Shown: piece after piece, positions 1-63,817 of the stretch
Layout of the letters: every line of letters begins with the position of its first letter
Numbering within the stretch: the first letter of the stretch is position 1
Source: Hyphomicrobiales bacterium
GTDB lineage: Bacteria > Pseudomonadota > Alphaproteobacteria > Rhizobiales > Rhizobiaceae
Assembly (NCBI GenBank): GCA_017305935.1
Contig: JAFKJU010000034.1
Span: forward strand, 1 to 63,817
Length of the DNA: 63,817 nt
Direction: 5' to 3'
Translations under genes and position numbers: made by a program
The notes under the pieces: model-generated
What the model was told of the DNA's origin: nothing
The model's input: the letters and a program-made list of their open reading frames with translations, nothing else
The model's database searches: none

Positions 1-410
1 TGGAAGGGAATGTCGTGGTTGACGATGACCTTCTGGTAATCGAAATGGTTGGAGACGACGCCGACGATGTCGATTGGAAGCGCCCCGATTTTCCAGCGAT
101 AGAGCAGGTCGTTGAGGCAATGGCCGAAGCGCGACACCATCAAGAGCACTTTCATGCGATGGGCGCCGTCATGGATCTCGGCATTCATGTCGAAGCGTTT
201 CTTCACCGCTTCGAAGCCATCCTTCAGCGCCGCCAGCGACACGCCTTCCTGGCTTTCGAAGGTCAGGCGCATGAAGAACAGGCCGGTTTCCAGATCGTCG
301 AACTGCGACGAGTCGGAGATATAGCAGCCCTGCTCGGCCAGGTAGCCTGATATCGCCGCGACGATGCCGCGCGTCGATTTGCAGGAGACGGTGAGGACAT
401 AGGTGGTCAT
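1..410 (-). CDS. purU: Formyltetrahydrofolate deformylase PurU (5' part, cut by window edge)
   Basis: Hydrolyses 10-formyl-THF to formate and THF in the cytosol, balancing one-carbon units. About 136 N-terminal residues are visible. They begin MTTYVLTVSCKSTRGIVAAI and form the ACT domain (about 1-80: intake of 'GIVAAISGYLAEQGCYISD'), then the start of the formyltransferase domain (MKVLLMVSRFGHCLNDLLYR). The remaining roughly 150 residues, including the catalytic Asp, lie outside the window. The ATG at 410 is 28 bases after the stop of the transporter ATPase gene, so purU is probably the last gene of the same transcript. PurU beside a betaine transporter fits disposal of one-carbon units released by demethylation; this link is inference. 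Confidence 0.93.
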   Translation of the reverse strand, partial: MTTYVLTVSCKSTRGIVAAISGYLAEQGCYISDSSQFDDLETGLFFMRLTFESQEGVSLAALKDGFEAVKKRFDMNAEIHDGAHRMKVLLMVSRFGHCLNDLLYRWKIGALPIDIVGVVSNHFDYQKVIVNHDIPF

Positions 411-438
411 GGAAAAGCCTCGGGAGGGAGGAAGACGA

Positions 439-1584
439 TCAGGCGGCGCGCGCCGAGCGGGCCAGCGCCTTGAAGGCCATTTCGCGCGTCAGGATGCCGG
501 CGACCGCGCCGCCTTGGGTGACGATGAGCGCATCATGGGCGGCGAGCAGCGGGAAGCACTGGCCGATGGCCGAGCCGGCATCGATGGAGGCGGCCGGCAC
601 CGCATCGCCGCCGCGCCCGCGCGTCAGCACATGCGAGGCCTCGCCATCGACGACCACGACGCCCGGATGGTCGCGCAGCAGCACGGCAAAACGCTCCGGC
701 GTCGCCTCGGCCCGCGACAGCACCGGCACCTTGGTCACCGCCTCATGGGCATAGAGCGCCCGCGACAGGTCGACCTTGCGCACGAACCGCTCGACATAAT
801 CGTCGGCCGGGCGGAAGAGGATTTCCTCGCCGGTGCCGACCTGGCGCAATTCGCCGTCCTTGAGGATGGCGATGCGGTCGCCGAGATGCAGCGCCTCGTC
901 GAGATCGTGGGTGATGAAGACGATCGTCTTCTTCAGCCGCGCCTGAATGTCCTTCAGCTGTTCCTGCATGTCGCTCTTGATCAGCGGATCGAGGGCGCTG
1001 AAGGCCTCGTCCATGAGGAGCACATCGGCCTGCGTCGCCAAGGCTCGGGCCAAGCCTACGCGCTGCTGCATCCCGCCCGAAAGCTGGCGCGGAAAGCGGT
1101 TTTCAAAACCCTTGAGGCCGACGAGTTCCAGCTGCTCCATGCCGCGCTCGACCGCCTCGCGGCGGTTCACGCCCTGCAGGATCGGCCCGCAAATGGTGTT
1201 TTCCAGCACCGTCTGGTGCGGCAGCAGGCCGAAGCGCTGGAACACCATGGACATGCCGTTGCGGCGGAAGGCGAGCAGCGCCTTCGCATCCATCTCCATG
1301 ATGTTGCGGCCGTCGACGAGGATGCGGCCGGCGGTCGGCTCGATCAGCCGGTTGAAATGGCGGATCAGCGTCGATTTGCCGGAGCCGGACAGGCCCATGA
1401 TGACGAAGGTCTCGCCGTTGCGGATCGAGAAATCGATATTGTTGAGGCCGACGACGCAGCCGGTCTTCTGCAGCACCTCGGCCTTGCCGGCGCCTTCGCT
1501 GAGCGCGATCAGGGCGCCATCGGCACGCGGTCCGAAGATCTTGTAGACCTTGTCGACCTGGATTTTTACCTCTGAAGCGGTCAC
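439..1584 (-). CDS. Betaine-type ABC transporter ATP-binding protein (ProV/OpuAA family)
   Basis: ATPase of an osmoprotectant/quaternary-amine importer. Walker A GLSGSGKST, signature LSGGM and Walker B VLLMDEAFSALD are all present. A C-terminal extension of about 100 residues has the position and look of the paired CBS domains of ProV. I choose the GTG at 1584: it lies five bases after the permease stop and has GGGGAG seven bases upstream, whereas a longer reading would need a TTG at 1605 inside the permease gene. Length about 381 residues, normal for ProV. Part of a substrate-binding protein-permease-ATPase-purU order on the minus strand. The substrate (choline, glycine betaine, proline betaine or other) cannot be read from the sequence. 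Confidence 0.92.
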   Translation of the reverse strand: MTASEVKIQVDKVYKIFGPRADGALIALSEGAGKAEVLQKTGCVVGLNNIDFSIRNGETFVIMGLSGSGKSTLIRHFNRLIEPTAGRILVDGRNIMEMDAKALLAFRRNGMSMVFQRFGLLPHQTVLENTICGPILQGVNRREAVERGMEQLELVGLKGFENRFPRQLSGGMQQRVGLARALATQADVLLMDEAFSALDPLIKSDMQEQLKDIQARLKKTIVFITHDLDEALHLGDRIAILKDGELRQVGTGEEILFRPADDYVERFVRKVDLSRALYAHEAVTKVPVLSRAEATPERFAVLLRDHPGVVVVDGEASHVLTRGRGGDAVPAASIDAGSAIGQCFPLLAAHDALIVTQGGAVAGILTREMAFKALARSARAA

Positions 1585-1588
1585 CGTC

Positions 1589-2461
1589 TCACTCCCCGGT
1601 CGCAAGATGTTTCTGGGCGCGCCGTCCGTAGGACTGGGCGATGCGGTCGAAGATCACCGCCAGGAAGACGATGGCGATGCCGGAGAGCAGGCCGCGGCTG
1701 ACCTCCAGCCGCTGGATGCCCTGCAGCACCTGATAGCCGAGGCCGCCGGCGCCGATCATCGAGGCGATGACCACCATCGACAGCGCCATCATCGTCGTCT
1801 GGTTGATGCCGGCCATGATCGTCGGCAAAGCCAGCGGGATCTGCACCTTCACCAGCTTCTGCCCCGGCGTCGCGCCGAAGGCGACGATGGCCTCGACCAC
1901 CTCGCCATCGACCTGGCGGATGCCGAGATCGGTGAGGCGGATGACCGGCGGAATGGCGAAGAACACGGTGGCGAGGATCGCCGGGATCTTTCCGGGGCCG
2001 AACAGCATGACGAAAGGAATGAGATAGACGAAGATCGGCAGCGTCTGCATGATGTCGAGCAGCGGCAGCGCCAGGGCGCGCAGGCCGTCCGAGCGGGCCA
2101 TGAGAATCCCGAGCGGAATGCCGATGACGACGGCGACCACGGTCGCGGCCAGCATCAGCGCGACGGTCGCCATGGCGTCGTTCCAGAGGCCGAGCGAGCC
2201 GATGAGCAGCAGCATGACCACCGCGCCGGCCGTTGCCTTGACGCTACGCGCCGCCGACCATGTGAGCGCCGCAATGACGGCGATGGTCACGTACCAGGGC
2301 AGCCATTGCAGGAAGGTTTCCATGCCGCTCAACAGTTTCAAGAGCGGCATCAGCAGGCGCTCGAAAGTGTCGCCGTAATTGGCCACGATCCAGCTGAAAC
2401 CGTCGTCGATGGCGAAGCGCAGGCCGCGCGTATCGACAAGCTCGGGAAAATTGTCTGCCAT
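1589..2461 (-). CDS. Betaine-type ABC transporter permease (ProW/OpuAB family)
   Basis: Inner-membrane permease, about 290 residues, with five to six hydrophobic segments and the EAA coupling motif (VAFGATPGQKLVKVQIPLA). The first 60 residues (FPELVDTRGLRFAIDDGFSW) resemble the ProW leader that runs parallel to the membrane. The ATG at 2461 is favoured by GAGGG seven bases upstream; an upstream in-frame GTG at 2506 lacks support. The gene sits between the substrate-binding protein gene and the ATPase gene with short gaps, so the three form one uptake system. Confidence 0.92.
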   Translation of the reverse strand: MADNFPELVDTRGLRFAIDDGFSWIVANYGDTFERLLMPLLKLLSGMETFLQWLPWYVTIAVIAALTWSAARSVKATAGAVVMLLLIGSLGLWNDAMATVALMLAATVVAVVIGIPLGILMARSDGLRALALPLLDIMQTLPIFVYLIPFVMLFGPGKIPAILATVFFAIPPVIRLTDLGIRQVDGEVVEAIVAFGATPGQKLVKVQIPLALPTIMAGINQTTMMALSMVVIASMIGAGGLGYQVLQGIQRLEVSRGLLSGIAIVFLAVIFDRIAQSYGRRAQKHLATGE

Positions 2462-2533
2462 GACGCGGCCCTCTGCGGTATCGGCATGATGGAAAGCCGG
2501 CGGCACGGGATCGCGCCGCCGACGGGCTCTGGT

Positions 2534-3541
2534 TTAGAGCGAGGCCTTCACCTTCTCGGCGACATCGGCCGGAACCCACTTCGTCCAGATCGCCTCGTAA
2601 TCTTTCAGGAAATGCTTGGCGACTTCTTCCGGCGAGGCCTTGTTGTCGTCGCCCCAGGCCAGCACGTCGCTGATCTCGGCATTCGGCACCTGCATCTTCG
2701 CCAGGAAGTCGGCGACGGCCGGAGACTTGTCCTTGAGCTTGGTGGTGGCGGCGACGGCGACTTCGCCGACGGCCCAGCCGGTCAGTTCCGGCTTTTCGCA
2801 TTTGGCGTCGGTCAGGCAGGTGAATTTGGCGGCGTCGTAGGCCGGCATTTCCAGAACCTTCAGCTTGTATTTGCTGATGACCTCGGTCGGACCCCAGTAC
2901 CAGCCGATGAACGGCTTCTTGCGCGACACCTGGCGGGCAATGGTCGCCTTCAGGTTGGCGCCGGAGCCGGTCGGGTAGATTTCATAGGTGGCGTCGAGGC
3001 CGAGCGCCTTGATGAGGTTGTTGGTGATGATCTCGCAGCCCCAGCCGGGCGGGCAGGCATAGAAGCGGCCCTTGCCGGGGGCGGAGGCGTCCTCGAACAC
3101 CTGCCAGTGATCCTTGAGATCGCTGACCGAGCGGATTTCCGGATGCGCCTCGGCGACGTAATCGGGGATCCACCAGCCTTCCTGGCCGCCGCTGGCAAAA
3201 ATGTCGCCGGCCTTGTAGATCGTGCCCTTGGCCAGCATCTGGTCCCAGGTCGACTTGACGGTCGAGACCCAGAGTTCCGGCGCGATGTCCGGCTCGCCCT
3301 TGGTCAGCATCGAGGTCGCGGTCGGCACGGTGTCGCCGGGAACGATCTGGACGTTGCAGCCATAACCCTCGCTGAGGATGGACTTGGTGACGTAAGCCAG
3401 AGTGCCGGCCGAAAGCCAGGTCATCTCGGCAACGGTGATCGGCTCCTTGGTTCCGCATTCGGTCGCCTGCGCGGCGGAGCCGCCGAACAGAAACGAGGTG
3501 GAGAGGCAGACCCCTGCCAGAATCGACGCCTTGGTCTTCAT
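2534..3541 (-). CDS. Betaine-type ABC transporter substrate-binding protein (OpuAC/ProX family)
   Basis: Periplasmic binding protein of 335 residues. The signal peptide is clear (MKTKASILAGVCLSTSFLFG, cleavage near AQA-TE). The mature part is OpuAC-like and rich in Trp and Tyr (ELWVST, GGQEGWWIPDY, GWYWGPTE), as expected for an aromatic box that cages a trimethylammonium group. Four or more Cys residues (CG, YGC, ACPPGWGC, CLTDAKC) suggest disulfides. Shine-Dalgarno AGGGAAC precedes the ATG. First gene of the transporter-purU transcript; the 100-base gap upstream separates it from the oxidoreductase gene. Ligand identity is unknown: it differs from ChoX enough that I do not assign choline. 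Confidence 0.92.
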   Translation of the reverse strand: MKTKASILAGVCLSTSFLFGGSAAQATECGTKEPITVAEMTWLSAGTLAYVTKSILSEGYGCNVQIVPGDTVPTATSMLTKGEPDIAPELWVSTVKSTWDQMLAKGTIYKAGDIFASGGQEGWWIPDYVAEAHPEIRSVSDLKDHWQVFEDASAPGKGRFYACPPGWGCEIITNNLIKALGLDATYEIYPTGSGANLKATIARQVSRKKPFIGWYWGPTEVISKYKLKVLEMPAYDAAKFTCLTDAKCEKPELTGWAVGEVAVAATTKLKDKSPAVADFLAKMQVPNAEISDVLAWGDDNKASPEEVAKHFLKDYEAIWTKWVPADVAEKVKASL

Positions 3542-3642
3542 GTCAGTTCCCTTTTTGTGATTGTGATGCGCGTGGCATTTACGATGTCGAAAGCGGTCAC
3601 TTTTATCAAACCGAAATAACTGATCCGCATTTCAGAAAAACT

Positions 3643-4650
3643 TTAGCGGCAGAGCGCCTCGATCCGCGCGATCAGCGCCGCATCGACGGTCACGCCGTCG
3701 CGTTCGGTGCGGGCGCGCGCCGCCTTGCGGCGGGTGCCGGGCAGATGCGTGCCCTCCTGCCCGGCAATGGCGGCGATGAGGGTTTCGACCTGCTGCCCGA
3801 AACCGTCCGAAAAGGCCGAGGGATCGAAGGCAATGAAGCATTGCCCCGTCCTCGGCGGCCCGCCGGCCGTGCCGGAAAACGGGCTGGCATCCTTGCTGAG
3901 CGCCGCGCCCGACAGGCAGGACGCAAGAATTTCCACCAAAAGTCCTGCGCCAAAACCCTTGTGGCCGGCGGCGGGCAGCATCGCGCCTTTCAGCGCCTCG
4001 GCCGCATCGAGCGTCGGCCGGCCCTCGGCATCGATGGCCCAGCCGGGTTCGATCGGCCGGTTTTCGCGGGCGCGCAGCAGGATTTCCGATTTCGCCACGA
4101 CGCTGGCCGACTGGTCGAGCACCAGCGCCGCTCCGCCCGCGCCATCCGGCACGCCGAGCGCGAAGGGATTGGTGCCGATGACCGCGCGGGCGCCGCCGGG
4201 CGGGGCGATGGAGGCCGGCGCATGGGTGGTGCAGAGCCCGAGCAGGCCGGCTTCGGCGATGCGTTCGGCATGATGGCCGAGCACGCCGCAATTATAGGAG
4301 TTGAACACCGTCATCGCCGCCACGCCGTTCTCACGCGCCGCCGCGATGAACCGCTCCCAGCCGGCGTCGATGGCCGGATGGGCAAAGCCGGTGGCGGCAT
4401 CGACGGTGACCGCGCCGGGGCGCGGCTGCGAAACCACCGGTTTCGCCTTGCCGTCGACCTTGCCGCAGCGGATATGCTCGGCATAGATCGGCACATAAAG
4501 CAGGCCGTGGCTGCGGATGCCGTCGCGCTCGGCCAGCATGGTCGAGCGGGCGACGGCGGCGGCATTTTCTTTCCGCGCTCCCGCTGCCGTCAGGGCGCGC
4601 AGGCACAGGTTCTCGACCGCTGAAAGCGGCAGCGTCGTCGGTTCGCTCAT
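3643..4650 (-). CDS. Ldh-family (malate/L-lactate/imine) NAD(P)-dependent oxidoreductase
   Basis: 335 residues, matching the type 2 malate/lactate dehydrogenase family, which includes ureidoglycolate dehydrogenase and the delta-1-piperideine/pyrroline-2-carboxylate reductases. The family motif RSHG is at 46-49 and the nucleotide-binding region APASIAPPGGARAVIGTNPF is intact. The usual motif N-S-x-H-x-G reads NSYNCG here, so the conserved His is Asn120 (codon AAT where CAT is expected); two His follow at 126-127. Last gene of the aldehyde dehydrogenase operon, eight bases after the DUF3726 gene. The neighbours suggest reduction or oxidation of a 2-oxo or cyclic imino acid intermediate; the substrate is not identifiable. 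Confidence 0.85.
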   Translation of the reverse strand: MSEPTTLPLSAVENLCLRALTAAGARKENAAAVARSTMLAERDGIRSHGLLYVPIYAEHIRCGKVDGKAKPVVSQPRPGAVTVDAATGFAHPAIDAGWERFIAAARENGVAAMTVFNSYNCGVLGHHAERIAEAGLLGLCTTHAPASIAPPGGARAVIGTNPFALGVPDGAGGAALVLDQSASVVAKSEILLRARENRPIEPGWAIDAEGRPTLDAAEALKGAMLPAAGHKGFGAGLLVEILASCLSGAALSKDASPFSGTAGGPPRTGQCFIAFDPSAFSDGFGQQVETLIAAIAGQEGTHLPGTRRKAARARTERDGVTVDAALIARIEALCR

Positions 4651-4657
4651 GATGTCC

Positions 4658-5227
4658 TCAATCGTTGTCGGTGGTTCCCGCACCCGCCCCCATTGCCCGC
4701 GACAGGTCCGAGGCGGGCACATAGGTTTTTGCCGCAAGCGCAAGGGCGGCGGCATAGGCCGCCTCCGATGTCGCCGCCGGCCTCGACGAGAGTGTCGCTT
4801 CGGCGGTGTCGCCCTGCCCACGCCGGACGAGGCACAGGCGGTTGGTCGCCGGCTCCCGGCAGGCGGCATCGAGCGGCAGGAGAGATCCGTCCTCCCGTTT
4901 GACCGCAAGGGACAGTCCCACATTGTCAGACGCGACGCCGGCAAGCGCCAGCAGCAGCAAGGAACAATCCGCGCCCTCCAAAGCCGCCTCGTCCGGCCCC
5001 TCGCCGGAGCACAGGGTGTCGATGGCGGGGAGGCCAGCGAGGATCGTTCGAGGCCCGCTCCCGGACAGCGCCCGGACGGCGATCCCGACCGCATCGAGGC
5101 CGCGCGCCGACAGCCAGACGGCGGCCTGACCGATCTCCTCGGCGACCCCATGCGGCAGGCCAGCGCCGCTGGCGGCCTTGCGCGCCGTCGAGGACACTTC
5201 GTTGTAGGAAAGAAGGATGTCGGTCAT
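4658..5227 (-). CDS. DUF3726 family protein
   Basis: Product of 189 residues beginning MTDILLSYNEVSSTARKAAS, rich in Ala and Gly, without signal peptide or membrane segments. I recognise the family as DUF3726, of unknown function. The ATG at 5227 overlaps the upstream stop as ATGA, indicating translational coupling; a longer reading from 5248 would run into the upstream gene. Its consistent place between a large unknown protein and an Ldh-type oxidoreductase suggests it is a partner subunit or accessory protein rather than a free enzyme; that is inference. No catalytic motif is visible. Confidence 0.75.
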   Translation of the reverse strand: MTDILLSYNEVSSTARKAASGAGLPHGVAEEIGQAAVWLSARGLDAVGIAVRALSGSGPRTILAGLPAIDTLCSGEGPDEAALEGADCSLLLLALAGVASDNVGLSLAVKREDGSLLPLDAACREPATNRLCLVRRGQGDTAEATLSSRPAATSEAAYAAALALAAKTYVPASDLSRAMGAGAGTTDND

Positions 5228-6915
5228 GGCAGCACCGGAAGCCAGCAATTGTCGGTTTCGCCGGCCGCGATCTCGCCCGCGACAGGCGCGCCCTGGAACA
5301 GGGTGATGCGGGTCCAGCGATCCGAGCGCGGATCGAATTTGGACGCACCGAAAAAGGCGAGCTTGCAGCGCAGCATGTCGATGGGCAGGCAGCGCTCCGA
5401 CAGAAGATTGTCGCGGATTTCCGCGTAAGGCGCGCCCGCCGTCGTCTGGATGCGGCGCACGGCATGGCGGTGCTGCGGGAATCGGGCGAGGAAGGCGGCG
5501 ACGGACAACGTCTCCGGCTCTCCCTCCAGATCGGCGGCAAGCCGCTGCACCTGCCGGGCGATATCGAGCGGCAGTTCCAGCTCCTGCCCGGGCTCGGTGG
5601 CGCGGCGGCCGAGGCGCGGCTCCAGCTTCTCCTCCGACACATACCAGAATTGCGCGGTCTCCGCCGCTTCGGCAAAGGGGATGGACAAGGCCCAGCCGTA
5701 GTGCTCGCGGATCAATTGCCTGAGCGCCGAAAGCCGCATGGCCGGCTGCAACGCCCCTTCCCGCGCCGCCGCCATGCCGGCGGCGAGATCGTCGTTTTCA
5801 GCACCCGCCATCTCGATGAGCGTCGCGGCCAGCAATTCCTGGAAATCGACCGACAGGGATTGGGAACGGTCGAGAAGGCTGGCGACCGGGAACGGCAGGC
5901 CAAGCCGCGCCGGCTCGATCCAGCTTTCCGCCTCGGCCCATTCGCCGCGCAGGCGCAGGATGCGCGGCATCAGCGTCTGGTCCTCGACCGACCACTGGTC
6001 GAGATGCCGCGCCGCCTGTTGCCAGAGAGCGGCGAGGCGTTGCACCTGCTCCGCATCGAGGCGCGGCTTGGCGCGGACCCGGGCCAGCGCGGTCTCGCGG
6101 GCCAGTACCCAGTTGTTGAGCAGCACCGGATGATTGGCGAGGAAGGGCGCCATGCCGAGCCCGGTGGAATTGCCGACGCCGATATGGCGGCGCAGCTCCG
6201 GCGACAGCGGCACGAATGTTTCCGGCGCGCGGTGGCGGGCGACGTGTTCGACCAGATCGTGGGAGAATTCGCGGATCAGCCAGACGGTCAGCATTTCCGC
6301 CTGGAACGGCCCGTCCAGTCCCGCGCGCTCCGCCAGCACGAAACGGTCGGCGATGCCGAACTTGCCGTTGCCATAGACCGCCGTTGTGCGCAGGAGATAG
6401 CCGACCTCGCCGAGGCGCTCCCTGTCGGGCTGGCGGCCCTGGCTCAGGCTTTCGGCGACATGCTCGAAGAAACGCACCGACTTGTTGGCGCGGCTGAGCA
6501 CGAGATCGCGCGGGCCGAAACGTCCCGCCTCCTGCCGCGGCGCATTGGCGCGCAGCCGGGCGATTTCGGCGGCATCGGGAACGCCGTCATAAAGCACATA
6601 ACTGGTATCCCAGGCCTCGGCGATCACCCGGTCGGAACGCTGCTCGTCCGCCAACGGGCAGGAAAAGGCGACGAGGCTGTAATCATGCCCGCCGAGCCGC
6701 ACCGTATAGACGGCATCGCCAAAGCCTTCGATATCCATGTCCCAGACCGGCCGGCGCACCTCCGCACCGCTCGCCGCTAGCCGGCGGATCAGCGTGCGCA
6801 GAAAGCTGAGCCGCGTCGGAAAGGAAGCGCCCATGCGGCCGAGCCGCATGACGGTGTCGGGAGCGCGCAGCGCCGGTGTCCGCTCTTCAGCGCGGTCGAC
6901 AGCGGCGGCGGTCAT
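5224..6915 (-). CDS. Conserved protein of unknown function, 563 residues
   Basis: I do not recognise a named domain. The protein is soluble, starts MTAAAVDRAEERTPALRAPD and contains notable blocks: PVWDMDIEGFGDAVY (about 60), AWDTSYVLYDG (about 105), RFGPRDLVLSRANKSVRFFEHVAE (about 135), a His-rich stretch FSHDLVEHVARHRAPE (about 240) and GVGNSTGLGMAPFLANHP (about 275), which resembles a nucleotide- or substrate-binding loop. The second half is helical, with Trp and Arg. It overlaps the upstream gene and the DUF3726 gene by ATGA at both ends, so it is firmly inside the operon. It is probably the enzyme or scaffold that defines this pathway; a metal or flavin role cannot be decided from sequence alone. 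Confidence 0.8.
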   Translation of the reverse strand: MTAAAVDRAEERTPALRAPDTVMRLGRMGASFPTRLSFLRTLIRRLAASGAEVRRPVWDMDIEGFGDAVYTVRLGGHDYSLVAFSCPLADEQRSDRVIAEAWDTSYVLYDGVPDAAEIARLRANAPRQEAGRFGPRDLVLSRANKSVRFFEHVAESLSQGRQPDRERLGEVGYLLRTTAVYGNGKFGIADRFVLAERAGLDGPFQAEMLTVWLIREFSHDLVEHVARHRAPETFVPLSPELRRHIGVGNSTGLGMAPFLANHPVLLNNWVLARETALARVRAKPRLDAEQVQRLAALWQQAARHLDQWSVEDQTLMPRILRLRGEWAEAESWIEPARLGLPFPVASLLDRSQSLSVDFQELLAATLIEMAGAENDDLAAGMAAAREGALQPAMRLSALRQLIREHYGWALSIPFAEAAETAQFWYVSEEKLEPRLGRRATEPGQELELPLDIARQVQRLAADLEGEPETLSVAAFLARFPQHRHAVRRIQTTAGAPYAEIRDNLLSERCLPIDMLRCKLAFFGASKFDPRSDRWTRITLFQGAPVAGEIAAGETDNCWLPVLP

Positions 6916-7907
6916 GGCTTCGGCTCGAAGGATTGCGTGTAGAAGCGCAGCCAGTTACCGCCCATGACGGCGGCGACGTCTTCCGAGGAGAAGCCGGCGC
7001 GGCGCAGGCCCTCGCGCAGGTTGGGAAGATCGGCATTGTTGGTGAACCACTGCGGCTGGCTGGGGAAGCCGGCGGCGGCGGCCGTGCCCTCGCCGTAATC
7101 CGTCACCTTCGACCAGCGGCCGTTGCGCATCCAGGTGACCACCGAATCCGGCTGGTCCTGGCAGAGATCGCTGCCGATGCCGATATTTTCGACGCCGTAA
7201 CGCGAGGCGGTCTCCGCCACCATCTCGCAAAAGCTTTGCAGCGTGCAGTTCGAGCCGTCCTTGAGGTGGTGCGGATAAAGCGACAGGCCGAGCATGCCGC
7301 CCGATTGCGTCAGCGCCTTCAGCACGGTGTCGGACTTGTTGCGCAATGCCTTGTGCCACCAATGCGGATTGGCATGGGTGATGGCGATGGGCCGCGTCGA
7401 CAGCTCGATGGCTTCCAGCGTCGAGCGCTCTGCGGAATGGCTCATGTCGACCACCATGCCGACCCGGTTCATCTCGGCGATGACCTGGCGGCCGAAGCGG
7501 GTAATGCCGGGATCCTCGCCCTCGTAACAGCCGGTGGCCAGCAGCGACTGGTTGTTGTAGCTGAGCTGCATGAAACGCACGCCGAGCGTCTGCAACACCT
7601 CGACCAGGCCGATATCGTCCTCGATCGGCGACGGGTTCTGCAGACCGAAGAAGATCGCCGTGCGCCCCTCGCGCATCGCCCGCTCGATATCGCCGCCGGT
7701 GCGGCCGGCGAAGACCAGCTCGGGATGGCGCTCGAAATGGCGGTTCCAGGCAATGATATTGGCGACCGTCTCGCGGAAATTCTCGTGATAGGCGATGGTC
7801 GCATGCACGGCATGAACGCCGCCGGCGCGCATCTCCTCGAAGACGCCGCGGCTCCAGTTGGCATATTGCAGGCAGTCGACGAGGGGAGTTGGAAACTGCG
7901 CATCCAT
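6912..7907 (-). CDS. M19 membrane-dipeptidase-like protein lacking canonical metal ligands
   Basis: 331 residues with the M19 fold: LGVRFMQLSYN (109-118), MVVDMSH (151-157), ITHANPH (176-182) and NIGIGSD. The N-terminal His-x-Asp zinc motif of true dipeptidases is replaced (VDCLQYA at 10-16), and the bridging Glu region (family IxxEG) reads GLQN at 88-91. It resembles the PA5396-type protein linked to glycine betaine and dimethylglycine catabolism in Pseudomonas, which as I recall also lacks the His-x-Asp. A dipeptidase activity is therefore doubtful. Shine-Dalgarno GGAG overlaps the stop of the aldehyde dehydrogenase gene five bases upstream. Confidence 0.85.
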   Translation of the reverse strand: MDAQFPTPLVDCLQYANWSRGVFEEMRAGGVHAVHATIAYHENFRETVANIIAWNRHFERHPELVFAGRTGGDIERAMREGRTAIFFGLQNPSPIEDDIGLVEVLQTLGVRFMQLSYNNQSLLATGCYEGEDPGITRFGRQVIAEMNRVGMVVDMSHSAERSTLEAIELSTRPIAITHANPHWWHKALRNKSDTVLKALTQSGGMLGLSLYPHHLKDGSNCTLQSFCEMVAETASRYGVENIGIGSDLCQDQPDSVVTWMRNGRWSKVTDYGEGTAAAAGFPSQPQWFTNNADLPNLREGLRRAGFSSEDVAAVMGGNWLRFYTQSFEPKP

Positions 7908-7912
7908 AGCTG

Positions 7913-9364
7913 TTACTCCGGCTCTCCCGCCCGGATATAGGCGGTCTTGACCTGGGTGTAGAATTCGGCGGCTGCACGGCCCTGCTCGCGCGAGCCGAAG
8001 CTCGAATCCTTGCGTCCGCCGAAGGGCACATGATAGTCGGTGCCGGCCGTCGGCAGGTTGATCGTGACGCAGCCGGTTTCGACATGTCGCCTGAAATGCG
8101 TGGCGCGGGCAAGGGAGCGGGTGAAGATGCCGGCGACCAGCCCGAAGCGGGTGTCGTTGACGACGTTCAACCCCTCCTCATACGAACCGACCTTCTGAAC
8201 GGCGGCGATGGGCGCGAACATTTCCTCGCGGTTGAAATCCATGGCGTTGGTGGTGCCGGTCAAAAGCGCCGGGCTCATGTAAAAACCGTCCTGCGCCAAA
8301 GTCAGGCGCTCCCCACCGACCGTTACCTCCGCGCCGGCAGCGCGTGCCCGCGCCATCCAGCCGATGTTAGCATCGAGCTGGCGGGCGCTGACCACGGGGC
8401 CGACCTGCGTGCCCTCGGCCAGCGCATGGCCGACCTTGAGTGCGCCGACGGCCTTGGAGAGCTTGTCGACGAAGGCGTCGTGGGCCTTGTCATGCACCAC
8501 AAGGCGCGAGGAGGCGGTGCATTTCTGGCCAGTGCCGGAATAACCGCCGCCGATGGCGGCCGCGACGGCGAGGTCGAGATCGGCGTCGTCCATCACCAGC
8601 AGCGCATTCTTGGAGCCAAGTTCGAGCTGGAATTTGGTGAGATTGGCGGCAGCCGCCATCGCCACCTCGCGGCCGACCTCATAGGAGCCGGTAAAGGTGA
8701 TGGCGTCAACGCCGCGATGGCCGGCCAGCCCGTTGCCGACGACGGCGCCCGGCCCCATCAGCAGTTGGAACGTGCCTTCCGGCAGGCCGGCGCGGTGGAT
8801 GATCTCGGCCAGCGCCCAGGCCGACGCCGGGGTCTCGTTGGCCGGCTTCCAGATGACGGCATTGCCATAGGCGAGCGCCGGCGCGATCTTCCAGCTTGCG
8901 GTCGCGGTCGGGAAATTCCATGGCGAGACGACGGCGACTAGCCCCATCGGCTCGCGGCGCATGTCGATCTCGATGCCGGGGCGCACCGAGTCGGCATTCT
9001 CGCCGAGCTGGCGCAACACTTCCGCCGCATAATAGGTGAAGAACTGCCCGGCGCGAAACACCTCGCCACGGCCTTCCGCCAGCGGCTTGCCCTCTTCGCG
9101 CGACAGGAGTTCGCCAAGCTCGGCGGAACGCTCCATCAGCTCCGTGCCGATGCGGTGCAGGATCGCCTGGCGCTGCTCCAGCCCGGTCGCCCGCCAGGCG
9201 GGCATGGCGGCGCGGCCGGCGGCGACCGCCTCCTCGACATCGGCGGCATCCGCCTGTGCATAGAGGCCGATCAGGTCGCCGACATCGGAGGGATTGCGGT
9301 TTTCGTGGAAGCGTTCACCCTGCCTCCATTGGCCGCCGATCAGGTTGGCGTAGCGTTCTGCCAT
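7913..9364 (-). CDS. Aldehyde dehydrogenase, 2-oxoglutarate-semialdehyde-dehydrogenase-like
   Basis: NAD(P)-dependent aldehyde dehydrogenase of 483 residues. The Rossmann segment is FTGSYEVG (224-231), the general base Glu248 lies in LELGSKN and the nucleophile Cys282 in GQKCTASSR. The pattern is closest to alpha-ketoglutaric semialdehyde and related dehydrogenases (EIDMRREPMGLVAVVSPWNFP). First gene of the minus-strand operon, divergent from the LysR gene; ATG at 9364 with GGAGA upstream. In this setting it would oxidise an aldehyde made from the catabolised amine or amino acid. The precise substrate is inferred from family resemblance only. Confidence 0.9.
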   Translation of the reverse strand: MAERYANLIGGQWRQGERFHENRNPSDVGDLIGLYAQADAADVEEAVAAGRAAMPAWRATGLEQRQAILHRIGTELMERSAELGELLSREEGKPLAEGRGEVFRAGQFFTYYAAEVLRQLGENADSVRPGIEIDMRREPMGLVAVVSPWNFPTATASWKIAPALAYGNAVIWKPANETPASAWALAEIIHRAGLPEGTFQLLMGPGAVVGNGLAGHRGVDAITFTGSYEVGREVAMAAAANLTKFQLELGSKNALLVMDDADLDLAVAAAIGGGYSGTGQKCTASSRLVVHDKAHDAFVDKLSKAVGALKVGHALAEGTQVGPVVSARQLDANIGWMARARAAGAEVTVGGERLTLAQDGFYMSPALLTGTTNAMDFNREEMFAPIAAVQKVGSYEEGLNVVNDTRFGLVAGIFTRSLARATHFRRHVETGCVTINLPTAGTDYHVPFGGRKDSSFGSREQGRAAAEFYTQVKTAYIRAGEPE

Positions 9365-9427
9365 TTGCGGTCTCCAGTCTGTTCGGATGAAAAATCCGCC
9401 AGCGGGCCGCTTCAATCAAGCAGATAT

Positions 9428-9447
9428 TTCTGTTATAAATTTCAGAA
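9428..9447. promoter_or_regulatory. Dyad in the divergent promoter, candidate LysR-regulator site
   Basis: An AT-rich inverted repeat TTCTG-N10-CAGAA sits in the 100-base gap between the aldehyde dehydrogenase operon and the LysR gene, 17 bases before the LysR ATG. Size and position suit an autoregulatory LysR box controlling both directions. The assignment is by position, not by a known consensus. Confidence 0.4.
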
Positions 9448-9464
9448 GAATTGAAGTGAGCGCC

Positions 9465-10358
9465 ATGATCAAGCTGGAAGCATTGCGGGTCTTCGTCACC
9501 GTGGCGGAGAGCGGGAACATCAAGGACGCGGCCGATGCGGTGGGCCGCACGGCGTCGGCCGTGTCAATGACCTTGAAACAACTCGAAGACGAGATCGGCG
9601 GGCCGCTGTTCCAGACCGACCGCAAGAACAGCCTGACGGCGCTCGGCAATCTGATGCTCGATCTCGGCCGCGAGCAGATCAGGAGTTTCGACAAGTCGGT
9701 CAGCATCATGCGCGCCTTTGCGCATAGCCGTATCGGCAGCCTGTCGATTGCCTCGGTGCCGTCGGTGGCTACCAACCTGCTACCACCGATCCTGCAGCGT
9801 TTCCTCGAAACCCGGCCGCAGGTGCAAGTGGAACTGTTCGACATCGATACGGCGCAAGTGCGGCGCATGGTGGAAAGCGGCGTCGCCGATATCGGCATTG
9901 CCGGCGAAAGCCGCGGCGGCGGCGGGGTGGAATTCACGCCGCTGTTCAGCGACCGCTTCAAGCTGCTCTGCCGCGAGGACCACGACCTCAGCCGCCTCGA
10001 CCGCCCTGTGGAGTGGAGAGACCTGCAGGGCGCGACGCTGATCCGCAACGGCGCCTCCGACCGCATCGAGGCCGAGGCCTACCGGCAGCTTGCCGGCCAG
10101 TCGCTGATCACCGTCTACAACGTCACCTCGCTGGTGGCGATGGTCAAGGCAGGCCTCGGCCTCACCATCCTGCCGTCGCTGACCATGCATGGCCCGCATG
10201 AGGGCGTGGCGGTGCTGGAACTCGCCGATGCGGCGGCGAGCCGGCAGGTCGGGCTCGTCGAGCGCCGCGACGTTCCCCCCTCCCCGGTCGCTGCCGCTTT
10301 CCGCGCCTTCGCGGTCAAGGAAATCCCGGCACTGGTCGCCGCGCGCCTGGAGACTTGA
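9465..10358 (+). CDS. LysR-family transcriptional regulator
   Basis: 297 residues with an N-terminal winged helix-turn-helix (KLEALRVFVTVAESGNIKDA, 3-22, to about 65) and a periplasmic-binding-like effector domain (about 90-290). ATG at 9465 is chosen because the protein then begins MIKLEALRVF, the usual LysR start; the earlier in-frame ATG at 9387 would add 26 unrelated residues. Divergent from the aldehyde dehydrogenase operon with a 100-base shared promoter, so it most likely regulates that operon in response to its substrate. Confidence 0.92.
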   Translation: MIKLEALRVFVTVAESGNIKDAADAVGRTASAVSMTLKQLEDEIGGPLFQTDRKNSLTALGNLMLDLGREQIRSFDKSVSIMRAFAHSRIGSLSIASVPSVATNLLPPILQRFLETRPQVQVELFDIDTAQVRRMVESGVADIGIAGESRGGGGVEFTPLFSDRFKLLCREDHDLSRLDRPVEWRDLQGATLIRNGASDRIEAEAYRQLAGQSLITVYNVTSLVAMVKAGLGLTILPSLTMHGPHEGVAVLELADAAASRQVGLVERRDVPPSPVAAAFRAFAVKEIPALVAARLET

Positions 10359-10430
10359 AAGCCCCCATCACTTTGACGCGAAGCCAGCGGCAAAAACTTG
10401 GGAAAAAGACGAAACTTTGCTATGCACCGC

Positions 10431-10496
10431 TTCGATCTCTTGTTTTATCGCATTTCCGAACGGAAAATCGGCCTCTGCCTTTTCCCGGAAATGCCT
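10431..10496. repeat. Partial rhizobial intergenic repeat
   Basis: The stretch around TCGCATTTCCG-ACGGAAAA and TTTTCC-GGAAATGCC matches, in inverse orientation and with decay, one end of the element at 56351-56452. I recognise the sequence type from rhizobial intergenic regions. It lies in the 189-base gap between the LysR gene and the ABC exporter gene, in which I see no other gene. Confidence 0.5.
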
Positions 10497-10547
10497 GTGT
10501 AGCCGGTGACAGGGCCGGCGACGATCGATGCGAAAGTACGGCTGCGA

Positions 10548-12299
10548 ATGAATACTCTTGCCCTTCTCAAGCGTTTTGCGCGCTATTATCGTCCCTATCG
10601 GGGCCTGTTCGTGCTCGATTTCACCAGCGCCGTCGCGGCCGGCGTGCTGGAACTGGCCTTTCCGGTGGCGGTGACGCTGTTCATCGACCGGCTGCTGCCG
10701 ACCGGCCAGCTCGGGCTCATCGGGCTCGCCGCGGCCGGCCTGCTCGCCATCTATCTCGTCAATGCCGGGCTGCAGGTGATCGTCACCTATTGGGGCCATA
10801 TGCTCGGCATCCGCATCGAGACCGAGATGCGCCGCAAGGCCTTCGACCATCTGCAGAAACTCTCCTTCGGCTTCTTCGACAACCAGAAGACCGGCCATCT
10901 CGTCGCGCGGCTGACCAAGGATCTGGAGGAGATCGGCGAGGTCGCCCATCATGGCCCCGAGGATCTGTTCATCGCCCTGATGACCCTGGTCGGCGCCTTC
11001 CTGCTGATGCTGCAGGTGCATGTTCCCTTGGCTCTGCTGACTGCGCTGATCGTGCCGCTGACGGCCTGGGTGACCGGCCGCTACGGCGCGCGCATGACCG
11101 GCACCTGGCGGGCGCTTTACGGCCGTGTGGCCGAATTCAACGCCCGCATCGAGGAAAATGTCGGCGGCATCCGTGTCGTGCAAGCCTTTACCAACGAGGA
11201 TCACGAGCGAAAACTGTTTGCCGAAAGCAACCAGAACTACCTGCGCACCAAGCTCGCCGCCTACAAGGTGATGGCCGCCTCCACCTCGCTCTCCTACCTG
11301 TCGATGCGTTTCGTGCAGGTGGTGGTGATGCTGGCGGGCGCCTGGTATGTGGTCCACGGCAATCTCACCGCCGGCGGTTTCGTCGGTTTCCTGCTGCTGG
11401 TTAACGTCTTCTTCCGGCCGCTCGACAAGATCAATTCGGTGATCGAGACCTATCCCAAGGGCGTGGCGGGCTTCCAGCGCTACGTCGCCTTCCTCGACAC
11501 GCGGCCCGATATCGTCGACCGAGACGGCGCGCGCGAAGTCGCGCGGCTTGACGGCGACATCGCCTATCGCGACGTGCGTTTCGGCTATCGGCCGGAGAGC
11601 CCGCTGCTCGACGGCTTCAACATTTCGATCAAGGCGGGCGAGACGGTTGCCTTCGTCGGCTCGTCCGGTGCCGGCAAGACGACGATCTGCTCGCTGCTGC
11701 CGCGATTCTACGACGTCGCCGATGGCGCGATCACCATCGATGGCATCGATATCAGGGACATGACGCTGAAATCGCTGCGCTCCAACATCGGCATCGTGCA
11801 GCAGGATGTTTTCCTGTTCGCCGGCACGATCCGCGAGAACATCGCCTATGGACGGCTGGAGGCGAGCGAGGCCGAGATCGTCGAGGCGGCGCGCCGCGCC
11901 CGGCTCGACGGCGTCATCGCCGCCCTGCCGGACGGCTTCGACACCATCATCGGCGAGCGCGGGGTCAAGCTCTCCGGCGGCCAGAAGCAGCGGCTGGCGA
12001 TCGCCCGCATGTTCCTGCGCAATCCGCCGATCCTCATCCTCGACGAGGCGACCTCGGCGCTCGACACCGAAACGGAACGGGCGATCCAGCAATCTTTGGC
12101 CGAACTATCGAAGGGCCGCACGACGCTGGTCATCGCCCATCGCCTCGCCACCATCGCCAATGCCGATCGCATCGTCGTCGTCGAGAACGGCCGCGTGGTC
12201 GAGCAGGGCAGCCATGGCGATCTCATTGCCCGCAAGGGCAGCCGCTACGGCCGGCTGCATACGCTGGCCGACGAGCGCGACCGCGTCAAGGCGTCCTGA
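10548..12299 (+). CDS. ABC exporter, fused permease and ATPase (MsbA/MdlB-like half transporter)
   Basis: 583 residues with six transmembrane helices (residues about 15-310) followed by a nucleotide-binding domain with Walker A GSSGAGKTT, Q-loop IVQQDVF, signature LSGGQ and Walker B ILILDEATSALD. It must dimerise. Substrate unknown: lipids, polysaccharide or drugs are the usual ones. ATG at 10548 gives a standard N-terminus (MNTLALLKRFARYYRPYRG); a GTG at 10506 would add 14 residues. The next gene is a family 25 glycosyltransferase, so a role in cell-surface export is possible but unproven. Confidence 0.9.
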   Translation: MNTLALLKRFARYYRPYRGLFVLDFTSAVAAGVLELAFPVAVTLFIDRLLPTGQLGLIGLAAAGLLAIYLVNAGLQVIVTYWGHMLGIRIETEMRRKAFDHLQKLSFGFFDNQKTGHLVARLTKDLEEIGEVAHHGPEDLFIALMTLVGAFLLMLQVHVPLALLTALIVPLTAWVTGRYGARMTGTWRALYGRVAEFNARIEENVGGIRVVQAFTNEDHERKLFAESNQNYLRTKLAAYKVMAASTSLSYLSMRFVQVVVMLAGAWYVVHGNLTAGGFVGFLLLVNVFFRPLDKINSVIETYPKGVAGFQRYVAFLDTRPDIVDRDGAREVARLDGDIAYRDVRFGYRPESPLLDGFNISIKAGETVAFVGSSGAGKTTICSLLPRFYDVADGAITIDGIDIRDMTLKSLRSNIGIVQQDVFLFAGTIRENIAYGRLEASEAEIVEAARRARLDGVIAALPDGFDTIIGERGVKLSGGQKQRLAIARMFLRNPPILILDEATSALDTETERAIQQSLAELSKGRTTLVIAHRLATIANADRIVVVENGRVVEQGSHGDLIARKGSRYGRLHTLADERDRVKAS

Positions 12300-12377
12300 C
12301 GGGGGTTGCGTCCGGCCCTTGCCAAGCGCAGGAACGACAACTACAGAGAGGCTTGGCGTTCAGAGCGGGAGAGAAAG

Positions 12378-13157
12378 TTGCAGCTTCTACCGGACAGCAA
12401 GCGTATCCTGGCTGTCTATCTGATCAATATGGACGGCGCGACCGATCGCCTGGCGGCGATGATGGAAAAGACGTCCGCGGTCGGCCTGACCTCCGTCGAG
12501 CGTGTCGCCGGCGTCGACGGCCGCAAGCTCGATTATCCGATCGCCGAATTCAGCGAACTCTCCTACAAGCTGCTGCATGGCCGCCGCCGCACGCCGCCGG
12601 AAATCGGCTGTTACCTCAGCCATGTGGTGTGCGCGCGCAAATTCCTGGAGAGCGGCGCCGATTTCGCCCTCATCCTCGAAGACGACGTCGCCTTCAAGGA
12701 TGATTTCATGCAGACGCTGGATGCCGCCGCCAGCCATCCCGGCGACTGGGATCTGCTGCGCCTGACCACGGTGAGCAACGGCCGGAAATTTCGTTTCCGC
12801 CCCCTGAACGGCGAGCGCGCCCTGGCTGTCGCCCTGACGCGCGAAAAGGGCTCGGGCGCCTACCTGATCAACCGCAAGGCCGCGTCTTGGATCACGAAAA
12901 AGCTGGTGCCGATGCGGCTCGCCTACGACATCGCCTTCGATCTCGAATTCCTGTCCGGGCTGAAGGCGACCTTCGTCGATCCGTTGCCCGCCGACCAGGA
13001 TACCGGCTATGAAAGCCAGATCCAGAACGACCTGCGCCGCTACCGCCTGCCGCGCTGGCGCTATTTCACCGTGCTGCCCTATCGCATCTATCTCGAAACG
13101 AGCCGCGTGCTGCTGCGCGGCCTGCGGCTGCTGGGCTATAGGCTGGGACTTGCCTGA
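12378..13157 (+). CDS. Glycosyltransferase family 25 (LPS/oligosaccharide type)
   Basis: 259 residues starting near LQLLPDSKRILAVYLINMDG. The family 25 features are the N-terminal YLINMDGATDR segment, EIGCYLSH, and the acidic motif LILEDDV that binds the metal-sugar nucleotide. No signal peptide; such enzymes work on the cytoplasmic face of the inner membrane. I choose the TTG at 12378 because GGGAGA lies five bases upstream and the domain begins directly after; there is no ATG before the conserved region. Gap of 78 bases after the ABC exporter gene, same strand. Confidence 0.82.
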   Translation: MQLLPDSKRILAVYLINMDGATDRLAAMMEKTSAVGLTSVERVAGVDGRKLDYPIAEFSELSYKLLHGRRRTPPEIGCYLSHVVCARKFLESGADFALILEDDVAFKDDFMQTLDAAASHPGDWDLLRLTTVSNGRKFRFRPLNGERALAVALTREKGSGAYLINRKAASWITKKLVPMRLAYDIAFDLEFLSGLKATFVDPLPADQDTGYESQIQNDLRRYRLPRWRYFTVLPYRIYLETSRVLLRGLRLLGYRLGLA

Positions 13158-13245
13158 ACAGGCGAATCTCCTGCACGCAAATGGCGGAGAAGTTTTATGA
13201 AAAAACAACCGCACCGAGACTCAACCCTTTGTTTTTGTTACATGA

Positions 13246-13267
13246 CTGTCATGAAACTGTCATGAAA
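13246..13267 (+). promoter_or_regulatory. PhoB box (two 11-base direct repeats)
   Basis: CTGTCATGAAA occurs twice in immediate tandem. This is the classic Pho box (7-base CTGTCAT plus 4 AT-rich bases, repeated every helical turn) and is exact in both halves. It lies 216 bases before the porin start in a 326-base gene-free leader. Activation of the porin or of an unseen transcript in phosphate limitation is expected if a promoter follows at the usual distance. Confidence 0.7.
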
Positions 13268-13483
13268 GGGCAAAAGCGTTGCAACTTGGCAACGCTGTTT
13301 CGGCCGCAACATCGATTGCGGGAATTGTGACAGAATTGTCTTTTGCATTTGCGAAGCCGATCGCCAATTTTCCCCGCGGACACGGACCTCAAGGGAAACG
13401 TGACCATCGATTTGGGGGTGGGGCCATTTATTTGCCCGCCGCGGAAAGCAGTTCCTGCTTTCCGTCTTACATTGGAGATAGAC

Positions 13484-14554
13484 ATGAACATCAAGAGCCT
13501 TCTCATCGGCTCCGCGGCGGCGCTTGCTTTCGTTTCCGGCGCCCAGGCTGCAGACGCGATCGTCGCCGCTGAACCGGAACCCATGGAATATGTCCGCGTC
13601 TGCGACGCCTACGGCACCGGCTACTTCTACATTCCCGGCACCGAGACCTGCCTGAAGGTCGGCGGCCGCGTCCGCTTCGACGTCCAGGCTGCAAGCTCGT
13701 ATCGTCCGCACAGCGATCTCGGCTGGTCCACCAAGTCGCGCGCCGAAATCTACCTCGACTCGGCCAGCGACACCGAATACGGCCCGCTGAAGACCAAGAT
13801 CGTCACCCGCTTCGACTTCGACGGCACCTATAACGACGGCACGCACACCACCACCAAGCTGATGGCGGCCAACATCCAGCTCGCCGGCTTCCTCGTCGGC
13901 CTGGCCGATTCGCAGTTCACCAGCTTCACCGGCAGCGCCGGCGACGTCATCAACGACGACGTCGTTGCCTACGGCCAGTATGAAGTCAACCAGATCAGCT
14001 ACGTCTACAAGGGCGACAACGGCTTCAGCGCCATGATCTCGGTCCAGGACGACCGCGGCGCGATCGTCGGCAAGGATGCCTTCGGCAACACGCTCTATGC
14101 CAGCGGCGACGACTACGCCGTCGACGTCGTGGCCGGTCTCGGCTTCAAGACCGACGCCTTCCAGTTCCGCATCGTCGGCGGTTATGACGAAAGCGCCGAG
14201 GAAGGCGCCGTCAAGGCCCGCCTCGACGGCACCTTCGGCAAGATCAACGCCTTCATCATGGGCGCATGGAATTCCGACGGCGACGTCGTCCACGTCTTCG
14301 CGCCGGGCGATTCCATCGGCCAGAGCTGGGGTGACTGGGCCTTGTGGACCGGCGTCGGCGCCAAGCTTTCCGACACGCTGGCCGCCAACCTGCAGGTTGC
14401 CTACACCGACAACGAGACCCTCGCTGCCGCTGCAAACCTGAAGTGGAACCCGGTTTCGGGTCTGCTGATCCAGCCGGAAATCACCTACACCAAGTGGAAG
14501 ACGATCGACGAAGACCAGTGGAACGGCATGATCCGTTTCCAGCGTACCTTCTGA
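13484..14554 (+). CDS. Outer membrane porin (RopA/Omp2b type)
   Basis: 356 residues: signal peptide MNIKSLLIGSAAALAFVSGA with cleavage at AQA-AD, then the alphaproteobacterial porin family signature VRVCDAYGTGYFYIPGTETC, CLKVGGRVRFDV and a C-terminal Phe (MIRFQRTF) for BamA recognition. It forms a trimeric 16-strand barrel. Shine-Dalgarno TTGGAG precedes the ATG at 13484. Long leader of 326 bases with a Pho box, and a strong terminator directly after the gene, so it is a single-gene transcript. Confidence 0.93.
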   Translation: MNIKSLLIGSAAALAFVSGAQAADAIVAAEPEPMEYVRVCDAYGTGYFYIPGTETCLKVGGRVRFDVQAASSYRPHSDLGWSTKSRAEIYLDSASDTEYGPLKTKIVTRFDFDGTYNDGTHTTTKLMAANIQLAGFLVGLADSQFTSFTGSAGDVINDDVVAYGQYEVNQISYVYKGDNGFSAMISVQDDRGAIVGKDAFGNTLYASGDDYAVDVVAGLGFKTDAFQFRIVGGYDESAEEGAVKARLDGTFGKINAFIMGAWNSDGDVVHVFAPGDSIGQSWGDWALWTGVGAKLSDTLAANLQVAYTDNETLAAAANLKWNPVSGLLIQPEITYTKWKTIDEDQWNGMIRFQRTF

Positions 14555-14580
14555 TCGATCCGTTTTTCGCGGAAAATGGA

Positions 14581-14608
14581 GCCCGGCGGTCATCCCGCCG
14601 GGCTTTTC
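14581..14608. terminator. Intrinsic terminator between porin and APC permease genes
   Basis: Perfect 9-base stem GCCCGGCGG / CCGCCGGGC with a five-base loop followed by TTTT on the plus strand. It follows the porin stop by 26 bases and also serves the convergent permease gene whose stop is at 14619. Confidence 0.85.
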
Positions 14609-14618
14609 TGTGCGACGA

Positions 14619-16061
14619 TCAGCCTGCGTTGTGGCCCATGCGGGCAAAGCGCGCCGGCTCTGTCTTTTCCAGCCTTACGGCCAGCAGGTAGCCGATGACG
14701 GCGGCGAGCGGGATCAGCGCCGGCAGGATGATGCCGAGGATGCCGCCGGTGGTGCCGGTGAGATCGCCGAAATGCAGGAAGATGTAGACGAACAGGCCAG
14801 CCATGACGAGGCCGGAGACCAGCGGCAGCACGAAAGTCGCCAGCGGCTGGCCGCTCATCCCCTGCCGGCGGAAGAAGACGATCACCGACAGCGAGGTCAC
14901 GGTCATCATCGCGAGCACGCCGAGCGTGCCGATCTGGCTGATCCAGGTGAACATGTTGAGCACCGGATCGAGGCCGAGGCCGGCGAACAGCGCCAGCACG
15001 ATCAGCGCGCCGGCCGTCTGCGTGACCGAACCGACATGCGGGCTCTGGTGTGCGTCATGGGTGCGGCCGAAGGCGGCCGGCAGCAGGCCCTCGCGCCCGG
15101 CGACATAGCTGTAGCGGGCGATGTAGTTGTGGAAGGCCGACAGCGCCGCAAACAGGCTCGACACCAGCAGCAGGCCGGCAATCGCCGGTACCGGGCCGCC
15201 GACATACTGGTCGGCGAGGATGAAGAAGAAGGCGGAGGGGTCCGAAAGACCCTGCAGCGTCGGCATCAGCTTGTCGGCGCCGACGCCGACGATCATCAGC
15301 CAGGTGGTGAAGACGAAGAAGACGCCGATCATCAGCACCGAGAGATAGGTGGCGCGCGGAATGGTCTTTTCCGGGTCGCGGGCCTCTTCGGCATAGATGG
15401 TCGTCGCCTCGAAGCCGATGAAGCAGCCCATGCAGAACAGCACCGCCGCCGTCAGCGAGCCGGAAAACATCACATTCGTGTCGAAGATATTGAGGGCAAG
15501 ACCGCTTTCGCCGCCCTTGCCGATGATGGCGAAATCGACCACCAGCACGACGAGATATTCGAGCGCCACGACGAAGACCAGCACCTTGGCCGACAGATCC
15601 ACCTGGCGATAGCCGAGGATGCCGACCAGCGCGATGGCGATCAGGCTCCAGCCCCACCAGGGCAGGACCAGCCCATGCTCTCCGAAGACGCCGGCGGCGA
15701 TGCCGCCGAGCAGGCCGATCAGGCCGAACTGCATGGCGTTATAGGCGACCAGCGCCACGATGGCGATGGCGCCGGCCGTGCGCCCGCCGAGCCCGCGCGC
15801 CGCATAGGCGTAGAAGGCCCCCGCATTGGTGACGTGGCGCGACATGGCGACATAGCCGACGGCGAAGGCCAGCATCACCAGCGTCACGAACACGAAGGTG
15901 GCGGGGATGCCCGCGCCGTTTCCGAGCAGGAAGGCGATCGGCATGGCGCCGGCCACCCCTGTCAAAGGCGCTGCCGCCGAAATCACCATGAAGGTGACGG
16001 CAAGCAGGCCCAGAGAATTTTTCCGAAGCTGGTTCGCTCCGACTCCCGATATCTCAGCCAT
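14619..16061 (-). CDS. APC-superfamily amino acid/amine permease
   Basis: 480 residues with about twelve transmembrane helices. The first begins LGLLAVTFMVISAAAPLTGV, where the unwound helix motif of APC carriers is clear, and GFEATTIYAEEARDPEKTIPRA is the conserved TM6-loop. ATG at 16061 has GAGAGGAAC upstream. It lies downstream of the NicX-like operon on the same strand, 142 bases after the flavin reductase gene, with a possible terminator between. Uptake of the amine or acid degraded by that operon is a natural guess; specificity is not readable. Confidence 0.9.
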   Translation of the reverse strand: MAEISGVGANQLRKNSLGLLAVTFMVISAAAPLTGVAGAMPIAFLLGNGAGIPATFVFVTLVMLAFAVGYVAMSRHVTNAGAFYAYAARGLGGRTAGAIAIVALVAYNAMQFGLIGLLGGIAAGVFGEHGLVLPWWGWSLIAIALVGILGYRQVDLSAKVLVFVVALEYLVVLVVDFAIIGKGGESGLALNIFDTNVMFSGSLTAAVLFCMGCFIGFEATTIYAEEARDPEKTIPRATYLSVLMIGVFFVFTTWLMIVGVGADKLMPTLQGLSDPSAFFFILADQYVGGPVPAIAGLLLVSSLFAALSAFHNYIARYSYVAGREGLLPAAFGRTHDAHQSPHVGSVTQTAGALIVLALFAGLGLDPVLNMFTWISQIGTLGVLAMMTVTSLSVIVFFRRQGMSGQPLATFVLPLVSGLVMAGLFVYIFLHFGDLTGTTGGILGIILPALIPLAAVIGYLLAVRLEKTEPARFARMGHNAG

Positions 16062-16151
16062 TGTTCCTCTCGATCTTTTTGTCGGTGTTCGCACGTTCGG
16101 GAGAGACGCGGCGCGCCTCCCCTGAAAACGGGTTTATGTCAGGCACCGGTC

Positions 16152-16195
16152 TTTCCGCCGGCTTTCCATTCCAGATCCGGCGGAAAAACCGCCGG
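16152..16195 (-). terminator. Possible terminator of the NicX-like operon
   Basis: On the minus strand, just after the flavin reductase stop, CCGGCGG-TTTTT-CCGCCGG folds as a hairpin, and a third copy of the arm allows an alternative stem. There is no clear T run after it, so termination may be partial and let transcription reach the permease gene. Confidence 0.4.
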
Positions 16196-16203
16196 GGAAT
16201 TCG

Positions 16204-16725
16204 TCATTCAGGCGCCGGAAGATGCACGGCGCGGCGATAGGCGCGCTGGCCGTAGAGCAGCGCCGCCGGGCTTTCCGAGAGTTTCACTCCCATCACCCGC
16301 CCGACGATGATGTGATGCGTTTCCCACAACACGGAGGTGGCCACGCGGCATTCGAAGGCGGCCGTCGCCCCTGTCAGCATCGGCTGGCCGAGCTCGCCGG
16401 CGATCCAGTCGGCGCGCTCGAAACGGGCGGCATGTTCGCCCGCGCCCGCCCGGCCGGCGAAGAGGTCGGAGAGTTGCTGCTGGTCTTCCTGCAACAGGTT
16501 GGCGCAGAAGGCGCGATTCCTGAGGATCGCCGGGGCCACCGGGCTCAGGTGATGGATGCAGGCGAGCAGCGAGGGATGATCGCCATCGGCCGAGACGGAA
16601 GTGAGCGAACTGATCGTCACCCCGTAACGCCCCGCCTCGCCATCGGTGGTGGCGACCGCGACGAAGGTCGCGGCGCGGCTCATGCCTTCCAGAAATCGAC
16701 TGCGCAGATCGGTATCGATGATCAT
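16204..16725 (-). CDS. Flavin reductase family protein (HpaC-like)
   Basis: 173 residues of the split-barrel FMN-binding family that supplies reduced flavin to two-component monooxygenases. Typical blocks are FVAVATTDGEAGRYGVTISSLTSVS, DHPSLLACI, FCANLLQ and the C-terminal H-x-I-I-V-G-R-V motif. Two starts are possible: GTG 16734, which overlaps the stop of the GS-like gene, and ATG 16725; I prefer the ATG. Last gene of the six-gene operon; the most likely oxygenase partner is the acyl-CoA-dehydrogenase-fold protein upstream. Confidence 0.86.
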   Translation of the reverse strand: MIIDTDLRSRFLEGMSRAATFVAVATTDGEAGRYGVTISSLTSVSADGDHPSLLACIHHLSPVAPAILRNRAFCANLLQEDQQQLSDLFAGRAGAGEHAARFERADWIAGELGQPMLTGATAAFECRVATSVLWETHHIIVGRVMGVKLSESPAALLYGQRAYRRAVHLPAPE

Positions 16726-16730
16726 GGTCT

Positions 16731-18071
16731 TCACCCCAGGTCGAAGAAGCGTTCCAGCTCCACATCGGGAATCTTGCGGCGGAATTCATTGTGCTGGCTT
16801 TCGCGCGTGGCGGTGAACGCCTCGACGAAGCGCGGCGACAGCCAGTCGGCGGCAAAGGCCGAGCCGCGCAGGCGCTCGATCGCTTCCGGCATGGAGCGGG
16901 CGAAATCGCGTGGCGTTTCCTGGCTGTAGCCGTTGCCGATGGTCTCCGCATCCGGCTCGATCTTTTCGAGGATGCCGGCGACGCCGGCCGCGACCGTCGC
17001 TGCGACCGTCAGGTAGGGATTGGTATCGGCACCGGGCAGGCGGTTTTCGACCCGCAGCGAGCCGGCATCGTGGCCGACGATGCGGAAGCAGGTCGTGCGG
17101 TTCTCGTAGCCCCAGGTGAGGCCGGGCGGCGCAAACGTGCCCGGCGCGAAGCGGCGGTAGGAATTGACCGTCGGCTGGAAGATCAGCGTCATGTCGCCGA
17201 TATATTTCTGCAGCCCGCCGATGAAATGGCGGAAGGTCTGCGACACGCCGTTCTTCTGCGAGGGATCGTGGAAGACCGAACGGCCCTCCAGATCCTTCAG
17301 CGAGACATGCACATGGATCGACTGGCTGTCGGCATGTTCGGTCCAGCGCGGCATGAAGGTCACACACTTGCCCTGCCGCTGGGCGAGAGCGCGCAAAAAG
17401 TTCTTGAGCAGGACGAGCTGGTCGGCGGGCTCCAGGCCTTCGCCTGCGGCGATGCAGGCTTCGAGGAAGCCGCCGCCGATCTCCTCATGCATCTTGGCAA
17501 GATCGATGCGCAGCGGCTCGCACATGGCGGCGACCGCCTCGTACCATTCGGTCTGCTGCACCTGATAGAGCACGAGATCGTGGCTGCCGTGCTGGGTCGC
17601 GGTCTTGAGGTTGCGATAGCCCTTTTCGCGCGCGCTTTCCGGCGTTTCGTCGAACAGGGTATATTCCAGCTCCATCCCGTAGCAGAGATTGAATCCGGCC
17701 TCGTTGACGCGCGACAGCACGCGTTTCAGCAGCGAGCGCGGGCAGAATTCGGCGGTCGCGCCGGAATAATTGGCGAGAACCAGCATGTCGTGGCCCGGCT
17801 TCGACCAGGGCAGGCGGCGCGCCGTCGCGGGATCGATCACCAGCGGATCGTCGTGGAAATCGGAGCTGCCGTCGGAGACGCCGGGAATGGTCAGGACGAC
17901 GTCGGTCGGGTCGAGCGCCAGCGTCACCGGCGACATGCCCATGCCGTTTTTGGCGATGCCCTTGAGGCTGCGGGCCGAGACCATCTGCCCGCGCAAAAGG
18001 CCGTTGGTATCCGTCATCGCCACCGTGGCGAAGCGGCTTTCCGGATCGGCCAGATATTCATCAACTGTCAT
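16731..18071 (-). CDS. Glutamine-synthetase-like ligase (PuuA/glutamylamide synthetase type)
   Basis: 446 residues, GlnA-III/PuuA class. The beta-grasp domain (about 10-100) is followed by a catalytic domain with GMELEYTLFDE (metal ligands), QWE-like QQTEWYEA, H-V-H-V-S-L and NSYRRFAPGTFAPPGLTWGYENR. Members join glutamate to an amine such as putrescine, isopropylamine, ethanolamine or aniline using ATP. ATG at 18071 overlaps the TetR stop (ATGA). In this operon it may activate an amine-bearing substrate or trap released ammonia; this is inference. Not housekeeping GlnA: it is too divergent and lacks the adenylylation Tyr context. Confidence 0.88.
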   Translation of the reverse strand: MTVDEYLADPESRFATVAMTDTNGLLRGQMVSARSLKGIAKNGMGMSPVTLALDPTDVVLTIPGVSDGSSDFHDDPLVIDPATARRLPWSKPGHDMLVLANYSGATAEFCPRSLLKRVLSRVNEAGFNLCYGMELEYTLFDETPESAREKGYRNLKTATQHGSHDLVLYQVQQTEWYEAVAAMCEPLRIDLAKMHEEIGGGFLEACIAAGEGLEPADQLVLLKNFLRALAQRQGKCVTFMPRWTEHADSQSIHVHVSLKDLEGRSVFHDPSQKNGVSQTFRHFIGGLQKYIGDMTLIFQPTVNSYRRFAPGTFAPPGLTWGYENRTTCFRIVGHDAGSLRVENRLPGADTNPYLTVAATVAAGVAGILEKIEPDAETIGNGYSQETPRDFARSMPEAIERLRGSAFAADWLSPRFVEAFTATRESQHNEFRRKIPDVELERFFDLG

Positions 18072-18763
18072 GGTTCCACCTGCTGAAGGGCCCGTTTAAG
18101 GGGTTGGGCGCTTATGAGCGCTTCTAGTGTGGCGAGATCGTCCTTCGGCCTTGTCGAATAAGCCTTGAGGAAAACCCGCAAACCGTTGTTCACGTAACGC
18201 GCGATCTCGGCCCGCGAGGGCGGCGCGTCGGGCATGTAGAGCGCCTGCGTGCGCGGCGCCGAAAGGATGAGGCCCCACAGATCCTGGGCGGCGAGTTCGG
18301 CATCGTCGAAGTCCAGCTCGCCGGCGGCGCGCCGGCCGGAGAGGTAATCCATGATGCCGGAAAGCAGCCGATCGGGGCCGGATTGCTGGTAGGCGCGGCC
18401 GATTTCGGGAAAGCGCTGCACTTCGCCGATGATCAGTCGCGCCAGCGACAGGAGATCGGGGCGCAGCACGGCATCGGCGTAATCCCAGGCGAAGCCGTGG
18501 AGATCGGCGACCATGCCCTTGCCGGAGGGATGCTGGAAGAATTCCAGCATCTGGTCGCGCTCGCCATGCAGCATGGCCGAAAACAGCGCCTCCTTGGATT
18601 CGAAATACTGGTAGAGCGTCGGTTTGGACAGCCCGGATTCGATGGCGACCGCATCCATGGTGGTGCCGGAATAACCGGCCTCGGCAAAGACTTTCAGGGC
18701 GGCGTCGAGCACGCGGCGCTCGCGTTCGATCCGGTTCTGCTGGCGGCGTGAAAGGGCGGTCAT
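18068..18763 (-). CDS. TetR-family transcriptional regulator
   Basis: 231 residues. The N-terminal helix-turn-helix is typical (VFAEAGYSGTTMDAVAIESG, then KPTLYQYFESKEALF, about 25-65). The C-terminal ligand domain resembles AcrR-like members with a TetR_C tail. Overlaps both neighbours by ATGA, so it is co-transcribed with the genes it presumably represses. A plausible target is the dyad TTAACT-N4-AGTTAA at 22606-22621 ahead of the operon. Confidence 0.9.
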   Translation of the reverse strand: MTALSRRQQNRIERERRVLDAALKVFAEAGYSGTTMDAVAIESGLSKPTLYQYFESKEALFSAMLHGERDQMLEFFQHPSGKGMVADLHGFAWDYADAVLRPDLLSLARLIIGEVQRFPEIGRAYQQSGPDRLLSGIMDYLSGRRAAGELDFDDAELAAQDLWGLILSAPRTQALYMPDAPPSRAEIARYVNNGLRVFLKAYSTRPKDDLATLEALISAQPLKRALQQVEP

Positions 18764-20055
18764 CGCGGCAATCCCTCCAGGAATTCGAGAAGGATGCGAT
18801 TATAGACCGAAGGCTGCTCCACGTTACAGACATGCCCGGCATTCGCGATGGTTTCGTAGCGCACATCCGCGGCGGACGCTTCGGCATGGATAAGCCCGGC
18901 AACGCCGCGGATTTCCTTCGGCGAGGCCAGCCGGTCGAATTCGCCCGTCATCATCAGCACCGGCATGGTGAGCCGTGAAAAATCGAAACGCTCCGGCGGG
19001 TTGGTGAAGCAGGTCAGCGCATCGCGATAGGTGGCGGATGGGATCGCCGCCATCGACCTGAAAAGCTGGTCCTTGACTGCTTCGGATGCCTCCGGCCCGG
19101 CGAGAACCTTGACCACGGCCGGCGCGAAATCGGCTGGCGTCTGGCCTGCATCCAGCGGCACCTGGCGGCTCGTACGGAACGCCTCGCGTTCCCCAACGCC
19201 GGCTTCCGACATGCCGGTGCAACCGCCCGAAAGCACGAGGCCGGCAAGGCGGCCGGGATGGCGCATGGCGAAGGAGGTGGCGATCCATGAGCCATAGGAT
19301 AGGCCCACCAGCACCAGCTTTTCGGCACCGAGCGCAGTCATGACCGATAGAATGTCGTCGCAGTAATCCTCGACGGTGGATTGCTCGGGCCCGAGTTGGC
19401 TATCGCCGTAGCCGCGCAGGTCGAGCGCTGCCGCGCGCATCGTCGAGCCAACGACGGAGACCTGCGCCTCCCAATTCCAGCGCGCCCCGCCGATGCCGTG
19501 CAGGAACAGGCAGAGCGGGCCGTCCATGGGCGGCGATAGCGTCAGGGCCAGACGCGGCGTCTCGCCGACCGTCATGGAGTTCAGGGCGACGGGCGCGGGA
19601 AGGGCCTGCCCGGCAGGGGCCTCCCCGCTGCGTATCGCCGCTTCGGAAAGCGCGGCGATGCCCATTTCGAAGATATATTTGGTGCCTTCGCAGATCGCCG
19701 CCAGCCGGACGGAGTCCGACGCTTCGGCCTGCGCGGTCCAGAGGATCGTGCTGCCGCCGCCCTCGCCTGCCGTGACCGTCACACGGCCATCATAGGCATC
19801 GACACCGGCGATGCCCTGCAGATGGGTATAGGCGAGCGTTCTTTCGCTATCGCTGAAGAAGGTGCGGCGCTCGCGATAGAGCGTGCCCTCCCCATGGACG
19901 GTGAAGGCGCGCACAAGATGGCCGGCCGCATCGCGCTCGGCCCGGATCGTAGCGATGGCGGGATGCCAGGCGCCGCAGAAATCGCGGGCGATCGCCCAGA
20001 CCGCCTCCGGAGAGGCGGTGCTCACTCCCAGAACCTCGACCCGGTCGCGCGCCAT
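18760..20055 (-). CDS. SRPBCC domain fused to an alpha/beta hydrolase
   Basis: 431 residues in two parts: an SRPBCC/polyketide-cyclase-like domain (about 5-145, beginning RVEVLGVSTASPEAVWAIAR) and an alpha/beta hydrolase (about 175-431) with oxyanion segment FLHGIGG, nucleophile elbow GLSYGSW (Ser253), acid in TGEFDR and His in NAGHVCN. In nicotinate-type pathways the step after 2,5-dihydroxypyridine cleavage is done by an alpha/beta hydrolase deformylase (NicD), so a C-N or ester hydrolysis is likely. ATG at 20055 is four bases after the previous stop; a GTG at 20091 would overlap that gene. The fusion with SRPBCC is unusual. Confidence 0.85.
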   Translation of the reverse strand: MARDRVEVLGVSTASPEAVWAIARDFCGAWHPAIATIRAERDAAGHLVRAFTVHGEGTLYRERRTFFSDSERTLAYTHLQGIAGVDAYDGRVTVTAGEGGGSTILWTAQAEASDSVRLAAICEGTKYIFEMGIAALSEAAIRSGEAPAGQALPAPVALNSMTVGETPRLALTLSPPMDGPLCLFLHGIGGARWNWEAQVSVVGSTMRAAALDLRGYGDSQLGPEQSTVEDYCDDILSVMTALGAEKLVLVGLSYGSWIATSFAMRHPGRLAGLVLSGGCTGMSEAGVGEREAFRTSRQVPLDAGQTPADFAPAVVKVLAGPEASEAVKDQLFRSMAAIPSATYRDALTCFTNPPERFDFSRLTMPVLMMTGEFDRLASPKEIRGVAGLIHAEASAADVRYETIANAGHVCNVEQPSVYNRILLEFLEGLPR

Positions 20056-20059
20056 CGGA

Positions 20060-21370
20060 TCAGCGCACCGCGCGGCCGGTGGCGTGTTCACCGCGCCACA
20101 GGGAGTTGCGGGCTCCGCCCTCGTCGCCGGGGGCGTTGTCGATCTCGTCCATGTCGTAGAGGGCGAGAACGGCGAGATAATCCTCCATGATCTCGGAGGT
20201 GAAGGGCAGCATCAGCGCGCCGCAGCGGCTATCGCGGTACATGCGCTCCAAGGGCAGCGTCTTCAGCATCGACTGGCCGCCGCAGGTGCGGATCGCCATC
20301 GAGGTCATTTCGGCGGCACCCTCCATGACGTTATATTGTGCGGCATACATGCGCAGCACCTCGCCCTTGGTCGGGAAACCCTTGGCCTCGCTGAAAGCCT
20401 GCCACCACAAGGCGCGCATATTGGCGAGACGAGCGTACATCTTGCCGACGGCGACGCGCTTGGTGGCGTACATGCGCCGGTCGATCGGCGGCTGGCCGGG
20501 AACCTTGCCCTTGAGGTAATCGACCATGAAGTCGAAGGCCCCTTGCGCCACGCCCATATAGGTCGGCGACAGCGTCGCCATCATGTGCGGGAAGTTCGGC
20601 AGGGTCTTGCCGAAGATGCCGCGCGGCATCAGGAGATCGTCATGGGCGACGAAGACGTCCTTGAGGATCAGGTCGCGCGAATTGGTGCCGCGCATGCCGA
20701 GCGGATCCCAGTCGCCCTTGACCGACAGGCCGGGCGTGTCCTTGTGGACCACGAACAGCATCGTGTCCTCATGGCGCGGCTCCTGGCCCTCGAACACCTC
20801 GGTGCAGACGATGGTGTAGTAATCGCAATAGCCGGCCAGCGAGGCGAATTTCTTGAAGCCGTTGATCACCCAGCCGCCGTCGACCTTGCGGCACTGGGTC
20901 TGGTTCGGCTTGGAGGTCCAGTTCTGGCCACCCTCCGAAATCGGCTGCGAGTAGATCGCCTTCTCGGCGATGGCGCGGCGGAACTGGCGTTCGCGCAAGG
21001 GGGCGAATTCGGCCTTTTCCTCCGGCGTCAGGTTCGGCATCTCGAACATGAAACGCGACCAGGCCATGGAGGAATTGTGCATGTTGAAGGTCAGCGCGGT
21101 GGCGCCGCAATATTTGCCGATCTCGGCCCCGACCATGGCATATTCGAACATCGAAAAGCCCCAGCCGCCGAACTCTTCGGGAATGCAGAGGCCCAAAAAG
21201 CCTTCCTCGGCCAGATCCCGGTAATTCTCGACCGGGAAGGAGGCGTCGTCGTCGATGCCCTTGGCGCGGGGGGCGAATTTTTCGCGGCCCAGCTCGTTGA
21301 CGCGGCGCAGCACCGCCTGGACCTCAGGCCGGATGCGCGAGAGGTCGTAGTAATCGGCAATATCGCTCAT
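20060..21370 (-). CDS. Acyl-CoA-dehydrogenase-fold flavoprotein without the catalytic Glu
   Basis: 436 residues with all ACAD domains: N-terminal helical part (GFLGLCIPEEFGGWG), flavin-binding middle part (GTNSRDLILKDVFV), C-terminal helices. The motif that normally carries the base Glu (RDxKxxxIxEGT) reads RDSRCGALMLPFT at 379-391, so the Glu is Leu388. The loss is typical of ACAD-fold flavin monooxygenases and other non-dehydrogenase members. With a flavin reductase gene in the same operon, a two-component hydroxylase is the leading idea. ATG at 21370 with GGAGAAC upstream, 24 bases after the NicX-like gene. Confidence 0.87.
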   Translation of the reverse strand: MSDIADYYDLSRIRPEVQAVLRRVNELGREKFAPRAKGIDDDASFPVENYRDLAEEGFLGLCIPEEFGGWGFSMFEYAMVGAEIGKYCGATALTFNMHNSSMAWSRFMFEMPNLTPEEKAEFAPLRERQFRRAIAEKAIYSQPISEGGQNWTSKPNQTQCRKVDGGWVINGFKKFASLAGYCDYYTIVCTEVFEGQEPRHEDTMLFVVHKDTPGLSVKGDWDPLGMRGTNSRDLILKDVFVAHDDLLMPRGIFGKTLPNFPHMMATLSPTYMGVAQGAFDFMVDYLKGKVPGQPPIDRRMYATKRVAVGKMYARLANMRALWWQAFSEAKGFPTKGEVLRMYAAQYNVMEGAAEMTSMAIRTCGGQSMLKTLPLERMYRDSRCGALMLPFTSEIMEDYLAVLALYDMDEIDNAPGDEGGARNSLWRGEHATGRAVR

Positions 21371-21394
21371 GCTTGTTCTCCAGAGGCAGTGAAA

Positions 21395-22447
21395 TTAAAC
21401 TGCCAGTTCCCCTTGCAGGACGCCGTCCTTGACGACGGTTCTTCCGTCCAATGTGATGGTGCAGTTGCGCATCGGCAGGTCGAAATGGCCGAGCGTGTAG
21501 CGGCCGGCATACTGGTTCGCCCCCGTGGACCACAGGAAGGAGCCGGCAAGTGCCCTGAATTCCACCGCCTGCATGTCGCGCTTGTCGTACATAACAGCCG
21601 AAACCCATTTGGCGCGCGGGTGCATGCCCCAGCCGACATGGCTCATGCCGAAGGCGTTGCGGTCTTCCCAGGCTTCCATATATTCACGGAAATGCAGGGC
21701 ATCGATGCCGTCGCCCTTGATGGCGGTGACGAAATCGTTCTCGACGGTGAAGTCGATGCGGCTGGTCAGCACCGTCTTGAAGGTCAGGTTCATGTCGCCG
21801 ACATCCATGACGATGCGGCCGTTGACGCTGTTCTTGCCGGGAAAGGCAAGGCAGAGCCCGCCCGGCCAATGGGCGACCGCGCCCGGACGGGTGCCGAAAC
21901 CCGGGGTGCCGCCGCAGGGCGCGCCGTCGATGTCGATCACCAGATCGGTGCCGGCCGGCGAGGTGACGCGCATCTCCCTGGCGTCGCGCAGCATCTGGAT
22001 GCCGAGCTCGACCTTGGCGGCGATGTCCGCCGTCGGCTCGGTGCGTTCGAGAATTTCGGGATGCTCGTTGCAGACCACCAGCAGACGGGCGATGCCGGCA
22101 TCTTCGATTTCCGGCCATTCCGGCGCGTGGATCAGGCCCTCGACGGTGCAATCGACGATGACCTCGACGCCCTTCAGCGCCTCGATGACGGCGCGGTTGC
22201 CCTGGATCGCCCAGGAGGTGCCGGTGGACTTGACCGGCACCGGCGCGGTCTGGCGCGGCGTCGGCATCTGGATCATGCAATAGTCGGCGCCGAGATCGTG
22301 CAGCGCCAGATCGGAAAGCTGGACGAGCACCGGACGCGACTGTGTTTCCGAGAGGATCGCCACCTTCGTGCCCCTGGAAATGCCGTTCAGCGCGAAAACG
22401 CGCCGAAAGCAATCCAGCCATTTTCCCTCGATTCGTTCCTGCAGCAT
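21395..22447 (-). CDS. NicX-like ring-cleavage dioxygenase (2,5-dihydroxypyridine 5,6-dioxygenase family)
   Basis: 350 residues, the same length as NicX of Pseudomonas putida. NicX opens 2,5-dihydroxypyridine to N-formylmaleamate using Fe(II), bound by His265, His318 and Asp320. Here SHVGWGMHP (His270, His276) and GHFD (His321, Asp323) lie at matching positions. The family is related to M29 aminopeptidases, so a peptidase label in databases would mislead. First gene of the operon; ATG at 22447 with GGGAGGCG-like purine-rich upstream sequence. The true substrate could be another dihydroxylated N-heteroaromatic. Confidence 0.82.
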   Translation of the reverse strand: MLQERIEGKWLDCFRRVFALNGISRGTKVAILSETQSRPVLVQLSDLALHDLGADYCMIQMPTPRQTAPVPVKSTGTSWAIQGNRAVIEALKGVEVIVDCTVEGLIHAPEWPEIEDAGIARLLVVCNEHPEILERTEPTADIAAKVELGIQMLRDAREMRVTSPAGTDLVIDIDGAPCGGTPGFGTRPGAVAHWPGGLCLAFPGKNSVNGRIVMDVGDMNLTFKTVLTSRIDFTVENDFVTAIKGDGIDALHFREYMEAWEDRNAFGMSHVGWGMHPRAKWVSAVMYDKRDMQAVEFRALAGSFLWSTGANQYAGRYTLGHFDLPMRNCTITLDGRTVVKDGVLQGELAV

Positions 22448-22605
22448 TGCAAACGCCTCCCTCGACGGACCGCGCAGGCGATCCGATCAGACTTTCGCCG
22501 CCAACATGCGTTCGCGGCAGCCGACAAAGACTCAATTCAAGAATACCGTTCCGGCGATGCCGTGACCGATGCGTTCCCTTGCCAGATTTTTCTCTGGTCA
22601 ATTTC

Positions 22606-22621
22606 TTAACTGATGAGTTAA
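22606..22621. promoter_or_regulatory. Dyad TTAACT-N4-AGTTAA, candidate operator
   Basis: Perfect 6-base arms (7 with flanking C/G) around GATG in the 233-base gap before the NicX-like gene. It overlaps the place of the -10 region if the TTGACA read on the minus strand at 22650-22645 is the -35. A TetR-type repressor site is likely. Confidence 0.45.
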
Positions 22622-22652
22622 GGTTTGCGCGTTTTCATTTCGGCTGTCAACA

Positions 22653-22667
22653 GGATTTTCGAAAATT
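22653..22667. promoter_or_regulatory. Palindromic operator-like element GGATTTTCGAAAATT, copy 1
   Basis: Contains the 12-base palindrome ATTTTCGAAAAT. An identical 15-base sequence is found at 25531-25545 in the promoter of the gentisate-type operon. Here it lies directly upstream of the minus-strand -35-like TTGACA (22650-22645) of the NicX-like operon. Confidence 0.55.
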
Positions 22668-22680
22668 ATGTCTCGTTCGA

Positions 22681-23319
22681 TTATTTTTCCGATTTTCGAG
22701 CGTTCCACTCCGCCCAGACGGGTCGCGCCAGGCTGAAAGTATCGTGGCTGCGCACGTAGTCGCTGCCGTAGGAGCGGGCGACGAGATCGAGTTTCGGCGT
22801 GTCGATATGGGCGCGCTCCGCGTTCAGCACGCAGTCGTCGGCGACATGCACGGTCAGCACCCGGCCGATCACCACCGTCTGGTTCGGCCCTGTGACGACT
22901 GAAGACAGCGACACGCATTCGAACGACACGGGGCTTGCGGCGATGCGCGGCGGCTTCACGCGCGCCGATGGCAACGTCTCCAGCCCTGCCAGCGCCAGTT
23001 CGTCGACACCGCGCGGCGCATCGATGGCGGTGACGTTCATCGCCGCCACCAGCCGCTCCGGCACGAGATTGACGACGAATTCGCCGGTGTCGAGAATGTT
23101 TTTCGCCGTATCCTTGAAGCCGCGCACGGGATCGGCGAGCAGGCCGAGCGCCACGGTCGGCGGGGCCGAGCCCATGACGTTAAAAAAGCTGTAGGGCGCG
23201 GCGTTCAGCCCGCCCTCCCTGTCCCGCGTCACCACCCAGGCGATGGGACGCGGCATGACGGTCGCCGCCAGCAGCTTATAGGCATTCTGGGGGCCGACCT
23301 CTTCCAGATCGAAACGCAT
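22681..23319 (-). CDS. Flavin reductase / DIM6-NTAB family protein
   Basis: 212 residues with the FMN-binding split barrel: YKLLAATVMPRPIAWVVTRD, APYSFFNVMGSAPPTVALGL, NILDTGEFVVNLV and PVSFECV. This DIM6/NTAB group is separate from HpaC; members bind FMN and often sit in aromatic catabolic clusters with unclear roles. ATG at 23319 chosen since the domain begins there and AGGTG precedes it; the in-frame region upstream to 23481 overlaps the next gene. Last gene of the bicupin-hydrolase transcript, 91 bases after the hydrolase. Confidence 0.86.
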   Translation of the reverse strand: MRFDLEEVGPQNAYKLLAATVMPRPIAWVVTRDREGGLNAAPYSFFNVMGSAPPTVALGLLADPVRGFKDTAKNILDTGEFVVNLVPERLVAAMNVTAIDAPRGVDELALAGLETLPSARVKPPRIAASPVSFECVSLSSVVTGPNQTVVIGRVLTVHVADDCVLNAERAHIDTPKLDLVARSYGSDYVRSHDTFSLARPVWAEWNARKSEK

Positions 23320-23410
23320 TGCAAGCACCTGTAGCTCAACCGCCGACGCCCGCGCCAATAAGCGCGGGGCCAACGGTTCGTTGAACGAATTTACAAAGAG
23401 GTCATAGACC

Positions 23411-24331
23411 TTATTCGGGCGTGGCGTCGACCACGGGATGGCGGATCGTGCCGATGCCCTCGACGCAGGCGACGACGACATCGCCCGGCCACATCCATTC
23501 CTGCGGCGTGCGGCCGGCGCCCACGCCTTCCGGCGTGCCGCTGGCGATGATGTCGCCCGGCTCCAGCGTGATACCGGAGGAAATGTCGGCGATGAGATCG
23601 TCGACCTTGAACAGCATGTGGCGCGTATTCGAACGCTGCTTTTCCTTGCCGTTGACCGTCAGCCACAGATCCAGCCCCTGCGGATCGGGGATCTCGTCGG
23701 CGGTGACGATGCAGGGGCCGAAGGGCGCGTAGGTGTCCTGGCCCTTGGAGAAGATCCATTGCCCGGCGCGGCGATTGTCGCGGGCCGAGACGTCGATCAT
23801 CACCGAATAGCCGAAGACGTGCTTCAGCGCGTCTTCCTTTCGCACCCGGCGCGCCGTCGTGCCGATGATCACCGCCAGTTCCACTTCCCAGTCGAGTTGC
23901 TGGGTGATCTTGCGGTTATGCTCGATGGCTTCGCCCGGGCCGATGACGGTGGTCGGCGGCTTGGAGAAGATCACCGGCTGCTTCGGCAGTTCCTTCGACG
24001 TATCCAGCGACTTGGCGCTTTCGGCGACATGCTCGACATAGTTCAGCCCGATGCCGAAGATGTTCTTGCGCGGGCGCGGGATCGGCGCCAGGAGCTTGGC
24101 ATTGGCGAGGGCGATCGCCGTGCCCGCGGGGAAGCGTCCCTCGGCCTCTTCCAGACAGTCCGCCAGCGCCTCCAGCCCCGGACGCCCGGCATCGATGAGG
24201 CCGAGCATGGTATCGGGCAGTTCCTCGCCATAGATTTCGCCGAGCGCCGCGACGTCGACAACCAGATCGTCGACGATAACGCCGAGGCGGGCGGGAGCCT
24301 CGATCGACTCCCGATAAGTAACCAGTTTCAT
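23411..24331 (-). CDS. Fumarylacetoacetate hydrolase family protein (fumaryl/maleylpyruvate hydrolase-like)
   Basis: 306 residues. The N-terminal small domain (MKLVTYRESIEAPARLGVIV) precedes the FAH catalytic domain, with IFGIGLNYVEH, metal ligands DWEVELAVIIG and FGYSVMIDVSARD, and the closing GDIIASGTPEGVG. The family splits C-C bonds of acylpyruvates. Twelve bases after the bicupin dioxygenase gene, so maleylpyruvate or a substituted analogue from gentisate-type cleavage is the expected substrate. Shine-Dalgarno AAGGGA. Confidence 0.9.
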   Translation of the reverse strand: MKLVTYRESIEAPARLGVIVDDLVVDVAALGEIYGEELPDTMLGLIDAGRPGLEALADCLEEAEGRFPAGTAIALANAKLLAPIPRPRKNIFGIGLNYVEHVAESAKSLDTSKELPKQPVIFSKPPTTVIGPGEAIEHNRKITQQLDWEVELAVIIGTTARRVRKEDALKHVFGYSVMIDVSARDNRRAGQWIFSKGQDTYAPFGPCIVTADEIPDPQGLDLWLTVNGKEKQRSNTRHMLFKVDDLIADISSGITLEPGDIIASGTPEGVGAGRTPQEWMWPGDVVVACVEGIGTIRHPVVDATPE

Positions 24332-24343
24332 ATAGATTTCCCT

Positions 24344-25465
24344 TTACAAGATCGGCTGGTGGCCGTCGTTTTCGCCGAAAGCCTGTTCGCGATACAGGCC
24401 GAGCGCCCGCATGACCGGCAGATCCGACAGGCAGAACAGGCACGCGTCGTCGCGGTCGGAACCGTTGACATGCTCGTGCCAGGCCCAGGAGGGCACGCAG
24501 AAGATATCGTGCTCGGCCCAGTCGTAACGCTTGCCGTCGATGATCGAATAGCCGCTGCCCTTGGCGACGTGATAAAGGCCGCTGCCGGTGTGGCGATGCG
24601 CCTTGGTGTGCTCGCCGGGGCGCAGCATCTGCATGCTGGCGCCCATGGTCTGCATCACGGGGCCCTGCGTCACCGGATTGACGTATTCCATCAGCACGCC
24701 GTCATAGGGCGAGCCGTCGGTGCAGCTGGCATATTTGAGAAGCGACTCGTAGGTCGGCAGCCATTCGTATTTGAACATCGGGCTGTAGGCCTTGCTCCAG
24801 CTCTGGCCCATCGGCTTCAGGCCGGGGTTGCCCCAGGTCTTGGTCATGTCGTCGACTTCGTAGCCGACGGCCTGGCTCATGTCCGGATGCACCTCGTAGA
24901 AATTCGCCTCCATCGCGTTGACGAAGGGAATGTCGAGGCCGTCCTGCCAGATGCAGGGGGCGCCGCTCGCCTCGACGCCGTGCTCGTGCCAGGTGCCGTT
25001 CGGGGTCAGCACGAAGTCGTTGGCGCCGAGCGTCATCTTGTGGCCGTCGACCACGGTATAGGCGCCCGAACCTTCCATGATGAAGCGGATGGCGGAGGCC
25101 GAATGGCGATGCGCCCCCGCCACTTCGCCGGGGTTCATCACCTGCAGGCCGGCATAGAGCCAGCCGACGGCGGCGGCAACGTCGCTGCGGCCGGGATTGT
25201 TGAGATAGATCACCCGGCGGCCCGCCTTTTCCGGCGTCACCAGCTCGACGGAGCGCAGCACATGCTCGCGCAGCTCCTTGTAGCGCCAGACCACCGGCAC
25301 GGATTGCGATTTCGGCTGCCATGGCTCGATCTTGTTGGCGACCGTCCAGAGGGCGCCGGCCTTGTAGCGATCCAGATCTTCATAATAGGCCAGAAGCTCG
25401 GGCGTATCCTCGACATTGGCTCGCCCGGCGACGTCCTCGCGGTGGTTCTCACGCTGAATTGCCAT
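24344..25465 (-). CDS. Gentisate 1,2-dioxygenase-like bicupin
   Basis: 373 residues, two cupin barrels. N-terminal cupin: HRH at 119-121 and WHEH at 159-162; C-terminal cupin: HRH at 290-292 and WHEH at 329-332. Gentisate and 1-hydroxy-2-naphthoate dioxygenases of this family hold one Fe(II) in the N-terminal cupin, with the C-terminal site usually degenerate; here both look complete. Reaction expected: oxygen-dependent cleavage between the carboxyl- and hydroxyl-bearing carbons of a gentisate-like ring. ATG at 25465 with GGGAGAG; first gene of its operon, divergent from the GntR gene. Confidence 0.87.
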   Translation of the reverse strand: MAIQRENHREDVAGRANVEDTPELLAYYEDLDRYKAGALWTVANKIEPWQPKSQSVPVVWRYKELREHVLRSVELVTPEKAGRRVIYLNNPGRSDVAAAVGWLYAGLQVMNPGEVAGAHRHSASAIRFIMEGSGAYTVVDGHKMTLGANDFVLTPNGTWHEHGVEASGAPCIWQDGLDIPFVNAMEANFYEVHPDMSQAVGYEVDDMTKTWGNPGLKPMGQSWSKAYSPMFKYEWLPTYESLLKYASCTDGSPYDGVLMEYVNPVTQGPVMQTMGASMQMLRPGEHTKAHRHTGSGLYHVAKGSGYSIIDGKRYDWAEHDIFCVPSWAWHEHVNGSDRDDACLFCLSDLPVMRALGLYREQAFGENDGHQPIL

Positions 25466-25514
25466 GGGTCTCTCCCTGTCCATCGTTTGAGTGGCGGCAG
25501 AATGGAGCAGTCTT

Positions 25515-25545
25515 CTTTCGAAAGCAATATGGATTTTCGAAAATT
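25515..25545. promoter_or_regulatory. Two palindromes in the gentisate-type/GntR divergent promoter
   Basis: CTTTCGAAAG (25515-25524) and GGATTTTCGAAAATT (25531-25545) lie close together in the 137-base intergenic region; the second is identical to 22653-22667. Both share the core TTTCGAAA. For the GntR gene, TTTGCC and GATAAT with a 17-base gap could be the promoter, placing the palindromes just upstream. A GntR/FCD dimer binding paired sites is likely. Confidence 0.55.
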
Positions 25546-25602
25546 TTTGCATTTGCCGAAAGATATCTCCGTGCGATAATGATCGCGTGAAAGGGATCAT
25601 TC

Positions 25603-26289
25603 ATGACACTTGCGGAAAAAGCCTATGTGGACCTGCGCCATGACATCATTCGCGGCGTGCTGGCGCCCGGCCGGCCGCTTCGGCTCGCCGATCTCAGCGA
25701 GCGTTACGGCATGGGCTTCTCACCGCTGCGCGAGGCGCTGAACCGGCTGCAGGCGGAACGGCTGGTGACGGCGGAATCGCTGCGCGGCTTTCGCGTGGCG
25801 CCGCTGTCGCTCGACGAACTGCACGACACGGTGTCGTTGCGCATCCTGATCGAGACCAGGGCGCTACGCGCCGCCATCGCCGAGGGCGACGACGCCTGGG
25901 CCGCCGGCATCGTCTCGGCGCTCTATGCCTTGAAACTGCAGGCGGGGCGAAGCGGGCCGGATGCGGATATCTGGGCGCTGGAGGCGCGCCATCACGCCTT
26001 CCACCTGTCGCTGCTTGCGGCTTGCAATTCCCCCTGGACACTGGAATTCGTCGAGCGTCTCTACGCCGCCACCGAGCGTTACCGCATTCCGGTGCTGCTG
26101 GACGCCGGTCTTGCGGCCGGACGCGACGTGCAGGCCGAACACAGTGCGCTGGCCGACGCCACGCTCGACCGCGACGCCGACAGGGCCGCCGCACTGCTGG
26201 AAGCGCATTACCTGCACACCGTCGAGGCGCTGACCGCGGCCATGCGTCCCGAAGCCACGGAAGCCGTGCGGGCGCGGGCGGCCAAGTAA
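25603..26289 (+). CDS. GntR-family regulator, FCD type
   Basis: 228 residues: winged helix-turn-helix (about 5-70; LRHDIIRGVLAPGRPLRLAD, SERYGMGFSPLREALNRL) and an all-helical FCD ligand domain (about 80-215) with the metal-ligand His pattern EARHHAFH and EHSALADA. Divergent from the dioxygenase operon and preceded by two palindromes, so it most likely represses the ring-cleavage genes until the aromatic acid or an intermediate binds. Followed by a strong terminator. Confidence 0.92.
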   Translation: MTLAEKAYVDLRHDIIRGVLAPGRPLRLADLSERYGMGFSPLREALNRLQAERLVTAESLRGFRVAPLSLDELHDTVSLRILIETRALRAAIAEGDDAWAAGIVSALYALKLQAGRSGPDADIWALEARHHAFHLSLLAACNSPWTLEFVERLYAATERYRIPVLLDAGLAAGRDVQAEHSALADATLDRDADRAAALLEAHYLHTVEALTAAMRPEATEAVRARAAK

Positions 26290-26303
26290 CAGGTCCGGAA
26301 ACG

Positions 26304-26336
26304 AAAACGCCGGAGCTTTTGGCTCCGGCGTTTTCT
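26304..26336. terminator. Bidirectional intrinsic terminator
   Basis: Stem ACGCCGGAGC / GCTCCGGCGT (10 bp, extended by AAA/TTT) with a five-base loop and T runs on both strands; it ends the GntR gene on the plus strand. Confidence 0.85.
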
Positions 26337-26345
26337 TTCGACTGG

Positions 26346-26452
26346 CTCTAAAGCGCGTCGCGATCTTTCAGATTCGCTTTTGCTCTTTGATCGTTGATTT
26401 TTCGCATGTCGTTGCCGCAAAACCGCGGCGCACTTTTATGCGACATGCTCTA
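26346..26452. repeat. Rhizobial intergenic repeat (palindromic mosaic type)
   Basis: About 107 bases bounded by GCTCTA motifs, starting CTCTAAAGCGCGTCGCGATC and ending with GCATGTCG (26404-26411) and CGACATGC (26441-26448), an 8-base inverted repeat. I recognise this sequence family from intergenic regions of Rhizobium genomes; it is not coding. It fills the gap between the GntR terminator and the binding-protein gene. Confidence 0.6.
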
Positions 26453-26457
26453 TCCGC

Positions 26458-27561
26458 TTATTCGGCGGAGACGATCTTGCCGTTTTCCCACTTGAACAGC
26501 GAGAAGCTCTGCGAGGTCAGGTCGCCGTTTTCGCCATAGGTCAGCTTGCCGATGGCGGTCGGGATGGCGTCGCCGGACTTCAGCGCCGTGGCGACGGCGG
26601 CCGAATCTTCCGCGCCCGCCTTTTCGATGCCGGCCTTGAGAACTTCGACGGCGGCATAGGCGTTGAGCGTGAAGGCTTCCGGCGGGATGCCCTTTTCGGC
26701 CAGGACCTTGACGGCGGCCTGGGAGTCCGGGCTCTTCAGCGCGTCGGAGGCGTTGGTGAACAGCGTGCCGGCAGCGGCTTCGTTGCCGATCGCCCAGAAT
26801 TCGGTGTTGGACAGGCCTTCGCCGCCGATGATCTGGGCGTTGACCGAGAGATCCTTCAGCTGACGGGCCAGCAGGCCGCCTTCCGGATGATAACCGCCGA
26901 AATAGATGACTTCGACGCCTTGCGACTTCAGGCGGGTGATCAGCGCCGAGAAGTCCTTGTCGCCGGGATTGACGGTGTCATAGAGCACTTCGTTGACGCC
27001 GCCGGCGTTCAGCGCCGCCTTGAAGGCATCGGCGAGGCCCTTGCCATAGGCGCCCTTGTCATGGATGACGGCGACCTTCTTGTCCTTCGCCTTCGACAGC
27101 ACGTAGGCGGCGGCGACTTCGGCCTGCTGGTCGTCACGGCCGCAGGTGCGCAGGATGTTGGCAAGGCCGCGCGCGGTCAGTTCCGGGGCGGTGGCGGTCG
27201 GGGTGACCATCAGCACGCCATTTTCGGCAAACACTTCCGAAGCCGGGATGGCGACGCCGGAGGTCACCGGGCCGACGACGAAATGGATGCCTTCGCCGAC
27301 GATCTGGTTGGCGGCGGAGACGCCCTGCTTCGGCTCGCCGGCATCGTCGGCCAGCTTCAGCACGATCTTCTCGCCCTTGATGCCGCCGTTCTTGTTGATC
27401 TCGTCGACGGCGGCCTGGGCGCCGTTCTTGACCTGATCGCCATAGGCGGCGACCGGGCCGGTCAGCGGCGCCACGAGGCCGATGACGATATCCGCATGGG
27501 CGAGCGGCGCGAAGACGAGCGAGGCGGCAAGCGTTGCGCCTGCGAAAATCTGCTTCTTCAT
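26458..27561 (-). CDS. Branched-chain amino acid-type ABC substrate-binding protein (LivK/BraC family)
   Basis: 367 residues with signal peptide ([20 protein letters not shown], cleavage at AHA-DI) and the type I periplasmic-binding fold: [56 protein letters not shown]. Likely a high-affinity binder of branched-chain or related amino acids. No permease or ATPase genes are adjacent, so it works with components encoded elsewhere. ATG has AGGAGAAC upstream. Confidence 0.92.
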
Positions 27562-27868
27562 GGTGTTCTCCTGAAATGAGCGTATCGCGAACCGCCATCC
27601 AAAGACCGTCGCCGGAAGCGGGACGGCCCGATCGGTTCCTCCCGCCGGGCTCGATCACTTTCGTGCGCAAGCGGCCGACAGGCATGGGACGGATTACGAA
27701 ATGGCGCCTGACGGCGCAACAAAATAATGCAGATGCCTAAAATACGGGCGGGAATGACGCGCTGATGCACCCGCTTCGGCAGCAAGTGGGAAATATGATC
27801 GAAGTCAATTTTTGTCGTCGTGCGGAATGCTAGACGGTTTACCGTATACGCCTTTCGGGAGGATATTC
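27562..27868. other. 307-base divergent intergenic region
   Basis: Lies between the LivK-like gene (minus) and the LysE gene (plus). It must hold both promoters. I see no convincing open reading frame, RNA gene or strong dyad in it. Confidence 0.5.
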
Positions 27869-28423
27869 ATGTTCGCCTTCATCGCCGCCAGCGCCGCCAT
27901 TCTCCTGACCCCCGGGCCGACCAACACGCTGCTGGCCGCCGGCGGCGCGACGTTGCCGCTGCGCAAGGCGTTTCTGCTGCCGCTCGCCGAGGCGCTCGGC
28001 TATGGGCTCGCCGTCAGCGGTTTCTTCCTGATGGCGCGAGGATTGCAGGATCGGCCGGAAGCCTTTGTCGCCGTCAAGCTGGCGGCGGCGGCCTGGCTGG
28101 TTTATGCCGCCGTGACATTGTGGCGCACGCGGCTGGACGCCGGCGGGCATCCGCCTCGCCTTGCCTTCGGCCGGGTGCTGGCGACGACGCTGGTCAATCC
28201 CAAGGCGCTGCTGGTCGGCGTCGTCTTCATCCCGCAACAGCCGTTTTCCGGCGCGCTCGCCTGGATCGGCGCCTATGCCGGCCTCTCCATTCTCGCCGGT
28301 ATCGGCTGGGTGTTTCTCGGCTCGCTGCTGCCCGGGCGGCTGCAACGGCATTCCTACAAAGGCGCGGCGCTCGTGCTCACCGGCTTTTCGCTGGCCGCCG
28401 TGGCCAGCGCCGTTGCAAGCTGA
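27869..28423 (+). CDS. LysE-family translocator
   Basis: 184 residues, five to six transmembrane helices. The family start is MFAFIAASAAILLTPGPTNT, with the P-G-P-x-N/T motif of LysE/RhtB exporters. These proteins export amino acids or derivatives by proton-motive force. ATG at 27869 has GGGAGG upstream; in-frame extension to a TTG at 27812 adds no domain. Single gene. Confidence 0.88.
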   Translation: MFAFIAASAAILLTPGPTNTLLAAGGATLPLRKAFLLPLAEALGYGLAVSGFFLMARGLQDRPEAFVAVKLAAAAWLVYAAVTLWRTRLDAGGHPPRLAFGRVLATTLVNPKALLVGVVFIPQQPFSGALAWIGAYAGLSILAGIGWVFLGSLLPGRLQRHSYKGAALVLTGFSLAAVASAVAS

Positions 28424-28430
28424 TGCCATT

Positions 28431-28448
28431 TTGTTGGACGTCCAGCAA
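28431..28448. promoter_or_regulatory. Near-perfect 18-base palindrome TTGTTGGACGTCCAGCAA
   Basis: One mismatch between arms. It lies just before TTGACA (28453-28458 region) ahead of the nitronate monooxygenase-TetR transcript. The same element with two changes occurs at 51334-51352 before the enoyl-CoA hydratase gene. Candidate operator of the TetR protein encoded at 29585. Confidence 0.55.
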
Positions 28449-28457
28449 AAACCTTGA

Positions 28458-29537
<1,080 letters not shown>

Positions 29538-29584
29538 CGCCGTTCGGCTGCGGCCCGCAAATGCGACGAAACCGAGGGTGACCC

Positions 29585-30217
29585 ATGCGCAATCCTGAAA
29601 AGAAATCGCGCATCAAGATGGAGCGGCGCGAGGATCTGATCCAGGGCACGATCCGCTCGATCGCGGCCATCGGCTACAGCGACGCCACCATCAACACCAT
29701 CTGCGAGGCCGCCGGCCTGTCGCGCGGCCTGATCGGCTATTATTTCAAGGGCAAGGACGAACTGCTGATCGAGGCCTATCGCTATCTTGTCGCCCAGGCG
29801 AACGAGGATGCGCGCCGCTCCGTCGAAGGCGCGGGATCGGACCCGATGCAGCGGCTGCTGGCCGCCACCCACATGTATTTCCGCCGCATCAAGGAGGAGC
29901 ATGAGGAATCGCTGGTGACGCTGGCCTGCCTCGGCGTCGCCCCGTGGAACGCGCCGATGGGCGAGCTGACCCGCACCCTCTGGCGCAAATATCGCGGCTG
30001 GATCGAAAAGATGATCGCCGCCGCCGCCACTGAGCGCAATCTCGACATCGACGCCCGCAAGGCAGCGATCACCTATGTCCATATGGGCGACGGCTTGTGG
30101 ATCGGCTGGCTGCTCGACCCCGAGGCCTATACGCTCGACGAGGCCGAAGGCATCCTGCGCGACTGGCTGCTCGATCTCTTCGGTGAGAGGCCGGCGGCCC
30201 CTCCCCCCGCGGCATGA
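29585..30217 (+). CDS. TetR-family regulator (BetI-like)
   Basis: 210 residues. N-terminal helix-turn-helix: REDLIQGTIRSIAAIGYSDA, then EAAGLSRGLIGYYFKGKDELL. The C-terminal domain resembles the BetI-type ligand domain (TLACLGVAPWNAPM). Ends with a proline-rich tail. It is the second gene after the nitronate monooxygenase gene and probably autoregulates through the palindrome at 28431. Similarity to BetI is by helix-turn-helix pattern only; choline response is not shown. Confidence 0.88.
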   Translation: MRNPEKKSRIKMERREDLIQGTIRSIAAIGYSDATINTICEAAGLSRGLIGYYFKGKDELLIEAYRYLVAQANEDARRSVEGAGSDPMQRLLAATHMYFRRIKEEHEESLVTLACLGVAPWNAPMGELTRTLWRKYRGWIEKMIAAAATERNLDIDARKAAITYVHMGDGLWIGWLLDPEAYTLDEAEGILRDWLLDLFGERPAAPPPAA

Positions 30218-30455
30218 TCCCGCGACAGGTTTTCCCGCTGCACGGATGACGACTGCAGGCACCGCGCAAGCTTTGGCGATCCAGGCTTCGAGAACGCGAT
30301 TTTGCGCCCGAAATCCGCTCGTTCCGACGCTGGGACCCCGCTTTTCAAGGGATTTTATCAAATATTAATTCAAATGCCGCAGCCTCGGTTGTGCCGGATT
30401 TCCAGTCCGCACGTCAGAAACCGTCGCCGCTGCCCCGGCGAAACAGGACCGAACC

Positions 30456-32684
30456 ATGGCCACCACGTCCGCCGCGCGCCCAAAATCGTCGATATCCCTG
30501 GCCGTCAAGCTGCTCTCCGTCAGCGCGCTTGCCATCGCCTGCTTTCTGGCGCTGACCTTCGTCGTGGTCATCTTCGAAGTGCGCGACAGCACGGTTGCGC
30601 TGACCCTCAAGCGCGCCGAAGCGGAAGCACAGGCGACCGCCGGTACGATCAGCGGCAAGATCGACAACCTCTCGGGCGCGACGGCGAGCTTTGCCGGCAC
30701 GATCGAGAACGGATTGCGGGAAAAACGGCTGGACCGGGCCGCGATCACCACCATGTTGCCGGCTATGGTCGAAAAATTCGATCTCGTCTTCGGCGCCTGG
30801 GTGATCGGTGTCGAGGCCGGTATCGACGACTCCAAGGCCCCGTTGGACAGTGTCGCCGAAGGCACGAACGTGAAAGGCGACTTCACGCCCTACTGGATCA
30901 GGGGCGCAAACGGCCTGCAATTGCTCCGTCCGCCGGAGATCAATCGCAACGAAGATTATTACCGCCTGCCGGCGACGACGCTGAAGGGCGCGGGCACCGA
31001 GCCTTACGGCGAGGAGACTGCCGAAAATGCACTGATGATGAGCATTTCCCAGCCGATCGTGGTGGACGGCCGGCTCAAGGGCGTTGCCGGGCTCGACATC
31101 GGCCTCAATGCGCTTGCGGATGCGCTGAAGTCCGAACGGCCGTTCGGCGAAGGCCGCGTCTATCTGCTTTCCGGAATGGGAAAATGGCTGGCGGCGCCGG
31201 CCAAGGACCAGGTCATGACTGCGTATGCGGCGGAAGGCGCCGACGAGGTGAAGTCCGCGCTGGCCAATGGCCAGACCGTCACCCTTGATAACGTCGTCGG
31301 CGTTGATGGCGGCACGGTCTACCGCGTCGTCTATCCCTTCGATTTGCCCGGCCTCAATGCGCGCTGGGCAGTCGCGGTCGACGTTCCCGCCGCGGTGGTT
31401 TCGTCCGCCGTCAACGCGCAGACGAAAATTCTGGTGATCGGCGGCATCTTCATTCTTGCAGCGGTGATCGGCTCGCTGCTGCTGGCGGTGCGCACGTTCG
31501 TGCAGCGGCCGATGGCCTCGCTGCTGTCCGATGTCGACCGCATTTCCGGCGGCCATCTGGAACAGCCGGTGGCCGGCCGTGAGCGTGGCGACGAGATCGG
31601 CAAGGTCGCGGTGGCGCTCGAAGCCTTCCGCCATCGCCTCGCCGATGGCCGGGCGCTGGAGGCCGCCAGCGCCGAGCAGCGCCAGCTTTCCGAAAGCGAA
31701 CGCCGCCAGACCGAGGCCGAACGCGCCCTTGCCGCCGAAGAGCAGCGCAAGGTGGTCGAGGCGCTGGGCCACGGGCTTGCCAATCTGGCCAAGGGGGACC
31801 TCACCTGTCGCATCACCGAGGCCTTCCCGGCCTCCTATCTGGCGCTGCGCGACAATTTCAACGCGACGATGGACAGCCTCGAAGGCACCATCATGCAGCT
31901 CAACCACACCGTCCATTCGCTGAATGCCGGCATCGGCGAGATCAGCCGCAGTTCCGACAACCTGTCGCGCCGCACCGAGCAGCAGGCCGCAAGCCTGGAA
32001 GAAACCGCCGCCGCGATGAACGAGATCGCCGAGCAGATGCACACCAGCACCCGAAACGCCGGCAATGCCGCCGCCAAGGTCACCGAGGCCTGCACCGATG
32101 CCGACCGTTCCAACACGGTGGTGCGCAAGGCGATCACCGCCATGGAAGGCATCGAGGACTCCTCCGAAAAGGTCACCCGGATCATCGGCGTCATCGACGA
32201 AATCGCCTTCCAGACCAACCTCTTGGCGCTGAATGCCGGCGTCGAGGCCGCGCGCGCCGGGGAAGCCGGCAAGGGTTTTGCCGTCGTGGCGCAGGAAGTG
32301 CGCGAACTGGCGCAACGCTCCGCGCAGGCGGCCAAGGAGATCAAGGCGCTGATTTCCGCCTCCAGCACCCAGGTTCAGGAAGGCGTCAGCCTCGTTGCCG
32401 AGACCGGCAGCGCGCTGACGCGAATTTCCGAGCAGGTTCTGTCGATCAACAAGCTGATCCAGGACATTTCCGCCTCCTCGCGCGAGCAGTCGGCGGGCCT
32501 TCAGGAAATCAACGTCGCCGTCAACAACATGGACCAGGTGACACAGCAGAACGCCGCTATGGTCGAGGAAACCACCGCCGCCGCCAACCTGTTGAACGAC
32601 GAGGCCAATACGTTGCGCGACATGGTGATGCGCTTCAGGGTCAGCCGTCAGAGCGAAGCGCCGCGCCGCCGCGCTGCTGCCTGA
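30456..32684 (+). CDS. Methyl-accepting chemotaxis protein
   Basis: 742 residues: TM1 about 12-37, a periplasmic Cache-like sensor domain (about 45-315), TM2 about 322-345, HAMP (about 346-400) and a signalling domain with the hairpin tip around 595-630 (EAARAGEAGKGFAVVAQEVR, QRSAQAAKEI). RTEQQAASLEETAAAMNEI marks the first methylation helix. It relays small-molecule binding to CheA/CheW. No C-terminal CheR-binding pentapeptide: it ends in an Arg-Ala tail. Ligand unknown. Confidence 0.93.
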   Translation: MATTSAARPKSSISLAVKLLSVSALAIACFLALTFVVVIFEVRDSTVALTLKRAEAEAQATAGTISGKIDNLSGATASFAGTIENGLREKRLDRAAITTMLPAMVEKFDLVFGAWVIGVEAGIDDSKAPLDSVAEGTNVKGDFTPYWIRGANGLQLLRPPEINRNEDYYRLPATTLKGAGTEPYGEETAENALMMSISQPIVVDGRLKGVAGLDIGLNALADALKSERPFGEGRVYLLSGMGKWLAAPAKDQVMTAYAAEGADEVKSALANGQTVTLDNVVGVDGGTVYRVVYPFDLPGLNARWAVAVDVPAAVVSSAVNAQTKILVIGGIFILAAVIGSLLLAVRTFVQRPMASLLSDVDRISGGHLEQPVAGRERGDEIGKVAVALEAFRHRLADGRALEAASAEQRQLSESERRQTEAERALAAEEQRKVVEALGHGLANLAKGDLTCRITEAFPASYLALRDNFNATMDSLEGTIMQLNHTVHSLNAGIGEISRSSDNLSRRTEQQAASLEETAAAMNEIAEQMHTSTRNAGNAAAKVTEACTDADRSNTVVRKAITAMEGIEDSSEKVTRIIGVIDEIAFQTNLLALNAGVEAARAGEAGKGFAVVAQEVRELAQRSAQAAKEIKALISASSTQVQEGVSLVAETGSALTRISEQVLSINKLIQDISASSREQSAGLQEINVAVNNMDQVTQQNAAMVEETTAAANLLNDEANTLRDMVMRFRVSRQSEAPRRRAAA

Positions 32685-32687
32685 CGA

Positions 32688-33128
32688 TCAGCCCCTTTCC
32701 GGGCCGATCAGCGCCAGCGTGCGCGGGTCGGTCTCGCCGCCGCAGAAACGCTGCAGCGCCTTTTCGAACAGCGAGCCCGGCGGACTCACTGCCGCAAACA
32801 GTGTCATCGATGAGCGGAACTTCAGGTCGTCAGGCGCGCCAAGAATATCGAGCGCGCTGCCCTGCCGATGCGACAGCATCGCCTGCGTCACCTCGCGAAG
32901 GCGGTGGCCGAGGATGTCATGGCGCAGATAGGCTTCGGCCTCCGCACGGGAGCGCAGCGCATAACGCCTGGCCGTCGGCGAGGAGCCAAGCCCGTCCATC
33001 TGCGGAAAGATGAACCACATCCAATGGGTTTCCTTGGCGCCCGCCTGCAGTTCCTTCAGCGCGCGACGATAGACGCCGCCATCCTGGGCGACGATAAAAC
33101 GGTCGAGATCGATCTGGGCCATCGGCAT
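32688..33128 (-). CDS. DUF1810 family protein
   Basis: 146 residues with the DUF1810 hallmarks: DLDRFIVAQDGGVYRRALKE, K-x-x-HWMWFIFPQM-G-L, TARRYALRSRAEAEAYL and HPLG-like HRLREV. Calpastatin-like in older annotation; function unknown. Two close ATG codons (33128, 33122); the first has GATGGAAAC upstream. Its stop is three bases from the chemoreceptor stop (convergent). Confidence 0.88.
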   Translation of the reverse strand: MPMAQIDLDRFIVAQDGGVYRRALKELQAGAKETHWMWFIFPQMDGLGSSPTARRYALRSRAEAEAYLRHDILGHRLREVTQAMLSHRQGSALDILGAPDDLKFRSSMTLFAAVSPPGSLFEKALQRFCGGETDPRTLALIGPERG

Positions 33129-33367
33129 GTTTCCATCTGTCTGCGGCGACCGCCGCGCTTTGAGAAATGCATTCGCGCCCCCAGAAAACGGCCGAGGCGC
33201 GCTTTGGTTGTCGATTTCCTGCCACAAACACCGTGACCGGAGGATGACATCGGCAAACGACTTCCTACATAAAGGCGGAAAACCAACAGACGGAACACGC
33301 CGGCAGCCGATATTCTCTTTCGATCCGAAGCACGTCCCCGCGTGTCCCGTCCGCAAACGGAGACCAT

Positions 33368-34288
33368 ATGAGCCGAGACCCATACGAGCTGCTGGGCGTC
33401 AAGCGGGATGCGACCCAGAAAGAGATCCAGAGCGCCTATCGCAAGCTGGCCAAGAAACTGCATCCGGACCTTAATCCCGGAGACAAGGATGCCGAGCGCA
33501 AGTTCAAGGATATTTCCGCCGCCTATGGCATCGTCGGCGACGAGGACAAGCGCGGCCGCTTCGATCGCGGCGAGATCGACGCCACCGGCGCCGAGCAGGC
33601 GCCGCGCAATTTCTATCGCGATTATGCCGGCGCCGGCGCCCAGGGCAGCGCCTATCACAATGGCGGCGGCTTTGCCGATTTCGGTGAGGGCGACGATCTG
33701 TTCTCCAGCTTCTTCTCGCGCCGCGCCCGGGGTGGCGGCAGCGGCATGCAGATGCAGGGCCACGACCGGCATTTCAACATGGAGGTCGAGTTCCTCGACG
33801 CGCTGAACGGCGCGACGCGCACCGTTTCGCTCCCCGACGGCGCGACGCTGGAGGTCAAAATTCCCGCCGGCAGCAAGGACGGTCAGACCCTGCGCCTGAA
33901 GGGCAAGGGCGAGCCCGGCCTCAATGGCGGCCCGGCCGGCGACGCGCTGATCGACATCAAGGTCAAGCCGCACCCGCTCTATACCCGCGACGGCGATGAC
34001 ATTCGTTTCGACGTGCCGATCTCGCTGCGCGAGGCAGTGCTCGGCGGCAAGATCCGCGTGCCCGTTCCCGGCGGGGCGCTAAGCGTGACGCTGGCGCCGA
34101 ATTCCAACACCGGCAAGGTTTTGCGCCTCAAGGGCAAGGGCGCGCCCAACCGCTTCGGCGGCCATGGCGACGCCTATGTGACTCTGAAGATCGTGCTGCC
34201 GGACAAGCCGGATGCGGCGCTGACCGATTTCGTGCGCGACTGGACGGCGGGCGAGGCCCACAGCCCCCGCGAAACCCTGGGAGCCTGA
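33368..34288 (+). CDS. DnaJ-class co-chaperone without zinc finger (CbpA-like)
   Basis: 306 residues: J domain 1-70 with the HPD motif (KLHPDLNPGDKDAERKF), a Gly/Phe-rich linker (about 75-135) and two DnaJ C-terminal beta domains (about 140-290; LRLKGKGEPGLNGGPAGDAL and LRLKGKGAPNRFGGHGDAYV). The cysteine zinc-binding module of DnaJ is absent, as in CbpA. It stimulates DnaK ATPase in the cytosol. Followed three bases later by a CbpM-like modulator. Confidence 0.92.
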   Translation: MSRDPYELLGVKRDATQKEIQSAYRKLAKKLHPDLNPGDKDAERKFKDISAAYGIVGDEDKRGRFDRGEIDATGAEQAPRNFYRDYAGAGAQGSAYHNGGGFADFGEGDDLFSSFFSRRARGGGSGMQMQGHDRHFNMEVEFLDALNGATRTVSLPDGATLEVKIPAGSKDGQTLRLKGKGEPGLNGGPAGDALIDIKVKPHPLYTRDGDDIRFDVPISLREAVLGGKIRVPVPGGALSVTLAPNSNTGKVLRLKGKGAPNRFGGHGDAYVTLKIVLPDKPDAALTDFVRDWTAGEAHSPRETLGA

Positions 34289-34291
34289 GCC

Positions 34292-34609
34292 ATGGACGAA
34301 CAGGAATTTTACGGCCGCCTTCGCGTCGATGTTTCTGTGGTGAAAATCTGGATCGAGCAGGGCTGGCTGGTGCCGCGCCAGGCGGAAGGCCGCGCCGAAT
34401 TCACCGACATGGACGTCGCCCGCGCCGAACTGATCGGCGATCTCATCGACGGTATGGGCGTCAACGAGGCTGGCGTCGACGTGGTCATGGACCTGATCGA
34501 CCAGATCCACGGGCTGCGCGGCACGCTTTCCGATCTACGCCGGGCGCTTGGCGACCAGGACGAAGCCATTCAGATCAGCATTCTGCGCTCGATGGGTCGG
34601 CGGCGGTAA
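34292..34609 (+). CDS. CbpM-like chaperone modulator (MerR-like helix-turn-helix fold)
   Basis: 105 residues. The pattern W-I-E-Q-G-W-L-V-P, FTDMDVARAELIGDLIDGMG and EAGVDVVMDLIDQIHGL is that of CbpM, which binds the J domain of CbpA and blocks its action. Start codon three bases after the co-chaperone stop, so the two are co-translated, the same order as cbpAM in Escherichia coli. Confidence 0.85.
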   Translation: MDEQEFYGRLRVDVSVVKIWIEQGWLVPRQAEGRAEFTDMDVARAELIGDLIDGMGVNEAGVDVVMDLIDQIHGLRGTLSDLRRALGDQDEAIQISILRSMGRRR

Positions 34610-34715
34610 GGCAGTCAGGCTTCCGGCGCGTCGGGCGCTCTCGAATCCTGAAGATCAGGAAAAATGGAGATAATCTCGGAAACTTCCGTCAATACATTGC
34701 CGGCAGGATGCGGCC

Positions 34716-34892
34716 ATGGCGAAGATTCTGAAATTCCGCGGCGTCAAGCACGCGGCACCGGGAAAGCTAAAGGTCTTGGTGGAAGACTTACCACGGTCTT
34801 CATGGCTTGCACGTCTTACAGCGGGACGTTTCGCAGCGCTTGTTGGTCTGGCCGCTACGACCAGTTTCACCCTCGCCGTTCTACTGTCTTGA
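34716..34892 (+). CDS. Small protein, 58 residues, one predicted membrane segment
   Basis: Begins MAKILKFRGVKHAAPGKLKV and ends with a hydrophobic helix (ARLTAGRFAALVGLAATTSF continuing to AVLLS). AGGATG lies upstream of the ATG. No homologue recognised. Its last 27 codons' worth of DNA enters one arm of the 17-base inverted repeat at 34866-34912, and the stop codon lies in the loop. Real expression is uncertain. Confidence 0.45.
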   Translation: MAKILKFRGVKHAAPGKLKVLVEDLPRSSWLARLTAGRFAALVGLAATTSFTLAVLLS

Positions 34893-34912
34893 GACAGAAC
34901 GGCGAGGGTGAA
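34866..34912. terminator. Perfect 17-base-pair hairpin between small ORF and ftsK (terminator-like, no T run)
   Basis: Arms 34866-34882 and 34896-34912 are exactly complementary (TTCACCCTCGCCGTTCT and its reverse complement) with a 13-base loop. No T tract follows on either strand, so simple intrinsic termination is not certain. It separates plus-strand genes from ftsK, whose stop is at 34954. Confidence 0.6.
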
Positions 34913-34953
34913 CGGGTGTCGAGGTAACCGTCATTCCATGAGCAGGTGCCCCG

Positions 34954-37752
34954 CTATTCCGCTTCGGCCGCCGGGGCGCTGCCGGTTTGCGAGAGCAGTT
35001 CGCGCTTGCCGACATGGTTGGCGGGGCCGACCAGACCTTCCTTTTCCATCCGCTCCACCAGTGAGGCGGCGCGGTTGTAGCCGATGGCGAGGCGGCGCTG
35101 GATGTAGGAGGTCGAGCATTTCTTGTCGCGGAAGACGATCTTGATCGCCTTGTCGTAGAGGTCGTTGCCGTCCTCGGAGGCCATGTCCGTCTTGTCGAAG
35201 ACGGCGGGCGCCTCTTCCGGCTCCTCTTCTTCGGTCTCGTCGGCGGTGACCGTATCCAGGTATTCCGGCCGCCCCTGTGCCTTCAGGTGCAGGACCACCT
35301 TCTCGACTTCCTCGTCGGAGACGAAGGGCCCGTGGACACGCATGATGCGCCCGCCGCCGGCCATGTGCAGCATGTCGCCCTGGCCGAGGAGCTGCTCGGC
35401 CCCCTGCTCGCCCAGAATGGTGCGGCTGTCGATCTTCGAGGTCACCTGGAAGGAGATGCGCGTCGGGAAGTTGGCCTTGATCGTGCCGGTGATGACATCC
35501 ACCGAGGGCCGCTGCGTCGCCATGATCAGGTGGATGCCGGCGGCGCGCGCCATCTGGGCGAGACGCTGGATGGCGCCTTCGATCTCCTTGCCGGCGACCA
35601 TCATCAGGTCGGCCATCTCGTCGACGATGACGACGATATAGGGCATGGCGTCGAGTTCCATCTCCTGCGTCTCGTGCAGAAGCTCGCCGGTATTCTTGTC
35701 GAAGCCGGTCTGGACGGTGACGTTGACCACCTCGCCGCGCTCGCGGGCGCTGGCCGCGCGGGCATTGTAGCCGTCGATGTTGCGCACGCCGAGGCGCGAC
35801 ATCTTCTTGTAGCGCTCCTCCATCTCGCGCACCGCCCATTTCAGCGCCATCACGGCCTTCTTGGGATCGGTGACGACGGGGGTCAGCAGGTGCGGAATGC
35901 CGTCATAGATCGACAGCTCCAGCATCTTCGGATCGACCATGATCAGGCGGCATTCTTCCGGACGGAAGCGATAGAGCAGCGACAGGATCATGGTGTTGAT
36001 GGCGACCGACTTGCCCGAGCCGGTGGTGCCGGCGACGAGAAGATGGGGCATCTTGGCGAGTTCGGCGATGACAGGCTCGCCGCCGATGGTCTTGCCCAGG
36101 CAGAGCGGCAGCTTGAAGCTGGTGCGGGCGAAATCCTGCGAATCGATCATCTCGCGGAAATAGACGGTTTCGCGGGTGGCGTTCGGCAGTTCGATGCCGA
36201 TGACGTTGCGGCCGGGCACGACCGCGACACGCGCCGACAGCGCCGACATCGAGCGGGCGATGTCGTCGGCAAGCCCGATGACCCGCGAGGATTTGACCCC
36301 AGGCGCCGGCTCGAATTCATAAAGCGTGACGACCGGGCCGGGACGCACATGGATGATCTCGCCGCGCACGCCAAAATCTTCGAGCACGCTTTCGAGAAGG
36401 CCGGCATTCTGCTCCAGCACTTCCTGCGCCAGCACATAGCCGGCGGATGCCGGCGGCTGCTGCAACAGCGTGCGCGGCGGGAATTCGTAGTCGGAATCGA
36501 ACAGGGCGGCATTCGGCCGCTCGTCGACCTCGAAGGGCCGGGCGCGCGACAGGGCAAAGGGTTCGCGCGCGGCCACAGGCACGGGCGTGATTTCGACGGC
36601 CACGACCGGCTCGGCGGCCGGCGCGGGTTGCTCGATCACGACAGGAGCCGGCTCGACGACGGGCGCCGCCTCGGCAACGACGGGGACTTCTGGCTCGACG
36701 GCGGCGACGGTTTCCGGCGTCTCGACCACCACGGCCGGGGCCGCGATTTCGGCGGGAACATGGGCGGCGCGCGTCCATTCATGGATGCGATACAGGCTGG
36801 CGACCGTATCCACCTGCGGCACGGGCTCCGGCAGCGGCGCCGGCGGCGTGAACCGGACGACCTCGGCCCTCATGACGGCCAGCGGCGCGGTCGGCGTCGA
36901 GGCGGGCGCGGCGGCGTCAACGGCCTGGACCATGGCCGGCACGTTGTCGTTGGCGAGGTCGAGATCGAGCGAGATGGTTTCCCAGAAGGCGAAGTCGGAC
37001 AGATGCGCCATCGGCGGCAGCGGCGCCACCAGCGGCAGCAGATCGATGAGCACAGGCTCTCGTGCTTCCGCCTCGTCGGCAGGTTCCGGCGGCATGGTGC
37101 GCACCACCGCATCCATCGTCAGCCGGCCCATGGTCAGCGCGATGCTCGAATCGAACTGTTCGCGGTAGGATTTCCAGGCGGCGGCCTCGGGCGTCGGCGC
37201 GAGCGGGAAGGCGACCGGGAACGGCGCCGGCGAGGCCGCCTCGACCGGCACTTCGGCAACGGCTTCGACCGGAGCGGCGGCCGCCGTCTCGGCAACGACC
37301 GTCTGGTCGGCGACCGGCTCGGTAAGCGTTTCCACCGGCGCGTTCTGGATCAGCGCCTCGACTTCGGCCTCGACGGCGGTCAGGCCCTCCTCCTCGCCCA
37401 GCACGGCGGCGAGCGCTGCGCGTGCCTCGATCATCTGCTGCTGGCGATCGGGAACATGCCGGTCCGGCGTGCGAGTGAAGCGCACGTTGGGCGCCAGGAA
37501 GAAATGGCTTTCCCAGCTTCCGGGCGGCGCCGGCGACAATTCGCGGCTGGCCTGCATCTGCTGCTCGAAAACCTGGCGCACGACGGGGTTTTCCGCCTCC
37601 TCCGTCAGCGGACGGCGCGAAATACCGCCGTCCACCGTATACCACTCTTCATACGGAACCTCTTCCGGCGATGGATAGTGGTTTTCCTGGCGAGCGACGT
37701 CGTGTCCCTCGGCATGATCCGCGGGATGGAAATTGTTTCTCGAAATACGCAT
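34954..37752 (-). CDS. ftsK: DNA translocase FtsK/SpoIIIE family
   Basis: 932 residues. Residues 1-430 are low-complexity, rich in Ala, Pro, Glu and Val; then comes the FtsK alpha-beta motor with Walker A GTTGSGKS near residue 571 and Walker [15 protein letters not shown]; the C-terminal gamma winged helix (about 860-925; [22 protein letters not shown]) recognises KOPS-type DNA. Pumps chromosome ends through the septum and activates XerCD at dif. The four N-terminal transmembrane helices of standard FtsK are absent, and the ATG at 37752 has only a weak Shine-Dalgarno, but no hydrophobic stretch is found upstream in frame. Confidence 0.9.
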
Positions 37753-37929
37753 GAGACCTACAAGCAGATGAGAAATGCCGATTGGGCTTCGTCCAAGACA
37801 TAGAAAAAGAAGGTTAACATTCCCTTATTTCCGGCTCGTGCAATTGCAGGCGAATTTGCCGCACAGCACATGGACGCGGCAAGTCTTCCTTCCATAACCA
37901 ATTATGCCGTCTCATGTATTAGCTTCATG

Positions 37930-38337
37930 TCATGGATGCATCTTGGCGCCCTTCATCACCTTGTCCACGAGTTTCTTCTCGGCACGCATGGCAAGGCCGA
38001 CGACGCGCGCCGCTTCCGGCGAAACCTGCGCAAACACCGCCCGGTTGGCCGCGTCATGGCCGGTGGAAAACATCTCCTCGATGTAGAGCGCCGTCTCGAC
38101 GCCGCGCTCCAGGGCGCGGCGGTGGATGGTGCGCAGCATGTCCTGATCGGCGGCGAGCACGACGATGGGCTGGATCGGCAAGGGATGATAGAGATTGCCA
38201 GCCCCGTCGCGATAGGGCTCTCCGACGAGATTCGGACTGGCGGCGACGGTGCCGCCGGCGAGGAAGGCGGTAACGTTCAGTTTCTGCCAGGCGGCGAGAT
38301 CGTCACGCACGACGATTGCAAATTTGGTATCGAACAT
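37930..38337 (-). CDS. DUF2000 family protein
   Basis: 135 residues, MFDTKFAIVVRDDLAAWQKL, then GEPYRDGAGNLYHPLPIQPI and VLAADQDMLRTIHRRALERG. The family is small, of unknown function, related to peptidyl-tRNA hydrolase-like folds. AGGAGC precedes the ATG at 38337. Divergent from the AraC gene that starts 34 bases away, suggesting that gene regulates it. Confidence 0.82.
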   Translation of the reverse strand: MFDTKFAIVVRDDLAAWQKLNVTAFLAGGTVAASPNLVGEPYRDGAGNLYHPLPIQPIVVLAADQDMLRTIHRRALERGVETALYIEEMFSTGHDAANRAVFAQVSPEAARVVGLAMRAEKKLVDKVMKGAKMHP

Positions 38338-38352
38338 GAATGCTCCTATCTG

Positions 38353-38372
38353 TGACACGAAGACGTGTGTCA
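38353..38372. promoter_or_regulatory. Dyad TGACAC-N8-GTGTCA between DUF2000 and AraC genes
   Basis: Perfect 6-base arms with partly symmetric centre in the 34-base divergent gap; it touches the AraC start codon. Candidate autoregulatory operator. Confidence 0.4.
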
Positions 38373-39244
38373 TGGAGGCAGCTATAGGACAGCAGGTTAC
38401 GGAAGGGCTTGAACGTTCGTGCAAGGGCGAGGAGCGGGTGCGCAGCATCCATGCCGCCGGCCGGCCGGGCTTCGAATTCATGGAGGCGCGTTTCTTCGGC
38501 GATGTCTTCGAGCCGCATCGCCATGACACCTATGCCATCGGCCTGACGCTCGGCGGCGTCCAGCGTTTTCGCTATCGCGGCGAAGAGCGGCAAAGTCTGC
38601 CCGGAGATATCCTCGTTTTGCATCCCGACGAGGAGCATGACGGCGGCGCCGGCAACGAGGCGGCGCTGCACTACTGCATGCTTTATGTACCGCCCGACCT
38701 GCTGGCCCCGGCATTGACCGGGCGCGGCCGCGCCCTGCCCTTCGTCCGCGATCCCGTCTTCCACGATCCGGCGTTACGCGGTAAAATCCGTGCCTGCTTT
38801 TCAGAGATCGAGAGCCCGGATGCGGACGGCTTGCTTCTCGACGACCTGCTGGTCGATGTCGCCGAAGGCCTGGCGTCGCATGCCGGGGGGCTCCTCCCGC
38901 CGCCGCGCAGCCAGCCGCTGCGACAGGTGAGGGCCGCCTGCGCCTTCATGGAGGCGCATCTCGCCCGCAACATCCATTCGACGGAACTGGAAGCCATCAC
39001 CGGCATCGACCGTTTCGCCCTGTCGCGGGCGTTCCGGGCCGTGCTGCATACCTCGCCGCACCGCTATTTCCTGATGCGGCGGCTGGATCGTGCCCGGTTG
39101 CTGCTTCGCGACGGCACGCCGCTCGCCGAAGCTGCCGCCGAAACCGGCTTCGCCGACCAGGCGCATTTCTCCCGCCATTTCAAGAAAGCCTATGGCCTGA
39201 CGCCCGGCCGATGGAACGCGCTCCTTTCCCGCAGCCAACAGTAG
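38372..39244 (+). CDS. AraC-family transcriptional regulator
   Basis: 290 residues: an N-terminal cupin-like sensor (about 20-150; FEPHRHDTYAIGLTLGGVQR, GDILVLHPDEEHDG) and two C-terminal helix-turn-helix motifs (about 190-285; RFALSRAFRAVLHTSPHRYF, AAETGFADQAHFSRHFKKAY). ATG at 38372 avoids overlap with the divergent DUF2000 gene; an ATG at 38336 would overlap it. Probably controls the adjacent DUF2000 gene. Confidence 0.88.
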   Translation: MEAAIGQQVTEGLERSCKGEERVRSIHAAGRPGFEFMEARFFGDVFEPHRHDTYAIGLTLGGVQRFRYRGEERQSLPGDILVLHPDEEHDGGAGNEAALHYCMLYVPPDLLAPALTGRGRALPFVRDPVFHDPALRGKIRACFSEIESPDADGLLLDDLLVDVAEGLASHAGGLLPPPRSQPLRQVRAACAFMEAHLARNIHSTELEAITGIDRFALSRAFRAVLHTSPHRYFLMRRLDRARLLLRDGTPLAEAAAETGFADQAHFSRHFKKAYGLTPGRWNALLSRSQQ

Positions 39245-39248
39245 GACC

Positions 39249-39264
39249 GTTGTCCGCGGACAAC
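39249..39264. promoter_or_regulatory. parS centromere site 1 (repABC type)
   Basis: GTTGTCCGCGGACAAC, a perfect 16-base palindrome matching the repABC parS form GTTNNNNGCNNNNAAC, to which RepB binds. It lies 160 bases upstream of repA. Confidence 0.8.
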
Positions 39265-39285
39265 GAAACCTGTCCTTCTTCCGGG

Positions 39286-39301
39286 GTTGTCCGCGGACAA
39301 C
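39286..39301. promoter_or_regulatory. parS centromere site 2 (repABC type)
   Basis: Exact second copy of the 16-base palindrome at 39249, 37 bases on (start to start). Two identical sites in front of repA support a working partition complex here. Confidence 0.8.
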
Positions 39302-39320
39302 GGACGCCGTTACGGTTAAT

Positions 39321-39396
39321 CGTTTGTCAAACGGTAACGAATCCGACATAGTCTAACTGCGCAGTTCAGAGCGATTTATCAAAATTTGCGCAGTTC
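39321..39396. promoter_or_regulatory. Palindromes and direct repeat in the repA promoter region
   Basis: CGTTTG-T-CAAACG (39321-39333) is nested inside CGTTAC/GTAACG arms (39308-39313, 39334-39339). AACTGCGCAGTT (39355-39366) is a perfect 12-base palindrome whose part TGCGCAGTTC recurs at 39387-39396, just before repA. These are likely RepA-ADP autoregulation operators. Confidence 0.5.
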
Positions 39397-39408
39397 GGGG
39401 TGAAAAAC

Positions 39409-40605
39409 ATGCTACAGCCGAGTTCGATCCTGGAAGAGGTACAGGAGCATCTGCCCTCGATGCTGGCGGCCGACGCCCATGAACTGGCGCGGCAGCTTCA
39501 GATCCACCAGACCAAGATTTTCGCCCCGACGGCGCAAAAGACCATCCGCTCCTTCCAGCCTTCCGAGGCCGCCGCCTTCATCGGCATCGGCGAGGGCTAT
39601 CTGCGCCAGATCGCCGCCGAAGGCCACGGGCCGGAGCCGCTGGCCAATGGCCGCCGCCTTTATTCCTCCGAAGACATGGATCGCATTCGTCGCGTGCTCG
39701 ACGACAAGAACGGCGCCGCCAAATACGTGCCGACCCGCCGTCCGGGCGAAAAGCTGCAAGTCATCGCGGTGATGAATTTCAAGGGTGGCTCGGGCAAGAC
39801 CACGACTTCGGCGCATCTGGCGCAATATCTGGCTCTGCGCGGCTATCGCACGCTGGCCATCGATCTCGACCCGCAGGCGTCGCTTTCGGCCATGTTCGGC
39901 CACCAGCCGGAACTGGATGTCGGCGAGGCGGAAACGATCTACGGCGCTATCCGCTACGAATCCCCCCGCCCGGTCGCCGAGATCGTCCGCGCCACCTATA
40001 CGCCGAACCTGCATCTGATCCCCGGCAATCTCGAATTGATGGAATTCGAGCACGAAACGCCGAAGGCGATGCTGCAGGCCCGCACGGAAGCCATGTTCTT
40101 CGCCCGCATCGGCGAGGTGCTTGGCGATATCGAATCCTTCTATGACGTGGTGGTCATCGATTGCCCGCCGCAACTCGGCTTCCTCACCATGTCGGCGCTC
40201 TGCGCCGCCACCTCGACGCTGATCACCATCCATCCGCAGATGCTGGACGTGATGTCGATGTCGCAATTCCTGTCGATGACCAGCGAATTGATGGCCGTGG
40301 TCGAGCGGGCCGGCGGGCGCACCAGCTATGACTGGATGCGTTATCTCGTCACCCGCTTCGAGCCGAATGACGGGCCGCAGAGCCAGATGACCGGCTTCAT
40401 GCGCGCCATCTTCGGCAATCGCATGCTACAGCACGCCATGCTGAAATCGACGGCGGTCTCGGATGCCGGCGTCACCAAGCAGACGCTTTACGAAGTCGAG
40501 CGCAGCCAGTTCACGCGCGGCACCTATGACCGCGCCATGGATTCGCTGACACAGGTCAATAGCGAGATCGAGGCGCTGCTGCGCTCGGTCTGGGGAAGGA
40601 AATAA
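39409..40605 (+). CDS. repA: RepA, ParA-family partition ATPase of a repABC-type locus
   Basis: 398 residues: N-terminal winged helix region (about 60-115; FQPSEAAAFIGIGEGYLRQI) and the ParA Walker-type ATPase with VMNFKGGSGKTTTSAHLAQY, LDLDPQ-like AIDLDPQASLSA and VVVIDCPPQLGF. It positions replicons with RepB at parS and represses its own operon. ATG at 39409 or GTG at 39400 can serve; GGGGTG lies upstream. Directly followed by repB. Confidence 0.93.
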   Translation: MLQPSSILEEVQEHLPSMLAADAHELARQLQIHQTKIFAPTAQKTIRSFQPSEAAAFIGIGEGYLRQIAAEGHGPEPLANGRRLYSSEDMDRIRRVLDDKNGAAKYVPTRRPGEKLQVIAVMNFKGGSGKTTTSAHLAQYLALRGYRTLAIDLDPQASLSAMFGHQPELDVGEAETIYGAIRYESPRPVAEIVRATYTPNLHLIPGNLELMEFEHETPKAMLQARTEAMFFARIGEVLGDIESFYDVVVIDCPPQLGFLTMSALCAATSTLITIHPQMLDVMSMSQFLSMTSELMAVVERAGGRTSYDWMRYLVTRFEPNDGPQSQMTGFMRAIFGNRMLQHAMLKSTAVSDAGVTKQTLYEVERSQFTRGTYDRAMDSLTQVNSEIEALLRSVWGRK

Positions 40606-40608
40606 GCC

Positions 40609-41604
40609 ATGGCGCGCAAGAATCTCATCGGCGTTTCGGATGTCGGCGGCACGGAAACGGTCGCGCCCTCGGCCCCTTCGGCCCGCCCCATCGCCGGCCT
40701 GACGCCGCCCGCGGGCAACCATGCTCCCGTCGGCGGCATCACCAGGACACTCGGCTCCATCACCCAGAAGATGGAGCGCGCGCAGGAGCTTGAACGGCAA
40801 CTCACCGAGGGACAGACGATCATCGAGGTCGATCCCGATCTGGTCGATGCCTCTTTCGTGCGCGACCGCCTCAGCATCGATGCCGAGGAGATTGCCGAAC
40901 TGGTGGCGCAAATCCGTGACCACGGACAGCAGGTGCCGGTGCTGCTACGCCCGCATCCCGTCACGCACGGTCGTTTCCAGGTTGCCTATGGCCACCGCCG
41001 CCTCGCGGCGATCCGCCAGCTCGGCGTCAAGCTGCGCGCCGTGGTGCGCGATCTCACCGACGAAAAGCTGGTCGTCAGCCAGGGCCAGGAAAACAACGCC
41101 CGCAAGAACCTCTCCTATATCGAGCGGGCCTTGTTCGCCGCGCGGTTGGAAGATCGCAGCTTTTCGCGCGAGGTGATCATGTCGGCGCTCGCCGTCGACA
41201 AGGCGGCGGTGTCGAAAATGATGAGCGTGGTCCGCGCCCTGCCCTTCGAACTGATCGAAGCGATCGGGGCCGCCCCCGAAACCGGCCGCCGCCGCTGGAT
41301 GGAGCTGGCCGAAAAAATCGCCGACATCGACCTGCCGGCGCTGCTGACATGGCTGCGCAGCGACGCCGCCCGCCGCATCCCCAGCGACCAGCGTTTCCAG
41401 GCCGCGCTCGACGCCGCCAACGGCGCGCGGGAACCCGACGACAAGGCAAAGGAGATCGCCGCCGGCCTGCCCGTCCGCTTCTCCGAAACCACCCACCGCG
41501 CCTCCTTGATCTTCGACCGCAAAGCCGCCCCCGGCTTCGATGCCTTCGTGCGCGAACGGCTGGAAGCGCTGTTTGCGGAATACCAATTGTCGCAAGAAGG
41601 GTGA
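40609..41604 (+). CDS. repB: RepB, ParB-family partition protein
   Basis: 331 residues with the RepB N-terminal motif (ARKNLIGVSDVG), ParB/Srx domain (DASFVRDRLSIDAEEIAELV, QVPVLLRPHP, YGHRRLAAIRQLG, QGQENNARKNLSYIE) and helix-turn-helix (VDKAAVSKMMSVVRALP). It binds parS and spreads along DNA. Starts three bases after repA. No repC follows: the next gene is a MocR-type regulator. Confidence 0.93.
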   Translation: MARKNLIGVSDVGGTETVAPSAPSARPIAGLTPPAGNHAPVGGITRTLGSITQKMERAQELERQLTEGQTIIEVDPDLVDASFVRDRLSIDAEEIAELVAQIRDHGQQVPVLLRPHPVTHGRFQVAYGHRRLAAIRQLGVKLRAVVRDLTDEKLVVSQGQENNARKNLSYIERALFAARLEDRSFSREVIMSALAVDKAAVSKMMSVVRALPFELIEAIGAAPETGRRRWMELAEKIADIDLPALLTWLRSDAARRIPSDQRFQAALDAANGAREPDDKAKEIAAGLPVRFSETTHRASLIFDRKAAPGFDAFVRERLEALFAEYQLSQEG

Positions 41605-41699
41605 TGCGGGCGGTTTGTCCGTGACAGCGGGGAGCCCCGACAATATACAGTCAATGTCCGCCGGCCACATCCGGTCAAACGTTCCCCACGGATCACGGC

Positions 41700-43100
41700 A
41701 TGAAAGACTGGCTTCCCGATCTCACCCGCTCCTCCAGCCCGCGTTACCTCGCGATCGCCGACCTGATCGAGATCGATTTGCGCAATGGCGTGCTTTCCGC
41801 CGGCGATCGTCTGCCACCGCAGCGGGAGCTTGCCCGGCGGCTGGAGATCGATTTCACCACTGTCGCCCGTGGCTATGTCGAGGCGCAGAAACGTGGCCTG
41901 ATCGAATCCCATGTCGGACGCGGCACCTTCGTCACCGGGCGTCAAAACCCGGGTGCAAAGGGTTTTTCGATGCCGGACCCGGACCCGCGCCGGGCGGGGA
42001 CGGCCGATTTTTCGATGAACATGCCGCCGGAGCCGGACGATCCGGCGCTTCTGGCGCGGATGCGGGAAGGGCTTGTCGCGGTCTCCGCCGACCTGCCGGC
42101 GCTATTGCGTTACCAGCCTTTCGGCGGCGCCGCGATGGATCGGCAGGCGGCGGCGGCGTGGCTGGCGCGGCGCGGGCTGATGCCGCCTCTGGAGCGCATC
42201 TTCGTGTCCCCCGGCGCCCATCCCGCCCTGCATGCAATTCTCGGATTGCTGGCACGGCCGGGCGAGAGCATTCTTTCCGAAACCATCACCTATCCCGGCA
42301 TCCGTTCGCTCTCGGCGCAACTCGGCCTGTCGCTCTCCGGCGTCGCCATGGACGAACACGGCATCCTGCCCGATGCCTTCGACGAAGCCTGCCGGCGCGT
42401 GAAGCCGAAAGCGCTCTACCTCAATCCGACGCTGCAAAACCCGTTGACGCTGACCATGCCGGAAACGCGCCGGCGCGAGATCGCCGCCATCGTAAGAACC
42501 CATCGCGTGGCAGTCATAGAGGACGATGCCTATGGTTTTCTGCCGGCGGAAGCGCCGACGCCCTTCGCGGCGCTGCTGCCGGATCTGACCTGGCACATCG
42601 GCGGATTGTCGAAATGCCTCGGCGCCGGCCTGCGCCTCGCCTATGTCGTCGCCCCGGACAACAAGGCCGCATGGCCCTATGCCAGCGCCATGCGCGCCAA
42701 CACGGTCATGGCCTCGCCGCTCGGCATGGCGCTGGCGACGCGCTGGATCGAGGATGGCACCGCCGATGCGATCCTCGCCTTCCTCCGCGCGGAAGCGGCT
42801 GCGCGTCAAAATCTCGTCGCCGGCCTGCTGCTCGCCGGCAGCTACCGCGCCGATCCCCTAAGCTTTCATATCTGGCTGCCGCTCGGGAAAGGTTGGACAC
42901 GTTCGACCTTCGTCAGCCATATGCGAGGCGCCGGCATCGGCATCGTCGCCAGCGATGCCTTCACGGTGGAGGGTGCGGCACCCGAGGCGGTGCGCGTCTG
43001 CCTCGGCGGGCCTCTGTCGCGCGAGGAGCTCGGCAATGCGCTGGATTTCATGGCGCATGCGCTGGAAGGTTCGCCGGAACGCGCCGCCTCGTTTTTCTGA
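41700..43100 (+). CDS. MocR-type regulator (GntR helix-turn-helix plus aminotransferase domain)
   Basis: 466 residues: GntR winged helix 1-75 (RYLAIADLIEIDLRNGVLSA, LPPQRELARRLEIDFTTVAR) and a fold-type I PLP domain (about 100-460) with LNPTLQNPLTLTM, VIEDDAYGFLP and the PLP-lysine SKCLGAGLRLAYV. MocR proteins sense PLP or amines and control B6 or amino acid genes. ATG at 41700. It is followed by a metal ATPase gene with its own promoter, so its target is not obvious here. Confidence 0.9.
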   Translation: MKDWLPDLTRSSSPRYLAIADLIEIDLRNGVLSAGDRLPPQRELARRLEIDFTTVARGYVEAQKRGLIESHVGRGTFVTGRQNPGAKGFSMPDPDPRRAGTADFSMNMPPEPDDPALLARMREGLVAVSADLPALLRYQPFGGAAMDRQAAAAWLARRGLMPPLERIFVSPGAHPALHAILGLLARPGESILSETITYPGIRSLSAQLGLSLSGVAMDEHGILPDAFDEACRRVKPKALYLNPTLQNPLTLTMPETRRREIAAIVRTHRVAVIEDDAYGFLPAEAPTPFAALLPDLTWHIGGLSKCLGAGLRLAYVVAPDNKAAWPYASAMRANTVMASPLGMALATRWIEDGTADAILAFLRAEAAARQNLVAGLLLAGSYRADPLSFHIWLPLGKGWTRSTFVSHMRGAGIGIVASDAFTVEGAAPEAVRVCLGGPLSREELGNALDFMAHALEGSPERAASFF

Positions 43101-43110
43101 AAAAACCCGC

Positions 43111-43141
43111 TTGCAGCTCTAGTGACTAGAGATCCTACAGT
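43111..43141 (+). promoter_or_regulatory. MerR-type metal-responsive promoter
   Basis: TTGCAG (-35) and TACAGT (-10) are separated by 19 bases, the long spacer of MerR/ZntR/CueR promoters. Between them lies the palindrome CTCTAG-TGA-CTAGAG (43117-43131). It drives the P1B ATPase gene starting at 43169. Confidence 0.75.
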
Positions 43142-43168
43142 CGTCATGACTGAAGGAAGGATAGGACG

Positions 43169-45415
43169 ATGAGCGAAGGCAACCAGATGCGGTTTCGCGT
43201 GGGCGGTATGGATTGCGCCTCCTGCGCCGGCAAGATCGAGACGGCGGTGCGCCGCATGCCGGGCGTCGAGGACGTCTCGGTTTCGGTGACAGCCGGCACG
43301 CTGCTGGTCAGCCATGACGGCAGCGGCGATGCCACGGCCATTGCCGGCAAGGTCGAAGGGCTCGGCTATGCCGTTGCGCCGGCCGGCGAGGCGGCCAGGA
43401 CCGCGCCGAAGACGAGTTGCTGCGCGCATGACCATGACCATAAGCACGATCACGGCGCGCACGACCAACACGATGCTCATGCTCATGCTCATGGGCATGG
43501 GCATGGCAAAAGCGAAGCCGATCTCGGACTTCACGGCCACGACCACGGCCCGATGGACGGCCCGTGGTGGAAGAGCAAAAAGGGCCGGCTGACCATTGCC
43601 TCCGGTGCGGCGCTGGCGCTTGCCTATGGCCTCGGCCATCTCGTGCCGGCCATCGCGCCTTATGCCTTCCTGCTCGCCATGGCGGTCGGTCTCGTGCCGA
43701 TCGCGCGTCGCGCCGTCATGGCGGCGCTGGCCGGCACGCCGTTTTCCATCGAAATGCTGATGACCATCGCCGCTATCGGCGCGGTCATCATCAATGCGAC
43801 GGAAGAGGCGGCCGCCGTCGTCTTCCTGTTCCTGGTCGGCGAATTGCTGGAAGGTGTTGCCGCCGGCAGGGCGCGGGCCAGCATCCAGTCGCTCGGCGCG
43901 CTGGTGCCGAAAACCGCGCTGCTGGAGGAAAACGGCGTCACCCGCGAAGTGGAGGCCGAAACGCTGGCCGTCGGCGCCACCATTCTGGTGCGCCCCGGCG
44001 ACCGCATTCCCGCCGATGGCGTCATCCTCTCCGGCGACGGCGCCATCGACGAGGCGCCGGTCACCGGCGAAAGCACGCCGAAGCGCAAGGGCGTGAATGA
44101 GCCCGTCTTCGCCGGGACGGTGAACGGGGATGGCGCGCTTCGCCTGCGCGTCACCGCGGCGGCGGCGGACAACACCATCGCCCGCGTGATCAAACTGGTC
44201 GAGGAAGCCCAGGAATCCAAGGCGCCCACCGAGCGTTTCATCGACCGCTTCTCGCGCTACTATACGCCCGGCGTCGTCGTGGTCGCGGCCCTCATCGCCA
44301 TCCTGCCGCCGTTGCTGGCGGGTGGCATCTGGAGCGAATGGGTCTACAAGGGCCTTGCCGTACTCTTGATCGGCTGCCCCTGCGCGCTGGTGATTTCGAC
44401 GCCGGCGGCGATTGCCGCCTCCTTGTCGTCGGGGGCGCGGCGCGGGCTGCTGATGAAGGGCGGGGCGGTGCTGGAAGGGCTTGGCAAACTGACGGCCGTC
44501 TCCTTCGACAAGACCGGAACGCTGACCGAAGGCAAGCCAAAGGTGACCGATATCGTGTCCACCTCGCTGCCTGAGGCTGAAATCCTGCGGCTTGCCGCAG
44601 CCCTCGAAACCGGCTCCAGCCATCCGCTGGCGCTCGCCATTCTCGACCGCGCCAAGGCGGAAGGCATCGCCATTCCCGCCGCCGATAACAACAAGGCGCT
44701 GGGTGGAAAGGGCGTCGCCGGCACCGTCGAGGGCCAGAACCTGCTGCTCTGCTCGCCGCGGGCGGCGGCCGATGCGGTCGAGATCGACGCTGGCAGCCAA
44801 GCGGCGATTGCGGCGCTGAACGATGCCGGCAAGACCGTGTCGCTGCTGCTGGTCGATGGCAAGGTGGCCGGCGCGCTCGCCATGCGCGACGAGCCGCGCG
44901 CCGATGCGCTCACCGGCCTGAAACGCCTGCGCGACGCCGGCATCCGCACGATCATGCTGACCGGCGACAATCGCCGCACGGCCGAGGCCGTCGGCAGGGT
45001 GCTCGATATCGAGGTGCGCGCCGAGCTGCTGCCGCAGGACAAGCAGAGGATCGTCGGCGAGTTGCGCTCGGAGGGACTTGTGGTCGGCAAGGTCGGCGAC
45101 GGCATCAACGACGCTCCGGCGCTGGCTGCCGCCGATATCGGCATCGCCATGGGCGGCGGCACGGATGTGGCGCTGGAAACCGCCGATGCCGCCGTGCTGC
45201 ATGGCCGCGTCGGCGATGTCGCCGACATGATTGCGCTCTCGAAGCGCACCATGGGCAATATCGGCCAGAATATCACCATCGCGCTGGGGTTGAAGGCGGT
45301 GTTTCTGGTGACGACCGTGATCGGCATCACCGGTTTATGGCCGGCGATCCTGGCCGATACCGGGGCCACGGTGCTGGTGACGCTGAACGCCTTGCGGCTG
45401 CTCAAGACCGCCTGA
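43169..45415 (+). CDS. Heavy-metal P1B-type ATPase (Zn/Cd/Pb exporter, ZntA/CadA type)
   Basis: 748 residues: N-terminal heavy-metal domain with GGMDCASCAGK (13-23), a His/Asp-rich linker (about 85-125, many HDH/HAHAHGHGHG units), transmembrane helices, the channel motif CPC in LIGCPCALVIS, phosphorylation site DKTGT, SSHPLA and hinge GDGINDAPAL. CPC with this linker indicates divalent soft metals (Zn, Cd, Pb) rather than Cu. Exports from cytosol to periplasm. Its MerR-type promoter implies induction by metal. Confidence 0.93.
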   Translation: MSEGNQMRFRVGGMDCASCAGKIETAVRRMPGVEDVSVSVTAGTLLVSHDGSGDATAIAGKVEGLGYAVAPAGEAARTAPKTSCCAHDHDHKHDHGAHDQHDAHAHAHGHGHGKSEADLGLHGHDHGPMDGPWWKSKKGRLTIASGAALALAYGLGHLVPAIAPYAFLLAMAVGLVPIARRAVMAALAGTPFSIEMLMTIAAIGAVIINATEEAAAVVFLFLVGELLEGVAAGRARASIQSLGALVPKTALLEENGVTREVEAETLAVGATILVRPGDRIPADGVILSGDGAIDEAPVTGESTPKRKGVNEPVFAGTVNGDGALRLRVTAAAADNTIARVIKLVEEAQESKAPTERFIDRFSRYYTPGVVVVAALIAILPPLLAGGIWSEWVYKGLAVLLIGCPCALVISTPAAIAASLSSGARRGLLMKGGAVLEGLGKLTAVSFDKTGTLTEGKPKVTDIVSTSLPEAEILRLAAALETGSSHPLALAILDRAKAEGIAIPAADNNKALGGKGVAGTVEGQNLLLCSPRAAADAVEIDAGSQAAIAALNDAGKTVSLLLVDGKVAGALAMRDEPRADALTGLKRLRDAGIRTIMLTGDNRRTAEAVGRVLDIEVRAELLPQDKQRIVGELRSEGLVVGKVGDGINDAPALAAADIGIAMGGGTDVALETADAAVLHGRVGDVADMIALSKRTMGNIGQNITIALGLKAVFLVTTVIGITGLWPAILADTGATVLVTLNALRLLKTA

Positions 45416-45537
45416 AAGAAACCATTCTTTAACCATGTTGGCACAGGCTCGGCCGTAAATATGGCGCAATGCCAAACAACCGCCGTGAATCCGGGGCAAG
45501 GGTTCACGGCTTCAGATTGAAACAGTCGAGACAGCAG

Positions 45538-46572
45538 ATGATTGCATTCCGCTCCTTCACACGGTTGACGGCGCCGTTTTCGTTCGGTGCGCGCCTTGCG
45601 GCGCTGGCGCTGGCCGGTTCTCTCCTGTCGGGCTGCATCGGCGGCCTCGACGATCTCGCCAAGGCGCCGCCGAAACTGACGTCGAAAATGCTGGCCCAGA
45701 TGTCCGCCAAGGGCATGCGGCCGGAAAGCCCGGTTCTGGTGCGCATCTTCAAGCAGGAGAGCGAGCTGGAGGTCTGGAAGGTCGACAAGACGGGACAATA
45801 TGCGCTGCTGAAGACCTATCCGATGTGCCGCTGGTCCGGAAAGCTCGGGCCGAAGACGAAAAGCGGCGACCGCCAGGCGCCGGAGGGTTTTTACCATGTC
45901 TCCGCCGGCATGCTGAACCCGAATTCGCAATATTACGTCTCGTTCAACCTCGGTTATCCGAACAAATTGGAAAAGGCGCTCGGCTATAGCGGCGAGGCGC
46001 TGATGGTGCATGGCGCCTGCTCGTCCTCCGGCTGCTATGCCATGACCGACCAGGGTGTCGGCGAAATCTATGCCATCGTCCAGAAGGCGCTGGAAGGCGG
46101 GCAGGGGCAGTTCCAGGTGCAGGCCTATCCCTTCCGCATGAGCGCCGACAACATGGCGAAACATCGCGGCGACGCCAACATGCCCTTCTGGCGCGTCCTG
46201 AAGGAAGGCTACGATGCCTTCGCCTTCTCCCGCCGCCAGCCGAAAGTCTCCGTCTGCGGCGGGCGGTACGTGTTCAACACCGAATTCCAGGGCGGCGAGC
46301 CCACCGATCCGCTGGCCGCCTGCCCGCCGGCGATGAGCACGCCGGATATGGCGCTGAGCGCGAAGATCGATGCCGAACGCAAGCACGTCGATACCGCGCT
46401 CTCGACCGGTTCCACCGTGCCGATCTCCTCCTATGTCGATGGCGGCATGCATCCGAGTTTCCGCGCCATGCTGGAAAGCAAGGGTGCGAAAAGCATGGCG
46501 GCGGCGACGTCGAGCATCAAATATCCGGTCAGCCGGCCGGATGCCGCACTCGCCGATCCCTACAAGAATTAA
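45538..46572 (+). CDS. L,D-transpeptidase (YkuD), lipoprotein
   Basis: 344 residues. A signal peptide ends in the lipobox LSGC (about residues 27-30), so the protein is lipid-anchored. The YkuD domain follows (VLVRIFKQESELEVWKV to about 210) with the catalytic motif HGACSSSGCYAM. It cross-links peptidoglycan or attaches proteins to it in the periplasm. ATG at 45538 places the signal peptide properly; an ATG at 45469 would bury it. Its stop overlaps the convergent MttB-like gene by four bases. Confidence 0.88.
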   Translation: MIAFRSFTRLTAPFSFGARLAALALAGSLLSGCIGGLDDLAKAPPKLTSKMLAQMSAKGMRPESPVLVRIFKQESELEVWKVDKTGQYALLKTYPMCRWSGKLGPKTKSGDRQAPEGFYHVSAGMLNPNSQYYVSFNLGYPNKLEKALGYSGEALMVHGACSSSGCYAMTDQGVGEIYAIVQKALEGGQGQFQVQAYPFRMSADNMAKHRGDANMPFWRVLKEGYDAFAFSRRQPKVSVCGGRYVFNTEFQGGEPTDPLAACPPAMSTPDMALSAKIDAERKHVDTALSTGSTVPISSYVDGGMHPSFRAMLESKGAKSMAAATSSIKYPVSRPDAALADPYKN

Positions 46573-47819
46573 ATCGCCGCGATCCGCGCCCTGAGATCCT
46601 GCTCGAATGCCGGATCGAGGGGCAGGGGCGGCGAACAGTCTTGCATATCGAAACCGCAAGTCTCGGCGATCCGCGCCGCCTCGCGTCGCAATTTTCCCAG
46701 AGACAGGCAGCGCCCCTGCTCCAGCCAGCCAGCCCCATGCAGGATGAAATCCGCGCCCGACGAGATCGAGGCGGACAGCGTCAGCGCCGATTCCAGCCCC
46801 GCCTGCCCGTCATCCAGCTTGGAGGAGGTCACACCGCCCTCGCCGCGCACCGGCACGCCGAGGCGGCGGGCAAGCTGGGTCGCATACTGCTGAATGAGGT
46901 GCGAGGCCGGATCGCCGTAACACGGCACCATCGAGCGCATGCCGAAGGGAATGGCGTAAAGCCCCATGACGACGGGCGCGCCGGGCCGCCAAAGCTGGGC
47001 CAGCGCCATCCCGGCCAGGACTTCCGCATACCCCTGGATCAGGCTGCCGGCGATGGTCACCGGGCTGGTGGCGCCCATCATCATATAGGAGGTCACCAGT
47101 GAAGCCTGCCCGCGCCAGGCGATGGTCCGCAGGCATTTTAACGGGTTTTCCTTGTAGACGAGCGGTGGCGTGGCATTGACCAGATGCAGCAATTCCGCCT
47201 CGCCGGGGCAGGGCGGCCGGCCGATGGCGGCAACCGCCGCGTCGATCACCGCTTCCACATCACCGGGCGAGGCGATGCTGCCCATGAACGGCTTGTCCGA
47301 CAGCGACAGATGCATCAGCGCGATTTCCAGTGGCCGGCGCGCCTCCGGCACGTCGTCCATGACGCAGATCATCTGGCCGGTATTGGAGATCGCCGACGAG
47401 GCATGGGCAATTTCCATCGCCCGTCGATAATGCGCCCGCGAGCCGAGGCTGCGCCGCCCGGCATGATCGAGCACATTCGGCGCGCCATAGATCGGCGTGA
47501 ACACCGGCGCATGGCCGTCTCCGAGGATGGTATCGCGCGCCGGATTGCGCCCGCGCAGGGTAATGCGGCGTGGCGCCGTCGCCCGGATCACCTGCCGCAG
47601 CCATGCGCCATCGAGCGTGACGCGCTCGTCCTTGACGGTCGCGCCCCTCTCCCGCCAGAGATCCAGCGTCTCGGGATCGCTCTCGAAACGCAGGCCGGTT
47701 TCCGCGAGAACCCGGTCGGCGGCGATTTCGATCTGGACCAGCCCCTGTTCGTCATTCGCCAGATGCCCGCGCAGCAATTCGGCAGCGAAATCCGGGGAAG
47801 GGGCGGGTGGAGCATGCAT
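46569..47819 (-). CDS. MttB-family (trimethylamine/betaine methyltransferase-like) protein, non-pyrrolysine
   Basis: 416 residues of the MttB superfamily TIM barrel, with NTGQMICVMDDVPEARRPLE, SDKPFMGS, VTSYMMMGATSPVTIAG and YGDPASH. The frame is open throughout, so there is no amber-encoded pyrrolysine; such members include glycine-betaine (MtgB) type methyltransferases acting with a corrinoid protein. No corrinoid protein or reactivase gene is adjacent. ATG at 47819. Downstream orientation is convergent with the transpeptidase. Substrate not readable; methylated-amine context elsewhere in the window is suggestive. Confidence 0.86.
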   Translation of the reverse strand: MHAPPAPSPDFAAELLRGHLANDEQGLVQIEIAADRVLAETGLRFESDPETLDLWRERGATVKDERVTLDGAWLRQVIRATAPRRITLRGRNPARDTILGDGHAPVFTPIYGAPNVLDHAGRRSLGSRAHYRRAMEIAHASSAISNTGQMICVMDDVPEARRPLEIALMHLSLSDKPFMGSIASPGDVEAVIDAAVAAIGRPPCPGEAELLHLVNATPPLVYKENPLKCLRTIAWRGQASLVTSYMMMGATSPVTIAGSLIQGYAEVLAGMALAQLWRPGAPVVMGLYAIPFGMRSMVPCYGDPASHLIQQYATQLARRLGVPVRGEGGVTSSKLDDGQAGLESALTLSASISSGADFILHGAGWLEQGRCLSLGKLRREAARIAETCGFDMQDCSPPLPLDPAFEQDLRARIAAI

Positions 47820-48034
47820 GGCGGCCTCGAAGCAGGAGGTTTTCCGCAGCCTATCGCGATGCGCCGCCGCTCAGTCGTCTGATTGCGGCAAGCGGGACTG
47901 TCCCTCCGCCGCTCCATTGCCAGGATCGATAAGCTGCCTATGGAATGGAAGCGCCCCCAAAACCCCCTCTCCCCACTGGGGCGAAGGGGAGGTGAGTCAA
48001 CGGCACGCCTTGAGGTCAACGGACCGTTGGCCGC

Positions 48035-48790
48035 TCACACCGTATTCGCGGCATTGATGGTCGAGATGAAGCGGCGGGTGCGGTCCTGCTTCGGCTCGGT
48101 GAACACCTGTCGGGCCGGGCCGGATTCGACGACGTTTCCGTCTTCGAGAAAGACCACTTCGTTGGCGATGCGCGAGGCGAGGCGCAGGTCGTGGGTGGCG
48201 ATCACCATGGTCGTGCCTTCGCTGGCGAGACGCCCGAGCACCTCGACCACTTCCGCCGACAGTTCCGGGTCGAGCGCCGAGGTCGGCTCGTCGCAGAGCA
48301 GGACGCGCGGAGAAGGGGCAAGCGCACGCGCAATCGCCACGCGCTGCTGCTGGCCGCCGGAAAGCGTCGCCGGCCAGGCATCGGCCTTGTGGGCCATGCC
48401 GACCTTGGTCAGCAGCTCCATGGCGCGGGCGCGGGCCTTGTCCCTCGGCCATTTCAGCACGGTAACCAGGCCTTCCATGACGTTATCGAGGGCGTTCTGG
48501 TGCGGAAAGAGCTGGAAGTTCTGGAAAACCATGCCGGTCTGGCGGCGGATTTTCTGGATCGAAGCCCAACTCGGTTTGCCGCCCGGCGTAAACGTCAGTT
48601 GCTGGTCTCCGAGGCGGATCGTCCCGGCGGTCGGGATCTCCAGCAGGTTGATGCAGCGCAGCAGGGTGCTCTTGCCGCCGCCGGAGGGTCCGACCAGCGC
48701 CGTGACGCTGCCTTCCGGCAGGTTCAGGCTGATGTCCTTGAGGATGACAGCGTCGCCGAACCGTTTTTCGATATGCTGCAACTCGATCAT
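48035..48790 (-). CDS. Polar amino acid ABC transporter ATP-binding protein
   Basis: 251 residues of the HisP/GlnQ group: Walker A GPSGGGKST, Q-loop MVFQNFQLFPH, signature LSGGQQQRVAIAR, Walker B VLLCDEPTSALDPE and switch His in VIATHD. ATG at 48790 overlaps the permease stop (ATGA). Cytoplasmic side of the importer formed with the two genes upstream. Confidence 0.92.
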   Translation of the reverse strand: MIELQHIEKRFGDAVILKDISLNLPEGSVTALVGPSGGGKSTLLRCINLLEIPTAGTIRLGDQQLTFTPGGKPSWASIQKIRRQTGMVFQNFQLFPHQNALDNVMEGLVTVLKWPRDKARARAMELLTKVGMAHKADAWPATLSGGQQQRVAIARALAPSPRVLLCDEPTSALDPELSAEVVEVLGRLASEGTTMVIATHDLRLASRIANEVVFLEDGNVVESGPARQVFTEPKQDRTRRFISTINAANTV

Positions 48791-49467
48791 GTGTTGGTCT
48801 CCAGCATGCCGCCATAGCGCGCGAAGCGCCGCTCCAGCCGCACCTGCAGGTTCGACAGCACCGAGCTCAGCGCCAGATAGATCAGCGCCGCCTCGATATA
48901 AAGGATGAGCGGCTCATAGGTGGTGGCGACGATGCGCTGCGCGGCTTGGAACATCTCCGGCACGGTGATGGCTGCGGCCAGAGACGTATCCTTGACCAGC
49001 GAGATGAAGGTGTTGGACAGCGGCGGCACGGCAACGCGCGCCGCCTGCGGCAGGATGGTGCGGCGCATCGCCTGGCTCCAGCTCATGCCGATGGAATAGG
49101 CCGCCTCCCATTGCCCCTTCGGTACCGAGGAGATGACGGCGCGGATGATTTCCGAGGAATAGGCGCCGATATTGAGGGTGAAGCCGATCAGGGCCGCGGG
49201 AAAGGCATCGAGCAGGATGCCGACGCTCGGCAGGCCGTAGAAGACGACGAAGAGCTGCACGAGAAGCGGCGTGCCGCGGATGATCCAGACATAGCCGCGT
49301 GCCAGAAGCGCGAACGGCAGGGGCGCAAACAATCTGGTGACGGCAGTGAGCAGGCCGAGCGCCAGGCCGAGCACGAAGGAAAGCAGGGTCAGCGGAATCG
49401 TGAATTTCACGCCCGCCCACAACAGCGTGGGCAGCGAGTCCGCCATCAGTTGAAGCCAGTGCGGCAC
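48787..49467 (-). CDS. Polar amino acid ABC transporter permease
   Basis: 226 residues, about five transmembrane helices, with the HisM-type EAA motif (AYSIGMSWSQAMRRTILPQA) and RGTPLLVQLFVVFYGLP. GTG at 49467 has GGGGA nine bases upstream, while the internal ATG at 49446 has none, so GTG is chosen. A single permease gene implies a homodimeric channel. Confidence 0.9.
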   Translation of the reverse strand: MPHWLQLMADSLPTLLWAGVKFTIPLTLLSFVLGLALGLLTAVTRLFAPLPFALLARGYVWIIRGTPLLVQLFVVFYGLPSVGILLDAFPAALIGFTLNIGAYSSEIIRAVISSVPKGQWEAAYSIGMSWSQAMRRTILPQAARVAVPPLSNTFISLVKDTSLAAAITVPEMFQAAQRIVATTYEPLILYIEAALIYLALSSVLSNLQVRLERRFARYGGMLETNT

Positions 49468-49484
49468 TTGGAAAGATCCCCGTC

Positions 49485-49516
49485 AAAAAAGGCGTCCGGC
49501 GGTATCGCCGGACGCC
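49485..49516 (-). terminator. Intrinsic terminator between binding-protein and permease genes
   Basis: Perfect 11-base stem GGCGTCCGGCG / CGCCGGACGCC, four-base loop, then TTTTTT on the minus strand. It lies inside the transporter operon, after the binding-protein gene, and would lower expression of permease and ATPase relative to it. Confidence 0.85.
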
Positions 49517-49564
49517 TGCAAGCTTATAGACACAATCGGCTTCGGCAAAGCCATCCTCATCCGG

Positions 49565-50338
49565 TTACTTGGACACGTCCTGCCCGAAATAGGTGTCGGA
49601 GATTTTCTGGTAGGTGCCGTCGGCCTTGATGTCGGCCAGCGCCTTGTTGATCGCCTCCAGCAGCTCCGGCTCGCCCTTGCGGATGATGATGCCGGAATAA
49701 TCGGCATCGCCCTTCTCGGCGGCGATCTTCACCGGTGCATCCGGCTTCTGCTTCTTGAAATCGAGGAAGGAGAGGCTGTCGTTGATGGTGGCATCGGCAC
49801 GGCCGGTCAGCACCAGCTGGATCGATTGGTCGAAACCGTCGGTGCCGACCAGTTCGGCGCCGGCGGCTTCGGCGAGCTTGCCGAAATTGCTGGTCAGCGA
49901 CTGGGCCGACTTCTTGCCCTTCAGATCCTCGAAGTTCTTGATGTCGTTATCGTCGGCGCGCACGATCAGCACCGCCTTGGAGGCGATGTAGGGCTCGGAG
50001 AAATCATATTTCTGCTTGCGCGCGTCAGTGATGCCGACCTGATTGATGACCGTATCGTAGCGCTTGGCGTCGAGACCGGCGATCAACCCGTCCCATTTGC
50101 CCTCGATGAACTCGGCCTTGACGCCGAGCTTTGCGGCGATCGCCTCGCCGATCTCGACGTCGAAACCGACCAGCTTGCCGCTGGTGTCGTGATAGGTGAA
50201 GGGCGCATAGGTGCCTTCGGTGCCGATCTTGATGGCGCCGGCCGACTTGATGGCGGCGAGATCGTCGCCGGCAAGCGCAGGCGTGAGCGCGGCCGCCTGA
50301 AGAAGTGCCGCTGCTGCGAGCGTTTTCAACCAGTTCAT
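49565..50338 (-). CDS. Polar amino acid ABC transporter substrate-binding protein
   Basis: 257 residues; signal peptide MNWLKTLAAAALLQAAALTP with cleavage at ALA-GD. SBP family 3 features: IKIGTEGTYAPFTYHDTSGK, VGFDVEIGEAIAAKLG, WDGLIAGLDAKRYDTVINQV, YDFSEPYI. The pattern resembles cystine or polar amino acid binders (FliY/TcyA-like). ATG at 50338 with AAGGGAAAA. First gene of the three-gene importer. Confidence 0.92.
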   Translation of the reverse strand: MNWLKTLAAAALLQAAALTPALAGDDLAAIKSAGAIKIGTEGTYAPFTYHDTSGKLVGFDVEIGEAIAAKLGVKAEFIEGKWDGLIAGLDAKRYDTVINQVGITDARKQKYDFSEPYIASKAVLIVRADDNDIKNFEDLKGKKSAQSLTSNFGKLAEAAGAELVGTDGFDQSIQLVLTGRADATINDSLSFLDFKKQKPDAPVKIAAEKGDADYSGIIIRKGEPELLEAINKALADIKADGTYQKISDTYFGQDVSK

Positions 50339-50447
50339 TGTGTTTTCCCTTCGGTAAACGAATGTGTTGGCGGATAGATCGCAGAAATTAGGGCGCGTGG
50401 CAGGGAAGAAAACTGCAAAGAAAACAGGCAAACGCGAATATTTTGCT

Positions 50448-50470
50448 CCGGCCGGGGCAAACCCGGCCGG
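50448..50470 (-). terminator. GC-rich hairpin after the second L,D-transpeptidase gene
   Basis: CCGGCCGGG / CCCGGCCGG with a five-base loop, 15 bases downstream of the transpeptidase stop on the minus strand. No T run follows (AGCAAAATATT), so its strength is uncertain. Confidence 0.4.
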
Positions 50471-50484
50471 CAAAGGCCGTCATG

Positions 50485-51222
50485 TCAGATCACGCCGGCC
50501 GTCATCGCGCCCTGATGCACGACGATGCGGGCGTGATAGGGCACGCGCTTGTAGAGATCGAGGACGTCCTGGTTGATCAGCCGCACGCAGCCCGAAGACG
50601 TCGCCTTGCCGATCGAGCGCCAGTCGGGCGAGCCGTGAAGGCGATAGAGTGTGTCCTTGCCGTTCTGGAAGATATAAAGGGCGCGGGCGCCGAGCGGATT
50701 CCTGATCCCCGGCTCCATGCCGCCGTTTTCGACGGAAAAGCGCCGCAGTTCCGGCTGGCGGGCAATCATGTCGGCCGGCGGCTTCCAGCGCGGCCAGGGT
50801 TGGCGCCAGTGGATGACGCCTTCGCCCTGCCAGGCAAAACCCTCGCGCCCGATGCCGACGCCGTAGCGCATCGCCGTGCCGCCTGGCTCGACGAGATAGA
50901 GGAAACGTCCGGGCGTATCGACGACGACGGTGCCCGGCGGCTCGCCGGTGGGATCGGTGACGCGCTGGCGGAAATATTTCGGATCCATCTTCTCATAAGG
51001 GATAGCCGGCAAGGTGAAGCCGCCATCCTCGATGGCGGCATAACGCAGCGCCATCTCTTCCGCTGCAGGCGCGCCGGTCGGGCGCGGCGCGACGGCCGGG
51101 GTCGGCGCTGGTTTCGGCAGGCGCTCGGCGGATTCGACCGTGGCGGAGCAGCCGCCAAGCGCGGCGGCAGCGCCCAGCGTTGCAAACACGAAACTGCGGC
51201 GGGAAAGATCGGGAAGAGGCAT
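50485..51222 (-). CDS. L,D-transpeptidase (YkuD) with Tat-type lipoprotein signal
   Basis: 245 residues. The N-terminus carries a twin-arginine motif SRRSFVF and a lipobox LGGC (about residue 24), suggesting Tat export and lipidation. The YkuD domain has the active-site block HGSPDWRS...SSGCVRL (His, then Cys near residue 215). Forms 3-3 cross-links or anchors proteins in peptidoglycan. ATG at 51222 is chosen to start the signal; the frame is open upstream to 51303. Confidence 0.9.
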   Translation of the reverse strand: MPLPDLSRRSFVFATLGAAAALGGCSATVESAERLPKPAPTPAVAPRPTGAPAAEEMALRYAAIEDGGFTLPAIPYEKMDPKYFRQRVTDPTGEPPGTVVVDTPGRFLYLVEPGGTAMRYGVGIGREGFAWQGEGVIHWRQPWPRWKPPADMIARQPELRRFSVENGGMEPGIRNPLGARALYIFQNGKDTLYRLHGSPDWRSIGKATSSGCVRLINQDVLDLYKRVPYHARIVVHQGAMTAGVI

Positions 51223-51593
51223 CGTCGACAGGTCTTCATTCGGGCATTCGGGATAGCGGATACCTATCCGATCCGCTGCCTGCCGCAAGCATTTGCCGAT
51301 CACATGTTCGGCATCGCCTAGCTTTTTGAAAAATGTTGGCCGTCCAGCAAAATTATGCTAGCCGTGCGCGCAACTGCGAAGGCAGGATGGGTATGGACGG
51401 CGCTGCATCATCACCATGGGGACGGCTGCTGGAGCACGCCCAACCTGATCGACGCAAGATGGGGCATCGCCTGCCGCTCGTGCTGCGGTCCTCGCCGGCG
51501 GGCCGGAAGGATCGAATAAACAGGCGCCGCAAAGGCAGCGCACCGAGACTTGAGGCAAGCGGCCGCAGCCGTGGTCGGGAGGAGAAGAAAGAC
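51223..51593. other. 371-base divergent intergenic region
   Basis: Holds promoters for the transpeptidase gene (minus) and the enoyl-CoA hydratase gene (plus). The operator-like palindrome at 51334-51352 is the only notable signal; open frames across the rest have no Shine-Dalgarno and no recognisable product. Confidence 0.5.
51334..51352. promoter_or_regulatory. Operator-like TGTTGGCCGTCCAGCAAAA
   Basis: Matches 18 of 20 positions of the palindromic region at 28431-28450 upstream of the nitronate monooxygenase-TetR genes. Located 240 bases upstream of the enoyl-CoA hydratase start. Probably bound by the same TetR regulator. Confidence 0.5.
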
Positions 51594-52385
51594 ATGAGCA
51601 TCTATAGCGAGATCGAACGCCGAGGTGCGGTCGGCATCGTTGCCCTCAACCGGCCGGACGCGCGCAATGCGCTGAACGTCGGCCTGTTGCAGGAATTGCG
51701 CGGCGCCATCGCCGAAATGGCCGCCGACAAGACCGTGCGCGCCGTGGTGCTGACCGGTCGCGGCGGCGCCTTCTGCGCCGGCGCCGATGTCAAGGAATGG
51801 TCGGAAACGACGCCGGAAAGCGTGGCCGCCGCCGGCACGACCTGGATCGACGAGGCGCTTGCGCTGGTGCGCGAAATCCATGACCTGCCGAAGCCGACGA
51901 TCGCCATGATCGACGGCGCTGCCGTGGGTGGCGGTCTCGACATGGCGCTGGCCTGCGATTTCCGTTACGCCTCGGCGCGCTCGAAATTCATCTGCTCCTA
52001 TACCCATGTCGGCTATTCGCCGGATTGCGGCGGCTCCTGGCTGATGCCGCGGGTCATGGGCCTCGAGGCTTCCAAGCGTTTCGCCTTTACCGGTGATCTT
52101 TGGATGGCGGAGGTTGCGCTGGCAAACCGGCTGATCTCGCATGTCAGCGCCGATGCGCAAGCGCTGCTGGCCGACACCATGGCCTTTGCCGAAAAGCTGG
52201 CCGCGGGCCCGACCGTCGCCATCGGCCTCACCAAGACGCTGCTCAACGCCTCCGCCGACCGCAGCCTCGCCGACCAGCAGAAAGCGGAGGTTGCCGCCGG
52301 CGAAATCTGCGCCACGACCAACGACCATGCCGAAGGCCTCGCGGCAACGATGGAACGCCGCGCCCCCAATTTTACCGGGACGTAA
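51594..52385 (+). CDS. Enoyl-CoA hydratase/isomerase family protein
   Basis: 263 residues of the crotonase fold: VALNRPDARNALN, oxyanion-hole segment GAFCAGADVKEW and IDGAAVGGGLDMALACDFRYAS. Hydrates enoyl-CoA or catalyses related CoA chemistry. In the usual catalytic position the sequence is YSPDCGGSWLMPR, where classical hydratases have a Glu before GG; Asp-Cys here may indicate a different reaction. GGGAGGAG precedes the ATG at 51594. No other beta-oxidation genes adjoin. Confidence 0.9.
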   Translation: MSIYSEIERRGAVGIVALNRPDARNALNVGLLQELRGAIAEMAADKTVRAVVLTGRGGAFCAGADVKEWSETTPESVAAAGTTWIDEALALVREIHDLPKPTIAMIDGAAVGGGLDMALACDFRYASARSKFICSYTHVGYSPDCGGSWLMPRVMGLEASKRFAFTGDLWMAEVALANRLISHVSADAQALLADTMAFAEKLAAGPTVAIGLTKTLLNASADRSLADQQKAEVAAGEICATTNDHAEGLAATMERRAPNFTGT

Positions 52386-52561
52386 TGCGCCGATCCCGGC
52401 CGGTCCCTGCGGCCGGCCGTGAGGCTGCCCGCTAGGGCCGCGACCTCTTATCCGGTTGTTCAATCCGGCTTGGGCGTCCATCGTTGCGGTCGAATTCGTG
52501 TGGCACGAGACCTTTGAACGTCTGGAGACAGCGTGTGGAATTGTCGGCGCCGAAAAATACG

Positions 52562-53083
52562 TTAGCCGAATTCCGCGCTCATACGGTCGAGATCCTCCCA
52601 CTGGCTTTCGGCAAAGCCGCGCAGGACGATGAGTTCGAAACGGTCTTCCGCGATCCGTGTCAGATGCGCGGCGATGTGGCCGATCAGCGTCGTCGTGGCG
52701 TGGTGGATGGGGAAGGCGGTCAGCGACAGGTCGGCCGCCGTGCCCTTGGCCAGCACCCGTGTTGCCATCGGCCCGCTGAGTGCGATGCGCACCCGGCCGT
52801 GGCTTTGATCGACCACTTCGGCGGCCGGTTTCAGGCGTGCGGCCAGCGCCGCGCGCGCCGTGTTCGACAGCACGGCATCGCCGACAGCGAACCATTGGCC
52901 GGGCGAAACCGGGCGCAGCGACAGGCCGCTGGCGCCAAGTTCGGCCGTAAGCCCCGCCGGACCGCTTCCGACAGGCGCGAGCAGGTGCAGGACGGTGCCT
53001 TCCGGCAGCGCCTCGATGCGCAGGCCGCTGCGCTGGAGGGGCAGGCGGGCGAGGGCCGGGCGAAGCGTCAGGGATTGCGGCAT
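52562..53083 (-). CDS. soxG: Sarcosine oxidase gamma subunit
   Basis: 173 residues with the SoxG pattern (LQRSGLRIEALPEGTVLHLL, GQWFAVGD, VDQSHGRVRIALSGPMATRVLAKGT split over positions 90-115, LRGFAESQWEDL). Smallest-but-one subunit of the heterotetramer that oxidises sarcosine to glycine, making H2O2 and 5,10-methylene-THF. ATG at 53083, 17 bases after soxA; last gene of soxBDAG. Confidence 0.9.
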   Translation of the reverse strand: MPQSLTLRPALARLPLQRSGLRIEALPEGTVLHLLAPVGSGPAGLTAELGASGLSLRPVSPGQWFAVGDAVLSNTARAALAARLKPAAEVVDQSHGRVRIALSGPMATRVLAKGTAADLSLTAFPIHHATTTLIGHIAAHLTRIAEDRFELIVLRGFAESQWEDLDRMSAEFG

Positions 53084-53099
53084 CGGATGCGTCCTTGTC

Positions 53100-56063
53100 T
53101 CAGGCAAGCAGCTTCTCGTTTTGGGGATCGTAGAAGACGGGGCTGCATAGACGCCCGGGCGTGAATTCGCCGCGCAAGCCGTTCCAGACCAGCACCTCCT
53201 CACCATGCCGCTCCGCGCCGCGACGCACCAGCGCAAGGCCGATGGTCGAGCCAAGATGCGGCGAATGGCAGCTGGAGGTGACATAGCCCTGGTCGTTTTC
53301 CAGCGCCGCCGCCGCATCCTTTTCGAGGATATGCGAGCCGGTGCGGAATATTGCCGCCGGATCGAGCGGGCGGATGCCGACCAGTTGATGGCGCTGCGGA
53401 TCGTTCAGGCCCGCGCGCTCCAGCATGCGTTTGCCGATGAAATCCGGCTTGGCGGCCGGAACCATTCTTGCAAAGCCGAGATCGCCGGGCGTCACCGTGC
53501 CGTTGATTTCGTTGTGGGTGACATGGCCCTTCTCGATGCGCAGCACCGCCAGCGCCTCGACGCCATAGGGCTGGATGCCGTGGTCGCGGCCGGCCTCCAT
53601 GATCGCATCGGCCACCGCCTCGCCGTAACCGGCCGGCACCGCCAGTTCATAGGCCAGCTCGCCGGAAAACGAGATGCGGAACAGTCGGCCCTGCACCTGC
53701 CCGTTAAACAGCGAGACCTCGGCGGCGGCGAGGAACGGGAAGGCGGCATTGGAAAGATCGGCATCGACGATGGTTTCGAGGATTTTGCGTGCTTTCGGTC
53801 CTGCAATTGCCATCTGCGACCACTGGTCGGTGACCGAGGCGAGGCGCACGTCGAGATCCGGCCACAAAGCCTGGGCACAGAATTCGAGATGGTTCATGAC
53901 GCCGGATGCATAGGCCGTGGTCGTGGTCATGAAATAGCGGTCTTGCGCCAGCCGGCTGGTGGTGCCGTCGTCATAGATGAAACCGTCCTCGCGCAGCATC
54001 AACCCGTAGCGGGCCTTGCCCACCGGCAGTTTCAGGAAGGCGTTGCAATAGACCCGGTTCAGGAATTCGGCGGCATCCTTGCCGGTGATCTCGATCTTGC
54101 CGAGCATGGAGACGTCGCAAAGCCCGGCATTGATCCTCACATTTTTCGTCTCGCGCGCGACGCTCTCCCGCCAGTCCGTTTCGCCATCGCGCGGAAACCA
54201 GGCGGAGCGATACCACAGGCCGGTCTCGACGAAGACCGCGCCGTGTTTCTCGGCCCAGCCATGCAGGGGCGATTTGCGCACCGGCTGGAAATGGCGGCCA
54301 TGCGACGGCCCGGCCAGCGCTCCGAAGGAAACAGGGGTATAGAAGGGTCGGAAGGTGGTCGTGCCGACCTCTGCCGGCGAAACGCCGCGCGCCTCGGCCA
54401 GCAGCGCGATGGCGTTGACATTGGAGAGTTTGCCCTGGTCGGTGGCCATGCCGGTGGTCGTATAGCGCTTGGCAAGCTCCACATGGCCATAGCCTTCGCG
54501 CACGGCAAGCCCGAGATCCTTGCGGTGGACGTCGTTCTGGTAGTCGACGAAAGCCTTGCCGCGTATGCCGGGGATCGTCCACAGCGGCCGCGCCGGCATC
54601 GGGGCGATTTCGCCGGCAGTCAGCCCGAAGGCTGGCTTTTCGGCCTTGAAGCCGAACGTTTCCGCCAGTGCTGCGCCCTTGGCCGCGCCATCTTCCAGGC
54701 AGGCAGCGATACCGTCGATGCCGGCGGCCGATCCGATGAGAGACAGTCCTTGCAGGCCTGAAGGTGCCATGAAGGCGGATTTCTCGTCGGACCAGTGCGG
54801 CTTGCCGCCGCGATGGCAGGCGAGATGGATGATCGGGCTGAAGCCGCCGGACATGGCAAGCGCATCGACGCGCAGCCTCTCGGTCTTCCCGCCGGCGGCA
54901 ATGGTGATCGAGGTTAGCGCTTTGCCGCCATGGGCATCGCGCACCACGCCGCCTCGAACGATCCGCGCAGCACCTGCGTAATCGATGCCGCCTTCGGGGC
55001 GGCTGTCGATGATCGTGACCTGCGAGACGCCTGCCGTTTCCAGGTCGCGGGCCAGTGCGTAGCCGCTGTCGTTGATGGTGAAAATCGCCACCTGCCGGCC
55101 TGGCGCAACACCGTAGCGGTTGAGATAGCAGCGCATGGCGCCGGCCATCATCACGCCAGGAATGTCGTTTCCGCCGAAGACCAGCGGCCGTTCCTCGGCC
55201 CCGGTGGCAAGCAGCGCCTGCTTGGCGACGATGCGCCACAGACGCTCGACTGGCCGATGCGCATCGGGATGAGCAAGATGTTTCTGCACCCGCTCGACCG
55301 CGCCGAAGACATTGCCGTCATACCAGCCGAAGACGGTGGTGCGCGGCAGGATGGTGACGTTTTCCAGCGCCGCAAGTTCGGCCAGCAGATCGGCGGCGAA
55401 GGCGGGGGCGGATTTGCCGCCGATGCCTGCCGTTTCCGAGAGCAGGCCGCCGCCCGGCTGCGCATGTTCGTCGGCAAGGATCACCCGCGCGCCGGCGCGG
55501 CCGGCGCCAAGGGCTGCGGCAAGGCCGGCCGCACCGGCGCCGATGACCAGCAGGTCGCAATGCGCCCAGCTTTTTTCGTAGGCATCCGGGTCCGCCTCAT
55601 GGGTGGCGCGGCCGAGGCCGGCGGCGCGGCGGATGAAGGGCTCGTAGACCTTCTCCCAGAAGGCGGCCGGCCACATGAACGTCTTGTAGTAGAAGCCGGC
55701 GCCGAGGAAGGGTGACAGCAGGCTGTTGAGGCTGCCGATATCGACATCGAGCGACGGCCAGCGGTTCTGGCTCTTCGCCTCCAGCCCTTCGTAAAGCTCC
55801 TGCATGGTGGCGCGGGTGTTCGGCTCGGTGCGGCCGTCGCGACCGATGGTAACAAGCGCGTTCGGCTCCGCCGCGCCGGCCGTCAGGATGCCGCGCGGGC
55901 GGTGATATTTGAAACTGCGGCCGACCAGCAGCCGGCCATTGGCCAGCAGCGCCGAGGCGAGGCTGTCGCCGGCAAAGCCTTGCAAGGCCTGCCCATCGAA
56001 GGAAAAGGAAACCGGCGTGCTGCGGTCGATCAGGCCGCCCTGGGGGAGACGATAAGGGGTCAT
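53100..56063 (-). CDS. soxA: Sarcosine oxidase alpha subunit
   Basis: 987 residues, normal for SoxA. In order: 2Fe2S-like fold part without cluster (1-90; FSFDGQALQGFAGDSLASAL, FKYHRPRG), NAD-binding Rossmann domain (LLVIGAGAAGLAAALGAGRA, about 170), a second dinucleotide fold, and a C-terminal aminomethyltransferase (GcvT)-like THF-binding domain (about 600-985). THF accepts the methyl-derived carbon. ATG at 56063; overlaps soxD (ATGA). Confidence 0.95.
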   Translation of the reverse strand: MTPYRLPQGGLIDRSTPVSFSFDGQALQGFAGDSLASALLANGRLLVGRSFKYHRPRGILTAGAAEPNALVTIGRDGRTEPNTRATMQELYEGLEAKSQNRWPSLDVDIGSLNSLLSPFLGAGFYYKTFMWPAAFWEKVYEPFIRRAAGLGRATHEADPDAYEKSWAHCDLLVIGAGAAGLAAALGAGRAGARVILADEHAQPGGGLLSETAGIGGKSAPAFAADLLAELAALENVTILPRTTVFGWYDGNVFGAVERVQKHLAHPDAHRPVERLWRIVAKQALLATGAEERPLVFGGNDIPGVMMAGAMRCYLNRYGVAPGRQVAIFTINDSGYALARDLETAGVSQVTIIDSRPEGGIDYAGAARIVRGGVVRDAHGGKALTSITIAAGGKTERLRVDALAMSGGFSPIIHLACHRGGKPHWSDEKSAFMAPSGLQGLSLIGSAAGIDGIAACLEDGAAKGAALAETFGFKAEKPAFGLTAGEIAPMPARPLWTIPGIRGKAFVDYQNDVHRKDLGLAVREGYGHVELAKRYTTTGMATDQGKLSNVNAIALLAEARGVSPAEVGTTTFRPFYTPVSFGALAGPSHGRHFQPVRKSPLHGWAEKHGAVFVETGLWYRSAWFPRDGETDWRESVARETKNVRINAGLCDVSMLGKIEITGKDAAEFLNRVYCNAFLKLPVGKARYGLMLREDGFIYDDGTTSRLAQDRYFMTTTTAYASGVMNHLEFCAQALWPDLDVRLASVTDQWSQMAIAGPKARKILETIVDADLSNAAFPFLAAAEVSLFNGQVQGRLFRISFSGELAYELAVPAGYGEAVADAIMEAGRDHGIQPYGVEALAVLRIEKGHVTHNEINGTVTPGDLGFARMVPAAKPDFIGKRMLERAGLNDPQRHQLVGIRPLDPAAIFRTGSHILEKDAAAALENDQGYVTSSCHSPHLGSTIGLALVRRGAERHGEEVLVWNGLRGEFTPGRLCSPVFYDPQNEKLLA

Positions 56064-56332
56064 GCGCGCACCTCGCGGCCCTCGGCGGCGTCGCGGCTGT
56101 CGAAGACGTCGTGGGTCGCCGTGTCGCGGGTGACAATCAGCCAGCGGCGGCAACCGGAGGTGTGGTGCCAGTATTCCGCATAGGCGCCGCGTGGATTGTC
56201 GCGCAGATAGACGTAGTCGAACCAGACGTCAGGGGAAGCATCGGGTGCCGGCCGCGCCTGCGCCGCGCCCTTGACGGTGAATTCTTCGCGCGGCCTTGGG
56301 CCGCAATGCGGGCAGGGGAGGAGGCTGGCCAT
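56060..56332 (-). CDS. soxD: Sarcosine oxidase delta subunit
   Basis: 90 residues. Zinc-binding residues CPHCG near the N-terminus, with later His and Cys (WHHTSGC), and DVWFDYVYLRDNPRG define the SoxD family. It is a structural subunit of heterotetrameric sarcosine oxidase. Start at 56332; AAGGA eight bases upstream. Overlaps soxA and is separated from soxB by an intergenic repeat. Confidence 0.93.
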   Translation of the reverse strand: MASLLPCPHCGPRPREEFTVKGAAQARPAPDASPDVWFDYVYLRDNPRGAYAEYWHHTSGCRRWLIVTRDTATHDVFDSRDAAEGREVRA

Positions 56333-56350
56333 CAAGTATGTCCTTCGAGA

Positions 56351-56452
56351 GAGCATTTCCAGGAAAACTGCGTAATGGCTTTCCGGCCGGAAGTGCGTAA
56401 AAACAAAGGGATAGAGCGCTTTCGCGACTCGAGGAGAAGCGAAAATGCTCCA
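56351..56452. repeat. Rhizobial intergenic repeat within the sox operon
   Basis: About 100 bases bounded by the inverted ends GAGCATTT and AAATGCTC, containing TTCCGGCCGGAA and GCGTAAAAACAAAGGGATAG. I recognise this family from rhizobial intergenic DNA; a decayed relative lies at 10431-10496. It occupies almost the whole soxB-soxD gap. Confidence 0.6.
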
Positions 56453-56458
56453 GGCGGA

Positions 56459-57709
56459 TCAGTGGAGGTTCGGCTGGGCGCCCTGGCCCTTTTCGTCGAT
56501 GAGATAGCCGCGTTCGAAACGGTCGAGGCGCATCTGCCGCGCCGTCGGATGCGGGGCGTCCTTGGCCAGCAGGTGGGCGAAGCAGAAGCCGGAGGCCGGC
56601 GTCGCCTTGAAGCCGCCATAGCACCAGCCGGCATTGAGATAGAGATTGTCGAGCGGCGTGCGGTCGATGATCGGCGAGCCGTCCATCGACATATCCATGA
56701 CGCCGCCCCAGGCGCGCAGCACGCGGATGCGCGACAAAGCGGGGATCATCGCCTTGCCGGCCTCGGCGACATGCTCGACGGTCGCGAGGTTGCCGCGCTG
56801 GGCATAGGAATTATAGCCGTCGATATCGCCGCCGAACACCAGCCCGCCCTTGTCGGACTGGGACACGTAAAAATGCCCGGCGCCGAAGGTGACGACGCCG
56901 TCGATGAACGGTTTCAGCCCCTCCGAGACGAAGGCCTGCAGCACGTGGCTTTCGAGCGGCAGCTTCATGCCGGCCATTTCCGCGACCTGCGAGGAATTAC
57001 CGGCTGCCGCCAGCCCCAGCTTGCCGCAGCCGATGAAACCCTTCGTCGTCTCGACTCCGGTGACGCGACCGTTCTCGCGGCGGATGCCGGTGACCTCGCA
57101 ATTCTGGATGATATCGACGCCTCTCCCATCCGCGCCGCGTGCATAACCCCAGGCGACGCCGTCATGGCGCACGGTGCCGCCACGCCGTTGCAGCAGCCCG
57201 CCCTGAATCGGAAAGCGGGCATTGTCGAAATCGAGAAAGGGCAGCATGGTTTTGACGGCGGCGCGGTCGAGCAGTTCCGCATCGACGCCGTGCAGGCGCA
57301 TGGCATTGCCGCGCCGGGTATAGGCGTCGCGCTGCGCATCCGAATGATAGAGGTTCAGTACGCCGCGCTGGGAGACCATGGCGTTGAAGTTGAAATCCTG
57401 CTCCAGTCCTTCCCAGAGCTTCATCGAGAATTCGTAGAAGGGATTGTTGCCTTCCAGCAGATAGTTGGAGCGAATGATCGTCGTGTTGCGCCCGACATTG
57501 CCGGAGCCGATATAGTTCTTCTCCAGCACCGCGACGTTGGTGATACCGAACTCCCTGGCGAGATAATAAGCCGTCGCCAGCCCATGCCCGCCGCCACCGA
57601 CGATGACCACGTCGTAATGCAGCTTGGGCTGCGGTTCGCGCCAGGCGGCGCCCCAGTTCCTGTTGCCCTTCAGGCCGTTCAAAAAGATCGAAAAAGCGGA
57701 GTAGCGCAC
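56459..57709 (-). CDS. soxB: Sarcosine oxidase beta subunit
   Basis: 416 residues: DAO-type FAD domain with VVIVGGGGHGLATAYYLARE (about 35) and the covalent FMN/substrate region GNVGRNTTIIRSNYL (about 70-85). Start GTG at 57709 gives the family N-terminus (RYSAFSIFLNGLKGNRNWG), and GAGG precedes it. Oxidises sarcosine; first gene of soxBDAG and divergent from a GbdR-like regulator gene. Confidence 0.95.
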   Translation of the reverse strand: MRYSAFSIFLNGLKGNRNWGAAWREPQPKLHYDVVIVGGGGHGLATAYYLAREFGITNVAVLEKNYIGSGNVGRNTTIIRSNYLLEGNNPFYEFSMKLWEGLEQDFNFNAMVSQRGVLNLYHSDAQRDAYTRRGNAMRLHGVDAELLDRAAVKTMLPFLDFDNARFPIQGGLLQRRGGTVRHDGVAWGYARGADGRGVDIIQNCEVTGIRRENGRVTGVETTKGFIGCGKLGLAAAGNSSQVAEMAGMKLPLESHVLQAFVSEGLKPFIDGVVTFGAGHFYVSQSDKGGLVFGGDIDGYNSYAQRGNLATVEHVAEAGKAMIPALSRIRVLRAWGGVMDMSMDGSPIIDRTPLDNLYLNAGWCYGGFKATPASGFCFAHLLAKDAPHPTARQMRLDRFERGYLIDEKGQGAQPNLH

Positions 57710-57799
57710 GGGCCGAACCTCGAAAAATGTCGGCTTACCCTACCAAGGGGTTTGCGCAGCAGATTGCATGAATGGGCCGGATTGGTATAGAAAAAGGCC

Positions 57800-58783
57800 A
57801 TGGCATCGACGCAGATCAAGAACGTCCAGAAAATCGGCTTCCTGCTGGCGCCGAATTTCGCGCTGATGTCCTATGCCGCGGCGACCGAGCCATTGCGGGC
57901 GGCGAACCTGATCGCCGGCATCGATCTTTATGAGGTCGTGCCGCTTTCGGTCGATGGCGGCGCGGTCAGCGCCTCCTCGGGCATGTCCATCGCCTGTGCC
58001 GATCTGGCCGTCGCCGGGCCGGCCTGCCATACGGTGTTCGTCTGCGCCGGCGGCGGCCCGCGAGACTGGGTGGCGATGGCGGCGGCATATGGACCGCTGC
58101 GGCGGCTGGCGCGGCAGGGGGTGCGCATCGGCGGCATTTCCAGCGGCGCCTATATCCTTGCCGCCGCCGGCCTGCTCGACAACCGGGATTTCACCATCCA
58201 CTGGGAACATGCCGACGTGCTGAAGGAAGCCTTTGCGCATCTGACGCCGCGTCAGGCGCGCTACGTTCTCGATGGCGACCGCGTCACCTGCGCCGGCGGC
58301 GTCGCGCCGCTCGACATGATGCATGCGATGATCGCCGGGCGCATGGGTTCGCATTTCGCCCGCCGGGTCAGCGACTGGTATCTGCATACCGGCGTCGCCG
58401 CGCCCGGCGCGCCGCAGCGCGGCTCCGCCCCGGAACGGCACGGCACCCACCATCCGGCGCTGCTGACGATCCTCGAAAAGATGGAGGCGACCGTCGAGCA
58501 GCCGCTCGACCGCCGCGCCATGGCGCGGCTTGCCGGCATCAGCATCCGCCATCTCGATCGCCTGTTTGCCGAGCACCTGCCGACCGGCTTTCTCGAAACC
58601 TACCGCAACATCCGCCTCGACCACGCGAAAAAACTGCTGGAGCAGAGCCCGCTGACCACGGCCGAAATCGCTTTCGCCACCGGCTTTTCCAGCGCCGGCC
58701 ATTTTTCCCGCGCGTTCAAGACCCGCTTCGCCATGACGCCCAGCGGTTTTCGCATGCGAGGTTTTACCGTCGGCGAAGATTAG
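57800..58783 (+). CDS. GlxA-family AraC regulator (GbdR-like)
   Basis: 327 residues: N-terminal DJ-1/PfpI-like glutamine-amidotransferase domain (about 10-185; IGFLLAPNFALMSYAAATEP, VCAGGG, ISSGAYILAAAGLL) and C-terminal AraC helix-turn-helices (about 225-320; RLAGISIRHLDRLFAEHLPT, FATGFSSAGHFSRAFKTRFA). In Pseudomonas the homologous GbdR senses glycine betaine/dimethylglycine and activates sarcosine oxidase genes. Divergent from soxB across 90 bases, which fits that job. Confidence 0.9.
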   Translation: MASTQIKNVQKIGFLLAPNFALMSYAAATEPLRAANLIAGIDLYEVVPLSVDGGAVSASSGMSIACADLAVAGPACHTVFVCAGGGPRDWVAMAAAYGPLRRLARQGVRIGGISSGAYILAAAGLLDNRDFTIHWEHADVLKEAFAHLTPRQARYVLDGDRVTCAGGVAPLDMMHAMIAGRMGSHFARRVSDWYLHTGVAAPGAPQRGSAPERHGTHHPALLTILEKMEATVEQPLDRRAMARLAGISIRHLDRLFAEHLPTGFLETYRNIRLDHAKKLLEQSPLTTAEIAFATGFSSAGHFSRAFKTRFAMTPSGFRMRGFTVGED

Positions 58784-59056
58784 CCGAGGGCATGTTTGCA
58801 CGCAGGCGGCGAATTCAATCAGGATTCTTGCATGACATTCGCGTGAGTATACATAACATGTACAGTTCCGTTCATTTTTCTTCAAATGCAGGTCCGCCAA
58901 ATAGCTGCCGGTTTGCTTTGACATTTTATTTCTCTTGATGAATGCTCTTTCCCGAGATGCCAATGGAAGCATCCGCACCCGAACGGACGCCTGCCGGCGC
59001 GAGACATCGGGGATGTGGCGCCCCTCGGCCGTGATCGACTTCAAAAGGGGATTGGC

Positions 59057-59689
59057 ATGATCAATGCGACATTCACCAATGGCAGCTTTTTCACCGAACT
59101 GAGCCCGGACGAACGGGCGGGCTTCAAGCCGGGCTCGTGGCGCCTCGTCACCGTTCCTGCGGGAACGAAGCTGTTCAAGCTGAACGACAAGGGCCTCGTC
59201 AATCCCTTCAACGGCAAGGTGACGCCTTGGTGGTCGCCGATCGAGCCGTTCCTGGATGACAAGAAGGGTGCGCTCGCCACCTACCAGGATGCCATCGACC
59301 AGAATATGGACATGAGCCAGATCGTCCGCCACCTGTCGTCGGTGTGCATCGACTGGAACGAACTCACCGAATTCCAGCAGATCAGGCTGAACGAACCGGC
59401 CAAGGCCTTCTGGGGGACCTTCAATCCGATGCCGAAATTTTCCAACGCGCCGTGGAAGGTGTTCGCGCGCGACGGAAATCCGGATTCGAAGGCGACGCTG
59501 GCCAAGGTCAAGAAGATGAATTCCATCGAAAAGAAGGATGGCCTGCGCGAAAAGGCCAAGGTCGAAGGGCACCGCGATTCCTGGCAATTGTATATCCCGA
59601 ACCTGAAGCCGGAAAACTACACGGAATCGCCGATGATCCCGAGCTACAACATGGCCTCGATCGGTATCGCGCTCGGCTATATCAAGTAG
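59057..59689 (+). CDS. Hypothetical protein, 210 residues
   Basis: No family recognised. Soluble, no signal peptide, rich in Lys, Asn, Phe and Trp (about 3% Trp: PGSWRLVTVPAGTKLFKLND, VTPWWSPIEPF, AFWGTFNPMPKFSNAPWKVF), with codons as in the neighbours. ATG at 59057 has AAAAGGGG upstream; TTGACA at 58918 may belong to its promoter. Monocistronic. The aromatic-rich make-up could suit an effector or binding protein, but this is a guess. Confidence 0.75.
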   Translation: MINATFTNGSFFTELSPDERAGFKPGSWRLVTVPAGTKLFKLNDKGLVNPFNGKVTPWWSPIEPFLDDKKGALATYQDAIDQNMDMSQIVRHLSSVCIDWNELTEFQQIRLNEPAKAFWGTFNPMPKFSNAPWKVFARDGNPDSKATLAKVKKMNSIEKKDGLREKAKVEGHRDSWQLYIPNLKPENYTESPMIPSYNMASIGIALGYIK

Positions 59690-59776
59690 ACAGAACTGCC
59701 GCATGGGCGCCGCGATCCTCTGGAAATCGCGACGAAACAACGGGGCGGCGGAGTTTCGCAAACCGGCGTGATTGCT

Positions 59777-60199
59777 TCATCTGCGATCGCGCCGGAACGT
59801 CGGAAACAGCAGTAGCGTGCGGGTCTCTTTTCGCTGTTGTTGCCGGATCGATACCGGCGCCCGGCTCCATCCATCGCTTTCGTCCGCCGCGCAACAGGAT
59901 AGCGTCTGGCCGGATGAATTCGGTTCGGCATTCGGTGCGCCGTTCCCGTTTCCGTCGCTTCGGTATCCGTTGCCGTTCCCGCTTCCCGTGTTTCCATTGC
60001 CGTTATCGTTGCCGACATTGCCGTTGCCGTTGTCGTTTCCCGAATTTCCGTTGCCGTTGCCGTTTCCCACATTGCCATTGCCGTTGCCATTGCCGCTCCC
60101 GGCGAGAGCGGAACCGGTCGGGCCGAGAGCGAAAACGAGCGACGCGACAATAAGCAGGACATGTGGCGCGCAGCCGGGGATGGGTCGGTCGTCGGTCAA
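59777..60199 (-). CDS. Secreted Gly-Asn repeat protein A, 140 residues
   Basis: Signal-peptide-like segment 10-33 (HVLLIVASLVFALGPTGSAL), then about 45 residues of nearly pure Gly and Asn in GNGN and GNxN units with Asp, Val or Ser, then a different tail with two adjacent Cys (TLSCCAADESDGW) and an Arg-rich end. The start is TTG at 60199, overlapping the upstream stop (TTGA) with GGGGA before it; no ATG is available. Third gene of a tandem set. Function unknown; secretion and extended or amyloid-like structure are inferred from composition. Confidence 0.6.
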   Translation of the reverse strand: MTDDRPIPGCAPHVLLIVASLVFALGPTGSALAGSGNGNGNGNVGNGNGNGNSGNDNGNGNVGNDNGNGNTGSGNGNGYRSDGNGNGAPNAEPNSSGQTLSCCAADESDGWSRAPVSIRQQQRKETRTLLLFPTFRRDRR

Positions 60200-60645
60200 T
60201 TGTGATTCCCCACGCCGTTATAATTGCCGTTGAATGCGCCGATATTGCCGTTGCCGTTGAACAGTCCGCCGTTGAAATTGCCGTTGAAGGAGCCGGTATT
60301 GTGATTGCCGCTGGTGGAGGAGGCATTGTTGTTGCCGTTGAAGGCGCCGACATTGCCGGTTCCGCTGTTGAAGGCGCCGACATTGCCGGTTCCCGAATTG
60401 AAGGCGCCGAGATTGCCGCCTGTCGCGAAAACGCCGTTGCCGTTGCCGTTCCCATTGCCGTTGCCGATGCCGATATTGGCGTTGCCGTTCGAGTTCCCGT
60501 TTCGGAAGCCGACATTGCCGTTGCCATTGCCGTTGCCGTTACCGATCCCGGCGGCCATTGCCCCGTTCGTCAGGGGCGCTTCGAGAGAAGCGGAAAGCCC
60601 GCATAGCAGCGCCGCTGCCAATATTCGCGTGAAGGTGAGTCCCAT
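60196..60645 (-). CDS. Secreted Gly-Asn repeat protein B, 149 residues
   Basis: Signal peptide about 1-31 (MGLTFTRILAAALLCGLSAS, cleavage near MAA-GI), GNGN-rich part (about 32-70), then longer units such as GAFNSGTGNV repeated and FNGNFNGG, ending GVGNHN. The N-x-G-x-x-N spacing recalls pentapeptide-2/MPTR-type repeats of mycobacterial PPE proteins, but no such domain is intact. ATG at 60645 with GGAGGAAA. Middle gene of the trio. Confidence 0.72.
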   Translation of the reverse strand: MGLTFTRILAAALLCGLSASLEAPLTNGAMAAGIGNGNGNGNGNVGFRNGNSNGNANIGIGNGNGNGNGNGVFATGGNLGAFNSGTGNVGAFNSGTGNVGAFNGNNNASSTSGNHNTGSFNGNFNGGLFNGNGNIGAFNGNYNGVGNHN

Positions 60646-60669
60646 TGCAGTTTCCTCCGATGACAAAAC

Positions 60670-60707
60670 GGGACCATCGATACGCTCGTACAGGAAGCGA
60701 TGGTCCC
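60670..60707 (-). terminator. Hairpin between Gly-Asn repeat genes C and B (attenuator-like)
   Basis: 10-base perfect arms GGGACCATCG / CGATGGTCCC with an 18-base loop, then GTTTTG on the minus strand. It lies between the first and second genes of the trio and could reduce read-through to B and A. Confidence 0.5.
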
Positions 60708-60720
60708 AACCGTGAAGCGG

Positions 60721-61137
60721 TCAGTGGTTGCCGTTGCCGTTGAAGTTGCCGTTGAACCCGCCGCGGTTGCTGCCGCCGTTGCCGTTGCCATTGCCAAGGC
60801 CGCGATTGCCGTTGCCGTTGACGTTGCCGTTGCCGAAACCGAGGTTGCTGTTGCCGTTCATATTGCCGTTGCCGAAGCCGCCATTGCTGTTGCCGTTCAG
60901 GTTCCCGTTGCCGATGCCCCAGTTGCCGTTGCCGTTGAGGTTGCCGTTGCCGATGCCCCAGTTGCCGTTGCCATTGCCATTGCCGTTGAGAGCGCCGACA
61001 TTGCTGTTGCCGTTACCGTTGCCGTTGCCGATCCCGAGATTGCCGTTGCCGTTGCCATTGCCGCTTCCCACCGAGGCGGCTTCGGCATAGCCGGAGAGGG
61101 CGAGAACTGCGACCGAGACGAGGATCCACTTTTTCAT
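60721..61137 (-). CDS. Secreted Gly-Asn repeat protein C, 138 residues
   Basis: Signal peptide MKKWILVSVAVLALSGYAEA, mature part almost entirely Gly and Asn with periodic hydrophobics: units such as GNWGIGNGNLNGN, GNMNGNSNLGFGN, ending FNGNFNGNGNH. About one aromatic or aliphatic residue every 10-12 positions suggests a beta-helical or amyloid-like stack. AAGGAGAA precedes the ATG. First gene of the set; divergent from the sensor kinase gene. No family recognised with confidence. Confidence 0.75.
   Translation of the reverse strand: MKKWILVSVAVLALSGYAEAASVGSGNGNGNGNLGIGNGNGNGNSNVGALNGNGNGNGNWGIGNGNLNGNGNWGIGNGNLNGNSNGGFGNGNMNGNSNLGFGNGNVNGNGNRGLGNGNGNGGSNRGGFNGNFNGNGNH
60725..61065 (-). repeat. 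Hexanucleotide-rich coding repeat (GGCAAC units)
   Basis: Runs of GGCAAC, read as Gly-Asn, repeat with interruptions through gene C; similar runs occur at 59985-60095 and 60430-60545 in genes A and B. Slippage by six bases would keep the frame and change repeat length. Confidence 0.7.
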
Positions 61138-61375
61138 GACGTTCTCCTTCGTGAGTGTTGACTTGCGCGCCGGCGACCTTCGCTCGACAGCCGAATGATC
61201 GTCATTTCCCGAAAGCGCACAATTACGCGCGGCCTCCTGGCGTGTCGGATTGCTTGCCCGGTCCGTGTCAGGCATTTCCCTACATACCCTGCCGGATTAT
61301 TCTGCTAGTAGTTTGCGTCATGGACAGTGCATCGGGTGTATCAGGATCGCCGCCATCGTTTTGTGAGCAGACGAC

Positions 61376-62686
61376 ATGCCGCAAACCATTAAGCAAACCG
61401 ACGTCACGCGCAGGAAAGCAAGAAGATATCTTGCTATCGGTATAGTATCTCTGGTTTTGACCACAGTCTTTCTTTCAGGATATGTTCTATGGGAAATGGA
61501 TTTCGGCACGCCGAAGGATGCGGACGATTTTCTTCTCTGTGCGATCGTCATCCTGAATCCGGTGACGGCTTTCTGTCTGATGCAGGCCGGAAAAGAAATG
61601 GCCAAGGTGGCCGCCAGCCGCTTGCGGGCGCAACAGGAGGCCGAACGCCAGAGGCTGCGGCTCGAAGCCATCATGGAACAGATGCCGGTGGGGATCGTCC
61701 TCGTCAACGCCGCGCACGACATGGTGCTTGCCAATGGCAGCTATTACGAGCTGTTCCAGATCGAGCACGAGCTGGCGGTGGCAACGAAATCGCGCGGTCG
61801 CCTGAACCTCCACACGCCGGATGGTGACGTCTATCCCCTGGAGCGATGGCCAGGGTCGCGCGTGCTCGCCACCGGCCGGCCGGTGCTCAACGAGGAGCTT
61901 TTCGTCGAGAGGACGGACGGCAAGAGAATCTACCTCCTCGTCAATGCCGCGCCGATCGTCGATTCCTCGGGAGATACAAGCGTCGTCGTCACCTATTGCG
62001 ATATCACCGATCGCAAGATCGCCGAGGAAAACAACAATATACTGCTGCGGCGGGTCCTCGGCGCCCAGGAGGAGGAGCGCCTCAGGATAGCGCGCGAACT
62101 GCACGACCAAATCGGTCAGGACCTGACGGTTCTCTCGCTCGGGCTGAAGACGCTTGAAACTTCGGCGGACCGGGCTCAAACTGAGCGGATCAGGGGATTG
62201 CGCCATGCGGTCGGCCTGATGGACGATCATGTGCGCCACCTGACCGCCTCGCTCCGGCCGTTGACGTTGAGCGATCTCGGACTCAGCCGCGCGCTGGAGG
62301 ATCTGGTCAACGACTGGGGCAAGCGGCTTGGAATTCGCGTGGGCACCGATCTGCATGCGCTCGATATCGAAATCTCGGAACTCGCCAGCATCGTCATCTA
62401 CCGCGTCGTTCAGGAGGCAATCACCAACATCGCCAAGCATGCCCATGCATCCACATTAAGAGTGGCCGCCAGACGCTCCGGCTCCGTGCTGAGGGTCGTC
62501 GTCAGCGATGACGGCGCAGGCTTCGAGGCCGGCCCGCTGCAGAACATATCCGGAAAATGTTTCGGTCTTGCCGGAATGTCGGAGCGATTGTCGATGATCG
62601 GGGGGGCACCTGCGCATCGAGAGCCATATTGGAAAAGGAACCGATGTCGTCGCCTCGGTTCCGTTAAAAATGGTGTTGAACGATGA
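61376..62686 (+). CDS. Sensor histidine kinase, NarL/HisKA_3 type, frame disturbed near C-terminus
   Basis: Two N-terminal membrane helices (about 18-38 and 52-70), a PAS domain (about 95-215), a HisKA_3 dimerisation domain with the phospho-accepting His243 in ARELHDQIGQ, and a HATPase with N box AITNIAKHAHAS and DDGAGF. After Gly410 the frame reads APAHREPYWKRNRCRRL instead of the expected G2 box. One base earlier in frame, after the run of seven G at 62600-62606, HLRIESHIGKGTDVVASVPL is encoded to a stop at 62720. The annotated stop overlaps the regulator ATG. Partner: the response regulator that follows. Confidence 0.85.
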   Translation: MPQTIKQTDVTRRKARRYLAIGIVSLVLTTVFLSGYVLWEMDFGTPKDADDFLLCAIVILNPVTAFCLMQAGKEMAKVAASRLRAQQEAERQRLRLEAIMEQMPVGIVLVNAAHDMVLANGSYYELFQIEHELAVATKSRGRLNLHTPDGDVYPLERWPGSRVLATGRPVLNEELFVERTDGKRIYLLVNAAPIVDSSGDTSVVVTYCDITDRKIAEENNNILLRRVLGAQEEERLRIARELHDQIGQDLTVLSLGLKTLETSADRAQTERIRGLRHAVGLMDDHVRHLTASLRPLTLSDLGLSRALEDLVNDWGKRLGIRVGTDLHALDIEISELASIVIYRVVQEAITNIAKHAHASTLRVAARRSGSVLRVVVSDDGAGFEAGPLQNISGKCFGLAGMSERLSMIGGAPAHREPYWKRNRCRRLGSVKNGVER

Positions 62687-63402
62687 CAAGACAAACGACA
62701 TCCCGGTTGCTGATTGTTGACGACCATCCTCTCATTCTCTCGGGAATTCAGGCGCTGCTGGAAGGGCAGGCCGATCTCGACGTGATCGGCACCGCCCAGA
62801 CCGCGCATGCGGCCCTGGAGGCGATCAGGCTCTGCCGTCCCGATCTGGTCATTGCCGACGGCACCTTGCCCGACATGAGCGGGATAACCCTGGTGCGGCG
62901 CATCCGGGAAACCTGCCCCGGCATCCTGACGCTGGCGCTGACGCTGCACGACGAAGGCCCCTATATCCGGGAATTCGTCAAAGCGGGCGTCAATGGCTTC
63001 GTCCTGAAGCGCTCGGCGGCGGAGGATCTGCTGCATGCCGTCCGCGCCGTCCTGCATGGCGGAACCTATATCGATCCCGCCGTCATGTCGAAGATCTGCT
63101 CGATCGTTCCGGACAACGCGATCCAGACGGACGTGCTGAGCGAACGCGAGGAATGCGTCGTCCGCCTGGTGGCGGAAGGTTTCAGCAACAAGGAAATTTC
63201 CCGCCGCCTGGCGGTCAGCGTCAAGACGATCGAAACCTACCGGGCGCGCGCCTGCGAAAAACTCGGCATCCACAACCGCGCCGCCCTCGTGCGCCACGCC
63301 CTGAAGGAAGGCTGGCTGGCGCAGAACATATTGCCATCCGACTACACGGTCGCGAGCGTCGAGACCGGCCGGCTGTACTCGCCGTTGCGGGCCCGCCCGT
63401 GA
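62683..63402 (+). CDS. LuxR/NarL-type response regulator
   Basis: 239 residues: receiver domain (about 5-125) with acidic pocket Asp13-Asp14, phospho-acceptor Asp59 (PDLVIADG) and conserved Lys in VLKRS; LuxR helix-turn-helix (about 150-215; LSEREECVVRLVAEGFSNKE, RLAVSVKTIETYRARACEKL). ATG overlaps the kinase stop. Likely targets are the adjacent Gly-Asn repeat genes or distant ones; inference by proximity. Confidence 0.92.
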   Translation: MTRQTTSRLLIVDDHPLILSGIQALLEGQADLDVIGTAQTAHAALEAIRLCRPDLVIADGTLPDMSGITLVRRIRETCPGILTLALTLHDEGPYIREFVKAGVNGFVLKRSAAEDLLHAVRAVLHGGTYIDPAVMSKICSIVPDNAIQTDVLSEREECVVRLVAEGFSNKEISRRLAVSVKTIETYRARACEKLGIHNRAALVRHALKEGWLAQNILPSDYTVASVETGRLYSPLRARP

Positions 63403-63411
63403 GCCGGCAGC

Positions 63412-63817
63412 CTATCCGGGGGAAGCGTAGCGTGCTTCCATGAGATCGGCCTCGCGCACCAGCTTGCGCACCAGGTCGTCGGACAGCTTTCTGGCGCGGC
63501 CGAGGCGGTAGATTTCGTCGCGCTCGGCCCGTACGGCGGCCAGCCGCAGGCGGCGCTCGACCTGTTCCAGATGCTGCGCCTGCTCCGCCTCGTCGCCGGT
63601 CTTCGAATGACCGTTGATCCTCTGGCGGTAAAGCTCCATCAACCTGCTGCCGACATCGGCATAGAGATCGGCGTCGCCGCGGCCTTCGCCAAGTTCGTGC
63701 TGCAAGCGTTCGACCATGCGGATCGCCGCCGGGGGCAGCGAGACGAAGGTGGTGGGCCGATAGGTGCTGACCGCCCGCACCCAGCCCTCGACGACGGCCA
63801 ACAGGATCTCCAGGCGG
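63412..63817 (-). CDS. Cation/proton antiporter C-terminal part (cut by window edge)
   Basis: About 134 C-terminal residues are visible, from RLEILLAVVEGWVRAVSTYR on, without membrane helices. The tail (MELYRQRINGHSK, LRLAAVRAERDEIYRLGRARKLSDDLVRKLVREADLMEA split here by motif) matches the cytosolic C-terminus of CPA1/NhaP-type Na+/H+ antiporters of the YjcE kind. The membrane domain lies outside the window. Convergent with the response regulator gene. Confidence 0.72.
   Translation of the reverse strand, partial: RLEILLAVVEGWVRAVSTYRPTTFVSLPPAAIRMVERLQHELGEGRGDADLYADVGSRLMELYRQRINGHSKTGDEAEQAQHLEQVERRLRLAAVRAERDEIYRLGRARKLSDDLVRKLVREADLMEARYASPG

Follow-up and report, generated by a model that had tools for sequence, protein, structure and literature searches.

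Three tandem Gly-Asn repeat genes as a candidate extracellular polymer system of Alphaproteobacteria

Three consecutive genes, here called C, B, and A, encode small, exported-looking proteins rich in glycine and asparagine, and are kept together across several bacterial families. The reading that accounts best for the cluster is a regulated, secreted β-repeat surface polymer that resembles curli in its logic, a reading to which we give about even confidence because every step between regulation and polymer is inferred. Secreted repeat polymers govern the attachment and biofilm building of soil and root bacteria and, to our knowledge, few classes of them have been recognized. A conserved three-gene set that has its own switch in many carriers, and a repeat lying outside the curated families searched, is a testable candidate for another such class.

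The window, by which we mean the whole 63,817-nucleotide stretch of DNA that was analyzed, is contig C64 of a 6.5 Mb genome assembled in 108 contigs (G000). At its right end three co-directional genes on the minus strand, C first and then B and A, exactly fill positions 59777–61137. The features discussed below are as follows.

59777–60199, minus strand: gene A, with a TTG start, a signal-peptide-like beginning, a short Gly-Asn (GN) region, and an Arg-rich tail with Cys-Cys; proposed as a terminal or surface-contact subunit
60196–60645, minus strand: gene B, with a signal-peptide-like beginning, GN repeats, five tandem XNXGX pentapeptides, and a block containing NASSTSGNHN; proposed as a minor or nucleating subunit
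60670–60707, minus strand: hairpin with a perfect 10-bp stem between C and B (z = −2.23 against dinucleotide shuffles)
60721–61137, minus strand: gene C, with a signal-peptide-like beginning followed by eight 13-residue repeats of XNXGX plus xNGNxNGN; proposed major subunit
61266–61280, plus strand: TGTCAGGCATTTCCC, candidate operator in the divergent intergenic region between C and the kinase gene
61376–62686, plus strand: histidine kinase (PAS, HisKA_3, and HATPase_c, Pfam matches over cut-offs), divergent from the trio
62683–63402, plus strand: LuxR/NarL-type response regulator (Response_reg and GerE, Pfam matches over cut-offs)

Gene reality and repeat anatomy

The preliminary description of this DNA had proposed three secreted Gly-Asn repeat proteins encoded in tandem, and both the translations and their composition agree with that proposal. 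Glycine and asparagine make up 33% and 31% of the full-length product of gene C, 27% and 26% of that of gene B, and 19% and 16% of that of gene A, and each protein starts with a hydrophobic stretch that, judged by eye, resembles a signal peptide. The overlap claimed for A and B amounts to 4 nt, with the stop codon of B lying within a TTGA that overlaps the TTG start of A, and the ribosome site claimed for C corresponds to a purine-rich site upstream of that gene, with a similar one upstream of B.

Both strands carry long open frames over the repeats, as would be expected if the region were simple-repeat DNA with no genes in it, and we therefore compared the trio with the syntenic trio of a same-genus relative (G001), which served as the reference for dN/dS. 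Identical residues number 105 of 125 aligned for C, 123 of 149 for B, and 84 of 140 for A. In the coding frame dN/dS is 0.143 for C, 0.117 for B, and 0.208 for A, similar to the values for the neighboring kinase (0.149) and regulator (0.089). In antisense, just one of the three frames per trio gene falls below 0.9, at 0.34–0.45. Set against the coding-frame values, these antisense values mean that the long antisense ORFs with PLPL and AVAV runs are best read as by-products. Together with a gene order that is kept across families, the coding-frame values of 0.12–0.21 indicate that C, B, and A are real genes and contradict the simple-repeat explanation, which we find hardly credible.

The hydrophobic residue previously placed at every 10–12 positions gives way, for C, to a regular repeat of 13 residues, in which an XNXGX pentapeptide is followed by the octapeptide xNGNxNGN. 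The identity autocorrelation of C is highest at lags of 13 (z = 11.3) and 26 (z = 9.8) residues, the protein contains six exact consecutive XNXGXxNGNxNGN units compared with a maximum of one in 2000 shuffles, and an alignment of C proteins from eight genomes has invariant Gly columns every 13 residues. Gene B instead carries its five XNXGX pentapeptides in direct tandem, a run equaled by one of 2000 shuffles; the longest such run in C and in A is one, leaving B alone among the three with tandem pentapeptides. The block that follows the run in B occurs in its TSGN form in nine of the 13 B loci, as an SSGN variant in G203 and G004, and in neither form in the B loci of G133 and G313. The Cys-Cys and Arg-rich tail of A had been suggested to act as an anchor or cap. 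As a general role this is not supported, because the tails of A vary between genera: this one is common to G000 and G001 only, and other genera carry others.

No family had been recognized for these proteins from the letters, and none emerged from the searches, with zero Pfam or NCBIfam matches for C, B, or A at E up to 1. The PHROGs collection has no match for C or B; for A it gives two phage families whose function is unknown (E = 1.4e-5 and 0.0017), a likeness that probably stems from the GN region. Single-sequence AlphaFold2 prediction of C (pLDDT 58) placed short strands approximately every 13 residues and gave no usable fold, that of B (pLDDT 41) gave no fold, and a Foldseek search with the C model returned nothing significant (best E of 6). 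We place little weight on the predicted strands of C because AlphaFold2 is reported in a 2025 paper to predict unrealistic β-solenoids for repeat proteins (PMC11795689).

Distribution and control of the cluster

A search for homologous trios and their neighbors, proposed with the preliminary description, succeeded in 13 genomes from four families of a single taxonomic order, in which reading of the loci placed C, B, and A together at one locus. Eight of the genomes are from family f1 (G000, G001, G004, G133, G180, G203, G313, and G405), three are from f221 (G891, G919, and G965), and one each is from f16 (G1055) and f26 (G916). The genes form a co-directional C-B-A run in 12 of the 13, with an extra GN gene inside some of the runs; the exception is G004, where C, on the opposite strand, is separated from B and A by about 4 kb. 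Gene C has matches in 4 of 61 relatives and 9 of 394 same-family genomes, and the C profile in 9 of 397 genomes from the order and 6 of 398 from the phylum, in samples that overlap one another. Among 385 genomes of the class, gene B matched one, its own. C occurs alone, at a contig end, in G487, and the same-genus genome G002 gave no match in the C search and has no trio. A match in G095 (30% identity) was left out of the count, and two candidates were rejected as trio homologs: a Gly-Met-rich protein in G060 and a different GN-rich protein in G742.

In plasmid records searched for relatives, tblastn with C gave zero matches, a search in which the low-complexity filter may mask C. The same records held no match for the kinase of the window (E limit 1e-40), the kinase of G133 (1e-60), the LuxR-type protein of G891 (1e-40), or the YadA-type region described below (1e-20). 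A distant DNA search returned 37 matching records, and the five that were inspected hold other GN-containing genes and not the trio. Among the open-licence papers listed on Gly/Asn repeats, MPTR/PF01469, and rhizobial curli, no title or opening of an abstract mentions a trio of this kind.

GN-rich proteins also occur outside the clusters. The family-search matches include 11 solo GN genes in three g132 genomes (G133, G203, and G313; loci L052–L060 and L051), several of whose proteins end in His-rich C-terminal tails. Plasmids of Pseudorhizobium flavum and Bosea encode proteins with long GN tails (L067, 4268–5989; L070, 3836–5473), the Bosea gene being annotated as FecR family. Proteins on Ensifer/Sinorhizobium plasmids (L068, L069, and L071), which are unannotated in PLSDB, have N-terminal parts rich in Gln/Gly and Asn/Gly and a long Gly-rich remainder.

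Next to the trio in the window, positions 59060–59689 on the plus strand encode a 209-residue protein with no Pfam or NCBIfam match at E up to 1 and no PHROGs match at E up to 0.1. A scan of genome contigs gave it three relatives, in Shinella lacus (61% identity, the best among the matches listed), Microvirga, and a Rhodovarius MAG; none was seen beside the trio of G001, and GN genes are absent from the Shinella lacus locus around the relative. The region at ~53100–58783 resembles genes for sarcosine oxidase subunits and a GlxA-family (AraC-type) regulator on Rhizobium and Shinella plasmids, with 76–78% identity, and is ordinary metabolism. This identity, together with the Shinella lacus relative of 59060–59689, places the window in the Rhizobium group.

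The kinase and regulator genes that diverge from the trio overlap by 4 nt, and their domains (HisKA_3, HATPase_c, Response_reg, and GerE) and adjacency mark them as a two-component system. The best NCBIfam models for them are MctS and MctR (E = 5.4e-39 and 6.4e-48), with scores below the cut-offs of those models (133.8 bits against 700 for the kinase and 162.9 against 300 for the regulator), and we group the UhpB-like two-component systems of NCBIfam with MctS/MctR as the closest known to the pair. The kinase has an ortholog in G001 with 78% identity. A divergent, orthologous pair adjoins the trio in seven of the 13 genomes (G000, G001, G133, G180, G203, G313, and G405), identified by Pfam in both genes in G000, G133, G180, and G405, in the kinase only in G313, in the regulator only in G203, and otherwise by similarity. 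The trio-linked regulators of different genera are 46–56% identical, and their recognition helix is nearly invariant, reading SVKTIETYRARA or a close variant. The trio-linked kinase of G203 (L049, 7881–9229) reads as two overlapping frames, from an assembly error or a broken gene. No pair was seen among the selected ORFs at the other six trio loci. Pfam identifies a nearby LuxR-type gene with GerE and without a receiver domain in G004, G891, G965, and G1055, and these GerE-only proteins share just 17–24% identity with the pair-linked regulators. The corresponding gene of G919 looks similar to the protein of G891, and G916 has a protein with a weak likeness to a receiver, scoring 22.9 bits where the cut-off is 30.2, for which no HTH is reported.

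Within 300 bp upstream of C, the heptamer TGTCAGG (or CCTGACA) is present in all seven pair-linked clusters, and in 200 shuffles of these upstream regions no 7-mer was common to more than five. The relatedness of the sequences inflates this sharing, and with one sequence per genus the test weakens, so that 33–44 of 2000 shuffles also share some 7-mer. A stronger and partly independent check comes from the solo GN genes of the g132 genomes, six of 11 of which have TGTCAGG upstream, with the caveat that these genes are paralogous and may share ancestry. In the g132 loci, 4,200 upstream bases hold 12 complete copies (five at trios and seven at solo genes) and the other 149,086 bases hold 16, with one further copy straddling an edge. 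The heptamer is absent upstream of all seven other C genes (G891, G965, G919, G1055, G916, G487, and G004). A longer pattern, TGTCAGGNNTTNCCC, occurs once in the genome of the window, at the candidate operator between C and the kinase gene, and six times in six genomes, five of these upstream of GN genes, compared with one match for the reversed control pattern. As the pattern was derived from the sites that it then found, the five matches at GN genes are largely by construction, and it is mainly its scarcity elsewhere, one further match in the six genomes, that is informative. A promoter scan found none, against 0.5 in shuffles.

The hairpin that had been noticed after C is confirmed at 60670–60707 and tends to recur in the related clusters. 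The 75 nt after C give negative folding z-scores against dinucleotide shuffles in all seven pair-linked clusters (−0.92 to −3.69) and after seven further C genes (−1.18 to −4.01), so that z is negative in 14 of 14 cases but at or beyond −2 in only seven. The 75 nt after B in the pair-linked clusters range from −1.11 to 0.79, and control stretches of 75 nt upstream of C from −3.38 (in G180) to 1.6. The stem sequences after C differ between genera. Because the terminator scan found none on the strand of the trio (and two on the other strand, against 3.1 in shuffles), the hairpin may serve as a stabilizer or processing point.

The loci of G405 and G004 each encode a protein in which a GN region is followed by YadA-head repeats, with a gene for a small protein after it. 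The YadA_head matches score 27.1 bits in G405 and 28.4 in G004, against a cut-off of 25, and by sequence the YadA portion from G405 matches adhesin heads of solved structure, among them 7o23 (BpaC, E = 1.2e-17) and 1p9h (labeled Invasin, E = 3.5e-9). Both fusion proteins end in an aromatic residue, and their C termini appear anchor-like by eye; Pfam reports no anchor domain. Of nine genomes searched with the YadA part of G405, four have matches (G405, G004, and, weakly, G180 and G133); at an E limit of 0.001 the other five (G000, G001, G002, G203, and G313) gave none. That the loci of two relatives encode a protein joining GN repeats to a YadA head lends indirect support to a surface role for the trio.

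Proposed assembly and alternatives

In the polymer that we envisage, the kinase and LuxR-type regulator would switch the trio on through TGTCAGG between the divergent genes, as their linkage and co-occurrence suggest. The hairpin after C could allow this first gene of the run to be made in excess, and C, B, and A would be exported by the Sec pathway. Outside the inner membrane, the 13-residue units of C could stack as a β-roll or solenoid and polymerize into fibers or a matrix. B, with its own conserved block, may be a minor nucleating or linking subunit, and A, coupled to B, may sit at the end of the polymer or make contact with the surface, with a tail that differs from lineage to lineage. 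In some relatives, to judge from two genomes, a trimeric-autotransporter-like protein with GN repeats could provide the outer-membrane anchor.

Purifying selection on all three genes and a cluster shared by 13 genomes support the polymer module. The control part draws on the pair at seven of 13 trios, the near-invariant recognition helix, and the presence of TGTCAGG at seven of seven pair-linked clusters and six of 11 solo genes, and the hairpin tendency at 14 of 14 C genes and the YadA-head fusions of G405 and G004 add to the case as a whole. Against it we count the lack of CsgG in the genome of the window and of a usable AlphaFold2 fold, the weaker per-genus test of TGTCAGG, the fact that only seven of 14 hairpins reach a z of −2 and that one upstream control (G180) gives −3.38, the lack of a match to the fusion in G000, G001, and G002, the lack of a trio in G002, and the six of 13 trios at which no pair was seen.

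The extreme Gly and Asn content of the proteins would equally suit a secreted or periplasmic hydrogel-like matrix, in which largely disordered GN chains hold water or ions without ever assembling into ordered fibers. The failure of AlphaFold2 to give a confident fold, and of the search for an outer-membrane exporter (CsgG) to find one, are also as expected for such a matrix. However, the strict 13-residue register and the positions conserved across families exceed what composition alone would need, a separate and conserved B suggests defined roles, and two genomes join GN repeats to a YadA-type head in one protein, and we consider a hydrogel of this kind unlikely. The regular spacing of Asn in C also raises the idea of an ice-, ion-, or mineral-binding set whose recurring Asn side chains make up a flat face for binding, an arrangement already put forward for the NG repeats of pearlins from pearl shell. 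The His-rich tails of several g132 solo proteins would fit such a set, as would the Asn-Gly repeats of pearlins, which are hypothesized to regulate crystal growth (PMC7677314). In pearlins, though, the NG runs are short and the rest of the protein is different and Cys-rich, neither C nor B has a sequence match to a solved structure in the PDB at E up to 1, and a binding set would lead one to expect neither three genes together nor a YadA-head fusion, which makes this idea quite unlikely. Small, exported-looking proteins with a sporadic distribution and a regulator pair of the signal-response type could instead be soluble, non-assembling secreted factors, such as Gly-rich antimicrobial or host-interaction proteins. 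Assembly is the better fit for a single run of three repeat proteins conserved together and for the adhesin-head fusions, and we regard a soluble factor as very unlikely.

Relation to known repeat and surface systems

Pearlin, N14, and N16 resemble the trio in having Asn-Gly repeats, but they are acidic eukaryotic proteins, rich in Cys, whose NG domain is short (PMC7677314); the analogy is one of composition only. The likeness to trimeric autotransporters of the YadA type lies in the fusions of G405 and G004, where GN repeats precede the YadA head, whereas C, B, and A themselves have no YadA_head match.

A loose likeness to PPE-type repeats had been noted from the letters, and this was understated. 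The MPTR repeat unit of mycobacterial PPE proteins is the XNXGX pentapeptide, described in a 2016 paper as a repeat of unknown structure (PMC4858275). The five tandem XNXGX units of B resemble this repeat (Pentapeptide_2/MPTR, PF01469), and the fusion protein of the relative G405 passes the PF01469 cut-off (30.8 against 26.4 bits); that of G004 has no PF01469 match. On the other hand, PF01469 matches none of C, B, and A at E up to 1, a PPE domain is not reported for the trio, and in C an octapeptide interrupts each XNXGX. Elsewhere in the genome of the window, PF01469 has nothing over its cut-off and one weak match outside the trio (E = 0.81).

Curli consist of the secreted tandem-repeat subunits CsgA and CsgB, with CsgG and a LuxR-type regulator, CsgD, encoded beside the genes. 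The trio likewise groups genes for tandem-repeat subunits beside a LuxR-type regulator, a rough parallel to CsgD, but its repeat is unlike the curlin repeat. The likeness to curlin suggested earlier does not extend to the genome of the window, which has zero matches to Curlin_rpt (PF07012) at E up to 1, as do G001, G004, and G203, and zero to CsgG (PF03783), the sole outer-membrane route searched, at E up to 0.01; these absences rule out membership of the trio in curli there. CsgG is present in two of eight genomes (G004 and G405), and Curlin_rpt passes its cut-off elsewhere in the genomes G133, G313, and G405. In G916, two genes directly beyond A (L105, 5052–6077) have sub-threshold Curlin_rpt matches (18.1 against 20.7 bits).

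Because the trio itself lacks a defining feature, among those tested, of each of PF01469, curli, and trimeric autotransporters, we file it under no known family. The XNXGX repeat of mycobacterial MPTR proteins is thereby linked to exported proteins that are small and easy to express, and to others in which it precedes a trimeric-adhesin head, a link that could help to solve the fold of this repeat. It is possible, at somewhat below even confidence, that C-B-A is an undescribed alphaproteobacterial extracellular polymer system found in several families, with a major subunit built of the 13-residue XNXGX/xNGNxNGN repeat, a minor subunit of its own, and an end subunit that varies. Such a system would have its own regulator pair and operator in one branch and, in some members, a trimeric-autotransporter-like anchor built on the same repeats, and would be a counterpart of curli with a different repeat and a different export route.
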